The notes under the pieces were generated by a model. It had not been told where the DNA came from and ran no database searches. It saw only the letters and a program-made list of their open reading frames with translations. From positions 1 through 47,318 of the IMG/VR virus record IMGVR_UViG_3300010885_008910: DNA of 47,318 nucleotides; one strand, 5' to 3'. Origin of the DNA: a virus. Shown piece after piece: positions 1 through 47,318 of this stretch. The first letter of the stretch is position 1; each line of letters opens with the position of its first letter. The translations under genes were made by a program, and so were the position numbers.

Positions 1-96
1 TTCTGTTTTGTTCAGTACTCATTTTTGAAACTGACTAAGACTTTTATATCTTAACCTATTTACTATATGAACACTTATGTTTTTACATCTTTATGG

Positions 97-147
97 ATGC
101 TATTACTAAGTGCCCACACTTATCGATTGTCTAATTTTTAAAGAGCG
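97..147 (-). promoter_or_regulatory. rRNA-leader-like boxA antitermination element
   Basis: Read on the minus strand, 147-133 is CGCTCTTTAAAAATT, which matches the E. coli rrn boxA core TGCTCTTTAACA at 10 of 12 positions. It is followed by AGACAATC and TGTGGGCACT, both present in the same order in the E. coli 16S leader just after boxA. A short hairpin (172-159, AGTTC-AGTA-GAACT) lies upstream like a boxB, and a second imperfect hairpin lies at 204-184. The element sits about 75 nt downstream of the predicted start from the promoter at 229-257. In bacteria boxA RNA binds NusB-S10 and builds a Rho-resistant complex. A similar role for this early transcript is inferred. Confidence 0.6.
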
Positions 148-228
148 TTTGAGATATTAGTTCTACTGAACTTCTTAGTTAGCGTCCACAGCGTTATCTG
201 GGACAGTTGTTATTGTTATTAAGTTAAT

Positions 229-257
229 AGTATAACAGCATTTAGTTTAAATGTCAA
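229..257 (-). promoter_or_regulatory. sigma70-like promoter upstream of rRNA-leader mimic
   Basis: TTGACA (257-252), 17-bp spacer, TATACT (234-229). This is a near-consensus promoter reading out of the window. Its transcript would contain the boxA-like element at 147-133. Confidence 0.8.
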
Positions 258-285
258 GTCTTTTACGACTTTATTTTACCATTTT

Positions 286-307
286 AGTGTTGTATTTTCA
301 CAACACT
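286..307. repeat. Inverted repeat GTTGTR-N4-YACAAC, copy 1
   Basis: AGTGTTGT and ACAACACT arms surround GAAAAT. The core recurs at 9930-9945, 11017-11032 and 41951-41966, each time upstream of a TTGAC-type promoter. It could be a protein operator or an RNA hairpin. Confidence 0.6.
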
Positions 308-333
308 TTCTGTTAACTACTTACTACTTTGTT

Positions 334-362
334 AGTATAGCACCAAGTTGTTAGATGGACAA
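334..362 (-). promoter_or_regulatory. sigma70-like promoter, second of three in tandem
   Basis: TTGTCC (362-357), 17-bp spacer, TATACT (339-334) with an extended -10 TGC. The -35 begins inside one copy of a 19-bp repeat (360-378). Confidence 0.55.
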
Positions 363-378
363 CTATTTTGGTAAACCT
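360..378 (-). repeat. 19-bp repeat copy 1 at a promoter -35
   Basis: The minus-strand sequence AGGTTTACCAAAATAGTTG is identical to 490-508. In both copies the final TTG is the beginning of, or overlaps, a -35 box. It could be an operator, or a trace of promoter duplication. Confidence 0.75.
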
Positions 379-463
379 GCTATAATTCTTTTTGCTACAA
401 TGAAATGCGTAGATATGTTGAGGGTTAATATTCTTGCTTTTTACTTAGCTTCAGTATTTTTAT

Positions 464-492
464 ATTATATACGTATATAATGATTAAATCAA
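464..492 (-). promoter_or_regulatory. sigma70-like promoter, first of three in tandem
   Basis: TTGATT (492-487), 17-bp spacer, TATAAT (469-464). The -35 overlaps the other copy of the 19-bp repeat (490-508). It lies just after the stop codon of the gene at 513-1163. Confidence 0.6.
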
Positions 493-508
493 CTATTTTG
501 GTAAACCT
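490..508 (-). repeat. 19-bp repeat copy 2 at a promoter -35
   Basis: Identical to 360-378. It places the same upstream sequence against the -35 of the promoter at 464-492. Confidence 0.75.
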
Positions 509-512
509 AAAT

Positions 513-1163
513 TTATTCGCCGGATAAGCTATAATCGGTTCCATCAGCGTCCGGACGCTGTGGCGCTGGGTTAGACGGCGCTGGCTTCGTCGGTTCTGTG
601 CTAGGTGTAAGGTTGCCATTTGAATAGGTCATCTTAACTTCGTTGCCTATTTGTTTATACACTATTTGTAAATCAGACCATTGTATGTTAGCAATATTGC
701 CGTCAACAAAGTAATCTGCTTCGTAATCGTCGTGTCCTGGGAGTATGTTTTCAACAAACTCAAATACGCTATCGGCGCCATGTTTCTTTAAAATCTGTGC
801 TTCGACATCCTTGCTGTTAGCACCTTCCCACTGCCAATTAGTTCTTTCCTGCTCATCGGTGTCGTAATCAACTAATATATCGCTTACATCATTGCTAAGG
901 AAGGCAGTGATAACATTGTCCAGTTCATCTTCGTTTTCGTAAGAACCGTATTCTTCACTGGCAAATATATCAGAGTTAACAGTTTCAGAACTTTTGCCAA
1001 AATACTCGTCTCCGTAAGACCATGTTTCTTCACGATTCATGTAACCAGGTCCTGATACTTTTTCAGGTAAACCACGAGCGGCTACTTCTCTTGCTACAGT
1101 AGCTTTCCATTCAGGAGCTTGGGCTTCTTTAATTAGATCGATATATTCACGTAAGATTTTCAT
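513..1163 (-). CDS. Probable internal head protein with capsid-targeting-like N-terminus
   Basis: This 216-residue protein has no recognised domain. Its first residues, MKILREYIDLIKEA, resemble the capsid-targeting sequence of T4 internal proteins (MKTYQEFIAEA). The IKE-A sequence fits the (L/I)xE cleavage rule of the T4 prohead protease gp21. The rest is acidic, with a proline-rich C-terminus. A late-type box AATAAATA (1176-1169) ends exactly 5 nt before the ATG and there is no Shine-Dalgarno, so late leaderless expression is likely. An internal head or co-injected protein is inferred; the ORF itself is secure. Confidence 0.7.
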   Translation of the reverse strand: MKILREYIDLIKEAQAPEWKATVAREVAARGLPEKVSGPGYMNREETWSYGDEYFGKSSETVNSDIFASEEYGSYENEDELDNVITAFLSNDVSDILVDYDTDEQERTNWQWEGANSKDVEAQILKKHGADSVFEFVENILPGHDDYEADYFVDGNIANIQWSDLQIVYKQIGNEVKMTYSNGNLTPSTEPTKPAPSNPAPQRPDADGTDYSLSGE

Positions 1164-1168
1164 AGTAT

Positions 1169-1176
1169 TATTTATT
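1169..1176 (-). promoter_or_regulatory. Late-type promoter box, leaderless spacing
   Basis: AATAAATA followed by 5 nt and then the ATG of the gene at 513-1163. T4 late boxes (TATAAATA) lie at about -13 to -6, which puts +1 on the A of ATG. Confidence 0.45.
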
Positions 1177-1396
1177 AGAACATTTTTTTCGGTAATTGTT
1201 GATCACGCAGCTTCTTGCGCCAACGTGCTTTGGCGGCGCCTTTAGCACGTTTACGGGCAGTAGTTGGTTTTTCATAAGTTTCGCGGGCTCTTAGGTCATC
1301 GAGTAGACCAGACTCTTGTACTTTTTTCTTAAACTTGCGTAATGCTTTTTCAACATTACCGTCATTAACCAAAACTGAATTACCGTAAAATTTCAT
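1175..1396 (-). CDS. rpsU: Ribosomal protein bS21
   Basis: The 73 residues cover the usual bS21 length. They show the typical layout: a short N-terminal strand, [19 protein letters not shown], an [16 protein letters not shown] segment, and a very basic C-terminal tail. Bacterial bS21 sits near the anti-Shine-Dalgarno end of 16S rRNA and helps initiation. Phage copies are known and are thought to replace or compete with the host protein, biasing translation. The ATG overlaps the clpX stop (ATGA) and has CAGGAG upstream. A weak late-like GTAAATAC lies at 1431-1424 inside the end of clpX. Confidence 0.9.
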
Positions 1397-2583
1397 TCAT
1401 TCTCCTGTATGAGTGTGCTAGGAGTATTTACTAATTTTGTGCTGATTGCAACTTTTAGTATGCTTTGCTTACGATAGCGGGGCAAATCAAACATATGGGG
1501 CAATAATATACGCTCTAGCTCCGTATGTAAGCCCCTAGCCCCTGTTTTAGTCTTTAGTGTGTGTTCTGCTATTAAATCAAGTGAATCTGCCTCAAAAGAC
1601 AGTTCTATGCCATCTTGGTCAAATAACCATTGATATTGCTCAATAAAGTTGTGTTTAACCTCGGTTAAAATGCTGATTAGCTGTTGTTTGGTTAGTCCGT
1701 GTAAAGATACTGAACTACTAAAGCGTCCAACAAATTCTGGAATCATTCCGTATTTTACCAAGTCATCTGGACCAACTACTTCGTTGTCCACCACTATGTC
1801 TGTAGTAAGTTCAGCACCAAAACCCATACTTGTACCTTGGATACGGTTCTTAACAATCTTATCAAGTCCAACAAAAGCACCGCCAGCAATAAACAATATG
1901 TTAGTAGTATCAATCTCTACTGTGGCATCTGACTTACGCCCGCCAGTTGGTGAAATTTTAATCTTAGTACCTTCTACTAATTTCAACAATGCTTGTTGTA
2001 CACCTTCGCCAGATACGTCACGACTAACTGTTGCGGATTCACTCTTGCGAGCAATCTTGTCAATCTCATCTAAGAATATAATACCGCGTTGTGTACGTTC
2101 TACATCACAGTTAGCATTTTGATATAAGCGTGTGATAACTGAGTCGACGTCATCACCTACATATCCTGCTTCTGTTAATGTAGTAGCATCGGCTACACAA
2201 AAAGGCACATCTAAATAATCAGCTACAGTTTTAGCCATTAGTGTTTTGCCTGTGCCTGTTGGTCCAATCATTAAAATGTTGCTTTTAACAACTTCGTTGT
2301 CAGGATTACTAATACGTTTATAGTGATTAGTAATAGCCACAGCTAAGACAATTTTAGCTCCAGGTTGGCCAACCACATACTGATCTAAGTAGTCACGAAT
2401 GTCTTTTGGATCAGGAATGTCTAAGTTAGATTCTTTTTTTGTTGTTTGCTTTTTGCTTTTAAGTAATCCAGAGCACAAGTCTACACACTCGTTACATATA
2501 GCAACATTGTGCCCAACAATTAATTTTTCAACTACGTCTTTATGCTTGGCGCAAAAGGAACAATGAGTTAATTTTTCTGGCAT
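1393..2583 (-). CDS. clpX: ClpX-type AAA+ unfoldase
   Basis: The 396 residues hold the whole ClpX plan. There is an N-terminal C4 zinc finger (C8, C11, C30, C33), Walker A GPTGTGKT (107-114), pore loop GYVG (140-143), Walker B IIFLDEID (168-175) and sensor-2 GAR (R350). The IGF-type loop that docks ClpP is present as MGF (253-255), so pairing with host ClpP is plausible. The RKH loop that reads ssrA-type tags is RKS (216-218), suggesting changed substrate choice. No clpP is in the window. The start follows the upstream stop as TAATATG with AGGAT as Shine-Dalgarno. Confidence 0.93.
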
Positions 2584-2584
2584 A

Positions 2585-4276
2585 TTATCCTAAGTCGGGA
2601 GAGTCTTTTAATTTTTCAGCAATACGCTCACGCTCAACATCACTTAACAAGTCTGGATCATATTCACCTGATCCAATTTTTTCAATTAAGTGATCAATAT
2701 AAGCGTCATCATAAACATAGCTATCGCTTAAATTTTTATTTACACGAATCCATTGTGTTCCGTTAAACTTGTATAGTTGACTAGGTAAGTTATCTACACG
2801 AAGGAACATATCTCCTTTTTTAGGATTGTTAGGAAATATTATTCCAAAGCCTTGCATCTCACCAGCAGTAGGTTCGTTATCAGCTTCAGGCTTTAATGAG
2901 TTTAAATTCATTATATCTCTGTCACTTAAATTAAGTGAGTTAAGGTGCTCTGAATGTTCCCAAGGTAAATTTTTAATTTTACCCGAGTCTAATAAATTAA
3001 ATTGTTCTGTATATGTGCTGTCAGGATTAGACGATTTCCAAACCTTCATAGCATACTGTTGCATCTCATTTCCAAACGGTTCAATGTCTGGAGTAATAAT
3101 TTTTTCTTCTACCTCGGGCTCAACTTCTTCTTCAATAGTAGTTCCTGGTCCAAACATCCAACCTGGTGTAGTTGGATCGGTTGCTACTTTTTCTGGTAGC
3201 GGGTCTGGATCGAGCTTAGGTGTTTGTTTAATTTCATCATCAATTTCTTGTGCTGATTTATTGCCTTTAAAGAATTCGTCCCATACACCTATATCTTCTT
3301 CTACAGGCGGAACTTCTTTTTCTTCGAACACTGGGACATCACCGTCGGGGTCACTATTAATGACACCTTGTTTTAATATGCGCTCGGCTTCAGCCTTTTC
3401 TTTTTCTTCTATATCTTTAGTTAGAGCTTCAAAGTCTTCGTCAGTCCAATCATCAAAAGGAGTTTTGCGTTCTGTTTTTTCTTCCTCGTCCTTTTTCCTG
3501 TTTAAATTAAATAAATTAATGCCTCGTTCCCACTCGATAGACTTGGTAGCGGCTAAGAGTAGTGTAAGTGCTAACGGATCAAATACAATAACAATAAGAA
3601 TAATAACCCAGCGTACCGCTTTTTCTAATACGTTTGCTTCGGGATTGTCGCCGTAGATTAAAGCGGCAATATACTTGACCGGGCCAACTTCGGCCTCCAC
3701 CTGCCGTACCTCAGCGGCAATCGGTGCCCGGGCTTCGTTAAAGTTAGTAATATTTTTTTGCGCTTGAGTAATTTCTTGAAGGAGTCTACTGCGCTCTTTC
3801 GCCTGACTGCGGCGGATTGATACGGCTTTGTCTGCGCCCCCTTCCGTTGTGCTTCGTGCCATGACTTGGTCAACAGCCTCGTCCATCTGCTTGAGAGCCT
3901 TGCGATTTGCATCTATATTATCCTTTTCAATTTTAATTTTTTCGTCATAGACAGCAATCTTAGCACCAACATCGCCGGCTACTAAACTTTGGTCGCCGTG
4001 TGCTTTAGATAAGAAGCCAAATACACCCATACTTGTAAGCATCATAAGAATAGCCACTGCTGAACATAGATACAGCTTGTATTGTATCTCAGCCTTATCC
4101 CAGTACTTGTGTAACCATAGTGTAGCTATAATCTTGCCTACTTCTAAGGAGCCGCCCATGATAACAATAGGCCAAAAGGCTGCGGCAAAAATTGCTGTTA
4201 ATCCCAGAATGGAATAGACAGCGGCACTTAAACTAATAATAAGTGCGGTTGCGAGGGTTATATATCCGAATGTCAT
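2585..4276 (-). CDS. Multi-pass membrane protein with coiled coil and acidic C-terminal half
   Basis: Unknown function; similar proteins occur in T4-like marine phages. From the chosen start (563 aa) there are three hydrophobic segments near the N-terminus, then a charged coiled-coil stretch (about residues 100-190). A fourth membrane segment follows (RWVIILIVIVFDPLALTLLL), then a long acidic soluble tail. The plan resembles a membrane anchor with a cytoplasmic tail. Upstream in-frame starts exist at 4318 and 4294. ATG 4276 is preferred because a late-type GCTAAATA box (4289-4282) ends exactly 5 nt before it, as in three other genes here. Confidence 0.75.
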   Translation of the reverse strand: MTFGYITLATALIISLSAAVYSILGLTAIFAAAFWPIVIMGGSLEVGKIIATLWLHKYWDKAEIQYKLYLCSAVAILMMLTSMGVFGFLSKAHGDQSLVAGDVGAKIAVYDEKIKIEKDNIDANRKALKQMDEAVDQVMARSTTEGGADKAVSIRRSQAKERSRLLQEITQAQKNITNFNEARAPIAAEVRQVEAEVGPVKYIAALIYGDNPEANVLEKAVRWVIILIVIVFDPLALTLLLAATKSIEWERGINLFNLNRKKDEEEKTERKTPFDDWTDEDFEALTKDIEEKEKAEAERILKQGVINSDPDGDVPVFEEKEVPPVEEDIGVWDEFFKGNKSAQEIDDEIKQTPKLDPDPLPEKVATDPTTPGWMFGPGTTIEEEVEPEVEEKIITPDIEPFGNEMQQYAMKVWKSSNPDSTYTEQFNLLDSGKIKNLPWEHSEHLNSLNLSDRDIMNLNSLKPEADNEPTAGEMQGFGIIFPNNPKKGDMFLRVDNLPSQLYKFNGTQWIRVNKNLSDSYVYDDAYIDHLIEKIGSGEYDPDLLSDVERERIAEKLKDSPDLG

Positions 4277-4281
4277 TCTAT

Positions 4282-4289
4282 TATTTAGC
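4282..4289 (-). promoter_or_regulatory. Late-type promoter box, leaderless spacing
   Basis: GCTAAATA, then 5 nt, then ATG (4276). It overlaps the stop codon of the gene at 4285-4686. Confidence 0.4.
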
Positions 4290-4686
4290 GCCATGTTCTG
4301 TGTTTTTCTGCGACCCATTCCTTGCCATCGTATTCTTCAACATACCATTCTACGCCAGCAGGAACTTCTACAACTTTAAGTTTAGCATAATCACCACCGG
4401 CATTGCTACCTAAACGGCGAACTGTAGCTACTAACGCAGGGTCATCTCGAGAAATATTTCTTCCCCAAAATTCCTGATCATTGATCATAATCTTACTGCC
4501 TAATCTATTTTGTGTATCTCTATCTTCTTGTTCTTCTAATGTGTATGAGATACCAGCAAGGTCCAGATATAACAAAGATGCTTCTCTACTTAAACTAAAC
4601 CCGCCATATCGAGAGTTGATTACAATGTATTGTACGCCACGTAACTGTTTGAGTAGTTCTTCGTGGTCTGGATTTACCGAGGCCAT
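4285..4686 (-). CDS. Conserved T4-like phage protein of unknown function
   Basis: This 133-residue soluble protein belongs to a type seen in T4-like cyanophages (YIVINSRYGGFSLS near the N-terminus, VEWYVEEYDGKEWVAEKHRTW at the end). No catalytic motif is seen. The ATG overlaps the end of the preceding gene (4674-4895), so the two are probably translated together. Confidence 0.8.
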   Translation of the reverse strand: MASVNPDHEELLKQLRGVQYIVINSRYGGFSLSREASLLYLDLAGISYTLEEQEDRDTQNRLGSKIMINDQEFWGRNISRDDPALVATVRRLGSNAGGDYAKLKVVEVPAGVEWYVEEYDGKEWVAEKHRTWR

Positions 4687-4895
4687 TTGTTAATAGTAAT
4701 ATTATAGTCACGTTCGGCGTGGACTAGTCTTTGTTCTAATTGTTTTAGTTTACGCTCAAAGCGAATTTGTCTAGCAATCAAAAATACCACAGCCGCTACA
4801 ACAAGAGTAAACATTAATCCCCAGCCAGCTACTAACCCATAAGTCCAATACCATAGTTCGCTAATATTATCGGTCAGTAACTTGATAGGGTTCAT
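4674..4895 (-). CDS. Small single-pass membrane protein
   Basis: 73 residues with one strong membrane segment (about 22-43, GLMFTLVVAAVVFLIA) followed by a basic helical tail with heptad character (RFERKLKQLEQRL). Function unknown. It overlaps its neighbours on both sides by a few bases, in a tight string of small genes. Confidence 0.75.
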   Translation of the reverse strand: MNPIKLLTDNISELWYWTYGLVAGWGLMFTLVVAAVVFLIARQIRFERKLKQLEQRLVHAERDYNITINKWPR

Positions 4896-5098
4896 TCTGC
4901 TTTACCACCTGTACAGGAGCCGCCGTTGAACCAAAGTTCTTCAGCTTGTTCGCGATATTTGGCTAATTCGTATTCATCTTTTTTAATTTTGTATTGATCT
5001 TCTGTAAGCGAGTGCCAGCCACAACAGTCGCCTGTTGGGCTACGGCCACATCCGCATAAGGCATATACTTTACCGTCTTCTGTTTTTCTAACTTGCAT
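4892..5098 (-). CDS. CDGSH-like small cysteine protein
   Basis: 68 residues. CGCGRSPTGDCCGWH (residues 15-29) resembles the CDGSH iron-sulfur signature C-x-C-x2-S-x3-P-x-C-D-G-[SAT]-H. It keeps CxC, the GRS, and a Cys four residues before the final His (C15, C17, C25, H29). It is one residue shorter and has CGW in place of DGS. CDGSH proteins bind a redox-active [2Fe-2S] cluster with three Cys and one His. The window also encodes IscU and IscA. The assignment rests on the motif alone, and a zinc site is possible. Confidence 0.6.
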   Translation of the reverse strand: MQVRKTEDGKVYALCGCGRSPTGDCCGWHSLTEDQYKIKKDEYELAKYREQAEELWFNGGSCTGGKAE

Positions 5099-5772
5099 TA
5101 ATCTTTCTTTCCACCAAATAATTGCAACAAGTTTAGGAACAAGTTAATAAAGTTCATATACAATGATAGCGCACCCATAAGTTCAACATTAGTATCGGGC
5201 TGTTCTACTGATACCATTTGTCGAATTTGTTGTGTGTCGTGAGCAGTAAGACCTAAAAAGATAATAATAGCAAGAGCTGAGATTACCATGGTTGCTACTG
5301 AACTACCAACAAAAATGTTAATAATACTAGCAATAACAATAGCAATTAAGCCAATGAACATAAACTGTCCTACACTTTCAAGACTGCGCTTAGTAAAATA
5401 TCCATAGCCACTCATAGTCGCAAACAAAACAGCCGCACCCATAAATGCGCTAACAATAGATCCAAGGTTGTACACAATAAAAATAGTACTAAAACTTAAA
5501 CCCATTACTGCCGCAAATGCGTATAACATTATTCTAGCTGTACTAGGACTCATGCTACGCATTTTAAATCCTAATACTAGTACAAATGCCAGTGGCGCAA
5601 ATACTACAATCCATTGCATAACGCCAGTGAACAAAAATTTCATAAGCTCTGGACTTGAGCTAACTGCTAAACTTACAATACCTGAAGTAGCAATAGCTAA
5701 TGCCATGTGATTGTAAACTCTTAACATAGCAGAGTTAATAGCATCTGCTGTACGATATATTGCTGTTGTCAT
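5098..5772 (-). CDS. Bax inhibitor-1/YccA family membrane protein
   Basis: 224 residues with about seven hydrophobic segments and the family features: a SLESVGQFMFIGLIAIVIASIINIF segment late in the protein and a conserved Asp in LTAHDTQQI. Bacterial BI-1/YccA proteins include inhibitors of the membrane protease FtsH and pH-gated calcium leak channels. In a phage the family could protect phage proteins from FtsH or preserve the membrane during infection; this role is inferred. The stop overlaps the start of the CDGSH-like gene. Confidence 0.85.
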   Translation of the reverse strand: MTTAIYRTADAINSAMLRVYNHMALAIATSGIVSLAVSSSPELMKFLFTGVMQWIVVFAPLAFVLVLGFKMRSMSPSTARIMLYAFAAVMGLSFSTIFIVYNLGSIVSAFMGAAVLFATMSGYGYFTKRSLESVGQFMFIGLIAIVIASIINIFVGSSVATMVISALAIIIFLGLTAHDTQQIRQMVSVEQPDTNVELMGALSLYMNFINLFLNLLQLFGGKKD

Positions 5773-5790
5773 AATTTTCTCCTTATATAA

Positions 5791-6771
5791 TTAAAACGGC
5801 CATTTAGTGTTGGGATTGACCGTAAGTTCTTTGATTACTTCTTTATGTTCTTCCATAATTTTATCTAACTCCTTTGCTGGATCCCACTCTTTAGCATCTG
5901 GATCATATGGAATACCACGCCATTGTTTAATATTAAGTGTTTCCACTTCTGGAGTGTCATCCTGATATGAACTAATCCAGCGTGATCCAGTCCACTTAGC
6001 TTGGTACTTATACGAATCTTTTCCAGCTGTTTCAATTTCATAGTTACCTACATACACTGGATTAACTTTAACTGGGAACCAATTAGTTGTAGGATATTCA
6101 ATGCTGTCATAGTCAACATATCGTTCCCATGACTTATCTTCTTTAACTAAAAAGAATCCAAAGTCGGAACTTTTACCTGAAGTGTTTGCCCCGTTGTTTT
6201 CAATCTCAACATCGTCATAATAAACATTACTGATAAAATCTTCACCGTCAATGTCATCATAAAACAACACTAATTTTTCAGGATCAAACGGAGCAGTTAA
6301 TTCAATCTCGCCTTCAAAGAATGTGCCTTTTTCATTTGAGCGACCAATAAACACTACCTCGCCTGCTTCTGCCATGCCAATCCATGCTTCGTTATCACAG
6401 CATAAACCAATAGTTGTCCCGTCAATAGTTTCAAGTGATTCTTCTAGTACAGTTTCTCCGTGTTGATCAGTAATTTGTAACGTGCCAGAATCTCTACTTA
6501 CACCACTAGAGTGTGCTAATCTATCGCACTCATACCAAGAACCTGGTTCAAACGGAATCATTTCTTCTGGAATGTTTAGTTCTTCTACAGCATCATAATC
6601 CCAAGCAAAATCACTTACTGAAATTCTGCGATGTTTAAAGTAATCATAAATCTTACGATCAATCGTGCCCATAACAATTTCGCCACCATAACCCCACATT
6701 GAAATATTATATGTACAAGGCGTAAACTTTAGTTTATCGATAAGTTGCTGTTGTTCTTCAATTGTAGCCAT
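5791..6771 (-). CDS. Conserved T4-like phage protein of unknown function
   Basis: 326 residues, acidic, soluble, rich in aromatic residues and beta-prone sequence. There is no signal peptide or membrane segment. The N-terminal part has a recognisable YNISMWGYGGEIVMGTIDRK stretch, found in proteins of related phages without an assigned function. It follows the gene at 6771-6980 with a one-base overlap. Confidence 0.8.
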   Translation of the reverse strand: MATIEEQQQLIDKLKFTPCTYNISMWGYGGEIVMGTIDRKIYDYFKHRRISVSDFAWDYDAVEELNIPEEMIPFEPGSWYECDRLAHSSGVSRDSGTLQITDQHGETVLEESLETIDGTTIGLCCDNEAWIGMAEAGEVVFIGRSNEKGTFFEGEIELTAPFDPEKLVLFYDDIDGEDFISNVYYDDVEIENNGANTSGKSSDFGFFLVKEDKSWERYVDYDSIEYPTTNWFPVKVNPVYVGNYEIETAGKDSYKYQAKWTGSRWISSYQDDTPEVETLNIKQWRGIPYDPDAKEWDPAKELDKIMEEHKEVIKELTVNPNTKWPF

Positions 6772-6980
6772 TATTCGTCTCTGGGTAGTGTAGCAGCTTC
6801 TTTAACTAACTCAAGTAATTGTTCTACTGTGGGTACCATAATTTTAGCATTGCGATATTCTTCATCTTCATCGCGGCCGCTAATTTCAACTAAGAACCCA
6901 TTGTCATACATATTGATAGTAAAGTTATCACTTACCTTAGCAAGTTTATCACCAATTTTGTTTACTTGTTTCTTTGTCAT
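6771..6980 (-). CDS. Small phage protein of unknown function
   Basis: 69 residues from ATG 6980 (MTKKQVNK). An upstream in-frame ATG at 7016 would overlap the membrane peptide gene. ATG 6980 is preferred because it lies one base after that gene's stop and has GGGAC upstream. No motif is recognised. Confidence 0.7.
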   Translation of the reverse strand: MTKKQVNKIGDKLAKVSDNFTINMYDNGFLVEISGRDEDEEYRNAKIMVPTVEQLLELVKEAATLPRDE

Positions 6981-6981
6981 T

Positions 6982-7101
6982 TTATTTGTCCCAATCAGAT
7001 TTATTTCTACATTCACTGAACAACCAACATATAATTGTGGCTAGTATGAATCCAGCGCATATTACTAGTATTGCTTCCAATAACCATATTCTAAAATCCA
7101 T
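6982..7101 (-). CDS. 39-aa single-pass membrane peptide
   Basis: The short ORF starts MDFRIWLLEA and has one membrane segment (about 6-28) and a polar tail ending KSDWDK. A strong Shine-Dalgarno (GGAG) and a promoter at 7125-7154 precede it, and the next start codon follows its stop by one base. Function unknown. Confidence 0.65.
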   Translation of the reverse strand: MDFRIWLLEAILVICAGFILATIICWLFSECRNKSDWDK

Positions 7102-7124
7102 CTTACTCTCCTAAACTATAGTAT

Positions 7125-7154
7125 ATTATACTACACAAAGGTGGTAGAAATCAA
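7125..7154 (-). promoter_or_regulatory. sigma70-like promoter
   Basis: TTGATT (7154-7149), 18-bp spacer, TATAAT (7130-7125). It drives the 39-aa peptide gene and the genes below it. The -35 overlaps the stop of the gene at 7151-7399. Confidence 0.55.
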
Positions 7155-7399
7155 GACTTCAATTTACCATTTACCTTAACTAGTGCGCCTTTGTATGTCC
7201 AATCTCCGCCAACTTCATCTCCGGGTCTGCCAGTAATTTTCTTAAATGATGTATGTGGTTTGTTGTGTGCGTTCAATCGAAATTCAGCAAACTCTTCTGG
7301 TGTAAGAATGAATTCTGCTACTGGACCTTTAGCTTCTGACTTTTGGCATTCCAGTTCCATTTCTTCAAAAATATTAAATTTTCTGCGTATTACTTTCAT
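7151..7399 (-). CDS. Small phage protein of unknown function
   Basis: 82 residues, soluble, no motif recognised. Its ATG overlaps the TGA of the 59-aa gene upstream (TGATG), so translational coupling is likely. Confidence 0.65.
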   Translation of the reverse strand: MKVIRRKFNIFEEMELECQKSEAKGPVAEFILTPEEFAEFRLNAHNKPHTSFKKITGRPGDEVGGDWTYKGALVKVNGKLKS

Positions 7400-7578
7400 C
7401 AGTAGTTCTCTTTTACAATATAATATTGAGGCTTAGGAAATTTTTCCAACAACTCATTATCCTTAACATACTTGTGCATTTCAGGTGCTGTAAAAAACAT
7501 CCTGCTACTATACTCTCTACTTACGGGCTTATGTGTAGCAGAATCAATAATTGATAGATACCATGATTTTAATGCCAT
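7399..7578 (-). CDS. 59-aa phage protein of unknown function
   Basis: The ORF starts MALKSWYLSIIDSATHK and ends YYIVKENY. AAAGGAAAC precedes the ATG and a good promoter lies at 7611-7639. It overlaps the next gene by one base. No function can be assigned. Confidence 0.65.
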   Translation of the reverse strand: MALKSWYLSIIDSATHKPVSREYSSRMFFTAPEMHKYVKDNELLEKFPKPQYYIVKENY

Positions 7579-7610
7579 TTTGTTTCCTTTAATTAATTTA
7601 CTATATAGCT

Positions 7611-7639
7611 ATTATAACGGTATTTGATTTAATAGTCAA
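7611..7639 (-). promoter_or_regulatory. sigma70-like promoter
   Basis: TTGACT (7639-7634), 17-bp spacer, TATAAT (7616-7611), directly after the ligase stop codon. It drives the 59-aa gene and those below it. Confidence 0.75.
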
Positions 7640-7642
7640 CCT

Positions 7643-9019
7643 TTATAGTTTCTCGCCTGGTTCAAAGCCGCGGAAGCGTACAAATCTAGGAAAGCGTAAA
7701 CTGTATGTGCCGTCCTGGTTTTGGGTAACTGCGTCGGCGGCCACTTCAACGACATCACCAATAATACTATCAGCATTGTCCCAATAGCTAGTACGGTCAT
7801 CATCGCTAAATCCAGAACCAACATTAACCCTAATGTTGCGGTTATCATCTATGCCTTCACAAATAAATGCGCCCAGTCTGCCTTCGTTGCGTCCTGTGCC
7901 TTCTTCAAATCCAATAATATTTAAGTCAACAGTAATAACTGGCTTCCACTTGAGCCAAAAAGTTGAACGTTTACATTCGTATGGGGCGCCAATATCCTTA
8001 ATCATAATACCTTCAAATCCTGCGTTAACAGCATCGTTGGCATAGCGACGTAGTATATCATGTCCTTCAGAAATACTAAGGTCAACATCTAACCCGTCCA
8101 TAATACGTAAACAGGTTGTTTCGTCAAATACTTCTCGATATGATTCTAATAATAAAGTGCGCTTGTGCTGTTGCGCATTCCAGTAGCCTCGGTGGAAGTC
8201 TTCTAGTGGAACTAAATCAAAAATAGTATAAACTAAATCGTCTGCTTGTACGTCTGTTTTGCGCTGTGCTTGTTTCATTAATGCTTGGAAACTTGTGCCA
8301 ATTACCTCACCATCAAATACAATGCCATTTTTATATTTGCCAAATAGCCCACGTAACTTAGGTCTAATTTCTTCTAACGCATCTTCAATGTGTTTAAAGT
8401 TTTCAAATGGTTTACCATTGCGACTAAACATTGTTACATTATGACTAGTCATAACTGCTAGTACACGTACACCATCTAATTTTTGTTCAAGCCGTTTGAC
8501 ACCTGTCATTTTACTTGGGTGTCCATCGCTACCGGATGCTAGTTGACAAGTAAATGTTGGAATAGCCCACTCGGTATTTTTTAACACTTTGTTAAGTGTT
8601 TTTTCACTAATGCCGCAACGTAAGTCCTTAATAAGAACACGTCGTGCTAAGTTATTCCATTCTAAGGAATCAAACTGTTCTGCTACTTCTTGGATCTTAT
8701 CACGGGCCGCATGACCGGTAATACTGCGGGTGCGTAGTGCTTCGCATAACGCCCAAAACTTAGGCCAAGGGTTAACCTGGCCCGTGATGTTCTCGGTCTC
8801 TGGCACTTTTCTAACGCCAAAGACATAAAATGGATTGTAGGCTTGGTAGCAGTTAAACAAGAAGCATTGAGCATTGGCACTACCTAACTTGGCTGCCATT
8901 AATGCTTTTTCAATAACTGATTCTTTGTGTAATCTGCCGTCACTACTTTCTAAGTCGCGGATCCAGTCTGCCGCCAATTTAATCCCTTCAAATTGTTGTG
9001 CTGTATAATCTATTGTCAT
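7643..9019 (-). CDS. lig: ATP-dependent DNA ligase
   Basis: 458 residues with the nucleotidyltransferase motifs in order: motif I K180-LDG (the lysine that takes AMP), motif III FDGEVIG, motif IV EGIMIKD, and motif V with K-W-K. The long N-terminal helical domain and overall size match T4 gp30-type ligases that join Okazaki fragments. ATG 9019 (MTIDY) is chosen over 9046 because it follows the upstream stop by one base and has AGGAG upstream. It is the last gene of a short operon with 9021-9200 and 9200-9541. Confidence 0.93.
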   Translation of the reverse strand: MTIDYTAQQFEGIKLAADWIRDLESSDGRLHKESVIEKALMAAKLGSANAQCFLFNCYQAYNPFYVFGVRKVPETENITGQVNPWPKFWALCEALRTRSITGHAARDKIQEVAEQFDSLEWNNLARRVLIKDLRCGISEKTLNKVLKNTEWAIPTFTCQLASGSDGHPSKMTGVKRLEQKLDGVRVLAVMTSHNVTMFSRNGKPFENFKHIEDALEEIRPKLRGLFGKYKNGIVFDGEVIGTSFQALMKQAQRKTDVQADDLVYTIFDLVPLEDFHRGYWNAQQHKRTLLLESYREVFDETTCLRIMDGLDVDLSISEGHDILRRYANDAVNAGFEGIMIKDIGAPYECKRSTFWLKWKPVITVDLNIIGFEEGTGRNEGRLGAFICEGIDDNRNIRVNVGSGFSDDDRTSYWDNADSIIGDVVEVAADAVTQNQDGTYSLRFPRFVRFRGFEPGEKL

Positions 9020-9020
9020 A

Positions 9021-9200
9021 CTATTTAAGGCTCCTAATATGTTCAATAACTGCTACTGCTTCGGGGAAGCCTTCTCGCTCTTTTTTCGCTACTACAGTTT
9101 CAATCATGTCCATTTGTACATCGTGTAATCCGTTAACAAATGTCATAATGTCTGCTTTACTCATTGTATAACTAATTTTATATTGTTTTTTAGGTTCCAT
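9021..9200 (-). CDS. Small phage protein of unknown function
   Basis: 59 residues from ATG 9200 (MEPKKQYK), which overlaps the stop of the previous gene as TAATG. No motif is recognised. It ends one base before the ligase start. Confidence 0.65.
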   Translation of the reverse strand: MEPKKQYKISYTMSKADIMTFVNGLHDVQMDMIETVVAKKEREGFPEAVAVIEHIRSLK

Positions 9201-9541
9201 TATGCCATTACCTCTGCCACTACCTGTGGCCAATTAATTTCACGTTCTTTATACTGAATAACACCTTCGTACTCTAACTGAGATTTTTCAAAGTCACTCA
9301 TCCAGTTGTCTTGCTCAAGACCATAGCCAATAATATTAACTCTAAAACCATCATTGTACATTTCAATCTCGCCACGTACTGTGTCTACCACAGCATCTAA
9401 ATCTTCGTCGCCTGAGAGACCTGTAACTTTGATAGAGTCGCCGCCTTTAGCTTTCCAGTAAGCATCTTTGCCGACACCTAATGTGCCATCTTCACGCCAA
9501 GCATAGTTTTCGTAATGTTGGGTTTCAATAACTAGAATCAT
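9200..9541 (-). CDS. Conserved phage protein of unknown function
   Basis: 113 residues, acidic and soluble (starts MILVIETQHYENYAWREDG). Related proteins occur in diverse phages without a known role. It is first in the operon that ends with DNA ligase, expressed from the promoter at 9571-9599. Confidence 0.75.
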   Translation of the reverse strand: MILVIETQHYENYAWREDGTLGVGKDAYWKAKGGDSIKVTGLSGDEDLDAVVDTVRGEIEMYNDGFRVNIIGYGLEQDNWMSDFEKSQLEYEGVIQYKEREINWPQVVAEVMA

Positions 9542-9546
9542 TTTTG

Positions 9547-9577
9547 CTCCTTTTTATTAACTATACAACTATTATAC
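9547..9577 (-). repeat. 31-bp repeated leader/-10 region, copy 1
   Basis: This stretch, covering the -10 box, transcript start and Shine-Dalgarno, is identical to 9867-9897. A promoter-leader unit has apparently been duplicated and kept. Confidence 0.8.
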
Positions 9578-9599
9578 AGTTTTTGGAATTAAATGTCAA
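9571..9599 (-). promoter_or_regulatory. Consensus sigma70-like promoter
   Basis: TTGACA (9599-9594), 17-bp spacer, TATAAT (9576-9571). Both hexamers are perfect consensus. It drives 9200-9541, 9021-9200 and ligase. Confidence 0.9.
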
Positions 9600-9600
9600 C

Positions 9601-9861
9601 CTAGCTGTTTACTGTAGCGTAAGGGCTAAGTTCTTCGTTAGCTGGGTTAGCTACAAAGTCAAAAGCATATTCGCCGGTGTCGCCAATAGGACTTACTTGT
9701 ACACTACCCAAACCAAACTGTTTGCTCAGTCTATGGAATACCTTACGGGCCTGTGCTTCGTTGATTGTGCGAACAAACAATGTGCCATTGTAAAACTCAG
9801 TTTTAACTGGCTCGTTTGTAAGCTCTACTTTAACTAATTGATCTACTAAAGTTTCAAACAT
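9601..9861 (-). CDS. Small phage protein of unknown function
   Basis: 86 residues, soluble, alpha/beta-like composition (MFETLVDQLVKVEL...). It has its own promoter (9891-9919) and its own downstream promoter-leader copy, so it is a single-gene unit. No family is recognised. Confidence 0.7.
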   Translation of the reverse strand: MFETLVDQLVKVELTNEPVKTEFYNGTLFVRTINEAQARKVFHRLSKQFGLGSVQVSPIGDTGEYAFDFVANPANEELSPYATVNS

Positions 9862-9866
9862 TTTAA

Positions 9867-9897
9867 CTCCTTTTTATTAACTATACAACTATTATAC
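9867..9897 (-). repeat. 31-bp repeated leader/-10 region, copy 2
   Basis: Identical to 9547-9577. Confidence 0.8.
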
Positions 9898-9919
9898 GCT
9901 AACAGGAATTAAAAGTCAA
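9891..9919 (-). promoter_or_regulatory. sigma70-like promoter
   Basis: TTGACT (9919-9914), 17-bp spacer, TATAAT (9896-9891). An inverted repeat (9930-9945) lies just upstream. Confidence 0.85.
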
Positions 9920-9929
9920 CCAAAATGTT

Positions 9930-9945
9930 GTTGTATTTTTACAAC
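9930..9945. repeat. Inverted repeat GTTGTA-N4-TACAAC, copy 2
   Basis: A perfect 6-bp inverted repeat 3 nt after the stop of the gene at 9949-10155 and about 18 bp (centre) upstream of the next -35. The other copies are centred about 40-44 bp upstream of theirs. Confidence 0.6.
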
Positions 9946-9948
9946 GAA

Positions 9949-10155
9949 TTAGCCAGGCACTACATCCTGTATTACTTTGATATTAGTGGGCGTACCTAGT
10001 TTGACTTCTCTAGCTGGTTTACATTCTGCTTTCATGCTGGTGAACTTTTCAGCATAATAAGACTGTTTGGCTTGGCAATTATCTTGACTTAGGTACACAG
10101 AGTGTACGGTATAGTTACCAGGATGTACTGCCCAAAATATTAGTGCCCATTTCAT
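9949..10155 (-). CDS. Small possibly exported protein next to cell-wall hydrolase
   Basis: 68 residues. A short hydrophobic N-terminus (MKWALIFWAV) could be a weak signal or anchor. Two cysteines (in DNCQAK and AECKPA) could form a disulfide outside the cytoplasm. It overlaps the end of the SleB-like gene, so a part in lysis or wall modification is possible but not shown. Confidence 0.65.
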   Translation of the reverse strand: MKWALIFWAVHPGNYTVHSVYLSQDNCQAKQSYYAEKFTSMKAECKPAREVKLGTPTNIKVIQDVVPG

Positions 10156-10679
10156 ATCATGTTATCCTTCTTCTTAGCATTATTATAAAACAAATGGCGA
10201 CCGATTGTCAAAATATGTTCATCCGGATGCGCCCACTTTGGTTGGCGGATATAGTCTGCGTGATAAAATAAACTGCTACCTAATCCGCGAACCCGTGCGC
10301 CTTCCAATACTTCAATAGCAATAGCTTGAGATTCTTGCCATAAGTTCTTATTAGGTTTTGGTAACTTCTTTAGTAGCGTCCAACTAAATTGCTTTTTGGC
10401 ATATACTACTTTACATACATCATTACCCCATTTACCTGTTTTCATTCTGTTAAGGGTAACATGGGCTACAGCATATTTGCCAGTTTTATCTTCAACTCCT
10501 GCTTCATAGTAAATGTTTTTAGTCAAACACTCTACGTCTTTTGGTGTGTACTTAACTACATATTTGGTTTGAATAATGTCATCCAACTTTTCTTCTAGCA
10601 TATCCATACGTGTTTCAGCACGGTATAAAATAAGGCCCAATAGAATGACTGCTATCGTTGATAGAACTTTATTGAACAT
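10152..10679 (-). CDS. SleB-type cell wall hydrolase, membrane-anchored
   Basis: 175 residues. An N-terminal hydrophobic anchor (about 5-20) is followed by a short helix and a Hydrolase_2/SleB catalytic domain (about 50-170). Visible family features are CLTKNIYYEAGVE with the catalytic Glu, AVAHVTLNRM, and VCKVVYAKKQFSWT. The family cuts peptidoglycan glycan strands; phage members act in lysis or wall remodelling. It sits between two small unknown genes with touching ends. Signal-anchor release as in SAR endolysins is possible. Confidence 0.85.
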   Translation of the reverse strand: MFNKVLSTIAVILLGLILYRAETRMDMLEEKLDDIIQTKYVVKYTPKDVECLTKNIYYEAGVEDKTGKYAVAHVTLNRMKTGKWGNDVCKVVYAKKQFSWTLLKKLPKPNKNLWQESQAIAIEVLEGARVRGLGSSLFYHADYIRQPKWAHPDEHILTIGRHLFYNNAKKKDNMI

Positions 10680-10921
10680 TATTTGCGATACAACGAAACT
10701 GCTGTTGCATCCTTTTTAAGTGTTGTATAAATGCTGTAGGTTCGTGGGCCGCGATATTTTGTGCGGTGCTTAATACCTAAACTGCTTAAAATTTTACGAG
10801 CACGACTAAGTTCGAATACAGGAACTTTTTTCAATAGTGATGCTTCAACTTTTGGTCCGCGATACTTTTCAATAAATGCTTGGTCTTCTAGACTCAAACT
10901 AAAAACTAAAAACTTATCCAT
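10679..10921 (-). CDS. Small phage protein of unknown function
   Basis: 80 residues, basic and soluble (MDKFLVFSLSLEDQAF...). It leads the operon with the SleB-like hydrolase. GGAG lies upstream of the ATG and a strong promoter at 10952-10980. No motif is recognised. Confidence 0.7.
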   Translation of the reverse strand: MDKFLVFSLSLEDQAFIEKYRGPKVEASLLKKVPVFELSRARKILSSLGIKHRTKYRGPRTYSIYTTLKKDATAVSLYRK

Positions 10922-10951
10922 TTACTACTCCAAATTCGTTACGATAAAACT

Positions 10952-10980
10952 ATTATACGACTTTTGGAATTAAATGTCAA
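10952..10980 (-). promoter_or_regulatory. Consensus sigma70-like promoter
   Basis: TTGACA (10980-10975), 17-bp spacer, TATAAT (10957-10952). It drives 10679-10921, the SleB hydrolase and 9949-10155. It begins where the upstream terminator ends. Confidence 0.9.
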
Positions 10981-11010
10981 CCAAAACAAAACCCCGTATA
11001 AAACGGGGTT
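10981..11010 (-). terminator. Rho-independent terminator of the tail-gene operon
   Basis: An 8-bp perfect stem AACCCCGT/ACGGGGTT with a 5-nt loop (11010-10990) is followed on the minus strand by TTTTGTTTT. It ends the transcript of the gene at 11054-12274. Confidence 0.9.
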
Positions 11011-11016
11011 CTGAGT

Positions 11017-11032
11017 GTTGTATTTCTACAAC
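11017..11032. repeat. Inverted repeat GTTGTA-N4-TACAAC, copy 3
   Basis: 6-bp arms around GAAA (minus strand), between the stop at 11054 and the terminator, about 44 bp (centre) upstream of the -35 at 10975-10980. Confidence 0.6.
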
Positions 11033-11053
11033 GGTACCTGCATGGGTGTGGTA

Positions 11054-12274
11054 TTAGGGATAAGGATACTGTGAAGGCGAAAGAGGAGCCTCTGGCGGTG
11101 GCGGAATTGGTACAGATGGAATTTGATTATTGGATGAAATGCCTGTACTGTTCAAACTTGTTTGTCCTTGGCGCAAGGTAGCAACGATAGATTCGCCAGC
11201 TAGTCCTGATGTAGTAAGTGACTGGAGATATTGATTCATTCCACCAACTGAAGTATCTTGTCCGTATTGCGGTAACTGTGAAGTAAATCCATAAACTGCC
11301 GGAGTGTTATTAGCTTGTAATTGTGTAAAATCCAATCCTGCTTTAGTTTGATTAGACTTTTCTAAATTTAGCTGTGTCATTATATTGGCCCAATTGGTAT
11401 TCAATTGAGTGTTTACTAAACTAGCAATTATTCTATTAGCAGAAGGTATTAACCCTGCTCCTGATGGCGTAGCCGATGCTTGTGAAACTTTTTGTCCGCT
11501 AAATGCTACTGAAGCAGCAGTAGCCATAAAAATAGGAGTGGCCGGTACATTAGTAATTCTAATAGGGAAGCCTGGTGTCCTGTTTAAGTTAGGACTAAAC
11601 ACTAACCCTATTAATGCTGGATTTGATGTATCAATGCTCAATACTGATTGTGTAAATTGCGCATTAGCTGGCAGATTAGTATTAAATGTTACTTGTGCGC
11701 CAGGAAGAATACCTTGTGTAGTTACTGTGTTGGCTAAAAATATTTCTCTACCTGTAGCCGCTGTAGTTCCTGATGCGGCGGTGGTAAATGCTAAATTAGC
11801 GGCAGTAGCTGCTGGATAAGTTCCTGCAGCTGGTCCACTAGGAATTACAACAGGGCCGGTAATAGGATTTCCATATACACCAGTAACTGTTTTGTACATA
11901 TCCTGATATACCTGGGCTAAGCCTTGTACTGGTAACTTACTAATTATTGATGTTGTGTTAGACAATGCGTTGGTCATAACAGTACCAGCTGCCGTTCCCA
12001 TTACATTATTAATTAATACTGTGTTATTTTGCCCTGTGCCACTGCCAGCTGTTGCTAAAAGTGTATTTGCTGTAGCAGGTGATACTGCTGATGTTTGTGC
12101 GCTTACTACAGGCAAGCCAAAGGTTGTTTGTACATTAGCCGCAGCAGAAGCAAGTGCTGGCAATGTTAATGTGCTAATATTAGTAATACCTTGCATACTA
12201 ACAGCCAATGCTTTGTTAGCTAGTGCTATCTCTGGCGGTATCATTAATGATAGATTATCGTATGCTGTTGTCAT
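11054..12274 (-). CDS. Probable virion (tail/baseplate) protein, low charge
   Basis: 406 residues, very rich in Ala, Thr, Asn and Ser and poor in charged residues, ending in a proline-rich tail (IPPPPEAPLSPSQYPYP). No named family is recognised. It is the last gene of a tight run after PAAR, overlapping its neighbour as ATGA and followed by a terminator. Composition and position suggest a structural tail or baseplate protein, which is inference. Confidence 0.65.
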   Translation of the reverse strand: MTTAYDNLSLMIPPEIALANKALAVSMQGITNISTLTLPALASAAANVQTTFGLPVVSAQTSAVSPATANTLLATAGSGTGQNNTVLINNVMGTAAGTVMTNALSNTTSIISKLPVQGLAQVYQDMYKTVTGVYGNPITGPVVIPSGPAAGTYPAATAANLAFTTAASGTTAATGREIFLANTVTTQGILPGAQVTFNTNLPANAQFTQSVLSIDTSNPALIGLVFSPNLNRTPGFPIRITNVPATPIFMATAASVAFSGQKVSQASATPSGAGLIPSANRIIASLVNTQLNTNWANIMTQLNLEKSNQTKAGLDFTQLQANNTPAVYGFTSQLPQYGQDTSVGGMNQYLQSLTTSGLAGESIVATLRQGQTSLNSTGISSNNQIPSVPIPPPPEAPLSPSQYPYP

Positions 12275-12813
12275 GATAATGAGCTCATAGCTACTGCTGG
12301 TAATGTTGACTGTATAGTTGAATTTACAGCACCGCTGGAGTTAAGATAGATATTTTGACTTACCCCATTAGTTCCAGTAACTGTTAATGTTTGGAAACTA
12401 TTGGGGAATATTTTATATGGGTTTAATAAATCAGCCATAGTATTAATATTTGCTGTAGTAACTCCTAATACTTGTAATACTTGTGTAAGTGTTGTGCCTG
12501 TAATTTTTGTCATAGCCGTGTACATGGCTTTTTGATCTGCCGTAGAAGCTGAAACAGTTGGATTATTTAAATTTACAATAACGTCAAGTGATACGCCAGC
12601 GTTGGCAAATTCTAATGTAATGTCTGAACTAACGCCGCCTAAAGAATTAAGTTGTTTAATTAGTGCTAGTGGTGTACCCAAGTTACTGAGGTCGGCTAAA
12701 TTAATCAACGATCCAAGTTTAGCCAAGTCTGCTGAAAAAGGAACAGTACATTTATTAACAGCGGTAATGCCGCCACTGATCATATTGTTATAGTTAGTAA
12801 ATGTGCCGGCCAT
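12271..12813 (-). CDS. Probable virion (tail/baseplate) protein
   Basis: 180 residues with the same Ala/Thr/Asn-rich, low-charge composition as its neighbours (MAGTFTNYNNMISGG...). No motif is recognised. It ends in an ATGA overlap with the 406-residue gene. Confidence 0.65.
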   Translation of the reverse strand: MAGTFTNYNNMISGGITAVNKCTVPFSADLAKLGSLINLADLSNLGTPLALIKQLNSLGGVSSDITLEFANAGVSLDVIVNLNNPTVSASTADQKAMYTAMTKITGTTLTQVLQVLGVTTANINTMADLLNPYKIFPNSFQTLTVTGTNGVSQNIYLNSSGAVNSTIQSTLPAVAMSSLS

Positions 12814-12817
12814 TATC

Positions 12818-13294
12818 TTAGCTACCTAAATATGTTTGACTGTTAACTGCTGTATTAATAACTTGATTTGTTATGCCTGCATAGGACTGTGCTGTTGATA
12901 CTGCTTGACAGAATTTACTTAAATCACCATTGCCCATATATGTATTAGCTGTGTTGCCAATCAATGTAGACATCAACACTTGTGGCCAAGCGGCGGCGTT
13001 TGCTGCTGGAACACTATCACCCAATGCTGGACAAGTAGTTGCGCCCATGGTTAATAATTGACTAACAATTTCAGGTGTTAGAATTGCTGGACTTGCTCCT
13101 GGAGGAGCACCTGCTTGAACAGACCCGCCTGCTCCAACAACAGCAACAGTTTTAACAAGCGGTGTAAAAATTGTTGATATGTAGGCATTGAGTGCGGTGG
13201 TAAATTGGGCGTTGGCAGCCAGGCCTTGGTTGCGCAATAAGCCATCAACAGCATTAACTTGTAAGGGAGAGTATAAACTTGGATCGTTAGCCAT
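12818..13294 (-). CDS. Probable virion (tail/baseplate) protein
   Basis: 158 residues from ATG 13294 (MANDPSLYS), which follows the PAAR stop as TAATATG. An upstream GTG at 13315 would overlap PAAR by 20 bases and is not preferred. Ala-rich and low in charge, no motif recognised. The tail role is inferred from its position after PAAR. Confidence 0.65.
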   Translation of the reverse strand: MANDPSLYSPLQVNAVDGLLRNQGLAANAQFTTALNAYISTIFTPLVKTVAVVGAGGSVQAGAPPGASPAILTPEIVSQLLTMGATTCPALGDSVPAANAAAWPQVLMSTLIGNTANTYMGNGDLSKFCQAVSTAQSYAGITNQVINTAVNSQTYLGS

Positions 13295-13295
13295 A

Positions 13296-13568
13296 TTAAG
13301 AGTTAATGTCTCCACTTCCTTCTATTCTAACGTGTCCACAAGTATCAACATCGCCTACGTAAATTACTCTGCGACCTTCAATAGTAATGCCGTACTCAGA
13401 AGCTACACACTCAGCGTGTGCGTGTTTGTCCCTGTTAGGGTTGTGACAAGTTACCGGGGAGCCGTCTAATGCTATAGCTCTGCCGTTCATTTTAACAGTG
13501 GACGATCCTGATATTACAGCACCGCCTCCACTATTTTTGTCACCAACACGAACTATTGCTCTTCCCAT
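13296..13568 (-). CDS. PAAR-domain tail-tip spike protein
   Basis: 90 residues with the PAAR layout: glycine-rich repeats, an early GDKNSGGGAVISGSS stretch, conserved His and Cys in SPVTCHNP, and VDTCGH near the end. PAAR proteins form the sharp metal-binding cone at the tip of contractile tails; T4 gp5.4 is the phage example. It follows a beta-rich gene and precedes probable tail genes, which fits the end of a contractile tail. Confidence 0.88.
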   Translation of the reverse strand: MGRAIVRVGDKNSGGGAVISGSSTVKMNGRAIALDGSPVTCHNPNRDKHAHAECVASEYGITIEGRRVIYVGDVDTCGHVRIEGSGDINS

Positions 13569-13569
13569 C

Positions 13570-13872
13570 TTATCCCATTAAGATTTTGCTATTTCTAACT
13601 GGCTTAATGCCAGTAGTTGCTTCTAAGTAATGATCACTTACTTGTTCAGCAGTACTACAAATCATTGTTATTGCTGATTTATTTATAGTGATGTTTTCCT
13701 TGGGATCTGCGGTAAAAACGGTAAAAATAAGTTGAACGCCCTTTTCGGTAGGTACAGCACTTAATGGCTGTTCTACTACAATATTGTCCTCGTTAACTTC
13801 AATAACTTTGGTAACAATTTCGTCTGCGTTGTGTAATTTTAATGTATATACTTTGCCTGCTTCTAGTTTCAT
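13570..13872 (-). CDS. Small beta-rich phage protein, possibly Sm-like
   Basis: 100 residues from ATG 13872 (MKLEAGKVYTLKL), one base after the glutaredoxin stop, with AAGGAT upstream. The first half has alternating hydrophobic strands (TLKLHNADEIVTKVIEV) reminiscent of Sm-like or small-barrel folds in related phages. That reading is uncertain. A perfect TATAAATA late box (13687-13680) lies inside the gene, 110 bp before PAAR. Confidence 0.7.
   Translation of the reverse strand: MKLEAGKVYTLKLHNADEIVTKVIEVNEDNIVVEQPLSAVPTEKGVQLIFTVFTADPKENITINKSAITMICSTAEQVSDHYLEATTGIKPVRNSKILMG
13680..13687 (-). promoter_or_regulatory. Candidate late promoter inside operon
   Basis: A perfect T4-type TATAAATA within a coding region, upstream of PAAR and the following tail genes. 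It would allow late transcription of tail genes separately from nrdB and glutaredoxin. AT-rich coding sequence makes chance possible. Confidence 0.35.
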
Positions 13873-13873
13873 A

Positions 13874-14104
13874 TTATCCTTGAAAATGTTTACGGAGTTC
13901 TGTGAACCCACCAATGTAGTTATCGTCCAAGAAGATCTGGGGTAAAGTTCTTGCTGTTGGTACTGCTTCCAATAACTGTTCCTTTGTCCAATCACCTTGG
14001 CTAATGTTACGTTCTTCTACTTCAATGTTTTTTTGTTTTAATAGCGCCTTTGCTTGAACGCAAAAAGGGCAGGAGTCTTTGCTCCATACTACAGCTTTAG
14101 TCAT
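13874..14104 (-). CDS. Glutaredoxin
   Basis: 76 residues, the usual phage glutaredoxin size. The active site is CPFC (SKDSCPFCVQAK), followed by the cis-Pro region TLPQIF and the GGF glutathione-contact loop. It reduces ribonucleotide reductase after each turnover and sits directly after nrdB. ATG 14104 (MTKAVVW) is chosen because AAGGAAC precedes it; the longer in-frame reading overlaps nrdB. Confidence 0.92.
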   Translation of the reverse strand: MTKAVVWSKDSCPFCVQAKALLKQKNIEVEERNISQGDWTKEQLLEAVPTARTLPQIFLDDNYIGGFTELRKHFQG

Positions 14105-14120
14105 ACTTGTTCCTTTATTA

Positions 14121-15221
14121 TTATAAGTTTGGCAATGCGTCGTAATCGAGAGTATCTGACATAACTCCAATAACGTAATTAGTTGATTCTGTTTCCTGTA
14201 ATGCAGATTGTTTATTACTTGTATTCACGTGTTTGTTAAACCAAGGAATAGGAGTTGTCTTAGGAGCAGGAGTTTGATATTTAACTCCAATTTCTTTAAG
14301 AGCACCTACCGCTGTGTAGTCAACAAAATCTTTGAGAATATTTGCGTTGAGTCCAATGACTGGTCCTTTTTGGAACAAGTAATCAGCCCATTGCTTTTCT
14401 TCTCTTATAACATCCAAGTACATTTGATATACTTCTGCTTCACACTCTTGTTTAGCGCGAGCAAAGCGTGGATCTTCTTTGACTACTTGATTAATTAACC
14501 AAGCGGTCCAATCTTTGTGCAGAATCTCATCTTGTAAAATTAATGAGATGATGTTACCGTTGCCAATGAAAATGCGATTCTCAACCATTGCTAAACTTGT
14601 AGCAAACGATACCATAAAGCGGAATGCTTCAAGACCGTAGGAAGCATTTAACGCTAACCAGATAGCGTTAATATGTAGTTGTTCATCAAATTTTTCCAGC
14701 AATTCTTTACGACAGTTAATCATATGTAACCTGTCATAATAAAGACCAATGCTTGATGCCATGCCAACAATTTCTTCAATGTCATGAATCTTATTAAATT
14801 CTTCTTTGGGCACGTTGTAGATGTTACGGATGATGTGACTGTAGGAGCGGCTATGAATATTAGTTTCAAAAAATCCCCAGTTATACATTAGTGCTTCAAG
14901 TTCGGGAATACTACATACAGGTGTGAACACTTGTGTTGGACCACGCCCTTGTAAACTATCTAAGGCTGTTTGACGAAGCAAGTTACTTGTAAAGATATGA
15001 CGAACTGTATCCGACGCTTCTTTGAAGTCGTTAGCATCTTTAGTAAGCGATACTTCTTCTGGAACCCAAAAGAATCCTCTGGCTTCTTGTTCAAACTTAG
15101 TAAGTTTGTTATACTTTACTTCTTCAAAGCGTTGAATAGTAACTGGGCCTGCTGGGTCCAAGAACATCTTGCGATGTAAGTAATCTGTTTTTGTATGTAG
15201 GTTATATTGTGCTTGTGACAT
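14121..15221 (-). CDS. nrdB: Ribonucleotide reductase class Ia, small (R2) subunit
   Basis: 366 residues. Di-iron and radical residues can be aligned to E. coli NrdB: D65, E119, H123, the radical tyrosine Y127 (HSRSY), E198, E232 and H235. The acid-to-His spacing is ETNIH, one residue longer than ETIH in E. coli and T4. The C-terminal tail ends DALPNL and would dock in NrdA. It supplies the tyrosyl radical for dNTP synthesis. It is separated from nrdA by the YHYH and toxin/antitoxin genes. Confidence 0.95.
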   Translation of the reverse strand: MSQAQYNLHTKTDYLHRKMFLDPAGPVTIQRFEEVKYNKLTKFEQEARGFFWVPEEVSLTKDANDFKEASDTVRHIFTSNLLRQTALDSLQGRGPTQVFTPVCSIPELEALMYNWGFFETNIHSRSYSHIIRNIYNVPKEEFNKIHDIEEIVGMASSIGLYYDRLHMINCRKELLEKFDEQLHINAIWLALNASYGLEAFRFMVSFATSLAMVENRIFIGNGNIISLILQDEILHKDWTAWLINQVVKEDPRFARAKQECEAEVYQMYLDVIREEKQWADYLFQKGPVIGLNANILKDFVDYTAVGALKEIGVKYQTPAPKTTPIPWFNKHVNTSNKQSALQETESTNYVIGVMSDTLDYDALPNL

Positions 15222-15232
15222 TATTTTAATCT

Positions 15233-15592
15233 TTATTTTGGAAATAGCATAGATGCTATAGTTTCTACTGAATAATTGTTAATTGCGATATCAATAAACA
15301 AGTCAGCAAAATCCTGGTTGTTAAATGGTGGATTATAGTTCATATGTTTACCCATCGCAAGATAAAATGCTCCAGCTGTTCTTTTATTACCGTTAGTAAA
15401 GCCGTGATTTTTAACTAGACTTCTCACTAAGCAAGCAATCTTTTCTTCTTTAGTATTGTAATAATCTAAAGAACTTAATACTCCTGCTATTTTATTTTTA
15501 TCAACAGCGATGCCAGTTTCTTTTATAGCAAGATTTATTGTTTGTATTAGATCTATATAGTTATCTTGATTAATTACTTCTGTGATTATCAT
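15233..15592 (-). CDS. doc: Doc-type Fic-domain toxin
   Basis: 119 residues, close to P1 Doc (126). The active-site motif is HGFTNGNKRTA (H63, N67, N69, K70, R71). Doc enzymes carry NKR where AMP-transferring Fic proteins carry GNGR. They phosphorylate EF-Tu and stop translation. The start overlaps the end of the small upstream gene, as in phd-doc. The module lies inside the ribonucleotide reductase operon. Whether it acts as toxin or as a defence/exclusion element is not known. Confidence 0.85.
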   Translation of the reverse strand: MIITEVINQDNYIDLIQTINLAIKETGIAVDKNKIAGVLSSLDYYNTKEEKIACLVRSLVKNHGFTNGNKRTAGAFYLAMGKHMNYNPPFNNQDFADLFIDIAINNYSVETIASMLFPK

Positions 15593-15771
15593 GTTGCCCT
15601 CAAAATTTCAAATGCTTCACTATATTTTTCTAATACTTCTATTAGAATATTTTTAAATTCTTCTCTTGAGCAGTTTAATTTTTTGTCACCAAGAATATCT
15701 CCAATTAGTACTAATTCATTAGGACTTTTAAAATACTCAATGTCGTTTAATGTGTATTGTTGTTTTGACAT
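15589..15771 (-). CDS. Probable antitoxin of the Doc-like toxin
   Basis: 60 residues, acidic, helical at the C-terminus (EFKNILIEVLEKYSEAFEIL). It has no clear Phd DNA-binding domain and is shorter than P1 Phd. Assignment rests on position: immediately upstream of, and overlapping, the toxin gene. Its ATG touches the stop of the YHYH gene. Confidence 0.55.
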   Translation of the reverse strand: MSKQQYTLNDIEYFKSPNELVLIGDILGDKKLNCSREEFKNILIEVLEKYSEAFEILRAT

Positions 15772-16850
15772 TATTGAAATGATCCAATTGGAATTGCAAT
15801 AATGCCTTTCGGCCCGTGGTTCTTATGGTCGTGTCCTTTGTCGGATACTCCATGAGGTTTATTATGGGCTTTTAGATCAGCCGACCCCAATGCTTGTTCA
15901 TAGTTAACTTCGCCTCTAAAACAACCAATGGCATATGGAAATTCACGGTTCAAATGATAGTGATAGATATTCTGCATCTTGCCGTCCCACATTACCGGAT
16001 GAGTATGTCCATGACATTCGTCTAGTTGAGCATTGGTAACCATTTTACCATCATCGCCTCTAGGACCGAAGATACCAAATCCATCTAGGGCATAACCAAA
16101 CAAGGGCGAGTGTCCTTCTGTTCCTTGATTAGGAAAACACTTCCACGAATAGCCATGCAGGTGATATTGTTGAGCATAAGGATGCCCCCAGCATTGGTCA
16201 ATCGGTAGTATTGAAGCTGGTGGATACCACGCTGTGGCGCTGGCGTTGGCAATCTCAGCGTGCCATACTGTGCCTGTAAGTGTAACACCAATTGGCAAAG
16301 CGGCAATAGGATTTGGCTTAGCACTTAGCTTTGGGATTTTAGGTAGTTGAATGTTTAACTCATAAGGACTAATACCAATAGCCGCGGCACTTGAATAATC
16401 AGAACCAGGAATACCTGTTCTAAAATCATGTCCGCCCGGAGCTGCTTGATAATATTTGTAAGCAGGAGTGCCAGGTTGTACAGGAAAGTCGCCCATGGCG
16501 GTGTTTGGTAGTCCATTGCCTACAAAATAACGATACTTGGCATCTTCGGTTATAGTAAACACACTACCTTCCTTGGCATAGTCTTTGGCATATTTGGTGC
16601 CACTCACGTATGGCATCTTTGAGATAACAACGGTGTTATTTGAAGTATCCATCCATGGCTGTGTGCTTATTTCAAATCGTGTGTTGCCAGGAACTGCCGC
16701 AAGAAAATCTGCAGCCATAAACAGTCCATTACGTTGAGCTTGGTAAGGGCTTATGGTTCCTGAGCTTAACAAAGTTGTTGGCGCATCTTCTGCCCAAACA
16801 CTACTTACTAGTGTAATACCAAACATTATTCCTATTAATATTTTTTTCAT
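15771..16850 (-). CDS. Secreted YHYH-domain protein
   Basis: 359 residues from ATG 16850, preceded by GAAGG. The N-terminus is a classical signal peptide (MKKILIGIMFGITLVSSVWAED, cleavage after AxA-like WAE). The C-terminal half has YHYH family features: GYALDGFGIFGPRGDDG, LDECHGH, IYHYHLN and FPYAIGCFRG. A final His-rich stretch follows. His and Asp clustering suggests metal binding. The family's function is not established. A secreted protein between nrdA and a toxin pair looks like an acquired cargo gene. Confidence 0.85.
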   Translation of the reverse strand: MKKILIGIMFGITLVSSVWAEDAPTTLLSSGTISPYQAQRNGLFMAADFLAAVPGNTRFEISTQPWMDTSNNTVVISKMPYVSGTKYAKDYAKEGSVFTITEDAKYRYFVGNGLPNTAMGDFPVQPGTPAYKYYQAAPGGHDFRTGIPGSDYSSAAAIGISPYELNIQLPKIPKLSAKPNPIAALPIGVTLTGTVWHAEIANASATAWYPPASILPIDQCWGHPYAQQYHLHGYSWKCFPNQGTEGHSPLFGYALDGFGIFGPRGDDGKMVTNAQLDECHGHTHPVMWDGKMQNIYHYHLNREFPYAIGCFRGEVNYEQALGSADLKAHNKPHGVSDKGHDHKNHGPKGIIAIPIGSFQ

Positions 16851-16860
16851 AATTTTCCTT

Positions 16861-19179
16861 CTATAATTTACAACTTTCACAATCTTCTTGGTCGTCAAAG
16901 TCTATTGCTTCTAACTTTGTTTCTGTAGGTTCATCTTGTCCTTTACTACCTGTCTTGTTAATAAGACTATAGTAAAAAGTTTTTAATCCCCAACGATGTG
17001 CTAACATTAAGTTTTTAGCAATTAGTGTAGTTGGCACTTTGCGATCGGCAAAGTTTGCTGGATTGTAGAATGTGTTGGTACTGATACTTTGATCAATGTA
17101 GGCAGCCAATACACTTGCTGTCTTAAGGTAGCCATCGCAATCTTTTTGTTCCCACATTAGTTGATATTTGTTTTTCAACTTGTTGTACTCTGGTGCCACC
17201 TGAATTAAACTTCCTGCTTTAGATTCCTTAACAGTAATTAAACTCATTGGCAACTCAATACCGTTGGTTGAGTTAATAACAACAGAACTAGACTCCACAG
17301 GTGCTACTGCCATTAATGTTCCATTACGTACACCATATTGTTTCATGTTAGTGCGTAATGTTTCCCAGTCAAGCTCAGGTTTAAAATCTGCTAATTCGTT
17401 AACAGCTTTAGCACGAAGTTCCCACGGAAAAATTCCTTGCCCGTAACGTGTTTTATCTGAGTGTAAACAAGGACCACGCTCTTTAGCTAACTCTACCGTG
17501 GCTTCTGTCAAGTAGTATGCTTGGTGTTCCATCCAAGATTTAACTTCTTGTAGCGCATCTTTCTCGCCATACTTAAGACTACGTTTGGCGTGCCAGTATG
17601 CTAAGTTAGTAATACCAATACCTAGTGGTTGGATTTCGTCATTGCTTAACTGTGATTGAATACTTAAAAAGTCTTGGTAGTCAAGTATGTTACAGAGTGA
17701 GCGTTGTAGGATACGGCAAGCTCGACGCATATCTTCTGGGTTACGGAAAGCACCCCAGTTGATACTGCCCAATGTACATAAGGCAATACGACCTTCTTCG
17801 TCATCTAATCGTTGGAAGCTCTTAGTGGGCAACAAAATTTCACAGCATAAGTTACTTTGATAGATCGTATGGAACTCTGGATCAAATGGACCTTGTGCTT
17901 GAACGTTGTCAATAAACACAAGATAGATACGGCCTGTATCAGTACGCTCTTTTAATATGCCACCCTTGAATACATCTTCGGCTGCCATTTGTTTCTTACG
18001 TAAGTCTTTACGTTTTTCATACTTGACATATAGTTCTTCAAAGCGTTGTGTGTTTTTATAAAACGCTTCGTATAAGTCAGGTACTTCGTTAGGATCAAAG
18101 AATGTTATTTGTTCTTTGTTTTTGAATCTTCTCCAGAACATGGCATTAAGCACAATCCCATAATCCATATGGCGGACTCGGGTTTCTTCGGTTCCTTGAT
18201 TGTTTTTAAGTACGATAAGATCATCAAACTGATAATGCCAAATGGGATAAAATACAGTAGCAGAAGCATTTCTAATTCCTCCTTGTGAGCAACTACGCAA
18301 GTCTCCAAACCATTTTTTAAGGAATGGAATCATGCCAGTGTGCATAACTTCTCCGCCACGAATAGGAGCACCTAACGGGCGTAAACGGCCAATCTCTAAA
18401 CCAATGCCAGCTCTTTTAGCGGCATACTTTGCCATCATTTCACCACTAGCAAATATGCTATCCAGGTTGTCATCTGAACGAATAAGAACACAACTACTAA
18501 ATTGTTTCGTTGGTGTTCCTAATCCCGCAAGTACAGGAGTTGCAAGAGTGAATAAACCATCACTAGCACAATTATAATATTCTTTGATATAGCGCATACG
18601 AGCGGCGTTAGGCTCTTCTTTATGGAACACAGTAGCTGCCGCAATAATGTATCTAATTTGTGGAGTTTCATAAATTTCCTTAGTAGCACGATTACGTACA
18701 AGATATTTTTCAATTAACTGTTCAATAGCCGCATAAGAATAAGTTTCATCCTTTTCGTGATCCAGCATATCGTTCATTTTATTCCAGTCATCTTCTGTAT
18801 ACCACTCAAGAAGTTCTGGTGTATATAAACCTGTTGCTACATTTTTCTTTACAATTTCGTATAAGTGTGGCGGTTCGTAAGAACCATATACGTCTTTACG
18901 CAACATAGATAGTCGTTGTTTACCTGCTACATATTGATAGTTAGTATGTCCTACATCAGGATTAGACTCTACATCAATAAGATCAACAATAGCTCGCAAT
19001 GTAATGCCGTCAATTTCTTTTGTAGTAATACCATCATAGAAATGTAATTGTGCTTTAATCTCTACCATTGATTGACTAACATCAGCAATACCTTTACATA
19101 CTTTTGCTACTTGGGCTTGCCACTTTTCAATATGCAGTGGTTCTCTATCGCCGTTTCTTTTAACTACCGTAATGTTCAT
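16861..19179 (-). CDS. nrdA: Ribonucleotide reductase class Ia, large (R1) subunit
   Basis: 772 residues, similar to E. coli NrdA (761). An ATP-cone-like N-terminus (about 1-95) is present, followed by the barrel with catalytic C230 (FSSCVL), N443/C445/E447 (SNLCCEI) and C468 (ALCTL), the partner cysteine of C230. The C-terminal shuttle pair is CESC. It reduces all four NDPs with NrdB and glutaredoxin for phage DNA synthesis. It is first in the operon nrdA-YHYH-antitoxin-doc-nrdB-grx. Confidence 0.96.
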   Translation of the reverse strand: MNITVVKRNGDREPLHIEKWQAQVAKVCKGIADVSQSMVEIKAQLHFYDGITTKEIDGITLRAIVDLIDVESNPDVGHTNYQYVAGKQRLSMLRKDVYGSYEPPHLYEIVKKNVATGLYTPELLEWYTEDDWNKMNDMLDHEKDETYSYAAIEQLIEKYLVRNRATKEIYETPQIRYIIAAATVFHKEEPNAARMRYIKEYYNCASDGLFTLATPVLAGLGTPTKQFSSCVLIRSDDNLDSIFASGEMMAKYAAKRAGIGLEIGRLRPLGAPIRGGEVMHTGMIPFLKKWFGDLRSCSQGGIRNASATVFYPIWHYQFDDLIVLKNNQGTEETRVRHMDYGIVLNAMFWRRFKNKEQITFFDPNEVPDLYEAFYKNTQRFEELYVKYEKRKDLRKKQMAAEDVFKGGILKERTDTGRIYLVFIDNVQAQGPFDPEFHTIYQSNLCCEILLPTKSFQRLDDEEGRIALCTLGSINWGAFRNPEDMRRACRILQRSLCNILDYQDFLSIQSQLSNDEIQPLGIGITNLAYWHAKRSLKYGEKDALQEVKSWMEHQAYYLTEATVELAKERGPCLHSDKTRYGQGIFPWELRAKAVNELADFKPELDWETLRTNMKQYGVRNGTLMAVAPVESSSVVINSTNGIELPMSLITVKESKAGSLIQVAPEYNKLKNKYQLMWEQKDCDGYLKTASVLAAYIDQSISTNTFYNPANFADRKVPTTLIAKNLMLAHRWGLKTFYYSLINKTGSKGQDEPTETKLEAIDFDDQEDCESCKL

Positions 19180-19191
19180 TCAAATCTCGTT

Positions 19192-19617
19192 CTATAAGTA
19201 TTGTTTTTTCACTTGATCCAGCGTAAGTGTTTTTTTGATTTTGCTTCTTAGTGGAGTATTTACTCTAACTGTCTGGTCCCAATTAAGTATATATTTTACT
19301 TTGGCTACTAAGACTAAATTACGTCCATCTTCTGTCAAAACCAGCTCTGCTGGGGTCAAATCTTTATGTTCAAGCATACTTATAGTATACAGGATTCCAA
19401 GCCCGCGAGCAAGATCACAATAGACGTTGTCGCTCAAAAGTTGCCAAGGATCAGGCCACATAGGCTGATCGTCCCAGTGTAGGTAATAAGGTTGCCAAGG
19501 AGAATTATACCACCAATCGCTGATAAGTTGAAGTGCTTGTTCTGGTGGAAGTGAATTAGCATCGGTACGTAATACCGACCAGACTTCTAGCCTGTCAGCG
19601 AAGTCTTTATACCACAT
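19192..19617 (-). CDS. Phage protein of unknown function
   Basis: 141 residues with an unusual number of tryptophans (DWWYNSPWQPYYLHWDDQPMWPDPW). Start overlaps the tailspike stop (TAATG), so it is translated with the tailspike and may be a virion or assembly partner. No family is recognised. Confidence 0.7.
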   Translation of the reverse strand: MWYKDFADRLEVWSVLRTDANSLPPEQALQLISDWWYNSPWQPYYLHWDDQPMWPDPWQLLSDNVYCDLARGLGILYTISMLEHKDLTPAELVLTEDGRNLVLVAKVKYILNWDQTVRVNTPLRSKIKKTLTLDQVKKQYL

Positions 19618-21197
19618 TAATTAAAGTAGGAAATAGAGTAACTCATTTGAGCTGGAAAGCTCGTATTTGTAGTATTATAATTAATAGATACTACTGTACC
19701 TGTTTGATAGCCAAGTAATGTAACACCACTTATGCCATTTTCAGTATAATCTTCTGAAACATTAATAGTTCCACCTTGACCACTTGCTACCCATAAAGAA
19801 CCAGTTCTATATATAGTATTGCGTGTAATAGCATAGTCAATTTTAAAACTAGTACCGGTAGTTGCGGTGTCAATAGTAAACGCTGTGGCATTGGCAATAT
19901 TATTTGATAGTGTTGCTAATACGCCAGACTGAACTGTTTTTCTACCTAACTGTAATTGTACGCCATTTGTTGTGGCAATACTAACAGTATTATTTAACGC
20001 AACTCTAGGATAGTCAGCAGCAAAAGCATCTGCTCTAGCAAACATATCACCAACACTAACGTTGTTGTTACCACTAATTGATATAATTGAAGTCGCCGGA
20101 TTAGTAATTCCACTAAAGTGATTGCCAACATCATAAAAAATATTATAACCAGTAGCGTTAAGACTAATTGCCCCAAATATAATACCTTGAACATAAATGT
20201 TATCAAACACGTTATTATTAATGCGTGTGCCAGTTGGTCCACCCGATACTGGTGAAAGACCAAATGATATACCTTGATATAAAATATTAAAGTAAGAATT
20301 TGTAACTACAACACCCTTGGATGGCTGATTGGTAAACATACCATATGCTGTGCCAGTAAAGTAACAGTTATCATACAGTAAATCTGAACTAATTGATCCG
20401 TTGCCAGCGCCAATACTAACACCTGCTGTAGATCCAACTGGAGTAACTAATGTAGTTGTTGTGCCTGGGCCAGTAAAACTTACGCCACGGAATTGAGTTT
20501 TGCTAGTAGATGACATTAAGAAAATATTTTTACTAGCATCTAAACTTTGGAATCCCATATTAATAACAGTAATATCAGTAGGCAATGTCGCTCCGTTAGA
20601 ACCAACGTTAACTCCTGTTTGCTGTAAACTATCTGCTGTTTGTGCTACACAAGTTCCTGTGCCAGCTGTAGCTACCATTTGAATGATTGAATTCTCAGGA
20701 CCTTCACCGTATAATGTAGCAAAGGAAGGAATATTAATTGGGCCGCTGACAACATAAACGCCAGCTGGGAAAAATAAACTACGACGAATCTGTGGATTAG
20801 ATTGACGGCAAAATAATTGGAATAATGCGCGGTTAATAGCCGCTGTACAATCAGTAACGCCATCACCAACAGCACCAAAATCTAATACACTAGCAAATTG
20901 ATCTAACCAACTTTGTAGTGTTAGTGTTATAGGGGTACCTGGAGTAGGACCAGTTTGTACCGTATATCCTGCGGCTTCACCTTTGTAAGTGTAAGCATTG
21001 ATTGGATTTAATACAGCTGAAAATTCTGTTAAAATTTCAGTATTGCCAATGACAGGAGCGCCTTGCTCTAATGTGCCGTTACCAATGTAAAGTTGACGTG
21101 TATCTGTACTCCAGCCTAATTCGCCGCCCGCTAATTGGGGTAAATCTGCTTGTAAACCTAAGCGATTGGTGATCTGTGATATTTGGACAATAGCCAT
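19617..21197 (-). CDS. Tailspike/tail fibre with pectate-lyase-like beta-helix
   Basis: 526 residues. The N-terminal part contains GELGWSTDTRQLYIGNG, a common attachment-domain motif of phage fibre proteins. At about 90 begins FGAVGDGVTD...AIN, the entry to a Pectate_lyase_3-type right-handed beta-helix, followed by repetitive Asn/Gly/Thr-rich rungs. Such proteins bind or cut host surface polysaccharide. Catalytic residues cannot be assigned by eye. A late-type GCTAAATACTG box lies at 21228-21218 and AAGGA before the ATG. Confidence 0.88.
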   Translation of the reverse strand: MAIVQISQITNRLGLQADLPQLAGGELGWSTDTRQLYIGNGTLEQGAPVIGNTEILTEFSAVLNPINAYTYKGEAAGYTVQTGPTPGTPITLTLQSWLDQFASVLDFGAVGDGVTDCTAAINRALFQLFCRQSNPQIRRSLFFPAGVYVVSGPINIPSFATLYGEGPENSIIQMVATAGTGTCVAQTADSLQQTGVNVGSNGATLPTDITVINMGFQSLDASKNIFLMSSTSKTQFRGVSFTGPGTTTTLVTPVGSTAGVSIGAGNGSISSDLLYDNCYFTGTAYGMFTNQPSKGVVVTNSYFNILYQGISFGLSPVSGGPTGTRINNNVFDNIYVQGIIFGAISLNATGYNIFYDVGNHFSGITNPATSIISISGNNNVSVGDMFARADAFAADYPRVALNNTVSIATTNGVQLQLGRKTVQSGVLATLSNNIANATAFTIDTATTGTSFKIDYAITRNTIYRTGSLWVASGQGGTINVSEDYTENGISGVTLLGYQTGTVVSINYNTTNTSFPAQMSYSISYFN

Positions 21198-21217
21198 TTA
21201 CTGTATTCCTTAATTTA

Positions 21218-21228
21218 CAGTATTTAGC
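21218..21228 (-). promoter_or_regulatory. Late-type promoter box GCTAAATACTG
   Basis: Located 20 bp before the tailspike ATG. The same 11-mer occurs at 25988-25998 before another probable structural gene. It overlaps the stop of the nuclease gene. Confidence 0.5.
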
Positions 21229-21937
21229 TAATTGTGTAGTACTGCTCCAATCGTTTCCACCATTGCTGTTCCCAGTAGTCAAAATCCTCGGGTTCTAGCA
21301 CGAATTCCTGATATTCTGGGGTTGTAAGTACATTACCCATTTCGTCAACTTCAGGCTTAACTGCCATTAAAACCACTCCCTTGCGAATATTAGTTTTGTA
21401 CACTTCGTTGTGAGCAATAGCGTATGCAACTAGCTGGATTTTGTAGTCTTCAATCCAATTTTCTCGCTTGGGTTTATTAGTTTGTTTGTAGTCAATAATA
21501 CTTTCCACGCCGTTGTGAATACCCACACCGTCAGTAGTACCAGCATAAGTTTTAGGAAAATATACTGGAACTTCTACACCCCAAAGTTCGTCAACATTAG
21601 GCAAACCTTTGGCTATAATTGTTTCTGCCATAGCGTGACTTGCCCATCCAAACGGATTAGATCCGCGGTCGGGTATAGCGCCTTCTTTGATATAACGTTC
21701 TAGATATGTGTGCATTCTAGTACCACGGTTAGCCGCTTCTGTAGTAATTTTTTGAGCATTTTCTACGCCAACTCGTTTGCGCCATTCATTTAGCGAACGC
21801 TTTTTTTCTTCTGGCTGAGTAGCACCAAGAATAGTCGTTACCGACGGAACCTTGTCACCTTCAGGAGTGAGGTACAATCGTTTACCCTCGTCACTGGTTC
21901 GAGTTAATTGGTAATAGTCAAATTTTGGATTATACAA
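21224..21937 (-). CDS. PD-(D/E)XK (RecB/Cas4-like) nuclease
   Basis: 237 residues with RecB-family motifs in order: GTRMH, GTTDG with the metal Asp, SIIDYKQT with the D-x-K catalytic pair, and QLVAYAIAH (Q-x3-Y). Such exonucleases process DNA ends in phage recombination or degrade host DNA. The reading frame begins with TTG at 21937, with AAAGG at good spacing and no suitable ATG nearby. It is expressed from the promoter at 21967-21995. Confidence 0.85.
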   Translation of the reverse strand: MYNPKFDYYQLTRTSDEGKRLYLTPEGDKVPSVTTILGATQPEEKKRSLNEWRKRVGVENAQKITTEAANRGTRMHTYLERYIKEGAIPDRGSNPFGWASHAMAETIIAKGLPNVDELWGVEVPVYFPKTYAGTTDGVGIHNGVESIIDYKQTNKPKRENWIEDYKIQLVAYAIAHNEVYKTNIRKGVVLMAVKPEVDEMGNVLTTPEYQEFVLEPEDFDYWEQQWWKRLEQYYTIS

Positions 21938-21966
21938 AAGTGCCTTTCGTAGTTACACTATCAAAC

Positions 21967-21995
21967 AGTATAGCATCTTTCAGAAGAAAAGTCAA
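21967..21995 (-). promoter_or_regulatory. sigma70-like promoter
   Basis: TTGACT (21995-21990), 17-bp spacer, extended -10 TGC-TATACT (21972-21967). It drives the PD-(D/E)XK nuclease. Confidence 0.8.
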
Positions 21996-22007
21996 CCGAA
22001 AATTATA

Positions 22008-22043
22008 CAGATTTGCAAGTCATTGATTTATAAAGGAATTTTA
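22008..22043 (-). repeat. 36-bp direct repeat flanking the ParB/GIY-YIG cassette, copy A
   Basis: It matches 23735-23770 at 32 of 36 positions, in the same orientation. Both copies lie between a stop codon and a promoter. The core on the minus strand is CTTTATAAATCAAYGACTTGCA. Confidence 0.8.
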
Positions 22044-22054
22044 AAAGCACCTTT

Positions 22055-23266
22055 TTAGAATAAATCCTTACGAGCAGGATGAAACGCTATGATTTTATCT
22101 GGAGCAGGTAATTGTCCTTTAAATCCGCCTTTAGTTAACTGATAAATCAAAAATACTAGAGCGTATGGGACACGTTTGCTATCTGCCTTGTTAGATGTCA
22201 TATCTTCCCGTTTTGGGCGATAGTCTTCTTCGCCTGCTTCAGGAACTTTATATACACGATCATACCATGCATTATATGCCCTATCAAGTTTTTGCCAAAA
22301 TACATTTAAATATTTTTCGCCTGTAAATTCACAACTAAATGCTTTCCAAAAAATGTCAACAATCTGACTAATTTCTTGTGGAGTATATTCAATGCCTTCT
22401 TTTTCAGCAGCAGAAAATAAGCTAAACAGCATAATAGCCTCTTTAGTATCAACGTGTTTAGACTCGTAGTTTTTTCTAAACTGCCAGTATTGAGCAAACC
22501 GTTCAACTTGTGCTAATGACTCTTTACCAATCAATTCTATATGTGTTAGTGCGCCATCTTCTGTAGTATCTTGATAAGCCGCTTTAGTCATAAAAATGCC
22601 AGCGGCTTCTAATGCTAAAAATTTATCAGTAGCTGTAACCCATTTTGGGTTAGTTGCTCCATCAACTAATACACCATTACACATCTGCTTAAACAAATCA
22701 TATACATCTAAGCCTAATTGCGCATCAGAGTTAATAGCAATAAAGTTTTCCCTAATTTCTGCTTTGTTGCTTGTAGCTGAAATTGCGATAGGGATAATAA
22801 CGTCTTCTGGATCACAATCATAAATCATTGTGCTAATAATAAACAATACAATAGTAGTGTGTTGACCGTCCCATGCTACATAACAACTAGGAGCTTCTGG
22901 ATCTTCATATACGTTAACAGCCAATACCTGACTAGCTCTAAACCCACGAATAATATCTAATACGTGTTGCCAATTAAGTGGACGATTCATACTATCATCA
23001 ATACGAATCTCACTAATCTTAGCAGCCGCGGCACGAACTAGATTAACTTTTTTCCAAGCAAGTGTAGGATTCTTACGCTTAAAATCTTTAATAGCGTTAT
23101 TCAATTCTGTTCTAGCACCTGGAACTTGATTGCAGTAATCTTCAATTCGTTGAGCCGCTGTTTTGAAATCAGACTTATCTAATCTAAAACGGGCATTCAT
23201 CTTCTCTGCGTGTGTCAGATATTTTTTAAGAATTGGCTTCTTAGTTTTACTTGTTGCTTGATTCAT
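22055..23266 (-). CDS. ParB-like domain protein
   Basis: 403 residues. About 85-140 resembles the ParB/Srx-like fold: a basic entry (MNRPLNWQHVLDIIRGFR), ALAVNVYED-like strand, and YVAWDGQHTTI, comparable to the DGxHR signature. The rest is helical and has no clear DNA-binding domain. ParB folds bind CTP or act as nucleases or ATPases, and phage members are varied. It overlaps the GIY-YIG gene and is enclosed with it between two direct repeats. Confidence 0.7.
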   Translation of the reverse strand: MNQATSKTKKPILKKYLTHAEKMNARFRLDKSDFKTAAQRIEDYCNQVPGARTELNNAIKDFKRKNPTLAWKKVNLVRAAAAKISEIRIDDSMNRPLNWQHVLDIIRGFRASQVLAVNVYEDPEAPSCYVAWDGQHTTIVLFIISTMIYDCDPEDVIIPIAISATSNKAEIRENFIAINSDAQLGLDVYDLFKQMCNGVLVDGATNPKWVTATDKFLALEAAGIFMTKAAYQDTTEDGALTHIELIGKESLAQVERFAQYWQFRKNYESKHVDTKEAIMLFSLFSAAEKEGIEYTPQEISQIVDIFWKAFSCEFTGEKYLNVFWQKLDRAYNAWYDRVYKVPEAGEEDYRPKREDMTSNKADSKRVPYALVFLIYQLTKGGFKGQLPAPDKIIAFHPARKDLF

Positions 23267-23661
23267 AATGACCTTTCATTGTCAACATATACTTCGTTAT
23301 TTGCTAATGGTTGTAATTTGTGTATCAAACTACCTTCTACCGCTGATAATTCTGTTTGCTTATATAATGGAATATAAATTAGTTTCCATTTTTCAGGACT
23401 ACTATTGCGATTTTCAAAAAGCCAGCGCCAGCCTTCAGGATCTTTTATGCCAAAATCTCCGTATGCCTTTGGCCAATGCTTACGTTGGCGATCGTAAATA
23501 TTTCCTTTGCCAACATACATAATAAGGTCCTTCTCACCTTTTAAGATGTAGACCCCATTTATATCTCTTGGCAGAGTTGCGTATGCTTTGAAATCTATTT
23601 CAATAATTTCAGCATCAATATTGTGAAACTCTAAAATTTTTTTAATATGCTTTGTAGGCAT
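23263..23661 (-). CDS. GIY-YIG family nuclease
   Basis: 132 residues. The catalytic module is visible: GVYIL (GIY), MYVGKG (YIG), the Arg in IYDRQRKHW, the Glu in SAVEGSLIHKLQP and a later Asn. The size allows little beyond the nuclease domain, so DNA targeting may come from a partner such as the ParB-like protein. Stand-alone GIY-YIG genes in T4-like phages are often mobile homing enzymes. Confidence 0.82.
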   Translation of the reverse strand: MPTKHIKKILEFHNIDAEIIEIDFKAYATLPRDINGVYILKGEKDLIMYVGKGNIYDRQRKHWPKAYGDFGIKDPEGWRWLFENRNSSPEKWKLIYIPLYKQTELSAVEGSLIHKLQPLANNEVYVDNERSL

Positions 23662-23694
23662 AATTTTGTAATCCTATATGTTTACTATAGATAT

Positions 23695-23723
23695 AGTATA
23701 GCAAATAATGGATTAAATGTCAA
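23695..23723 (-). promoter_or_regulatory. sigma70-like promoter
   Basis: TTGACA (23723-23718), 17-bp spacer, extended -10 TGC-TATACT (23700-23695). It drives the GIY-YIG and ParB-like genes. Confidence 0.85.
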
Positions 23724-23734
23724 TCAAAATGACG

Positions 23735-23770
23735 CAGATATGCAAGTCGTTGATTTATAAAGAGATTTTA
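23735..23770 (-). repeat. 36-bp direct repeat flanking the ParB/GIY-YIG cassette, copy B
   Basis: Partner of 22008-22043. It begins at the iscA stop codon. Confidence 0.8.
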
Positions 23771-24088
23771 GATCCTAAAGGATTCGCCGCATCCACAGCG
23801 GTCTTTTTCGAGGGGATTAATAAACTCAAATCCTTCGTTAAGTCCTTGGCGGACATAGTCTACAGTAATGCCTGCGACTAAGGGAACAGATTTTGGGTCT
23901 GTTACTATAACTGTATTATTGTCGTTTAACAATATATCTTCAATATCAAGCTGGTCGACATATTCCATAAAGTAAGCAAATCCTGAACAGCCTGTAGTTT
24001 TTACACCTACACGAATAGCAATACCCTTGCCACGTTTCTCAAGGTTACTTTTAATTTTTTTAGCGGCTGTGTCTGTTACTATAATCAT
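23768..24088 (-). CDS. iscA: A-type iron-sulfur carrier (IscA/ErpA)
   Basis: 106 residues, family size. The three ligand cysteines are present: C34 in TTGCSGF and C98/C100 in CGCGESF. A-type carriers take Fe-S clusters from IscU and deliver them to target enzymes. The start overlaps the iscU stop. Codon and base use are closer to the phage average than those of iscU. Confidence 0.93.
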   Translation of the reverse strand: MIIVTDTAAKKIKSNLEKRGKGIAIRVGVKTTGCSGFAYFMEYVDQLDIEDILLNDNNTVIVTDPKSVPLVAGITVDYVRQGLNEGFEFINPLEKDRCGCGESFRI

Positions 24089-24456
24089 TGTTTACTTCTG
24101 TAATCGTCTACCGCAGCCTTAATAGCGTCTTCCGCAAGGATACTACAATGGATCTTAACCGGCGGGAGCGCGAGTTCCTCTGCAATTTCAGAGTTCTTAA
24201 TTGCGCCAGCCTCGTCCAGCGTTTTGCCCTTGACCCACTCTGTGACAAGTGACGACGAAGCGATCGCCGACCCACAACCATACGTTTTAAACTTGGCGTC
24301 CGTGATAATTCCATCTTTAACCTTAATTTGTAATTTCATTACGTCACCGCAGGCAGGCGCTCCAACCATGCCAGTACCTACTGTGTCGTCGATTTCCATC
24401 TTGCCAACATTACGAGGATTTTCGTAATGGTCAATAACTTTATCGCTATATGCCAT
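24085..24456 (-). CDS. iscU: Iron-sulfur scaffold IscU
   Basis: 123 residues, colinear with bacterial IscU (about 128). Cluster ligands are C36 (PACGD, with D38), C61 (YGCGSAIASSS) and C104. The HscA-recognition LPPVK (97-101) is intact and the following KIHCSILAEDAIKAA is nearly the same as in E. coli. It builds [2Fe-2S] clusters with host IscS and chaperones, since no iscS is seen here. The gene is visibly richer in G+C than its neighbours, suggesting fairly recent capture from a host. Confidence 0.95.
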   Translation of the reverse strand: MAYSDKVIDHYENPRNVGKMEIDDTVGTGMVGAPACGDVMKLQIKVKDGIITDAKFKTYGCGSAIASSSLVTEWVKGKTLDEAGAIKNSEIAEELALPPVKIHCSILAEDAIKAAVDDYRSKQ

Positions 24457-24459
24457 AAA

Positions 24460-24576
24460 TTATTTTCCTTTAAATAATCCTAATATTTTTGCTTGAATAG
24501 CTTTAGCAAAATCAGGTTGTGGTAAATTCCAGCCAATAAATGCTCCTACTGCCAGCCATAATAATGTTTCTAACAT
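24460..24576 (-). CDS. 38-aa single-pass membrane peptide leading the isc operon
   Basis: The ORF starts MLETLLWLAVGAFIGWNL and ends GLFKGK. It has GGAG upstream, one membrane segment and a basic C-terminus. It is the first reading frame after the promoter at 24616-24644, and its 3' end contains the Shine-Dalgarno for iscU (AAAGGA). It may be a small membrane effector or a translation leader. Confidence 0.65.
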   Translation of the reverse strand: MLETLLWLAVGAFIGWNLPQPDFAKAIQAKILGLFKGK

Positions 24577-24615
24577 GGTAATTCTCCTTTTAATTTGGTA
24601 CTAGTAATACTTATT

Positions 24616-24644
24616 ATTATATGTGAGAAGTTGACTTTAGTCAA
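24616..24644 (-). promoter_or_regulatory. sigma70-like promoter of the isc operon
   Basis: TTGACT (24644-24639), 17-bp spacer, TATAAT (24621-24616). The -35 lies inside a perfect inverted repeat (24630-24645). Confidence 0.85.
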
Positions 24645-24645
24645 C
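24630..24645. promoter_or_regulatory. Perfect palindrome over the isc promoter -35
   Basis: GTTGACTAAAGTCAAC is a 7-bp inverted repeat with a 2-bp centre covering the -35 box. None of the other promoters here has it, so it is a candidate operator. Confidence 0.5.
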
Positions 24646-24653
24646 CAAAACGA

Positions 24654-25004
24654 TTAGCTACGGCGTTTCATTGCCGCTTTGGCATTTGAATCGACTACTT
24701 TTTCTGCTTGAGCAGTATCCATCTGTGTGGTGGATGGCTCGTCATTACCTTTGAATTTGACTACGTTTGAATTTGGTTCGTATGGTAGTAATACGTTACT
24801 AAGCGGCTCTCTAGCAATTAAGTCACCTAATGTATCTGCGGTAACATTAACGCCAAGTCCTTGTGCTAAGTCAATAAATGCTTTGGTTGAAATTTGTTTT
24901 TTTGAATTAGTGTCTCCGGCACGGCCTGACAAAAATTGTGTCAAGGCCATTAGCTTACCGGAGTCATCCTGCGGAGCAGAATTTTCAACTTCAAAAATTA
25001 ACAT
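24654..25004 (-). CDS. Phage protein of unknown function in late block
   Basis: 116 residues, mainly helical, with a polar C-terminus ending AAMKRRS (MLIFEVENSAPQDD at the start). It touches the 320-residue gene upstream. No motif is recognised. A virion role is inferred only from its position. Confidence 0.65.
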   Translation of the reverse strand: MLIFEVENSAPQDDSGKLMALTQFLSGRAGDTNSKKQISTKAFIDLAQGLGVNVTADTLGDLIAREPLSNVLLPYEPNSNVVKFKGNDEPSTTQMDTAQAEKVVDSNAKAAMKRRS

Positions 25005-25967
25005 TTAGCGTTTAGCACGTCCCAAGCCTGCGCCGCCCATTTCAGGAGACTCTGGCTCTTCTGTGTCTAACTCAACTCCTAGTTCATCCTCGGCACCCAA
25101 TGCTGCGTCAGCATCTAATTCTGCGTCAGCATCCATCTCGCCACCAAAGCCATCTTCTTCACCTGGAACTTGTGGAGCAGCTTGACCTGTAACTACGCCA
25201 AGTGCTTGGTCTAATTGCTGACGTGCGCCTTGTAAGTTTTGTAGCAAGCCAGCTAATGCGGCTGTTGCGTCAGTGTTGAATTGCATAGCTTGGTCAACAC
25301 CAATTTGATTTTTAATTTGATCAACTAATGCTGGTAAATCTTTAAACTGCATACTAGATACTTGCTCGGACATTTTTTGTACTTCGTCAACCATGTCTTG
25401 ACTAGCTAACACGACTTGAGCTTGTTGTACTTCTGACTCACGTAATAAATTGTAAGCAAAACGACGGAAAGATTCGTTTGTTGTTTGTAATGCTGCTTGC
25501 GCAATCATTTTTTGATCGTCAGCAGAGCCAGTTCCCTGTGTAGCTTTTTGCATAGCTACTTTCAATTTAGGATCAGCAATGGTATTAATTTGCGCATCGC
25601 GCTGTTGTTTTTTAGCTATATCGCCTGCGACTGAAGTAGGATTAACAGGCGGCATATTTTGCTGTGATAACTGTTGGTTTTGATTAGCACCTGCTGTGGA
25701 GCCAACGGCTACAGTTGAAGTCTCGGCTACTTTACTGACTAATACACGTTCCATCATCATCAACTTTAAGTAAGTTGGGTTTTGCTCTGATGTGTGATAA
25801 GCGGCTGTAGCTTTGTGCTCGTTTACTAACTTGCGTACTTTGCTTAACATCATGCGAGCTTGCTTAGGGGAGATTACGTCCACGTTAATGGTGTCTCCAA
25901 AATAGCTTTCAAAAACCTTAGCGGCTTTTTTTGACGGACGCTGGGCGGCCAGTTCGAATAGTTTCAT
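25005..25967 (-). CDS. Probable structural/scaffold protein, coiled-coil
   Basis: 320 residues from ATG 25967 (MKLFELAAQRPSKKAAK), preceded by GAGGAT. A longer reading to 26009 is not preferred because the late-type box at 25988-25998 would lie inside it. Gln/Ala-rich helical and coiled-coil segments (about 165-265) are followed by an acidic Glu/Asp/Ala tail. The composition is like a head-core or scaffold protein; this is inference. Confidence 0.7.
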   Translation of the reverse strand: MKLFELAAQRPSKKAAKVFESYFGDTINVDVISPKQARMMLSKVRKLVNEHKATAAYHTSEQNPTYLKLMMMERVLVSKVAETSTVAVGSTAGANQNQQLSQQNMPPVNPTSVAGDIAKKQQRDAQINTIADPKLKVAMQKATQGTGSADDQKMIAQAALQTTNESFRRFAYNLLRESEVQQAQVVLASQDMVDEVQKMSEQVSSMQFKDLPALVDQIKNQIGVDQAMQFNTDATAALAGLLQNLQGARQQLDQALGVVTGQAAPQVPGEEDGFGGEMDADAELDADAALGAEDELGVELDTEEPESPEMGGAGLGRAKR

Positions 25968-26415
25968 TATCAAATCCTCGTTGTTGACAGTATTTAGCGT
26001 AATTGACACATTTGGTTAATTCCTGCTCTACTTGTTTTTTGCGTATAATCTTAGTTTCTAGCTTGGTTTCTATAGTTTCGCGGAAAATAGGGGTTTTACT
26101 GCGGTCTGCTAGGTTTGCTCGTACAGCTATATCGCTGATCAGTGAGCTTAATTTAGTGTCTAGAGTTAGTATGTCTCTAGCTAGATTATGGTATGTATAT
26201 TTGTCGGCAATACACCAACTTAATGCTGTTTTTGTGTTGCTAAAACTGCCCACTTCTGTAGCTGAGCAATATACACGGTAGCCCAGTTTTTCAGGAACAA
26301 TGCGATACTTGCTAAAAACTTCGTATTCTCCCGAGTCGTTTTGAAAAATCATATTTTCAGCTAGGCCTTTAAACTCCTGTTTGAACATACGATCAAATTC
26401 TTTATCTAATGTCAT
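25918..26415 (-). CDS. Phage protein of unknown function
   Basis: 165 residues. The N-terminal half has a small compact region (GYRVYCSATEVGSFSNTKTALSWCIADKY). The second half is helical and charged. Its 3' end overlaps the next gene by 50 bases, and a late-type promoter box for that gene lies in the overlap. Similar proteins occur in T4-like cyanophages. Confidence 0.7.
   Translation of the reverse strand: MTLDKEFDRMFKQEFKGLAENMIFQNDSGEYEVFSKYRIVPEKLGYRVYCSATEVGSFSNTKTALSWCIADKYTYHNLARDILTLDTKLSSLISDIAVRANLADRSKTPIFRETIETKLETKIIRKKQVEQELTKCVNYAKYCQQRGFDNETIRTGRPASVKKSR
25988..25998 (-). promoter_or_regulatory. Late-type promoter box GCTAAATACTG
   Basis: The same 11-mer as 21218-21228, 20 bp before the start of the 320-residue protein. 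Confidence 0.5.
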
Positions 26416-26681
26416 TTTATTTGTGTCATTGCGTGTGTAATAAGTCCAACTATACTAGCTACTAAAAAGCCAATAATTCCAATGCCCCAGTTAACTAATC
26501 TATCATTACTTTTTTCAGCCATTTTACTAACAGTATCTTTTACTTCTTTTATCATAGTGGATACACTACTAATTTTATTGTCAAGAACAGTAATTTTGTC
26601 CTCTAAAGCATTGTATCTTTCAGCGCATAACTCAACGTGGGCTTCTAAGCTCTTCTTTTCAATATCAGTAGATTCGATCAT
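26412..26681 (-). CDS. Coiled-coil protein with C-terminal membrane anchor (XhlA-like)
   Basis: 89 residues. A heptad-rich coiled coil (about 10-60, with SLEAHVELCAERYNALEDK) is followed by one membrane segment (about 66-86, WGIGIIGFLVASIVGLITHAM). This plan matches XhlA-type haemolysin/holin-associated proteins and T4-like phage relatives. A role in lysis or membrane anchoring is possible. TATAAATAA (26710-26701) lies upstream. Confidence 0.7.
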   Translation of the reverse strand: MIESTDIEKKSLEAHVELCAERYNALEDKITVLDNKISSVSTMIKEVKDTVSKMAEKSNDRLVNWGIGIIGFLVASIVGLITHAMTQIK

Positions 26682-26700
26682 AATGTTTTCCTGTAATATA

Positions 26701-26710
26701 TTATTTATAG
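26701..26710 (-). promoter_or_regulatory. Late-type promoter box CTATAAATAA
   Basis: A perfect TATAAATA before the coiled-coil membrane protein, overlapping the stop of the gene at 26705-27118. Confidence 0.5.
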
Positions 26711-27118
26711 TAATGCTTCAAACCATATGTTTTGATTGTCGCCTGAAGTTATTAATATAGGCGTTAAATTCTTCTTATTTCCTAAATCTATAAGCATAGG
26801 TACGCCATTACAGTCAGACTGTAGTAATTCAGTAGGATTTTCTTCTGGGCCATAAGCATATGAAGTTTCAACTTCAAATTCAAAAGTCCAAACATTTTTA
26901 GCCTTAGTGGGGTTGTCTAATTTTGAAATTTGTGTACGTAAACTAATTAATTGTGTAATTGTTTCCCAGTTACGCTGTTGATTCCTAGCATAATTCCAAG
27001 TAATTTCATTTTCAATTGGAGTATTTGATAAATCAGTAAACGGAACCCGTGATGATTTATAGTGACCAGTAACACCAGTAGCAGTAATATCAAAGAAAGT
27101 TTTACAAATAAATCTCAT
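26705..27118 (-). CDS. Conserved T4-like phage protein of unknown function
   Basis: 137 residues (MRFICKTFFDITATGVTGHY...) with ARNQQRNWETITQLISLRTQ in the middle, a pattern recurring in T4-like cyanophages. No enzymatic motif is seen. Possibly a structural or baseplate-related protein. It overlaps the upstream gene by four bases. Confidence 0.75.
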   Translation of the reverse strand: MRFICKTFFDITATGVTGHYKSSRVPFTDLSNTPIENEITWNYARNQQRNWETITQLISLRTQISKLDNPTKAKNVWTFEFEVETSYAYGPEENPTELLQSDCNGVPMLIDLGNKKNLTPILITSGDNQNIWFEALL

Positions 27119-27369
27119 TGTGAGGTTTTTGACAGTTCATATAAAACCTCAATTTGTTCACACAATTCATTTATAGCAGGATTATTTTCGCGAGCAGCTA
27201 ATATAAACTGCCAACGTTCTTGCTGTCGCAAATCTGCTAAATCCTTTTCTAACTCAGGATCTCGTAAATGTATTTCACGATTTTTACTGCCAGGGTTACG
27301 AGCATATACTGTGCGTCCGCCGTCTGGTGATTCGTAAACGGTAATTTCGGTAATCTTATCAATTGTCAT
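27115..27369 (-). CDS. Small phage protein of unknown function
   Basis: 84 residues (MTIDKITEITVYESPDGGRTVYARNPGS...), beta-like N-terminus and helical C-terminus. It is expressed from the promoter at 27390-27418 and followed by 26705-27118 with an overlap. Confidence 0.7.
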   Translation of the reverse strand: MTIDKITEITVYESPDGGRTVYARNPGSKNREIHLRDPELEKDLADLRQQERWQFILAARENNPAINELCEQIEVLYELSKTSQ

Positions 27370-27389
27370 AATATATGTATATTTAACCC

Positions 27390-27418
27390 AGTATAGCTGG
27401 GGCAGAAATTAAAGTCAA
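27390..27418 (-). promoter_or_regulatory. sigma70-like promoter
   Basis: TTGACT (27418-27413), 17-bp spacer, TATACT (27395-27390). It begins directly at the end of the upstream terminator. Confidence 0.8.
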
Positions 27419-27440
27419 CAAAAAAGCCCCTTGCGGAGCT
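27419..27440 (-). terminator. Rho-independent terminator
   Basis: A stem AGCTCC/GGGGCT with GCAA tetraloop (27440-27425) followed by six T on the minus strand. It terminates the gene at 27467-27913. Confidence 0.85.
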
Positions 27441-27466
27441 TTTTGCTTTTAAAGTAAACTTTAAAA

Positions 27467-27913
27467 TTAAGATGCTGCTAACTTGAAACCAAGTGCTGTA
27501 ACAGCTACGCCAGTTGTACTAAAGCCAGTTGTAACACCGCCGTTAGTGATTTGGATGTTGCCCAAAGCAGTTACAAGTGCGTCAATAGCAGCTGCAGAAA
27601 CAGTAGCGTTGCCACCAAAAGCGCCTAATGGGTATGTAGCAATGCTGATAGAATCTGTATTAACTTGCTGAATAGCGATTGTGCAAAACTGTTGTAATGT
27701 TTGATCGATAACTTGAACAGCGCCGTTAACTTGAGCTTGGTTTTGAATACCAACTAAGTTACCTAACTGATAAAACTCTAAAGCAGGACCAGCAAAATTT
27801 GTTGGTGTGCCAGCTGGAGTATAAGCAACGTTAGCTGCTAATTGTGGGCCATTGAGTGTGTCAATGGAAAATACCGGTTGTGAACCGCCTGATACTAATG
27901 GAATTGAAGCCAT
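27467..27913 (-). CDS. Probable virion protein
   Basis: 148 residues, low charge and rich in Ala/Gly/Thr/Val (MASIPLVSGGSQPVFS...). It has its own late-type promoter box and its own terminator, so it is a single-gene late unit and could be highly expressed. No family is recognised. Tail, decoration and tube-like roles are all possible. Confidence 0.7.
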   Translation of the reverse strand: MASIPLVSGGSQPVFSIDTLNGPQLAANVAYTPAGTPTNFAGPALEFYQLGNLVGIQNQAQVNGAVQVIDQTLQQFCTIAIQQVNTDSISIATYPLGAFGGNATVSAAAIDALVTALGNIQITNGGVTTGFSTTGVAVTALGFKLAAS

Positions 27914-27954
27914 GATTTAAATCTCCTATATATGTGGTCTCAAAGGACCTGCAT

Positions 27955-27963
27955 GTATTTAGC
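27955..27963 (-). promoter_or_regulatory. Late-type promoter box GCTAAATAC
   Basis: The third GCTAAATAC in the window, 42 bp before the ATG of the 148-residue protein, with a purine-rich Shine-Dalgarno (AGGAG) in the leader. Confidence 0.5.
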
Positions 27964-27993
27964 CAATCAATTAAAAATTGGTATCTAGGATAG

Positions 27994-29895
27994 TTATTGT
28001 GGGGTATTTTGGGCTTTATTTGCCCGAGAAAAGTCAAATCTGTTGACGAATTTAGTAAGTCCGCCTGGTGTAGCTATAACCCAGCCCTCTTGACCCGGGT
28101 GCTGACGGTCTAATTGCTGTAGCATATCCATCTTGATGTTATGTAGTAAAACAAAGGCGCTAAATGCGGCGCTTAATCCGTCCATATTGGAGCGTGGGCT
28201 TTGTAAGTATTCTACAATATTGTTATACTTGCGTGGAGTTACTTTAGTTTGTAACCACTTGCCAAATCCTGGTACTAATGTATTAGGATCAAAGTTAGCT
28301 ACAGTATCATCTTTAACTAAACTGTTGATATAATCCACGCAGAGTTTTGGTAAATCACTAATTTGTAACTGGCGCAATTCAGCTGGACTAGACAATGTAT
28401 TAATAGCTGTGCCTTGACTGCTAACTAAACTCTTTAATTGCTTAACTAATCCAGTGTCAGTAGGCTTGACATTTTCTTTAGGGCTAATAGGTTCAACTAA
28501 TAACAAGCCTGGCACTGGATTTAGTTTTACTTTACCTAATGGCTCTTTGCCGCCGCCTGCTTCTTTGTAATAAGTGTGTATAGCCATACCAACTTGGCTA
28601 GCACCAATGTCCTTGCCTAATTCACTATCAGCAGGAATAGCATACTGAACAGTATTAGGTTTAAACATATACGCACCAGTTTTTTCTGGAGGAGTTTCTG
28701 TATATAATAAATCGCCCTGGATATAACCTTTAAAGTTAGTGGGTGTTGCTTGCTCTAACATAGGCCATAGTGTTTGATAAATTGGAGCTAATTGTGCTAC
28801 GCGGTTAGCGGCTAATCCTTTAGCCTTGGCTTCACTATCGCGATTAGCTAAATGCTGTGTAACTTGTTTAGGACTTGTGAATAGTCCGTTGTAGCCAACT
28901 GCCGTAAATCCAGCTACGTCAGTTAGTACAAACGTTCCGTCTGGTTCGCGTCCAAATATAACAGCTGGCTTACCGTCCCATTTAACAGTTACAGATGATT
29001 CTGTATTGTCTTTTAAATGTTCGATGTGTGCTAGTGCTTCTTTAATTCCTGCTACACCTTTGCGAAATACTAAGTCTTCAATATGCTCAATGCCCTTGGC
29101 TTTGCCGCCTTGGACTTCTGCTTGCTCTACTAGTGGACGCATACCTTGATTAACGATGCGGTCACGTAAGCGAGCCATAAAACTAACTTCTGTGTATAGT
29201 TCTGTGCTAGTGTTTTCAAAGAAAGGAACGCCTGCTTTTTCAAAGTGATCGCGAGCGGTTGCTAACTTAGCATCTTTCTGCGGATCTTTTTCTAGTGCCT
29301 TTACAATAGTTTCTACGGAGTAAAGGTCATCTTTAGTAGCCCGAGGTGTTAGTAATAGTTTAGCAATCTTATCTGGGTCGTTAGCTACTATTTCATTGGT
29401 AGCACGGTCTAAAATGCCACGGCGTTGGTCTAGTTTGTAACCTAATGCTTTAGCAACAGAGTTAACTAATACGTTTCTATCTTGTCCTTTAAATTCTGAA
29501 TTAGCGGGAGCAGTAAGGAAGAATTTACCTACGCCCATGTCTTTCATAAACATAAAGTCTGTTTGTACATAACCATTGCTAGGGTTGCCTACAATAGGAG
29601 TTTTAAAGTGTACTTGTCCGCCAGATTTTTTAATATAGTCCTGCGGCTTTAACTCGTGACTATTACACCATTGTACTAACTCTGCTGTTAGTTGTTCTGG
29701 AGTAATTTCATTAATATCAACAGCAACATCTAAGTCGCCGGAAGTAGGTTTACTACCTGTACTGCCTAAGGTATTGTTTTGTAAATCAATGTCAAGCATT
29801 TGCTCGAGCCAGTCCAGTGTAGGCTTAACGTCCATTTGATTGATACGTTGCGTAGCCGCTTGCTTGTCGGAAGTTTTAAATACATTGCCGCCCAT
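27994..29895 (-). CDS. Fusion of Pol-beta-type nucleotidyltransferase and ligase-like domain
   Basis: 633 residues. The N-terminal domain has the minimal nucleotidyltransferase signature G44-S45, D54-x-D56 (SGDLDVAVD) and a third acid D113 (VQTDFMF). The C-terminal domain has covalent-nucleotidyltransferase (ligase)-like motifs: K305-W-D-G (VKWDGKPAVIFG), a motif-III-like GYIQGDLLY (390-398), E603-GWVI (motif IV) and K615 in TKFV (motif V). Related phage proteins are annotated as unknown. Joining or tailing of RNA or DNA ends is inferred. It overlaps the upstream gene as TAATG, in a late-type block. Confidence 0.7.
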   Translation of the reverse strand: MGGNVFKTSDKQAATQRINQMDVKPTLDWLEQMLDIDLQNNTLGSTGSKPTSGDLDVAVDINEITPEQLTAELVQWCNSHELKPQDYIKKSGGQVHFKTPIVGNPSNGYVQTDFMFMKDMGVGKFFLTAPANSEFKGQDRNVLVNSVAKALGYKLDQRRGILDRATNEIVANDPDKIAKLLLTPRATKDDLYSVETIVKALEKDPQKDAKLATARDHFEKAGVPFFENTSTELYTEVSFMARLRDRIVNQGMRPLVEQAEVQGGKAKGIEHIEDLVFRKGVAGIKEALAHIEHLKDNTESSVTVKWDGKPAVIFGREPDGTFVLTDVAGFTAVGYNGLFTSPKQVTQHLANRDSEAKAKGLAANRVAQLAPIYQTLWPMLEQATPTNFKGYIQGDLLYTETPPEKTGAYMFKPNTVQYAIPADSELGKDIGASQVGMAIHTYYKEAGGGKEPLGKVKLNPVPGLLLVEPISPKENVKPTDTGLVKQLKSLVSSQGTAINTLSSPAELRQLQISDLPKLCVDYINSLVKDDTVANFDPNTLVPGFGKWLQTKVTPRKYNNIVEYLQSPRSNMDGLSAAFSAFVLLHNIKMDMLQQLDRQHPGQEGWVIATPGGLTKFVNRFDFSRANKAQNTPQ

Positions 29896-31040
29896 TATTT
29901 GTCTGCCTTAAATGCTTTTAATTCTTCTGCTAATAATCTTTCAGCTTTTAAGAAATTATCCAATGTATCTGAGCCAGAGGGACGAGCTGGAGGATCATTT
30001 TTTAATTGTTTAACCATTGCGTCAACCCCATGTTGTTTTATTAAGCCAATAAAATCAGCAGCTGGCATACCTTTCCCATTACGAGTACCTGAGGTACCAG
30101 AAGTAGCACCTTGCCCGCCCGTAGCACTTACTACAGTTGTCATTAATTTTTTAAACAGTGGGGTTGCTTTCTCAACATCAGTAGAAGCTTTAATTTGCGT
30201 AGCTAAATTGTGTATTTCTGTTTTAGCCTCAGGATTTTGTTCGGCTGTTTTTATATCAGGAATATTTTTAAGAGCCCATTGGTCAAAATCTTTCAATGCT
30301 AATTTTTTAGTAGTAGAATTTGGTTGTGTTATGCCGGCAGCAAGTCTCCGTTGACGTCGAGCATTACTCGAACCTTCTTTAATTGCATTTGATTTTACTG
30401 TGCTAGTCGGTTTAACTTCTGGAGCAGTAATTTTTAATTTTGTTTGTATAACTCCTGGCACCCCAACCTGTTTGTATTGGTCAGCAGAAACCATTTTTTC
30501 TAATTCTGTTGGATTAGGAACAACTTCTCCTGTTTCACTATACCAGTTTCCGTTGATAGCTTTGTAATATTTCCCACCATTTTTAGTAGTTACCATTAAT
30601 GTTTGATTTGGTTCTGGTAATACAGTATCTGTTTGTGAATGCTGTCCGGTAGCTGGATCATATACACCAAATGTATCTTGGAACTGTGCCGTCAAATTAT
30701 TAATTTTTTGTTGCGCTTGCGGATTAGATGCTACAGCTTTGGCAGCTTGTTGAGCATCATATCCTTTTTGTCCTGGAGCGATCCAGTAACCTGCGTCGCC
30801 TTCTTTTTTACCAGCGTTCATTTTCTTTTGAATAGCTGCTAAATCTTTGTTTCCTTGTTTCTTAAGTACATCGTTTTTAGCTTGTTGATACGCCCGTGGA
30901 CTAACTAAGGCTTTACCTACACCTGTAAGTCCGCCACCGTTGCTTGCGCCAGTTTTAACTGTTTGAATAGCAGCCTTAACGCCATCCAATAAGCCTTCTT
31001 CTAATTGCGTTTGAAGTTTAGTTAATTCATGAATTTGCAT
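29895..31040 (-). CDS. Probable head/virion-associated protein
   Basis: 381 residues, basic, Lys/Gln/Ala-rich and largely helical. The N-terminus, MQIHELTKLQTQLEEGLL, resembles T4 capsid-targeting sequences, with LEE-G as a possible prohead protease site. A central SH3-like stretch (KNGGKYYKAINGNWYSETGE) is visible. ATG follows AAGGA within the end of 31027-31275. Packaging into the head together with the nucleotidyltransferase/ligase partner is speculative. Confidence 0.65.
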   Translation of the reverse strand: MQIHELTKLQTQLEEGLLDGVKAAIQTVKTGASNGGGLTGVGKALVSPRAYQQAKNDVLKKQGNKDLAAIQKKMNAGKKEGDAGYWIAPGQKGYDAQQAAKAVASNPQAQQKINNLTAQFQDTFGVYDPATGQHSQTDTVLPEPNQTLMVTTKNGGKYYKAINGNWYSETGEVVPNPTELEKMVSADQYKQVGVPGVIQTKLKITAPEVKPTSTVKSNAIKEGSSNARRQRRLAAGITQPNSTTKKLALKDFDQWALKNIPDIKTAEQNPEAKTEIHNLATQIKASTDVEKATPLFKKLMTTVVSATGGQGATSGTSGTRNGKGMPAADFIGLIKQHGVDAMVKQLKNDPPARPSGSDTLDNFLKAERLLAEELKAFKADK

Positions 31041-31275
31041 CAGTTTTCCTTACGGTGCGAGTAAACTTGCCTGGGTCGCGAAGTTTAATTGCGTTAATCA
31101 ATTTGCGTGTAAGGTTCTCTGCTTGCTCTGGTGTGTAAGTCTCGTCGATTTGCTCTAGTAAGCGAATAGCACTTGCGATAATATTGGATGCGCGATTTTC
31201 GATGATATGACGGCTATCACGCTCTGTGTGCAGGCTTTCTAATTCTTCTAATAAACTACGGGTTTTCTTTTGCAT
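31027..31275 (-). CDS. Small helical phage protein of unknown function
   Basis: 82 residues, nearly all helical and charged (MQKKTRSLLEELESLHTERDSRHIIENRASN...). Relatives are found in T4-like cyanophages. It overlaps the next gene by 14 bases. A late-type AATAAATA lies 20 bases upstream. Confidence 0.72.
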   Translation of the reverse strand: MQKKTRSLLEELESLHTERDSRHIIENRASNIIASAIRLLEQIDETYTPEQAENLTRKLINAIKLRDPGKFTRTVRKTDANS

Positions 31276-31295
31276 ATTTGCCAGAACCTTTTTAT

Positions 31296-31303
31296 TATTT
31301 ATT
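31296..31303 (-). promoter_or_regulatory. Candidate late-type promoter box
   Basis: AATAAATA 20 bp before the ATG of 31027-31275, in the short gap after the helicase stop. Confidence 0.35.
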
Positions 31304-31328
31304 ACAATTCAATGTATGTTGTCTGGAA

Positions 31329-32732
31329 TTAATTCTGCTTAATTTGCCCTAATAATGCTTTTAATTTGCTACTTTGTACATCAGCCGTTATTTTACTAGT
31401 TTCACCCAGGTCTGTATCTATGGCTTCACTATTAACTACCTTACTTTGTGTTTTTAAACTGTCATAAACATTGGGTTTTTTGAACGAATTTACTGGGCTG
31501 GTTTCTTCGGGTAAATCAGTAATTCGCATAGTTTCAATATTGTATTCTAAATCTACCTTTTGTCCAGTACCGTTACTTGTACGAGTTTTCATACATTGTA
31601 ACTGATAGCGACCACGCTCTTTCATGGAACGACTTGTAAAGATACCAAATACGTTGTCTGCTGTATTAATCTTAGAAATACCGCCAGCAATATGACTATG
31701 GTCGAATTCAATTTCTTCAACTGCTCCGCGATTTAACTGCGATGCCGTTACTAATAATATGCCCAGTTCTTGTGCTAAGTTACGCAACTCTTCTGCTACA
31801 TATTTGTCTTTGATAAATTGATCATTAGGATTAACTTTAACACTAGCTGGCATTAACAAGTCTAAATAATCAACCATAATAAAGTCAATTTTAATTCCTG
31901 TTTGTACTTGAACTTCTTTCAAATATGCGCGAACATCATTAATATTACTTTGTGCTGGCAAAGATTTTACACGATATTGCCCGGCTTTTTTGCCAAACAT
32001 TTTAATTTTTAATTCTGCTGTTTCTAAATCCTTGCGAATTTCTTTTGTGGACATATTAGATAACATTGCGTCAGTACGCAATCCTACAAGCTCTTCGCTA
32101 AGTTCTAAACTAACATAAACTCCGCTTAATCCTTGCTCCAGCCAACTTAATGCTATATTCATCATAACCAACGACTTACCTGAACCGGATCCGCCAGCAA
32201 AAATGTTAAGTTCTCCGCGGCTAAATCCTCCATAAAGTATACGATCTAGAGATGGCCAACCAGTACTTACTTGTCCGCCACTATTAAAATATTTGTCATT
32301 ACGTCCTTTAGGATCATCAAAGTAATCTGTACCCATGTCCTTTTGTAAGGAGATCTGTACTGCGTCTTTGATTAGTTTTTCTACTGGAGCAAAGTCACCC
32401 TTTTCTAATAAGTCTGCTGATTTTAAAATTGCTCTTTCTAATTCTTGACGTTTAGTAAAACTCTCAAACTCCTCCATGAACCAGTTTAAATTGCCGTCTG
32501 GTAGTGCTGGCAATTCAGTAAGTTTACTTCCAGTTGCTGCATTAATTTGTGCCAGTACCGGCAAAGACCCATGTTCTTCAAAGTGCGTTTTAACAAACTC
32601 AGCCGCAGATCTAATACTACGGTCAAAGTTTTCTGGATTATAAATGTTTTGAACACGAACAAAAGACTCTGCGTCGTGTAGCATCATTTCTAAGAATAGT
32701 TTCTGGACTTCAATCCCGTAATCGTTTAGCAA
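31329..32732 (-). CDS. 41: Replicative DNA helicase (DnaB/gp41-like)
   Basis: 467 residues. The N-terminal helical domain is followed by a RecA-like motor with Walker A AGGSGSGKS, Walker B-type IMVDYLDLL and a later QLNRG sensor region. It unwinds DNA at the fork and pairs with the primase encoded just upstream. The frame starts at TTG 32732, with AAGGAAG seven bases before it, overlapping the primase end by 23 bases. The next ATG (32690) would remove 14 residues. Confidence 0.93.
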   Translation of the reverse strand: MLNDYGIEVQKLFLEMMLHDAESFVRVQNIYNPENFDRSIRSAAEFVKTHFEEHGSLPVLAQINAATGSKLTELPALPDGNLNWFMEEFESFTKRQELERAILKSADLLEKGDFAPVEKLIKDAVQISLQKDMGTDYFDDPKGRNDKYFNSGGQVSTGWPSLDRILYGGFSRGELNIFAGGSGSGKSLVMMNIALSWLEQGLSGVYVSLELSEELVGLRTDAMLSNMSTKEIRKDLETAELKIKMFGKKAGQYRVKSLPAQSNINDVRAYLKEVQVQTGIKIDFIMVDYLDLLMPASVKVNPNDQFIKDKYVAEELRNLAQELGILLVTASQLNRGAVEEIEFDHSHIAGGISKINTADNVFGIFTSRSMKERGRYQLQCMKTRTSNGTGQKVDLEYNIETMRITDLPEETSPVNSFKKPNVYDSLKTQSKVVNSEAIDTDLGETSKITADVQSSKLKALLGQIKQN

Positions 32733-33687
32733 GTTTCATCTTCCTTATTTCAATTTTAATTTTACTAGTTTCTTTAGCTTGTAATATAATTAGTAATGTT
32801 CCAACTCGACCAAATTTTATTACAGCATCATTAACATCTTTTACACCTTCAGGCCAGTTAGGAATACTAACTGCCCATCCTAATTCCACAGCTCGATCTA
32901 CTAGTTTTAGTCCTGCTTCATCTTGATCAGGGACTACAATAATATCACGTTCTAAATTTTTAATTAACTGAGCTTGTTTTTCATTAATATCATTATGCAA
33001 TACTGCCATGCCATCAATAGCAAGTGCGTCAAATATACCCTCTACAACAATAGTATAACACCAATTTTTCTTTTGTAAATCCCATCCGAACACATACCCT
33101 GGTTGCATATTGTTTATATATTTTGGTATTCTATTATCCAAATACCTGCTAGTATTGCCCACAATTTGCTGGTTGTGCGTAAAGGGTATTACTACCCTAG
33201 GGCGTGTAACTTTTTCGCTATCAACCATATAAGGATACGCTGTTGGGTCAATACTACGGTCTATAAGATACTGCCACTGATCTGGATGTGTTTGTCTGTC
33301 TAGTATTTCTAATCCTGGTGGTAAATCTTTGTCCTCAAATTCTACTTCAATTTTTTTAATTTGTTTGGCTTGATCTTCTAGTAAGCCATGTATGCTACGA
33401 TGACGTAAACTTTCTAAGTTTATATGTTCAATAGTCATTGTATCAACGCCAAGCCAGCTCAATAGTTTGCGAGCTTTAATTGATAGTGGGCGACCTAATA
33501 CAAATGACGCTGTGTATCCACAGTTAAAACAATGATAGGAAAATCCTTCAGGATTAGTTTTCATCCCGCCACGCATACGTTTGTCCTGACTATCTCCGTT
33601 GTGCGTACAGCAAGGTGCGTTGAAGGATATCCAACCGGAACTTGTGTTTTTTCGCTTTGCGGGTAAAAAGGAGATTACATCAATCAT
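32710..33687 (-). CDS. 61: DNA primase (gp61-like)
   Basis: 325 residues. The N-terminal zinc-binding region has C26/C27, H29, C53 and C56 (CCTHNGD...CFNCGY). The TOPRIM catalytic part shows VVEGIFDAL and later VVPDQDEAG. It makes RNA primers for lagging-strand synthesis together with the gp41-like helicase. The ATG lies 5 bp after a TATAAT box (33698-33693) and has no Shine-Dalgarno, so the mRNA is predicted to be leaderless. Confidence 0.92.
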   Translation of the reverse strand: MIDVISFLPAKRKNTSSGWISFNAPCCTHNGDSQDKRMRGGMKTNPEGFSYHCFNCGYTASFVLGRPLSIKARKLLSWLGVDTMTIEHINLESLRHRSIHGLLEDQAKQIKKIEVEFEDKDLPPGLEILDRQTHPDQWQYLIDRSIDPTAYPYMVDSEKVTRPRVVIPFTHNQQIVGNTSRYLDNRIPKYINNMQPGYVFGWDLQKKNWCYTIVVEGIFDALAIDGMAVLHNDINEKQAQLIKNLERDIIVVPDQDEAGLKLVDRAVELGWAVSIPNWPEGVKDVNDAVIKFGRVGTLLIILQAKETSKIKIEIRKMKLAKRLRD

Positions 33688-33692
33688 GCTTG

Positions 33693-33721
33693 ATTATAGC
33701 ATGAAGTTTGGTAAAAATCAA
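33693..33721 (-). promoter_or_regulatory. sigma70-like promoter with leaderless spacing (primase)
   Basis: TTGATT (33721-33716), 17-bp spacer, extended TGC-TATAAT (33698-33693). The expected +1 falls on or next to the A of the ATG at 33687. Confidence 0.75.
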
Positions 33722-33724
33722 CTA

Positions 33725-34912
33725 TTAACGGTACATTAAGTCAACAACAAACCCGGTTGTAATGGATATTAATGCGCCTTGGTTTTCTGGTGGCACTGGG
33801 TATGCTTGTGGATTTACCATACCAAATGGAATAGGCCAATAACCAGATCCGCCGTCAATAATATTGATAGCTACTACTGTTCCATAACCTGTACCTTCTG
33901 GTCCGTATTCGCCTGGGCCCCAAGTATCTGACATAACTGCTACAGCAGCCGCTCCAGATCCATTGCCAAGGATATCTATCTTTGGAGGTGCTAAGTATCC
34001 CGATCCGCCGTTTTGAACTACAATAGAAGTAACTACACCGTCCACACAAGTAGCAAAGGCGTTAGCCGGAACTCCTGGAGGATTTGGACTAGCAAATAAC
34101 GAATTGTTAAAACCTAAACGTAACAACGGATACCAACCAATAACGTTTAAGTAAATGGTTTTTGTTTCGTTAAAATATGTTGTTGACTCGGTAACATTAT
34201 ACCAAATACTTTGATAATTTTGTGCCCACTGAGCTTTAATAGTACCCGTATAGCCAACTAAATCCATTTGGATTGTTGTGATATAATTTCTAGGCTCAAT
34301 GAAACTTGAGTAAAACTCTGTGTTGGACATTGAATTCCAATAGCCACTTAGATATCCGCCACTATACCAGTTGCCAGCCCAACCTGGAAAGTTTTGATAT
34401 CCAGCACCATCATAACTAACTTGTGATGATAATTCTGTAGTAGGAATTGTTAATGGAACTGAAGGTAAGAATCGTGGGAATACTGAGTTCACAACATCAA
34501 TAGGAGCACGGGCTCCTGATTGCGCATCTGTAAATACTGCTTGATTTAAGTTACCGCGTTGAACACTAATACTATAACTAGCTGGCTGGGCAATTAGTTC
34601 CCATGTATCTTCAGCTGGAATAGTAACTTTAACTTGGCCGGTAGCCGCATTAAGAATTACCATTGGTTCTGTTAGTAATAAAGTAGTGCCTGCGGTATTA
34701 GTTAAACGGAATGTAAAAGTACAACCGTTGACATTTACAGGCTTTTCGTCCTGATTTACGAAGGAAAATAGGAGTACGTTATCTACTCCTAGGTTTAAAG
34801 TTAGTCGTTTAGCGTACACTGGGTTGTACCTCATAGTAAAGTATTGCCCGCTCGTGTCCAATAGAACTACTTGAGTTCGTTGCTGATAGAGATAGACTTC
34901 GGTGGAATACAT
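33725..34912 (-). CDS. Tail/baseplate protein with BppU-like N-terminus
   Basis: 395 residues. The first part (about 25-135) resembles a baseplate-upper-protein N-terminal fold (LTLNLGVDNVLLFSFVNQDEKP followed by strands and a proline-ended linker). The C-terminal third has two copies of an I-x-V-x-GGSGY motif common in phage fibre proteins. It may connect a receptor-binding protein to the baseplate. A CATAAATA box ends 5 nt before the ATG and no Shine-Dalgarno is present. Confidence 0.7.
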   Translation of the reverse strand: MYSTEVYLYQQRTQVVLLDTSGQYFTMRYNPVYAKRLTLNLGVDNVLLFSFVNQDEKPVNVNGCTFTFRLTNTAGTTLLLTEPMVILNAATGQVKVTIPAEDTWELIAQPASYSISVQRGNLNQAVFTDAQSGARAPIDVVNSVFPRFLPSVPLTIPTTELSSQVSYDGAGYQNFPGWAGNWYSGGYLSGYWNSMSNTEFYSSFIEPRNYITTIQMDLVGYTGTIKAQWAQNYQSIWYNVTESTTYFNETKTIYLNVIGWYPLLRLGFNNSLFASPNPPGVPANAFATCVDGVVTSIVVQNGGSGYLAPPKIDILGNGSGAAAVAVMSDTWGPGEYGPEGTGYGTVVAINIIDGGSGYWPIPFGMVNPQAYPVPPENQGALISITTGFVVDLMYR

Positions 34913-34917
34913 ATGAA

Positions 34918-34925
34918 TATTTATG
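34918..34925 (-). promoter_or_regulatory. Late-type promoter box, leaderless spacing
   Basis: CATAAATA, 5 nt, ATG (34912). Confidence 0.45.
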
Positions 34926-35538
34926 CATTTTTACTTGGTAGCAAACTAGTATATCTGTTTGATTTGATGCGATTATCGATAGTCCACAGCGGTTGTAGAT
35001 TGGAATACCGACTTAGTGTTAGGATTTCTGTTTCAGATTTAGCCCAAGATAACGGAATAATATGGTCAATTTCCCATAAATGCATGTTCTCCCATGACAT
35101 ACCGCTATTAAACTGTTTTTCTATATGGGTATAAAAATCATCAAAAGAACATCCTAATATTTCAATAGTTTTTGATTTTTTCGATAACTTGCCATTAACA
35201 AGGGCCCGTCGAATATTCTGCCTAACTCTTTTCTTTAAAGCAAATAACGGATCTGATTTTAATTTATTTGTCTGATAGTTGCGCTGATATTCTCGATATT
35301 CAACAATGTTTCGTTCCCGCCATGGTGTGCCAGAGTTATCTTGCGATCTATATTTTGCTCTTTCGCTAATATCTTTGTTAGGATTTGCTCTTAGCCAGCA
35401 TTTGGCATTCTCTTGTTCTTTATTTTTTTCGTAGTATGCTTTCCTATACACACTTTTACAGGATTTACACTGACTTTTGCCTTTTACAAAATCGCTTAAG
35501 GATTTTGATATACCGCATGAGCTACATGATTTATTCAT
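34921..35538 (-). CDS. HNH endonuclease with zinc ribbon
   Basis: 205 residues. The N-terminal C4-type zinc region (CSSCGISK...CKSCKS) is followed by a basic helical linker and the HNH core WEIDHIIPLS...YSNLQPLWTIDNRIKS, with the DH and the N residue in place. Such free-standing enzymes in T4-like phages are usually homing endonucleases. It lies between two oppositely transcribed regions. AATAAATA ends 5 nt before the ATG, a likely leaderless late start. Confidence 0.88.
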   Translation of the reverse strand: MNKSCSSCGISKSLSDFVKGKSQCKSCKSVYRKAYYEKNKEQENAKCWLRANPNKDISERAKYRSQDNSGTPWRERNIVEYREYQRNYQTNKLKSDPLFALKKRVRQNIRRALVNGKLSKKSKTIEILGCSFDDFYTHIEKQFNSGMSWENMHLWEIDHIIPLSWAKSETEILTLSRYSNLQPLWTIDNRIKSNRYTSLLPSKNA

Positions 35539-35543
35539 ACAAA

Positions 35544-35551
35544 TATTTATT
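35544..35551 (-). promoter_or_regulatory. Late-type promoter box, leaderless spacing
   Basis: AATAAATA, 5 nt, ATG (35538) of the HNH gene. Confidence 0.45.
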
Positions 35552-35579
35552 ATCTATAATTTGACCATTTGTTTTCTAC

Positions 35580-35587
35580 CATAAATA
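35580..35587 (+). promoter_or_regulatory. Late-type promoter box on the plus strand
   Basis: CATAAATA lies 24 bp before the ATG of the only plus-strand gene and is divergent from the HNH promoter box. Confidence 0.45.
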
Positions 35588-35611
35588 TCCTATACACATA
35601 ATTATTACTAA

Positions 35612-35989
35612 ATGAACGAAGAAATATTCGCTAAACTAACTGACAAATACCCGTTTATAACGCTGTGTTTGTACGCTTCCCAGGAATATGTGGGGATCAT
35701 ACAAAATCGTGATGATGCTATTACAACTATCTACGATTTTGGCAGTATTAACGATATAGATAATAAGAAACAATTCCTAGAATTAGCTAATATTTGGTGG
35801 TGGGAAAGTAATCGTTCTATCCCTATTAACATCTTTTTAAAGCAAGAATGGGATCCGTTTAAGGCTACACTTCGTACCTTTATCAACAAGGATCTTGAGA
35901 TTTTACACGGCCCAGTCTGTAGTTTAGCCGATATGGCCCGCAAGAAAAGCAAGCGAAAATCCATTACCTTAGTTAGGCGGATGGAGTAG
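35612..35989 (+). CDS. Conserved T4-like phage protein, only plus-strand gene
   Basis: 125 residues, soluble, with IWWWESNRSIPINIFLKQEWDPF in the middle and a basic C-terminus (RKKSKRKSITLVRRME). A similar protein occurs in T4-like cyanophages with unknown function. It is convergent with the DnaE-like gene, overlapping it by 17 bases. No clear Shine-Dalgarno is seen. The alternative minus-strand ORF over the same bases is short and unlike known proteins. Confidence 0.75.
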   Translation: MNEEIFAKLTDKYPFITLCLYASQEYVGIIQNRDDAITTIYDFGSINDIDNKKQFLELANIWWWESNRSIPINIFLKQEWDPFKATLRTFINKDLEILHGPVCSLADMARKKSKRKSITLVRRME

Positions 35990-36578
35990 TTTCGTCGAGT
36001 AAATTCATATGTAAGGCTACTAACATTGAGTAGCTAAGACTGTGAGATTTTTTAAAAGTAAATCCTTTACTATCATCACCATCCCATACAGTTTCAAATA
36101 CTTCTTTCCAAGATTTATTTTGTAAGTGAGCTTTGCCTGGACGAATAATTGCAATAAAGGCTGCCATTCTTGGAATACTATCTGGCTTCATTGTTCTTAG
36201 TAAATGTATAGAGCCACCAACGTGAACTATTTTGCTGGCGAACGTATGGTCAGTCCATAATCGTTCCCACGGAGGCTCTTTTGCTAACATTTCTTTATAG
36301 TGATCAGGCGACTTAACTAGTTCATAAACACTCATGTTAAGCAAGTCAATCTTAAAGTAGCCACGTTTTTCTGCTTCTTTATAATCTATTGCGGCGCATT
36401 TATTGACAGGATCATAGGGAATATCTGTTACATATACACCAGAGTTATGATGTTGACCCTCACGACCTGCTCTCTCTCTTGCGTTAATACCAAACTTTGT
36501 TAGCCGTGCTGGCGTAGCATTAATAAGTTTTAATACTTGTTCCCTATCAGCTAAGTCTAAATCAATGTCTGCGCTCAT
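35973..36578 (-). CDS. Miniature C-family DNA polymerase (DnaE)-like protein
   Basis: 201 residues. ADIDLDLADREQVL (3-16) matches the DnaE palm motif PDxDxDF..R..V with the two catalytic acids (D6, D8). HNSGVY (44-49) matches the H-xGG-V stretch. FKIDLL (75-80) supplies the third acid D78 as in KFDFLGL. MKPDSIPRMAAFIAIIRPGK (130-149) matches the LxPxxFxDxIALxxxxRPGP segment, and FKKSHSLSY (175-183) matches FNKSHSAAY. Motif order is that of DnaE, but PHP, most of the fingers and the OB domain are absent. Its activity is unknown. It follows gp62 and the zinc-finger gene. Confidence 0.75.
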   Translation of the reverse strand: MSADIDLDLADREQVLKLINATPARLTKFGINARERAGREGQHHNSGVYVTDIPYDPVNKCAAIDYKEAEKRGYFKIDLLNMSVYELVKSPDHYKEMLAKEPPWERLWTDHTFASKIVHVGGSIHLLRTMKPDSIPRMAAFIAIIRPGKAHLQNKSWKEVFETVWDGDDSKGFTFKKSHSLSYSMLVALHMNLLDETTPSA

Positions 36579-36579
36579 A

Positions 36580-37305
36580 TTACCATCCTGCCGCCTTCAA
36601 TAGTTCTTGTGCTTCGATCCTATTAGCTGGATCCTCTTTTAACTTCTTTGTCCAAATATCTGGATCAATATAAGGCCAAATCATTGCTCTATGTTCAGAG
36701 GATATATCAGTTAAAAACTGTTGTCCTGAATTACAGTTGTATAGTACCCACGGACTAATTCTACCTGTAGTAATTGCGTAGACTATTGCGTTGTGATTTC
36801 CGTAGCGTAAGTAGTCTTGTGATTGACTTTCTTTTTCTTCAGCCCAGTCAATAGCGTGTTCAATAGCACGAGTTAACGCATCTTCCATGCGTTCTACTTT
36901 TAAATAAAATAACAAATATTCTTCGTAAACGCTATCCTTAGTCCAGTAATCTATTTTCTTATTTTGTTTTAGCACCCACTCTGTAAAGCGGGCTGGGTTA
37001 ATTGCCTTAACGCTTACACAATAACGGCCAAATTTTACAAAGGCTTTATAGTATGCGCTTTCACAAAAGTCATCATATGTTTTTAACTTAGCAGAGCCTT
37101 GTGTCATTTCATAAAATTTAATATATGCGTGGAAGCCTAATCTAACACCAGCTTCTTCTTTTTCTTGGCGACGTTTGCGTGGTTCACAGGAATGTATTGC
37201 TAAACTGGACTCTTTGACAAAGTCTTTCTTACAGTATTGACAAGTATATTTCATATCAGCTTTAGTAAATGTGCCTAACTTAGCTATCGCATTAGCATCA
37301 ATCAT
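36580..37305 (-). CDS. Zinc-finger phage protein of unknown function
   Basis: 241 residues. A C2H2/C2HC-like finger (YTCQYCKKDFVKESSLAIHSC, about 20-40) is followed by a long helical domain. Closely similar proteins are conserved in T4-like cyanophages near replication genes. Possible roles are DNA binding in replication or late transcription. It lies between gp62 and the DnaE-like gene and touches both. Confidence 0.8.
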   Translation of the reverse strand: MIDANAIAKLGTFTKADMKYTCQYCKKDFVKESSLAIHSCEPRKRRQEKEEAGVRLGFHAYIKFYEMTQGSAKLKTYDDFCESAYYKAFVKFGRYCVSVKAINPARFTEWVLKQNKKIDYWTKDSVYEEYLLFYLKVERMEDALTRAIEHAIDWAEEKESQSQDYLRYGNHNAIVYAITTGRISPWVLYNCNSGQQFLTDISSEHRAMIWPYIDPDIWTKKLKEDPANRIEAQELLKAAGW

Positions 37306-37763
37306 TTCTTGGATTCTTGCCCTAGTGCTTTTAAGTAAGCATCTACATCTTTTTTAGTATTAAGTTGCGACATTAATTCTATCTCATCGTCTTTCATATG
37401 TGGATATAACTCCATTAATTGCTTTTTAATAGTGCCTGCTCCAGGCTCTTTTTTCTTTGTGCTAATCCAGTTATGCCTCTGTATGCCTATATCAGGACTT
37501 ACAGTAGTGGATACTAGCCACTGTAGTTTTTTGTGATTGCGCTCAGCTGATCCTGGGATGGAAAAGAACTTTTTGTTTAAGCGTTCGTTAGTTGCTATTA
37601 GATAAAAATGCTGTAAATCAGTTGAGCCAGATACGCTACTACCCCAGCGAATCATTAAAAACGGAGCAAACTTTTTCTTTTCATCTTCAGAAAGTTCGTC
37701 ATAAAAATCGCGATTCTTTTTATCAAATTGCGCCATTTCATTACGAATATCTAACTTGTCCAT
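37302..37763 (-). CDS. 62: Sliding-clamp loader small subunit (gp62-like)
   Basis: 153 residues resembling cyanophage gp62: APFLMIRWGSSVSGS, YLIATNERLNKKFF, KKLQWLVSTTVSPDIGIQRHNWI. In T4 gp62 joins four gp44 subunits to load the clamp gp45. Neither gp44 nor gp45 is in this window. The assignment depends on remembered family resemblance, without a catalytic motif. It overlaps both neighbours. Confidence 0.65.
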   Translation of the reverse strand: MDKLDIRNEMAQFDKKNRDFYDELSEDEKKKFAPFLMIRWGSSVSGSTDLQHFYLIATNERLNKKFFSIPGSAERNHKKLQWLVSTTVSPDIGIQRHNWISTKKKEPGAGTIKKQLMELYPHMKDDEIELMSQLNTKKDVDAYLKALGQESKK

Positions 37764-38263
37764 TAAAATGCCTTGTTGTAATCCACTACTTCACAGTTAC
37801 GACTAATATCTTTAACAAAATAAACACACTCAGGTTCCTTGCCGTCACCTAGCGGTACGCATAACATTTGTCCATTTTTAAGTTTAGGGGCAAACCAAGC
37901 TACGTCTTGATACACATCAAGTATTTCTACATCAAGAAAACTAGGTCTAAAACTGTGTAACGGATTAAATTGAAACGCTTTGAATCCTCTGTCATTTAGT
38001 GCTGACAGCGGAATAACTTCTAAGTCGCCAAAGTCTGGCTCGCCAATAAGCAATTGCCAATCTACAGGCATACGAACACGATGTTCACCGATGCGTAGCA
38101 CAAGTGCTGGCGCATTAAATGACTCTAAGAAGATCAGCGGAATGTAATGATAGTCTGGATCTTGTGGATTACTATTATCTAATATAGCAAATCGCATATC
38201 ATCTATCTCTTCAGGTAAATGATCAAGCTCATATGGCTCATTGTCTAAAGTTAATATTTTCAT
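37763..38263 (-). CDS. Conserved T4-like phage protein of unknown function
   Basis: 166 residues, acidic, with PEEIDDMRFAILDN, VRMPVDWQLLIGEPDFGDLEVIPL and FRPSFLDVEILDVYQD. Similar proteins occur next to gp62 in cyanophages. Function unknown, probably in replication or its control. TATAAT ends 6 nt before the ATG and no Shine-Dalgarno is seen, so the mRNA is predicted to be leaderless. Confidence 0.78.
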   Translation of the reverse strand: MKILTLDNEPYELDHLPEEIDDMRFAILDNSNPQDPDYHYIPLIFLESFNAPALVLRIGEHRVRMPVDWQLLIGEPDFGDLEVIPLSALNDRGFKAFQFNPLHSFRPSFLDVEILDVYQDVAWFAPKLKNGQMLCVPLGDGKEPECVYFVKDISRNCEVVDYNKAF

Positions 38264-38269
38264 AATGTT

Positions 38270-38297
38270 ATTATAGCATACTTTTTGGTAATGTCAA
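38270..38297 (-). promoter_or_regulatory. sigma70-like promoter with leaderless spacing
   Basis: TTGACA (38297-38292), 16-bp spacer, extended TGC-TATAAT (38275-38270). The expected +1 is the A of ATG 38263. It would drive the gene, gp62, the zinc-finger and the DnaE-like gene. Confidence 0.8.
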
Positions 38298-38800
38298 GTG
38301 TTTTTGCTTGCCGCAAACTTTTTAAATAACACAGCAAGTTCATCATCAGTTAATTTATTAGCAGGCGATTTTGGCATTACGCCGTATTGTACCGACTCAA
38401 TTTGTCCAATACTAATGAGTTTGTGTTCTCGATATAATTTATTCATAATTGTTTTGTATAATTTAACTTTTTTATTACTAACATCAATTTCGATATCATC
38501 AGGAATAAACACTACAATATCTATATTTGGTATAGATTGTACTATGCTGATAATAGTGGAAAATACTCTTACCGCGCCTGGCGTGTTAAATGCTTGGGTT
38601 AGTTGAGTTTGATCAGAGTTAGGATCTCTAAATAAAATAGTTAATAAATGATATCCATCAATGTTGGCAGTTCGAATATTTACAATTAGTTTATCTTGAT
38701 TGGTTATGTCAATTAGATATCTACCTGAGCCAGTTTGCTTGTAAGGTAACGGACTATCTAACGTTTCATCTAATTTGTTGTATATGTCTTCAATTTTCAT
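38294..38800 (-). CDS. Phage protein of unknown function
   Basis: 168 residues, starting MKIEDIYNKLDETLDSPLPY, with alternating strands and a helical Lys-rich C-terminus. No motif is recognised. It follows uvsW by one base and may take part in replication or recombination. Confidence 0.7.
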   Translation of the reverse strand: MKIEDIYNKLDETLDSPLPYKQTGSGRYLIDITNQDKLIVNIRTANIDGYHLLTILFRDPNSDQTQLTQAFNTPGAVRVFSTIISIVQSIPNIDIVVFIPDDIEIDVSNKKVKLYKTIMNKLYREHKLISIGQIESVQYGVMPKSPANKLTDDELAVLFKKFAASKNT

Positions 38801-38801
38801 A

Positions 38802-40262
38802 TTATTTCCATTCCAATTTCTCTTGGGTAAATGGATAATTGGCTTCTCGATAAAAAACTTTACGCTTGGTTAAGTGTCGTTTTGCGAATTTACAGGTACT
38901 TGTGACGTCCCAGATTTGGACATGATCTTTATCTTCGGCCTTTCGTATGCCTCGTCCAATTGATTGGATAACCCTAACAAATGATTTGCCAGGCTCCACA
39001 AGCACAAGATTAAAAATACGGGGAATATTAATGCCCACAGCAGCAACACCATAGGTAGCAACAATAATTTTATCATCCACATCAGCAACTTCTGCGTACT
39101 CTTCATCTCTCTTAGTTCCTTTCGTTGCGCCCGATACAAATACTGCTCGTTCGCCCAATCGTTCTACTAATGCGTGTCCTGCGGCTACACGATCTACTAA
39201 CACTAGTGTATTGCCTGTGGCTTTAACCTTTTCTACAAGTGCGGCAACGGTATCTAATCTCTTACTATCTTCTAATAAAAATTTAAGTTCTGATTGATAG
39301 TTTGTAAATTCTGCGTGATCAACTAGTTGTACAATGTTTACGTGGCATTGTGCCAACACACCTCTGTCTTGTAGTTCACTAGCTGATAGTTGATTAATAA
39401 CTGGACCTAAACTTACTTTTAATGCTTGGAACTCAAATGGCTCTTTAGGTACTGTGCCAGTTAGTCCCCAGCGAATAGGTACCTTGGCCATAATAGTTGT
39501 TAGTAATGTTTTTAATGCGTCAGCTTTTGCCATGTGTACTTCGTCTACCATTACGCAAACAACATCTTCTAAAAAGTCATGTATAGTTACTTCAGCTGTT
39601 CCAGCTTTAGTATTTTTCATTAAAATGTTTAAGGATTGCCAAGTACATATAGTATGCTTCTTGTTCCATTCTTTTCTGCCGCCATAGTAAACACCTACGT
39701 CTAATCCTAAACCTCTGTAGTCACGTTCTGTTTGTGTTACTAGACTTGTGTTAGGAACAATTACAATAGTTCTTCCATGTTGTTCGCAACGTTGACTTAG
39801 TGATGCTGTCATAATTGTTTTGCCAGCACCTGTGGCAATCTCTTGGATAGCTTGTGGGTTTTCTAAAAAGTTATTGATAATCTCTACTTGGTAGTCACGT
39901 AACTTAATAGGTTGGCCTGCCATAGGATGACCTGTGCCCCAGTTAATGTGAGCAAATGTATCTTCAGTTACTCGCTCAAAAGTAAAAGTAGTAGAATAAT
40001 CACGCTGATCATCAAGTTCAATGTCATAATTGTAGTTTTCTAATATAGGAATAATCTCAGGTAGCAAGTTTGTAAATGTTGAACCACCTAATTGAAAATA
40101 CGCAACCTTGCCATCCCAACGTCCTAAACGTACTGAAGGTTGATATCTAGCACCAGGTATTTCGTATTTGAAAGTATTAACCAGTTTTTTACGAGCATCG
40201 AGTTCCAAGCCCTCGATTTTAATATTAACTTCGTCTTTAATTATTATTGTAGCAGTTCGCAT
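38802..40262 (-). CDS. uvsW: UvsW-type DNA/RNA helicase
   Basis: 486 residues from ATG 40262 (MRTATI); a GTG two codons earlier is possible. The N-terminal domain (YQPSVRLGRWDGKV) resembles that of T4 UvsW. SF2 motifs follow: Walker A ATGAGKT (143-149), DEVH in VMVDEVHMAKAD, LTGT, and QSIGRGIR. UvsW unwinds branched DNA and R-loops and shifts T4 from origin- to recombination-dependent replication. TATAAT lies just upstream with no Shine-Dalgarno, so the mRNA is predicted to be leaderless. Confidence 0.92.
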   Translation of the reverse strand: MRTATIIIKDEVNIKIEGLELDARKKLVNTFKYEIPGARYQPSVRLGRWDGKVAYFQLGGSTFTNLLPEIIPILENYNYDIELDDQRDYSTTFTFERVTEDTFAHINWGTGHPMAGQPIKLRDYQVEIINNFLENPQAIQEIATGAGKTIMTASLSQRCEQHGRTIVIVPNTSLVTQTERDYRGLGLDVGVYYGGRKEWNKKHTICTWQSLNILMKNTKAGTAEVTIHDFLEDVVCVMVDEVHMAKADALKTLLTTIMAKVPIRWGLTGTVPKEPFEFQALKVSLGPVINQLSASELQDRGVLAQCHVNIVQLVDHAEFTNYQSELKFLLEDSKRLDTVAALVEKVKATGNTLVLVDRVAAGHALVERLGERAVFVSGATKGTKRDEEYAEVADVDDKIIVATYGVAAVGINIPRIFNLVLVEPGKSFVRVIQSIGRGIRKAEDKDHVQIWDVTSTCKFAKRHLTKRKVFYREANYPFTQEKLEWK

Positions 40263-40270
40263 TATCACTT

Positions 40271-40299
40271 ATTATAGCATACTTAGTACGCAAGAGCAA
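40271..40299 (-). promoter_or_regulatory. Extended -10 promoter with leaderless spacing (uvsW)
   Basis: TTGCTC (40299-40294), 17-bp spacer, extended TGC-TATAAT (40276-40271). A terminator lies directly upstream, so uvsW needs this promoter. The expected +1 is within about 3 nt of the ATG. Confidence 0.65.
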
Positions 40300-40328
40300 A
40301 AAAACAGACACCGTTTTACGGGTGTCTG
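40298..40328 (-). terminator. Rho-independent terminator
   Basis: An 8-bp stem CAGACACC/GGTGTCTG (40328-40305) followed by seven T on the minus strand. It ends the operon of the AAA+ ATPase. A second hairpin (40355-40336, GGGCTGTA/TACAGTCC) precedes it. Confidence 0.9.
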
Positions 40329-40394
40329 ATAAAATGGACTGTAAAGATACAGCCCAGGAGCTACTTTGTGTATATATCCAATATAATTTGAATA

Positions 40395-40610
40395 CTACAA
40401 ATTTCTTAAATATGGTGGAATATCTTCGTCTGTAATGGGTAAGCCAAAATGTTCTTTAATAATCAAATTCCAAGCTCGTCCCTTACCGTAAATGTTATAA
40501 CTATAAGCAAGTTCAGCGCATTCTTTAATAATCAGCTCGGCAAACAAGTCCAACCCTTCTTGGTCTGGATTGTCTTGAATGCCTGCTTGTTCTTTTAGTC
40601 GATTAAACAT
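40395..40610 (-). CDS. Small conserved phage protein of unknown function
   Basis: 71 residues, acidic, helical, with LFAELIIKECAELAY and HFGLPI, a small family common in T4-like phages. Its start overlaps the stop of the AAA+ gene by 8 bases. Function unknown. Confidence 0.78.
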   Translation of the reverse strand: MFNRLKEQAGIQDNPDQEGLDLFAELIIKECAELAYSYNIYGKGRAWNLIIKEHFGLPITDEDIPPYLRNL

Positions 40611-41622
40611 TTTTCATACAAGTGCTAACAGCCAATGCCTTCCAATTTTCTTCGGAAACTTTGGTCAAGTCGGCAAGTTTAAGTGCCATACGCAAGGACA
40701 TTTCACGCAATTTGTGTTGGTTAGCGTCCATAAACTGTAAAATTTCTTCGCCCTTTTCTGGACTAAAATCATAGTCTTTAAACAGTTGACCTTGGCGGAA
40801 AATTTGTTTAATACGCAAGAACTTGTCACGCATTGTATTAAGTGTAAGGTCTAAGAAGTGACAACGTGACTGTAATGCTTCTAGGTGATCCTTCATTTTC
40901 TTAGACTGAATGTTTTCAAACTTAAGGTTAGTAATAAAAATAGCGCCACCCTTAAAGTCAAATTGATCAGGAACTCCTTCACGTCGTAACATAGCACTAT
41001 CTGAATTCCAAAAAATCTTACGTTTTTTACCGCTATCTAGAGCAGCCTTAAGAATGTTTAAGGATAGTTCGTCTTGGAATACCGAGTCACAGTCGTCAAA
41101 CACAAGAACGTTATTAGCGTCGGAGTGCCTGTAAAGTGTACAGTATAGACCAATAGGAGTCATCGCACCTTTAACTACTTCGTACTTGATCTTCTTGCCT
41201 GAGATTTTGTCAAAGAGACCTGACTTTTCAAGTTCAAACTCTACTCCATAACTCTTACCTACACCTGGAGGACCTACTACAATCATTGCACGAACATCGC
41301 CTGCGATAGTAGCACGTGTCATCTGATGTAGTATTTCAAAACGTTCTTCAATACGATTCATTACTTCATCGTCAGTTTCAACTTGGGGTTGAATTTTTAC
41401 TACAGGTTCTGCTGTAGCAATATTACTAGCCGCAATTTCAACATCTTCAATGCCGTTAACACGAACACGGACTTCATCATAGTCTGGGCCAAAATAGCCA
41501 TCTGATTTTACAGTCACATAGCCTCCTTTGGCTCCAGTTTGATAATCTTTAACAAGTGTGAATGCAACATTGTTAACTGGCATATTGCGATACACACCAC
41601 TTTTAATTAATACTTTTGACAT
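40603..41622 (-). CDS. AAA+ ATPase of unknown role
   Basis: 339 residues. An N-terminal small beta domain (about 1-65) is followed by an AAA+ motor: Walker A VGPPGVGKS (116-124), Walker B VLVFDDCDS, a sensor-1 ITN and a helical lid. It is not a gp44 clamp loader by layout. Similar ATPases occur in many myoviruses without a fixed function. Good Shine-Dalgarno (AGGAG). It is driven by 41657-41685. Confidence 0.85.
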   Translation of the reverse strand: MSKVLIKSGVYRNMPVNNVAFTLVKDYQTGAKGGYVTVKSDGYFGPDYDEVRVRVNGIEDVEIAASNIATAEPVVKIQPQVETDDEVMNRIEERFEILHQMTRATIAGDVRAMIVVGPPGVGKSYGVEFELEKSGLFDKISGKKIKYEVVKGAMTPIGLYCTLYRHSDANNVLVFDDCDSVFQDELSLNILKAALDSGKKRKIFWNSDSAMLRREGVPDQFDFKGGAIFITNLKFENIQSKKMKDHLEALQSRCHFLDLTLNTMRDKFLRIKQIFRQGQLFKDYDFSPEKGEEILQFMDANQHKLREMSLRMALKLADLTKVSEENWKALAVSTCMKNV

Positions 41623-41656
41623 ACTTTTAGCTCCTACTTTTATAATTTAAGTTACT

Positions 41657-41685
41657 ATTGTAACACCTAATTAATTATTTGTCAA
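41657..41685 (-). promoter_or_regulatory. sigma70-like promoter
   Basis: TTGACA (41685-41680) directly after the stop of the 55-aa gene, 17-bp spacer, TACAAT (41662-41657). It drives the AAA+ ATPase. Confidence 0.8.
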
Positions 41686-41853
41686 TTAAGCATTTTCTGT
41701 ATAACGAACAATAACTTCTGTACCGTTAAACATTGCCTTAACTGTTTGTTCTGCCAAATAAGCTGAACTAGTGTTAATAGGCATAGTACCTTCGCTAACT
41801 ACGTTTGAAGTACCTTTTTCGTATGCTGTGTAAGTTACATTATATGTTGCCAT
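41686..41853 (-). CDS. 55-aa phage protein of unknown function
   Basis: The ORF starts MATYNVTYTAYEKGTSNV and ends VIVRYTENA, beta-rich with low charge. AAAGGAAAAC precedes the ATG and a promoter lies at 41890-41918, with another promoter immediately after the stop. It is therefore an independent single-gene unit. No family is recognised. Confidence 0.7.
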   Translation of the reverse strand: MATYNVTYTAYEKGTSNVVSEGTMPINTSSAYLAEQTVKAMFNGTEVIVRYTENA

Positions 41854-41889
41854 TTTGTTTTCCTTTGTTTAATTGTTTACTATGTTAAT

Positions 41890-41918
41890 AGTATAGCTGA
41901 ATTAGAATTAAATGTCAA
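41890..41918 (-). promoter_or_regulatory. sigma70-like promoter
   Basis: TTGACA (41918-41913), 17-bp spacer, TATACT (41895-41890). It drives the 55-aa gene. Confidence 0.85.
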
Positions 41919-41950
41919 CCAAAATACCCATTTATTTTAGGATATTTTTC

Positions 41951-41966
41951 GTTGTATTTTTACAAC
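41951..41966. repeat. Inverted repeat GTTGTA-N4-TACAAC, copy 4
   Basis: Perfect 6-bp arms, 3 nt after the methyltransferase stop and centred about 40 bp upstream of the -35 at 41913-41918. Confidence 0.6.
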
Positions 41967-41969
41967 AGA

Positions 41970-42719
41970 TTAGAGGTGTATATAGTTTAAGCTCTTGTCT
42001 AACCAAGGCAAAACTAGGTCTTTTTGGTGTAAAAATCCCCTAGCCATAACGGATTTATCGGCGGAATCAGGCAATAATTTAGCCTCAACTAAGTCATACC
42101 AGCGGGTAGTTTTAGGATCACGAGGCTCTTGACTGGAGTTATATACTACAGCATACAGCCAATTATCGTTTAAATTCTTTTTAAAGAAGCCAGCTTTACA
42201 ATCCCACCCAGTTACGGCCAACATATGGATAAGACTTACAATAGTATAGTGATGATAACAGCCATCTTCTTGTGAAAAGTCTAAATCTTTTTGATAGATA
42301 TTTGTTGTTTGTGGTACTATTAAAACTAACATTGCTCCTGGTGCGGCAATTTTACGCCAGTTGGCAAGAGTTTGTAACGGATTAGTAGCATATTGAAACG
42401 AATTGTGACACCACAATATATCAAATCCACCCTCAAGCGGATGTAGCAAACCTTCAAAGTCAGCTTTTTGATAAGTCATACCTTTGTACTTAGATGCTAT
42501 GGGCAAGGTAGGAGTAAGGTCAATGCCTTGACATTTAATATTCAGCGGAGTTGCTTGCTCGTCTCGAGTGGTTCTAGTTGCCCACCACTCTAAATCTTTA
42601 CCGTCGCCACAGCCAATGTCAGCTACAGTACTAATTGATTCCATAAAATCATCATACTCGTATAACTGGTTGAGTGTTTCTAAACTATGTTGGTGTGATT
42701 CTTCTGCGTTTCTAAACAT
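41970..42719 (-). CDS. Class I SAM-dependent methyltransferase
   Basis: 249 residues. Motif I is VADIGCGDGKDL (about 37-48) and the post-I acid is in GIDLTP. FDILWCHNSFQY is the motif-IV-like stretch. The layout is that of small-molecule or tRNA-type class I enzymes; there is no DNA-methylase DPPY/NPPY motif. The substrate is unknown. The start overlaps the uvsY end, as in cyanophages where a methyltransferase follows recombination genes. Confidence 0.82.
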   Translation of the reverse strand: MFRNAEESHQHSLETLNQLYEYDDFMESISTVADIGCGDGKDLEWWATRTTRDEQATPLNIKCQGIDLTPTLPIASKYKGMTYQKADFEGLLHPLEGGFDILWCHNSFQYATNPLQTLANWRKIAAPGAMLVLIVPQTTNIYQKDLDFSQEDGCYHHYTIVSLIHMLAVTGWDCKAGFFKKNLNDNWLYAVVYNSSQEPRDPKTTRWYDLVEAKLLPDSADKSVMARGFLHQKDLVLPWLDKSLNYIHL

Positions 42720-43171
42720 TATGCTTGTATATCTTCCATTCCAGCGGCTCTTAACCTAACAATGTGTCCTAACATAAAGTTTTTAGACTCCATTGCTTTC
42801 ATAATTCCTAAGTAACGATTGCGTAACAATGCTACTTCATTAATCAATGTTTCAAAATCAATAACTTCTTCTTCGCCATCTACATACTTTTCAGCATCAC
42901 GACTAGTTAATGCTCTAGCGTATCCTTCTAAGTATTTTTGAAAGTATTTGCGACGGATCTTGCGTAATTGTATGTTTAGATAGTTTAATACAGCTTCAAT
43001 TTCTTGAAGCTGATTAAATCTATGTTCAACAATACCAGGCAAGGAAGTAATATTTTTTTCAATAAGACCACCTACCCGGCATTCCTGTTTAGCTGAAGTA
43101 AGCTCAGACTCATAGTGCGAAATAAAATCAGGTATCGCACCTAAATCTGAAGTTACGCGACTATACCACAT
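42719..43171 (-). CDS. uvsY: UvsY-like recombination mediator
   Basis: 150 residues, helical and basic. The C-terminal half (SRDAEKYVDGEEEV...LLRNRYLGIMKAMESKNFMLGHIVRLRAAG) parallels T4 UvsY (SADKDVL...SRGFAIKHIQDMRAFEAG). UvsY helps load UvsX on gp32-coated DNA. Its position beside uvsX and gp32 supports the call. It overlaps its neighbours. Confidence 0.8.
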   Translation of the reverse strand: MWYSRVTSDLGAIPDFISHYESELTSAKQECRVGGLIEKNITSLPGIVEHRFNQLQEIEAVLNYLNIQLRKIRRKYFQKYLEGYARALTSRDAEKYVDGEEEVIDFETLINEVALLRNRYLGIMKAMESKNFMLGHIVRLRAAGMEDIQA

Positions 43172-43437
43172 TAGTAATTGTCGTCCTCGTAGTCATCTTC
43201 GTATTCAAAATCTTCTTCATCTTCCTCTTCTTCATCTTCCTCTGGATGATCCTTGAGGTAGCTGGTAAGAGCCCGTTTGACTTCTGGTTCGCTTTTAAAG
43301 GTAGATTTGATTTCATCAGCGTCAACATCATTATCAATTAGTACTGATACCAATGTTTCGGCGGCTTCGTCCTTGTCTACGCTATTAACATAACGCTTGA
43401 GTTCGTTCCAAATTTCTTTTGCTAAATCAACTGACAT
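43171..43437 (-). CDS. Acidic-tailed protein between uvsX and uvsY
   Basis: 88 residues. A helical N-terminal domain is followed by a run of Asp/Glu (about 66-88), ending EDDNY. Similar acidic proteins occupy this position in T4-like cyanophages. The acidic tail could imitate DNA or contact recombination proteins; this is inferred. Confidence 0.78.
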   Translation of the reverse strand: MSVDLAKEIWNELKRYVNSVDKDEAAETLVSVLIDNDVDADEIKSTFKSEPEVKRALTSYLKDHPEEDEEEEDEEDFEYEDDYEDDNY

Positions 43438-43439
43438 TC

Positions 43440-44507
43440 TTATTCCTCCGAGTTTGTGTCATCTGTACTTAGTTCAGTTGGCTCCACTGGTTGCTTTCCA
43501 AACTCTGCAATAATTTTGTCTAAGCAACCATCTTCGTTAGCTTCCCATGCTTTGCGGAACTGTTTGATAATTTCGCCGTCAAGTGTAACATACATTAAGC
43601 GGTTGCCGTCTTTTTTAAGCAGGCCTTTCTTCTCAGACAAGTCTACCATACCAGAGTATGGGCTCATACCTGTTGCGTAAGGGATCTTAACTTGTACACC
43701 TTCAAACGGTTTAGCATAACGTGTTTTCATAATCTTACAACCAGCACGGATACCGTTTACTTCAGTTACTTTGTTGCCATCTTCATCTTCTTTCAGCTTC
43801 ATCTTCTTCATAGCTACTACGATAGAAGAAGCATAGATAAAGCCTTGACCGCCGGAGATTTTATCATCTGGATCAAACATATCTTGACTTGCGTATGTGT
43901 GATTAGTACATACTAACCCAACATTATAACTACCAAACATATTGACGCAATTACGAACTAATGCTGTAAGTGCCTTAGGTTTACGTCCCATGTCGCCTTT
44001 TAAATCACCTGCTTCGAACTGGTTCATATCAGTTGGAGTAAGCAACATACCTAACGAGTCAATGACAAATAATACTTTCATACGTTCGCCATCTGGTAGT
44101 GCTTTGAAGTCTGCCATAAATGTTGAAATAGTTTTGGCTACGTCATCAATCATAGCCATATTAAGTTTAAGTAACTTATCTTCAGCTGTATCTACACCTA
44201 ATGCGTGTAGCCATTTCTCATCAAGTGCGTTTTCACTATCAATTAAGATAACAAAAATGCCTTGCTCTTGTGCGTGTTTAACAATATTGCCTGAACAGAT
44301 ATATGATTTGCCTGCTCCAGACTCTCCAGCAAATACTGTTACTTTGCCTAAGGGAATACCTTTGTTAAAATCGCCTGAAATAAGATAGTTTAGCGCATAG
44401 TTACCTGTGCTAATCCAATCTGTAGGATCGTTAAATCCAATACTAAGCCCATCGATAGACTTGGTAATGTCTTTTCTAAATTTAGAGACATCAAATGCCT
44501 TTGCCAT
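43440..44507 (-). CDS. uvsX: UvsX/RecA-type recombinase
   Basis: 355 residues from ATG 44507 (MAKAFDVSKF), preceded by AAAAGGAAG. Walker A is GESGAGKS (61-68), Walker B VLFVIDSLGML, and there is a later VCTNHTYAS loop region. It forms the nucleoprotein filament for strand exchange, recombination-dependent replication and repair with gp32 and UvsY. A hairpin (44541-44560) lies between gp32 and this gene. Confidence 0.95.
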   Translation of the reverse strand: MAKAFDVSKFRKDITKSIDGLSIGFNDPTDWISTGNYALNYLISGDFNKGIPLGKVTVFAGESGAGKSYICSGNIVKHAQEQGIFVILIDSENALDEKWLHALGVDTAEDKLLKLNMAMIDDVAKTISTFMADFKALPDGERMKVLFVIDSLGMLLTPTDMNQFEAGDLKGDMGRKPKALTALVRNCVNMFGSYNVGLVCTNHTYASQDMFDPDDKISGGQGFIYASSIVVAMKKMKLKEDEDGNKVTEVNGIRAGCKIMKTRYAKPFEGVQVKIPYATGMSPYSGMVDLSEKKGLLKKDGNRLMYVTLDGEIIKQFRKAWEANEDGCLDKIIAEFGKQPVEPTELSTDDTNSEE

Positions 44508-44540
44508 AATACTTCCTTTTTGTTTATATAGATATAATAA

Positions 44541-44560
44541 CACAAGGGTTGCCCCTTGTG
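44541..44560 (-). terminator. Hairpin between gp32 and uvsX (attenuator or processing site)
   Basis: A perfect 8-bp stem CACAAGGG/CCCTTGTG with GCAA tetraloop, followed by TTATTATAT rather than a clean T-run. It may be a partial terminator that lowers uvsX relative to gp32, or a stabilising 3' end after processing. Confidence 0.6.
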
Positions 44561-44580
44561 CTATCATTTTGGACTAATGC

Positions 44581-45567
44581 TTATTGCTTTTGGCGAGCAC
44601 GAATCATCGCAAGGATGTCTTGTGCTTTATCGCCGCCGGCGGCTGGAGTTGGTTTTGCTACAGGAGCAGTTGCTACTGGAACATCATCTTCTTCATCAAA
44701 GCTAGATACTGGAGCAGGAGCCGCTTTGGCTACTGGGGTATCTTCTTCTACAGTAGTTGCTGGAGCGGCACTACCGCTTGGAGCTGCAACGCCTGCTGGG
44801 CGGAAGTATTGTCCCCAACGTTCTGCGTCGTATGATTGTCCATCTACGGATGCTTCAAACATTTCTTTGATTACTTTAAGTTCTACTTCGCCTGGACGTT
44901 TTGGTAAGAAAGTAGATAAGTCAGACAAGCCATACTGCTCAATTGCTGCTTGTTCAGCTTCAGTAAGTGCTGATTCTTTACGTGCCCATTTGGAGCCTGA
45001 GTAGTCAGCAAAGCCGCCTTTGGAGCCTTTAGTAATACGGAAGTCTAAGCCTTTGAGATAGTCAGTTGGCAATTCTTCCAATTCTGGATCCATCAACGCA
45101 CCTTTAACTAATGTAAAGATTTGTGGGCCGATGATGAAACGGCGGATTGGATTTTCTGGAACTTTGTCATCTGACAATGCATTTTCACGAACAAAGCCTT
45201 GGAAAATGTAATCACGTTTTTTCCAATACTTACGTCCCATTTCTTCTAAGGATTTGTCTTTAAACCAAGTGCGCACTTCTGTGAGAATAGGACAAGTGTC
45301 GCCCCACATCTCTACACAAGGTACACGTACTTGAACTTGTTTGGATTCTAATTCGCCTTTGATGCCATTAAATGGTAAGCGAATCATTGCTCGCTCTTGC
45401 CAAAAGAATGTATTCTTTGTATTACCATCTGGGAGGAAGCGGAGTGTTGAAGATGTGCCTTCTGCAATATTCCATAAAGGATAAATTGCGGAGTCACCTT
45501 GTGATTGATTACCTTGTTTGCCTTCTTGTGCTGATAAACGAGCACGGATTTCTGATAATGATGCCAT
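44581..45567 (-). CDS. 32: Single-stranded DNA-binding protein (gp32-like)
   Basis: 328 residues. The N-terminal LAST-like basic segment (SEIRARLSAQEGK) is followed by the OB core with aromatic residues and a Cys pair (VPCVEMWGDTCP) in the region of the T4 zinc site. The C-terminus is Ala/Pro/Asp/Glu-rich and ends in a short helix (AQDILAMIRARQKQ). It coats ssDNA and recruits replication and recombination proteins. A good Shine-Dalgarno (AAAGG) is present. In T4 gp32 represses its own mRNA; no pseudoknot was identified here. Confidence 0.92.
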   Translation of the reverse strand: MASLSEIRARLSAQEGKQGNQSQGDSAIYPLWNIAEGTSSTLRFLPDGNTKNTFFWQERAMIRLPFNGIKGELESKQVQVRVPCVEMWGDTCPILTEVRTWFKDKSLEEMGRKYWKKRDYIFQGFVRENALSDDKVPENPIRRFIIGPQIFTLVKGALMDPELEELPTDYLKGLDFRITKGSKGGFADYSGSKWARKESALTEAEQAAIEQYGLSDLSTFLPKRPGEVELKVIKEMFEASVDGQSYDAERWGQYFRPAGVAAPSGSAAPATTVEEDTPVAKAAPAPVSSFDEEDDVPVATAPVAKPTPAAGGDKAQDILAMIRARQKQ

Positions 45568-45646
45568 TTTAAGTTGCCTTTCTAAGTTGTCTAAAATGTG
45601 TTGCCTATCTATATTACTAGATTAATATTACGTTGCTTGCTTAGTT

Positions 45647-45675
45647 ATTATACACGTCTAAGTCCGTGTTTACAA
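45647..45675 (-). promoter_or_regulatory. sigma70-like promoter of gp32/uvsX operon
   Basis: TTGTAA (45675-45670), 17-bp spacer, TATAAT (45652-45647). ACACG...CGTGT arms form an inverted repeat inside the spacer. The 80-nt leader to the gp32 ATG could carry translational control. Confidence 0.7.
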
Positions 45676-45719
45676 GTAAAATGACTAACTAGGTTAGCCA
45701 TTTCTTTTTGTATGTTTAT

Positions 45720-47318
45720 TTATCTAAGAAAGATTGAATTGATAGATTTCATAGCAGTTAAGTTTGAATCCGCTGGATTTTCTACTGGTGTATCGTTTTC
45801 TCTAATGCCTGCTAAGAATTTGATACGTGCCATCATATCTTCGTCTGCGCCTTCTACTGGTTCTAATTTACCAGAATGTCCATACTGTCCTGTTAGTGCC
45901 GTGTTTTCTTTCATACTTTCCTCATAGCTAAATGAGCCAGCAGCATCAGTTTCTTCTAACCAATTGCCGCCGCCTGTTGTTTCTAATTCAATATTCATAT
46001 TGTCATCAACTCCGTACTCAACTTCTAACTCACGTTGGATGCGTTCTAGTACTTGTTCAATATCATCTTTTAAATGATAACCTTGTTCACGAGCAACTTC
46101 TTCTGCCTTTTCGTGAATTTGTTTAGATACAAATTGTTCAATATTTGATTTTGGATTGGCATAAACATCATAAATGTCTACTGTGCCTCTAGCGATTTCT
46201 TGTAACAAAATATCTACTTCACTCATACCAGACTCTTCAATCTTTTCAGCTTTTTTAAGTTCTCGACCAACCATATTAGTAACTTCACCGCGTGGATCTA
46301 CTGGCTTGCCGTCACGCTTTTTAATTTTTTCCCAGTCACCTTCATGACTCCAAGCAATAGGTTTACCTGTTGTAGGATCTAATTTAACGGTATCACTTGC
46401 TTCTTGTGTTAAACGGTCTACTGCTTTGTGGATACCTTTGGAACGCATAAATGACTTGTGGTCATCTGCTTCGCCGTCGTCTTCATCGCCTGTTGCCAAC
46501 TTGTGTGCGGCACGGCTTGCTAAGTTGCTGGCAGAATTTTCTTCTCCGGAGCTACTTGCTTTTTTGATGTAATCTTTTAATGTATCAAGACTTAGTTCGT
46601 TTACTTGCTCTTCAGCAAATGCTTCTGGTGGGTTTTCTTTAAGCATACGCTCAACTTCATTAATCCATCCACTAACATCGCTTGAACCAATTTCTTCTAC
46701 ATCTCCAACATAATCAGCTACGTTATCAATAGCGGCAGTAACTAACTCAGGTCCGTATGCTGACAATAAGTCTGTACGTTGCATCATAATACGACGTGTA
46801 ATAGCATTAGCTACTGGGCTATGTTCATCTTCTTCTAATGTATTAGGTGTAACTTCTGGCTGCGGAGTATTTGCTGGATCTTCAGTTTGTGTGCGTGGAT
46901 CTTTAACTGTTTCGTCAACATAGTTAGTACAATCACTCTTACGGAATTCTAATTCGTCATCGTCGAATTCACTATCTAAATCTTTAACAATCCAACGGTC
47001 GCCTTCATCACCAATAATTTCGCCACGGATGTCGCCTGGGCAAGTTATAATATCACCAATTTGCGTAGAGCCTTCGTTGGCTATAGTTTCTTGTAAATCT
47101 TCTGGATTGAATACAATAATGTCATTGTCATTCCAGTCTAACATATATTCGCCAGTTGGAACTAACTGGATAGCTTCTGAGCCATCTTCAATCTCACTAA
47201 TGCCATAGCCAAACTTAGCAAGTGCTTCTTCGGCAGCTTCTTGTGCGTCATAATCTTCTTCTGCTTCACACCATTGTTTAGCTAACTTACGTAAATGTTC
47301 TTCGTCTCCGCCAGCTCC
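45720..47318 (-). CDS. Acidic phage protein, N-terminus outside the window
   Basis: The frame stays open to the window edge, so this is a partial gene. At least 532 residues are visible, beginning GDEEHLRKLAKQWCEAEED. An ATG at 47144 is internal. The protein is strongly acidic. It has a short beta-rich region (GDIITCPGDIRGEIIGDEGDRWIVKDLD, like a small barrel), a long helical stretch and a C-terminus with MMARIKFLAGI. No family is recognised; a head or virion role is possible. Confidence 0.75.
   Translation of the reverse strand, partial: GAGGDEEHLRKLAKQWCEAEEDYDAQEAAEEALAKFGYGISEIEDGSEAIQLVPTGEYMLDWNDNDIIVFNPEDLQETIANEGSTQIGDIITCPGDIRGEIIGDEGDRWIVKDLDSEFDDDELEFRKSDCTNYVDETVKDPRTQTEDPANTPQPEVTPNTLEEDEHSPVANAITRRIMMQRTDLLSAYGPELVTAAIDNVADYVGDVEEIGSSDVSGWINEVERMLKENPPEAFAEEQVNELSLDTLKDYIKKASSSGEENSASNLASRAAHKLATGDEDDGEADDHKSFMRSKGIHKAVDRLTQEASDTVKLDPTTGKPIAWSHEGDWEKIKKRDGKPVDPRGEVTNMVGRELKKAEKIEESGMSEVDILLQEIARGTVDIYDVYANPKSNIEQFVSKQIHEKAEEVAREQGYHLKDDIEQVLERIQRELEVEYGVDDNMNIELETTGGGNWLEETDAAGSFSYEESMKENTALTGQYGHSGKLEPVEGADEDMMARIKFLAGIRENDTPVENPADSNLTAMKSINSIFLR

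Follow-up and report, generated by a model that had tools for sequence, protein, structure and literature searches.

The 201-amino-acid protein encoded on the minus strand at positions 35973 to 36578 of the window, by which is meant the whole 47-kb fragment analysed (47,318 nucleotides; IMGVR_UViG_3300010885_008910), is likely to be the C-terminal half of a stripped-down, two-gene C-family DNA polymerase, acting together with the product of a second phage gene family, phrog_11127, as a dNTP-using accessory enzyme. The gene has an ATG start and an AGGA-type ribosome site, and begins directly past the stop of the gene upstream. Its principal features, numbered by residue of the 201-aa product, were as follows.

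35973 to 36578, minus strand: the DnaE-like gene (phrog_11778, 201 aa), putative C-terminal half ('B') of a split minimal Pol III alpha palm, assigned from profile, alignment and model
36555 to 36569, minus strand: DIDLD, residues 4-8; D4 aligns with E. coli D401, D6 with D403 (metal ligands) and D8 with D405, all invariant in 69 relatives
36462 to 36488, minus strand: nine-residue insert INARERAGR, residues 31-39, a gap in 97% of weighted relatives
36432 to 36449, minus strand: HNSGVY, residues 44-49, equivalent to HAGGVV at E. coli 511-516; H44 and G47 invariant
36339 to 36356, minus strand: FKIDLL, residues 75-80; K76 aligns with E. coli K553 and D78 with D555 (third metal ligand), both invariant
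36132 to 36155, minus strand: IAIIRPGK, residues 142-149, an RPGP-type fingers motif aligned by hhalign to E. coli up to 642; I145, R146, P147 and K149 invariant
36030 to 36056, minus strand: FKKSHSLSY, residues 175-183, the O-helix motif; H179 aligns with the E. coli H760 steric gate, and F175, K176 and H179 are invariant

The original prediction, made from the sequence alone, had placed a 201-residue open reading frame carrying five DnaE motifs in DnaE order at exactly this position, and both position (minus strand) and order were confirmed. The protein gave a full-length match to phrog_11778, a family labelled 'DNA polymerase' (E = 1.8e-53), and also matched the full-length phage DnaE profile phrog_405 (E = 1.8e-7), while hhalign of the family profile against nine bacterial, plasmid and phage DnaE sequences aligned residues 40-149 with DnaE 507-642 at a probability of 96.7%; judged by these profiles, the likeness to DnaE is far beyond chance. 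A direct PDB sequence search with the 201-aa protein returned only spurious armadillo-repeat matches, so that the case for homology is built on profiles and fold, and the Pfam fingers model alone fell below the cut-off (E = 0.2). The AlphaFold2 model (mean pLDDT 89.9, pTM 0.82) matched, among PDB entries at a Foldseek probability of at least 0.8, no chains but those of DNA polymerase III alpha from Thermus, M. tuberculosis and E. coli, with TM-scores by query length of up to 0.60 and a modest best E-value of 5.7e-4; against a viral library the matches were mostly phage DnaE proteins. The structural check proposed at the outset thereby bore out a Pol III alpha palm for the fold of this model, and on profile and modelling evidence the protein is a reduced C-family palm.

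Residue-level comparison was based on a family alignment of 69 sequences with identities down to 31%. The catalytic acids of E. coli DnaE are D401, D403 and D555, and H760 is its proposed steric gate excluding ribonucleotides (PMC8485763). Since the E. coli motifs PDFDVDF and KFDF start at 400 and 553 respectively (FRPGP at 638 and FNKSH at 756), the three palm carboxylates present in the phage protein are D4, D6 and D78. Of the acids named originally (D6, D8 and D78), the last was correctly identified, while the first two were displaced by one motif position, D8 being the counterpart of D405. The stretch from D8 to H44 spans 36 residues as against 106 in E. coli DnaE. Within it lies the nine-residue insert, which on the alignment is nearly unique to the window copy and which forms a low-confidence stretch of the AlphaFold2 model. 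The dN/dS of the gene, calculated against relatives with estimable dS, was 0.08-0.13, a range that indicates purifying selection.

Compared with contig L003, the DnaE-like gene is clearly more diverged (79% amino acid identity) than the adjoining genes (89-97%), and L003 has 375 nt inserted immediately upstream of this gene. Because an HNH/endonuclease VII-like gene (34921-35538 in the window) lies close to the DnaE-like gene in both, homing-linked exchange at this locus is possible.

The PHP domain, thumb, full fingers and OB fold are without matching sequence in the 201-aa protein, as had been noted for all but the thumb. The GS triphosphate-binding loop (GRGS) is likewise missing from this chain, and it is this missing part of the palm that is the key to the identity of the protein. 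In a C-family palm a GS loop is required ahead of the aspartates, which are where the phrog_11778 protein begins. The earlier description of a reduced C-family palm thus stands as regards fold, but not as regards a self-contained domain, the protein corresponding to the C-terminal half only and the N-terminal half, with its GRGS loop, to a separate gene.

A DnaE-profile search of ten genomes or records, the window included, picked out, in every near-complete genome, an additional short open reading frame that matched the GS region only, and the clear matches in near-complete relatives were these two pieces alone. The second piece, phrog_11127, comprises proteins of about 150-215 aa (typically about 170 aa) that match Pfam DNA_pol3_alpha (E = 4e-9), contain an invariant GxGRGSS, and end almost directly after a conserved YNLDIKEF(L/I). 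Its profile maps to E. coli DnaE 318-392 and the phrog_11778 protein resumes at ~401; as the partner covers 318-392 and the other piece starts at the equivalent of D401, the two are complementary and non-overlapping. The best fold match of the partner model (pLDDT 79) was also Pol III alpha, again with a modest Foldseek E-value (2.4e-2).

Neither phrog_11127 nor a B-family polymerase was found in the 47-kb window. However, the 344-kb relative G001, whose phrog_11778 copy is about 71-74% identical to that of the window, has both halves plus a B-family polymerase, and from the relatives, chiefly G001, we infer that the window phage has them also; the partner should then be encoded outside the fragment. 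All nine near-complete relatives checked, G001 included, had a B-family polymerase, so that the presence of a C-family palm besides such an enzyme, as originally supposed, was confirmed in these phages.

Of the phage records bearing the partner (E <= 1e-8), 60 of 60 also carried phrog_11778, a family that itself occurs in 63 phage records and about 300 viral contigs. By organism counts three records had phrog_11778 only: one was a Klebsiella fragment of 109 kb, and the others were Alishewanella phages, of which the one checked, the 141-kb Slicko01, nevertheless had the partner by profile (E = 1.2e-18). Several points were counted against a split enzyme. The two genes are far apart, their spacing ranging from 11 kb in Slicko01 to >200 kb in Phosso; no natural fusion of the halves was found in 159 phrog_11778 loci (longest open frame 242 aa) or 60 partner loci; the Foldseek E-values are modest; and several large contigs, which may be fragments, have one half only.

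A long partner match in viral contig L232, considered as a fusion of the halves, proved to be an 859-aa open reading frame for an ordinary PHP-less single-chain phage DnaE with thumb and fingers kept. Equally, a DnaQ exonuclease was rejected as an obligate third subunit, being found in eight of 12 relatives and not in G001, Phosso, SCTP-2 or Slicko01. Among the matches listed from prokaryote species genomes only two were good, and both lay on short contigs binned in archaeal MAGs (L265 and L266; Natrialbaceae and Pacearchaeota); since these contigs have the same phage gene order, the copies are most likely phage, and the contigs are probably misbinned phage sequence.

It is unlikely, given the conservation of its residues, that the protein is a catalytically dead scaffold or regulator whose palm fold holds DNA, nucleotides or the B-family replisome, for instance as a sensor or a host-replisome decoy. 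The loss of the thumb and OB fold would suit such a role, as would the B-family polymerase already present in relatives, but the catalytic acids, K76, R146 and H179 are invariant down to 31% identity, the partner GRGS loop is invariant too, and a metal site and steric gate would be needless in a scaffold or decoy. The regulatory decoy entertained in the original prediction consequently fits poorly with invariant catalytic and dNTP-selecting residues; the invariance of the metal ligands and of the steric-gate histidine argues for a live dNTP-selecting enzyme and not for a decoy.

The DnaE-like gene lies within a conserved replication cluster, the neighbouring members of which in the window are listed below.

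35612 to 35989, plus strand: convergent gene for a 125-aa protein (phrog_11637), which shares 17 bp with the DnaE-like gene at the 3' end of the latter
36580 to 37305, minus strand: upstream gene for a 241-aa protein (phrog_11058) with a weak C2H2 zinc finger, a conserved neighbour
37302 to 37763, minus strand: gene for a 153-aa protein (phrog_11758), a probable gp62-like clamp-loader small subunit, assigned indirectly via the Slicko01 homologue
37763 to 38263, minus strand: gene for a 166-aa protein (phrog_11279), a conserved operon member by neighbourhood comparison

The order uvsX, uvsY-like, uvsW, phrog_11279, phrog_11758, phrog_11058, DnaE-like gene, phrog_11637, primase and helicase is conserved over a range of relatives, from freshwater-type contigs to RaK2, CBB, PA5oct and Phosso. 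In the 116 loci with enough flank, phrog_11058 (about 240 aa, the weak zinc finger being near the N-terminus) precedes the DnaE-like gene in 104, and the convergent phrog_11637 occupies the same position and orientation in 105, an arrangement that is unusually fixed. In Slicko01 the homologue of phrog_11758 comes after an RFC/gp44-like gene and has a match to the 'clamp loader' family phrog_225 (E = 3e-4), which suggests that phrog_11758 is probably the gp62 clamp-loader small subunit, a component reported missing in the CBB genome (PMC5259590). It had been stated that the DnaE-like gene adjoins gp62; the 241-aa zinc-finger-like gene in fact lies between the two, and the gp62 assignment is itself indirect. 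Also within the replication cluster, an AAA+ ATPase gene (phrog_1250, 40603-41622, minus strand) is located between uvsW and a methyltransferase-like gene.

Pol-beta-fold enzymes include many non-polymerase members. Next in order of probability, and improbable, is an active nucleotidyltransferase that has this palm but is not a template-directed DNA polymerase, with, for example, an end-tailing or a protein- or RNA-modifying function. Most of the template- and duplex-binding parts of DnaE are indeed missing, yet the steric-gate histidine and the fingers helix are kept, and the gene is situated in a replication cluster with primase and helicase. There is only a slender chance that the phrog_11778 protein is a minimal polymerase by itself and the GRGSS protein functionally unrelated to it: the chain has a confident fold on its own (pLDDT 89.9) and all three acids, but it is without the GS triphosphate-binding loop of C-family palms, and the missing piece is a complementary protein in the same genomes. 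That the gene is a decaying DnaE remnant, as its reduced length might suggest, can be dismissed, being already contradicted by conservation: the family recurs in 63 phage records and some 300 viral contigs, dN/dS is low and the order of the genes is fixed.

For the favoured two-gene polymerase, the analysis demonstrated homology, fold, the complementary cut, co-occurrence, residue conservation and a conserved operon; assembly, catalysis, substrate and role are what we infer. The phrog_11778 half would supply the RPG(K) loop, the steric-gate histidine on a shortened fingers helix and all three acids that bind metal, and the phrog_11127 half, from its distant locus, the N-terminal part of the palm with the GRGSS triphosphate-binding loop. 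The two halves are predicted to assemble into one active site that would add dNTPs to a primer end, beside the B-family replicase that the phage itself encodes. Given the loss of the thumb, PHP domain, most of the fingers and the OB fold, the enzyme is predicted to be weakly processive and to do an accessory job, and, as the thumb and most of the DNA-contacting fingers are gone, primer-template binding would need help, possibly through tethering of the enzyme via the clamp-loader or zinc-finger products of the operon. Its role may accordingly be to synthesize short stretches, as in gap filling, in repair, or in extending primers and handing them off. A more specific version can be offered only tentatively, in which the pair is a dedicated, dNTP-selective, thumbless polymerase with a two-chain active site that is recruited by the clamp-loader/zinc-finger operon, extends primers or fills gaps, and hands off to the B-family replicase, making it the smallest C-family polymerase and one side of a two-polymerase division of labour in the phage replisome. 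If active, this smallest C-family polymerase, encoded by two genes, would indicate how small a part of DnaE suffices for catalysis, and DNA synthesis in these phages would be shared between two unrelated polymerases.

A split minimal Pol III alpha is already known, and the window protein adds a member. The enzyme was described from sequence in group 2.2 jumbo phages in sections 3.4.1 and 3.5 of Iyer et al. 2021 (PMC7824862), where the same split-enzyme reading was reached and the enzyme was proposed as a model for the ancestral Pol III core; a C-family palm in the same jumbo-phage group is thus not the surprise that it had originally been taken to be. To the account given in those sections, the present analysis adds the position of the cut at residue level, the co-occurrence count, the occurrence in a 141-kb phage, the invariance of the steric gate and the fixed make-up of the operon. 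The CBB paper (PMC5259590) mentioned no more than a truncated Pol III alpha of 172 aa, by its size the N-terminal protein, and the Atu_ph07 paper (PMC6102473) reported that most Rak2-like phages conserve a Pol III alpha subunit. PHROG 11778 and PHROG 11127 are both labelled 'DNA polymerase', labels that are silent on their being halves of one palm. No report of an experimental test of the split enzyme was found in the literature searched.

Bacterial DnaE (E. coli, Thermus, M. tuberculosis) and PolC have in common with the split enzyme the palm fold, the three acids, the Lys553-type lysine, the RPG motif, and the O-helix FxKSH with its steric-gate histidine. By comparison with them, the split enzyme is without the PHP domain, thumb, most of the fingers, OB fold and tail, and its palm is distributed over two genes. 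The 859-aa phage DnaE is also a C-family protein without PHP, but is a single chain in which thumb and fingers are kept. Like the enzyme in the cited sections of Iyer et al., that considered here has a C-terminal Mg/template-binding unit and, in relatives, a distant N-terminal NTP-binding unit and a B-family polymerase, the other DnaE domains being absent. Unlike the lineages treated there, the window copy, whose partner would lie outside the window, belongs to a freshwater-type clade, is about 31-44% identical to the other aligned lineages and carries a private nine-residue insert.
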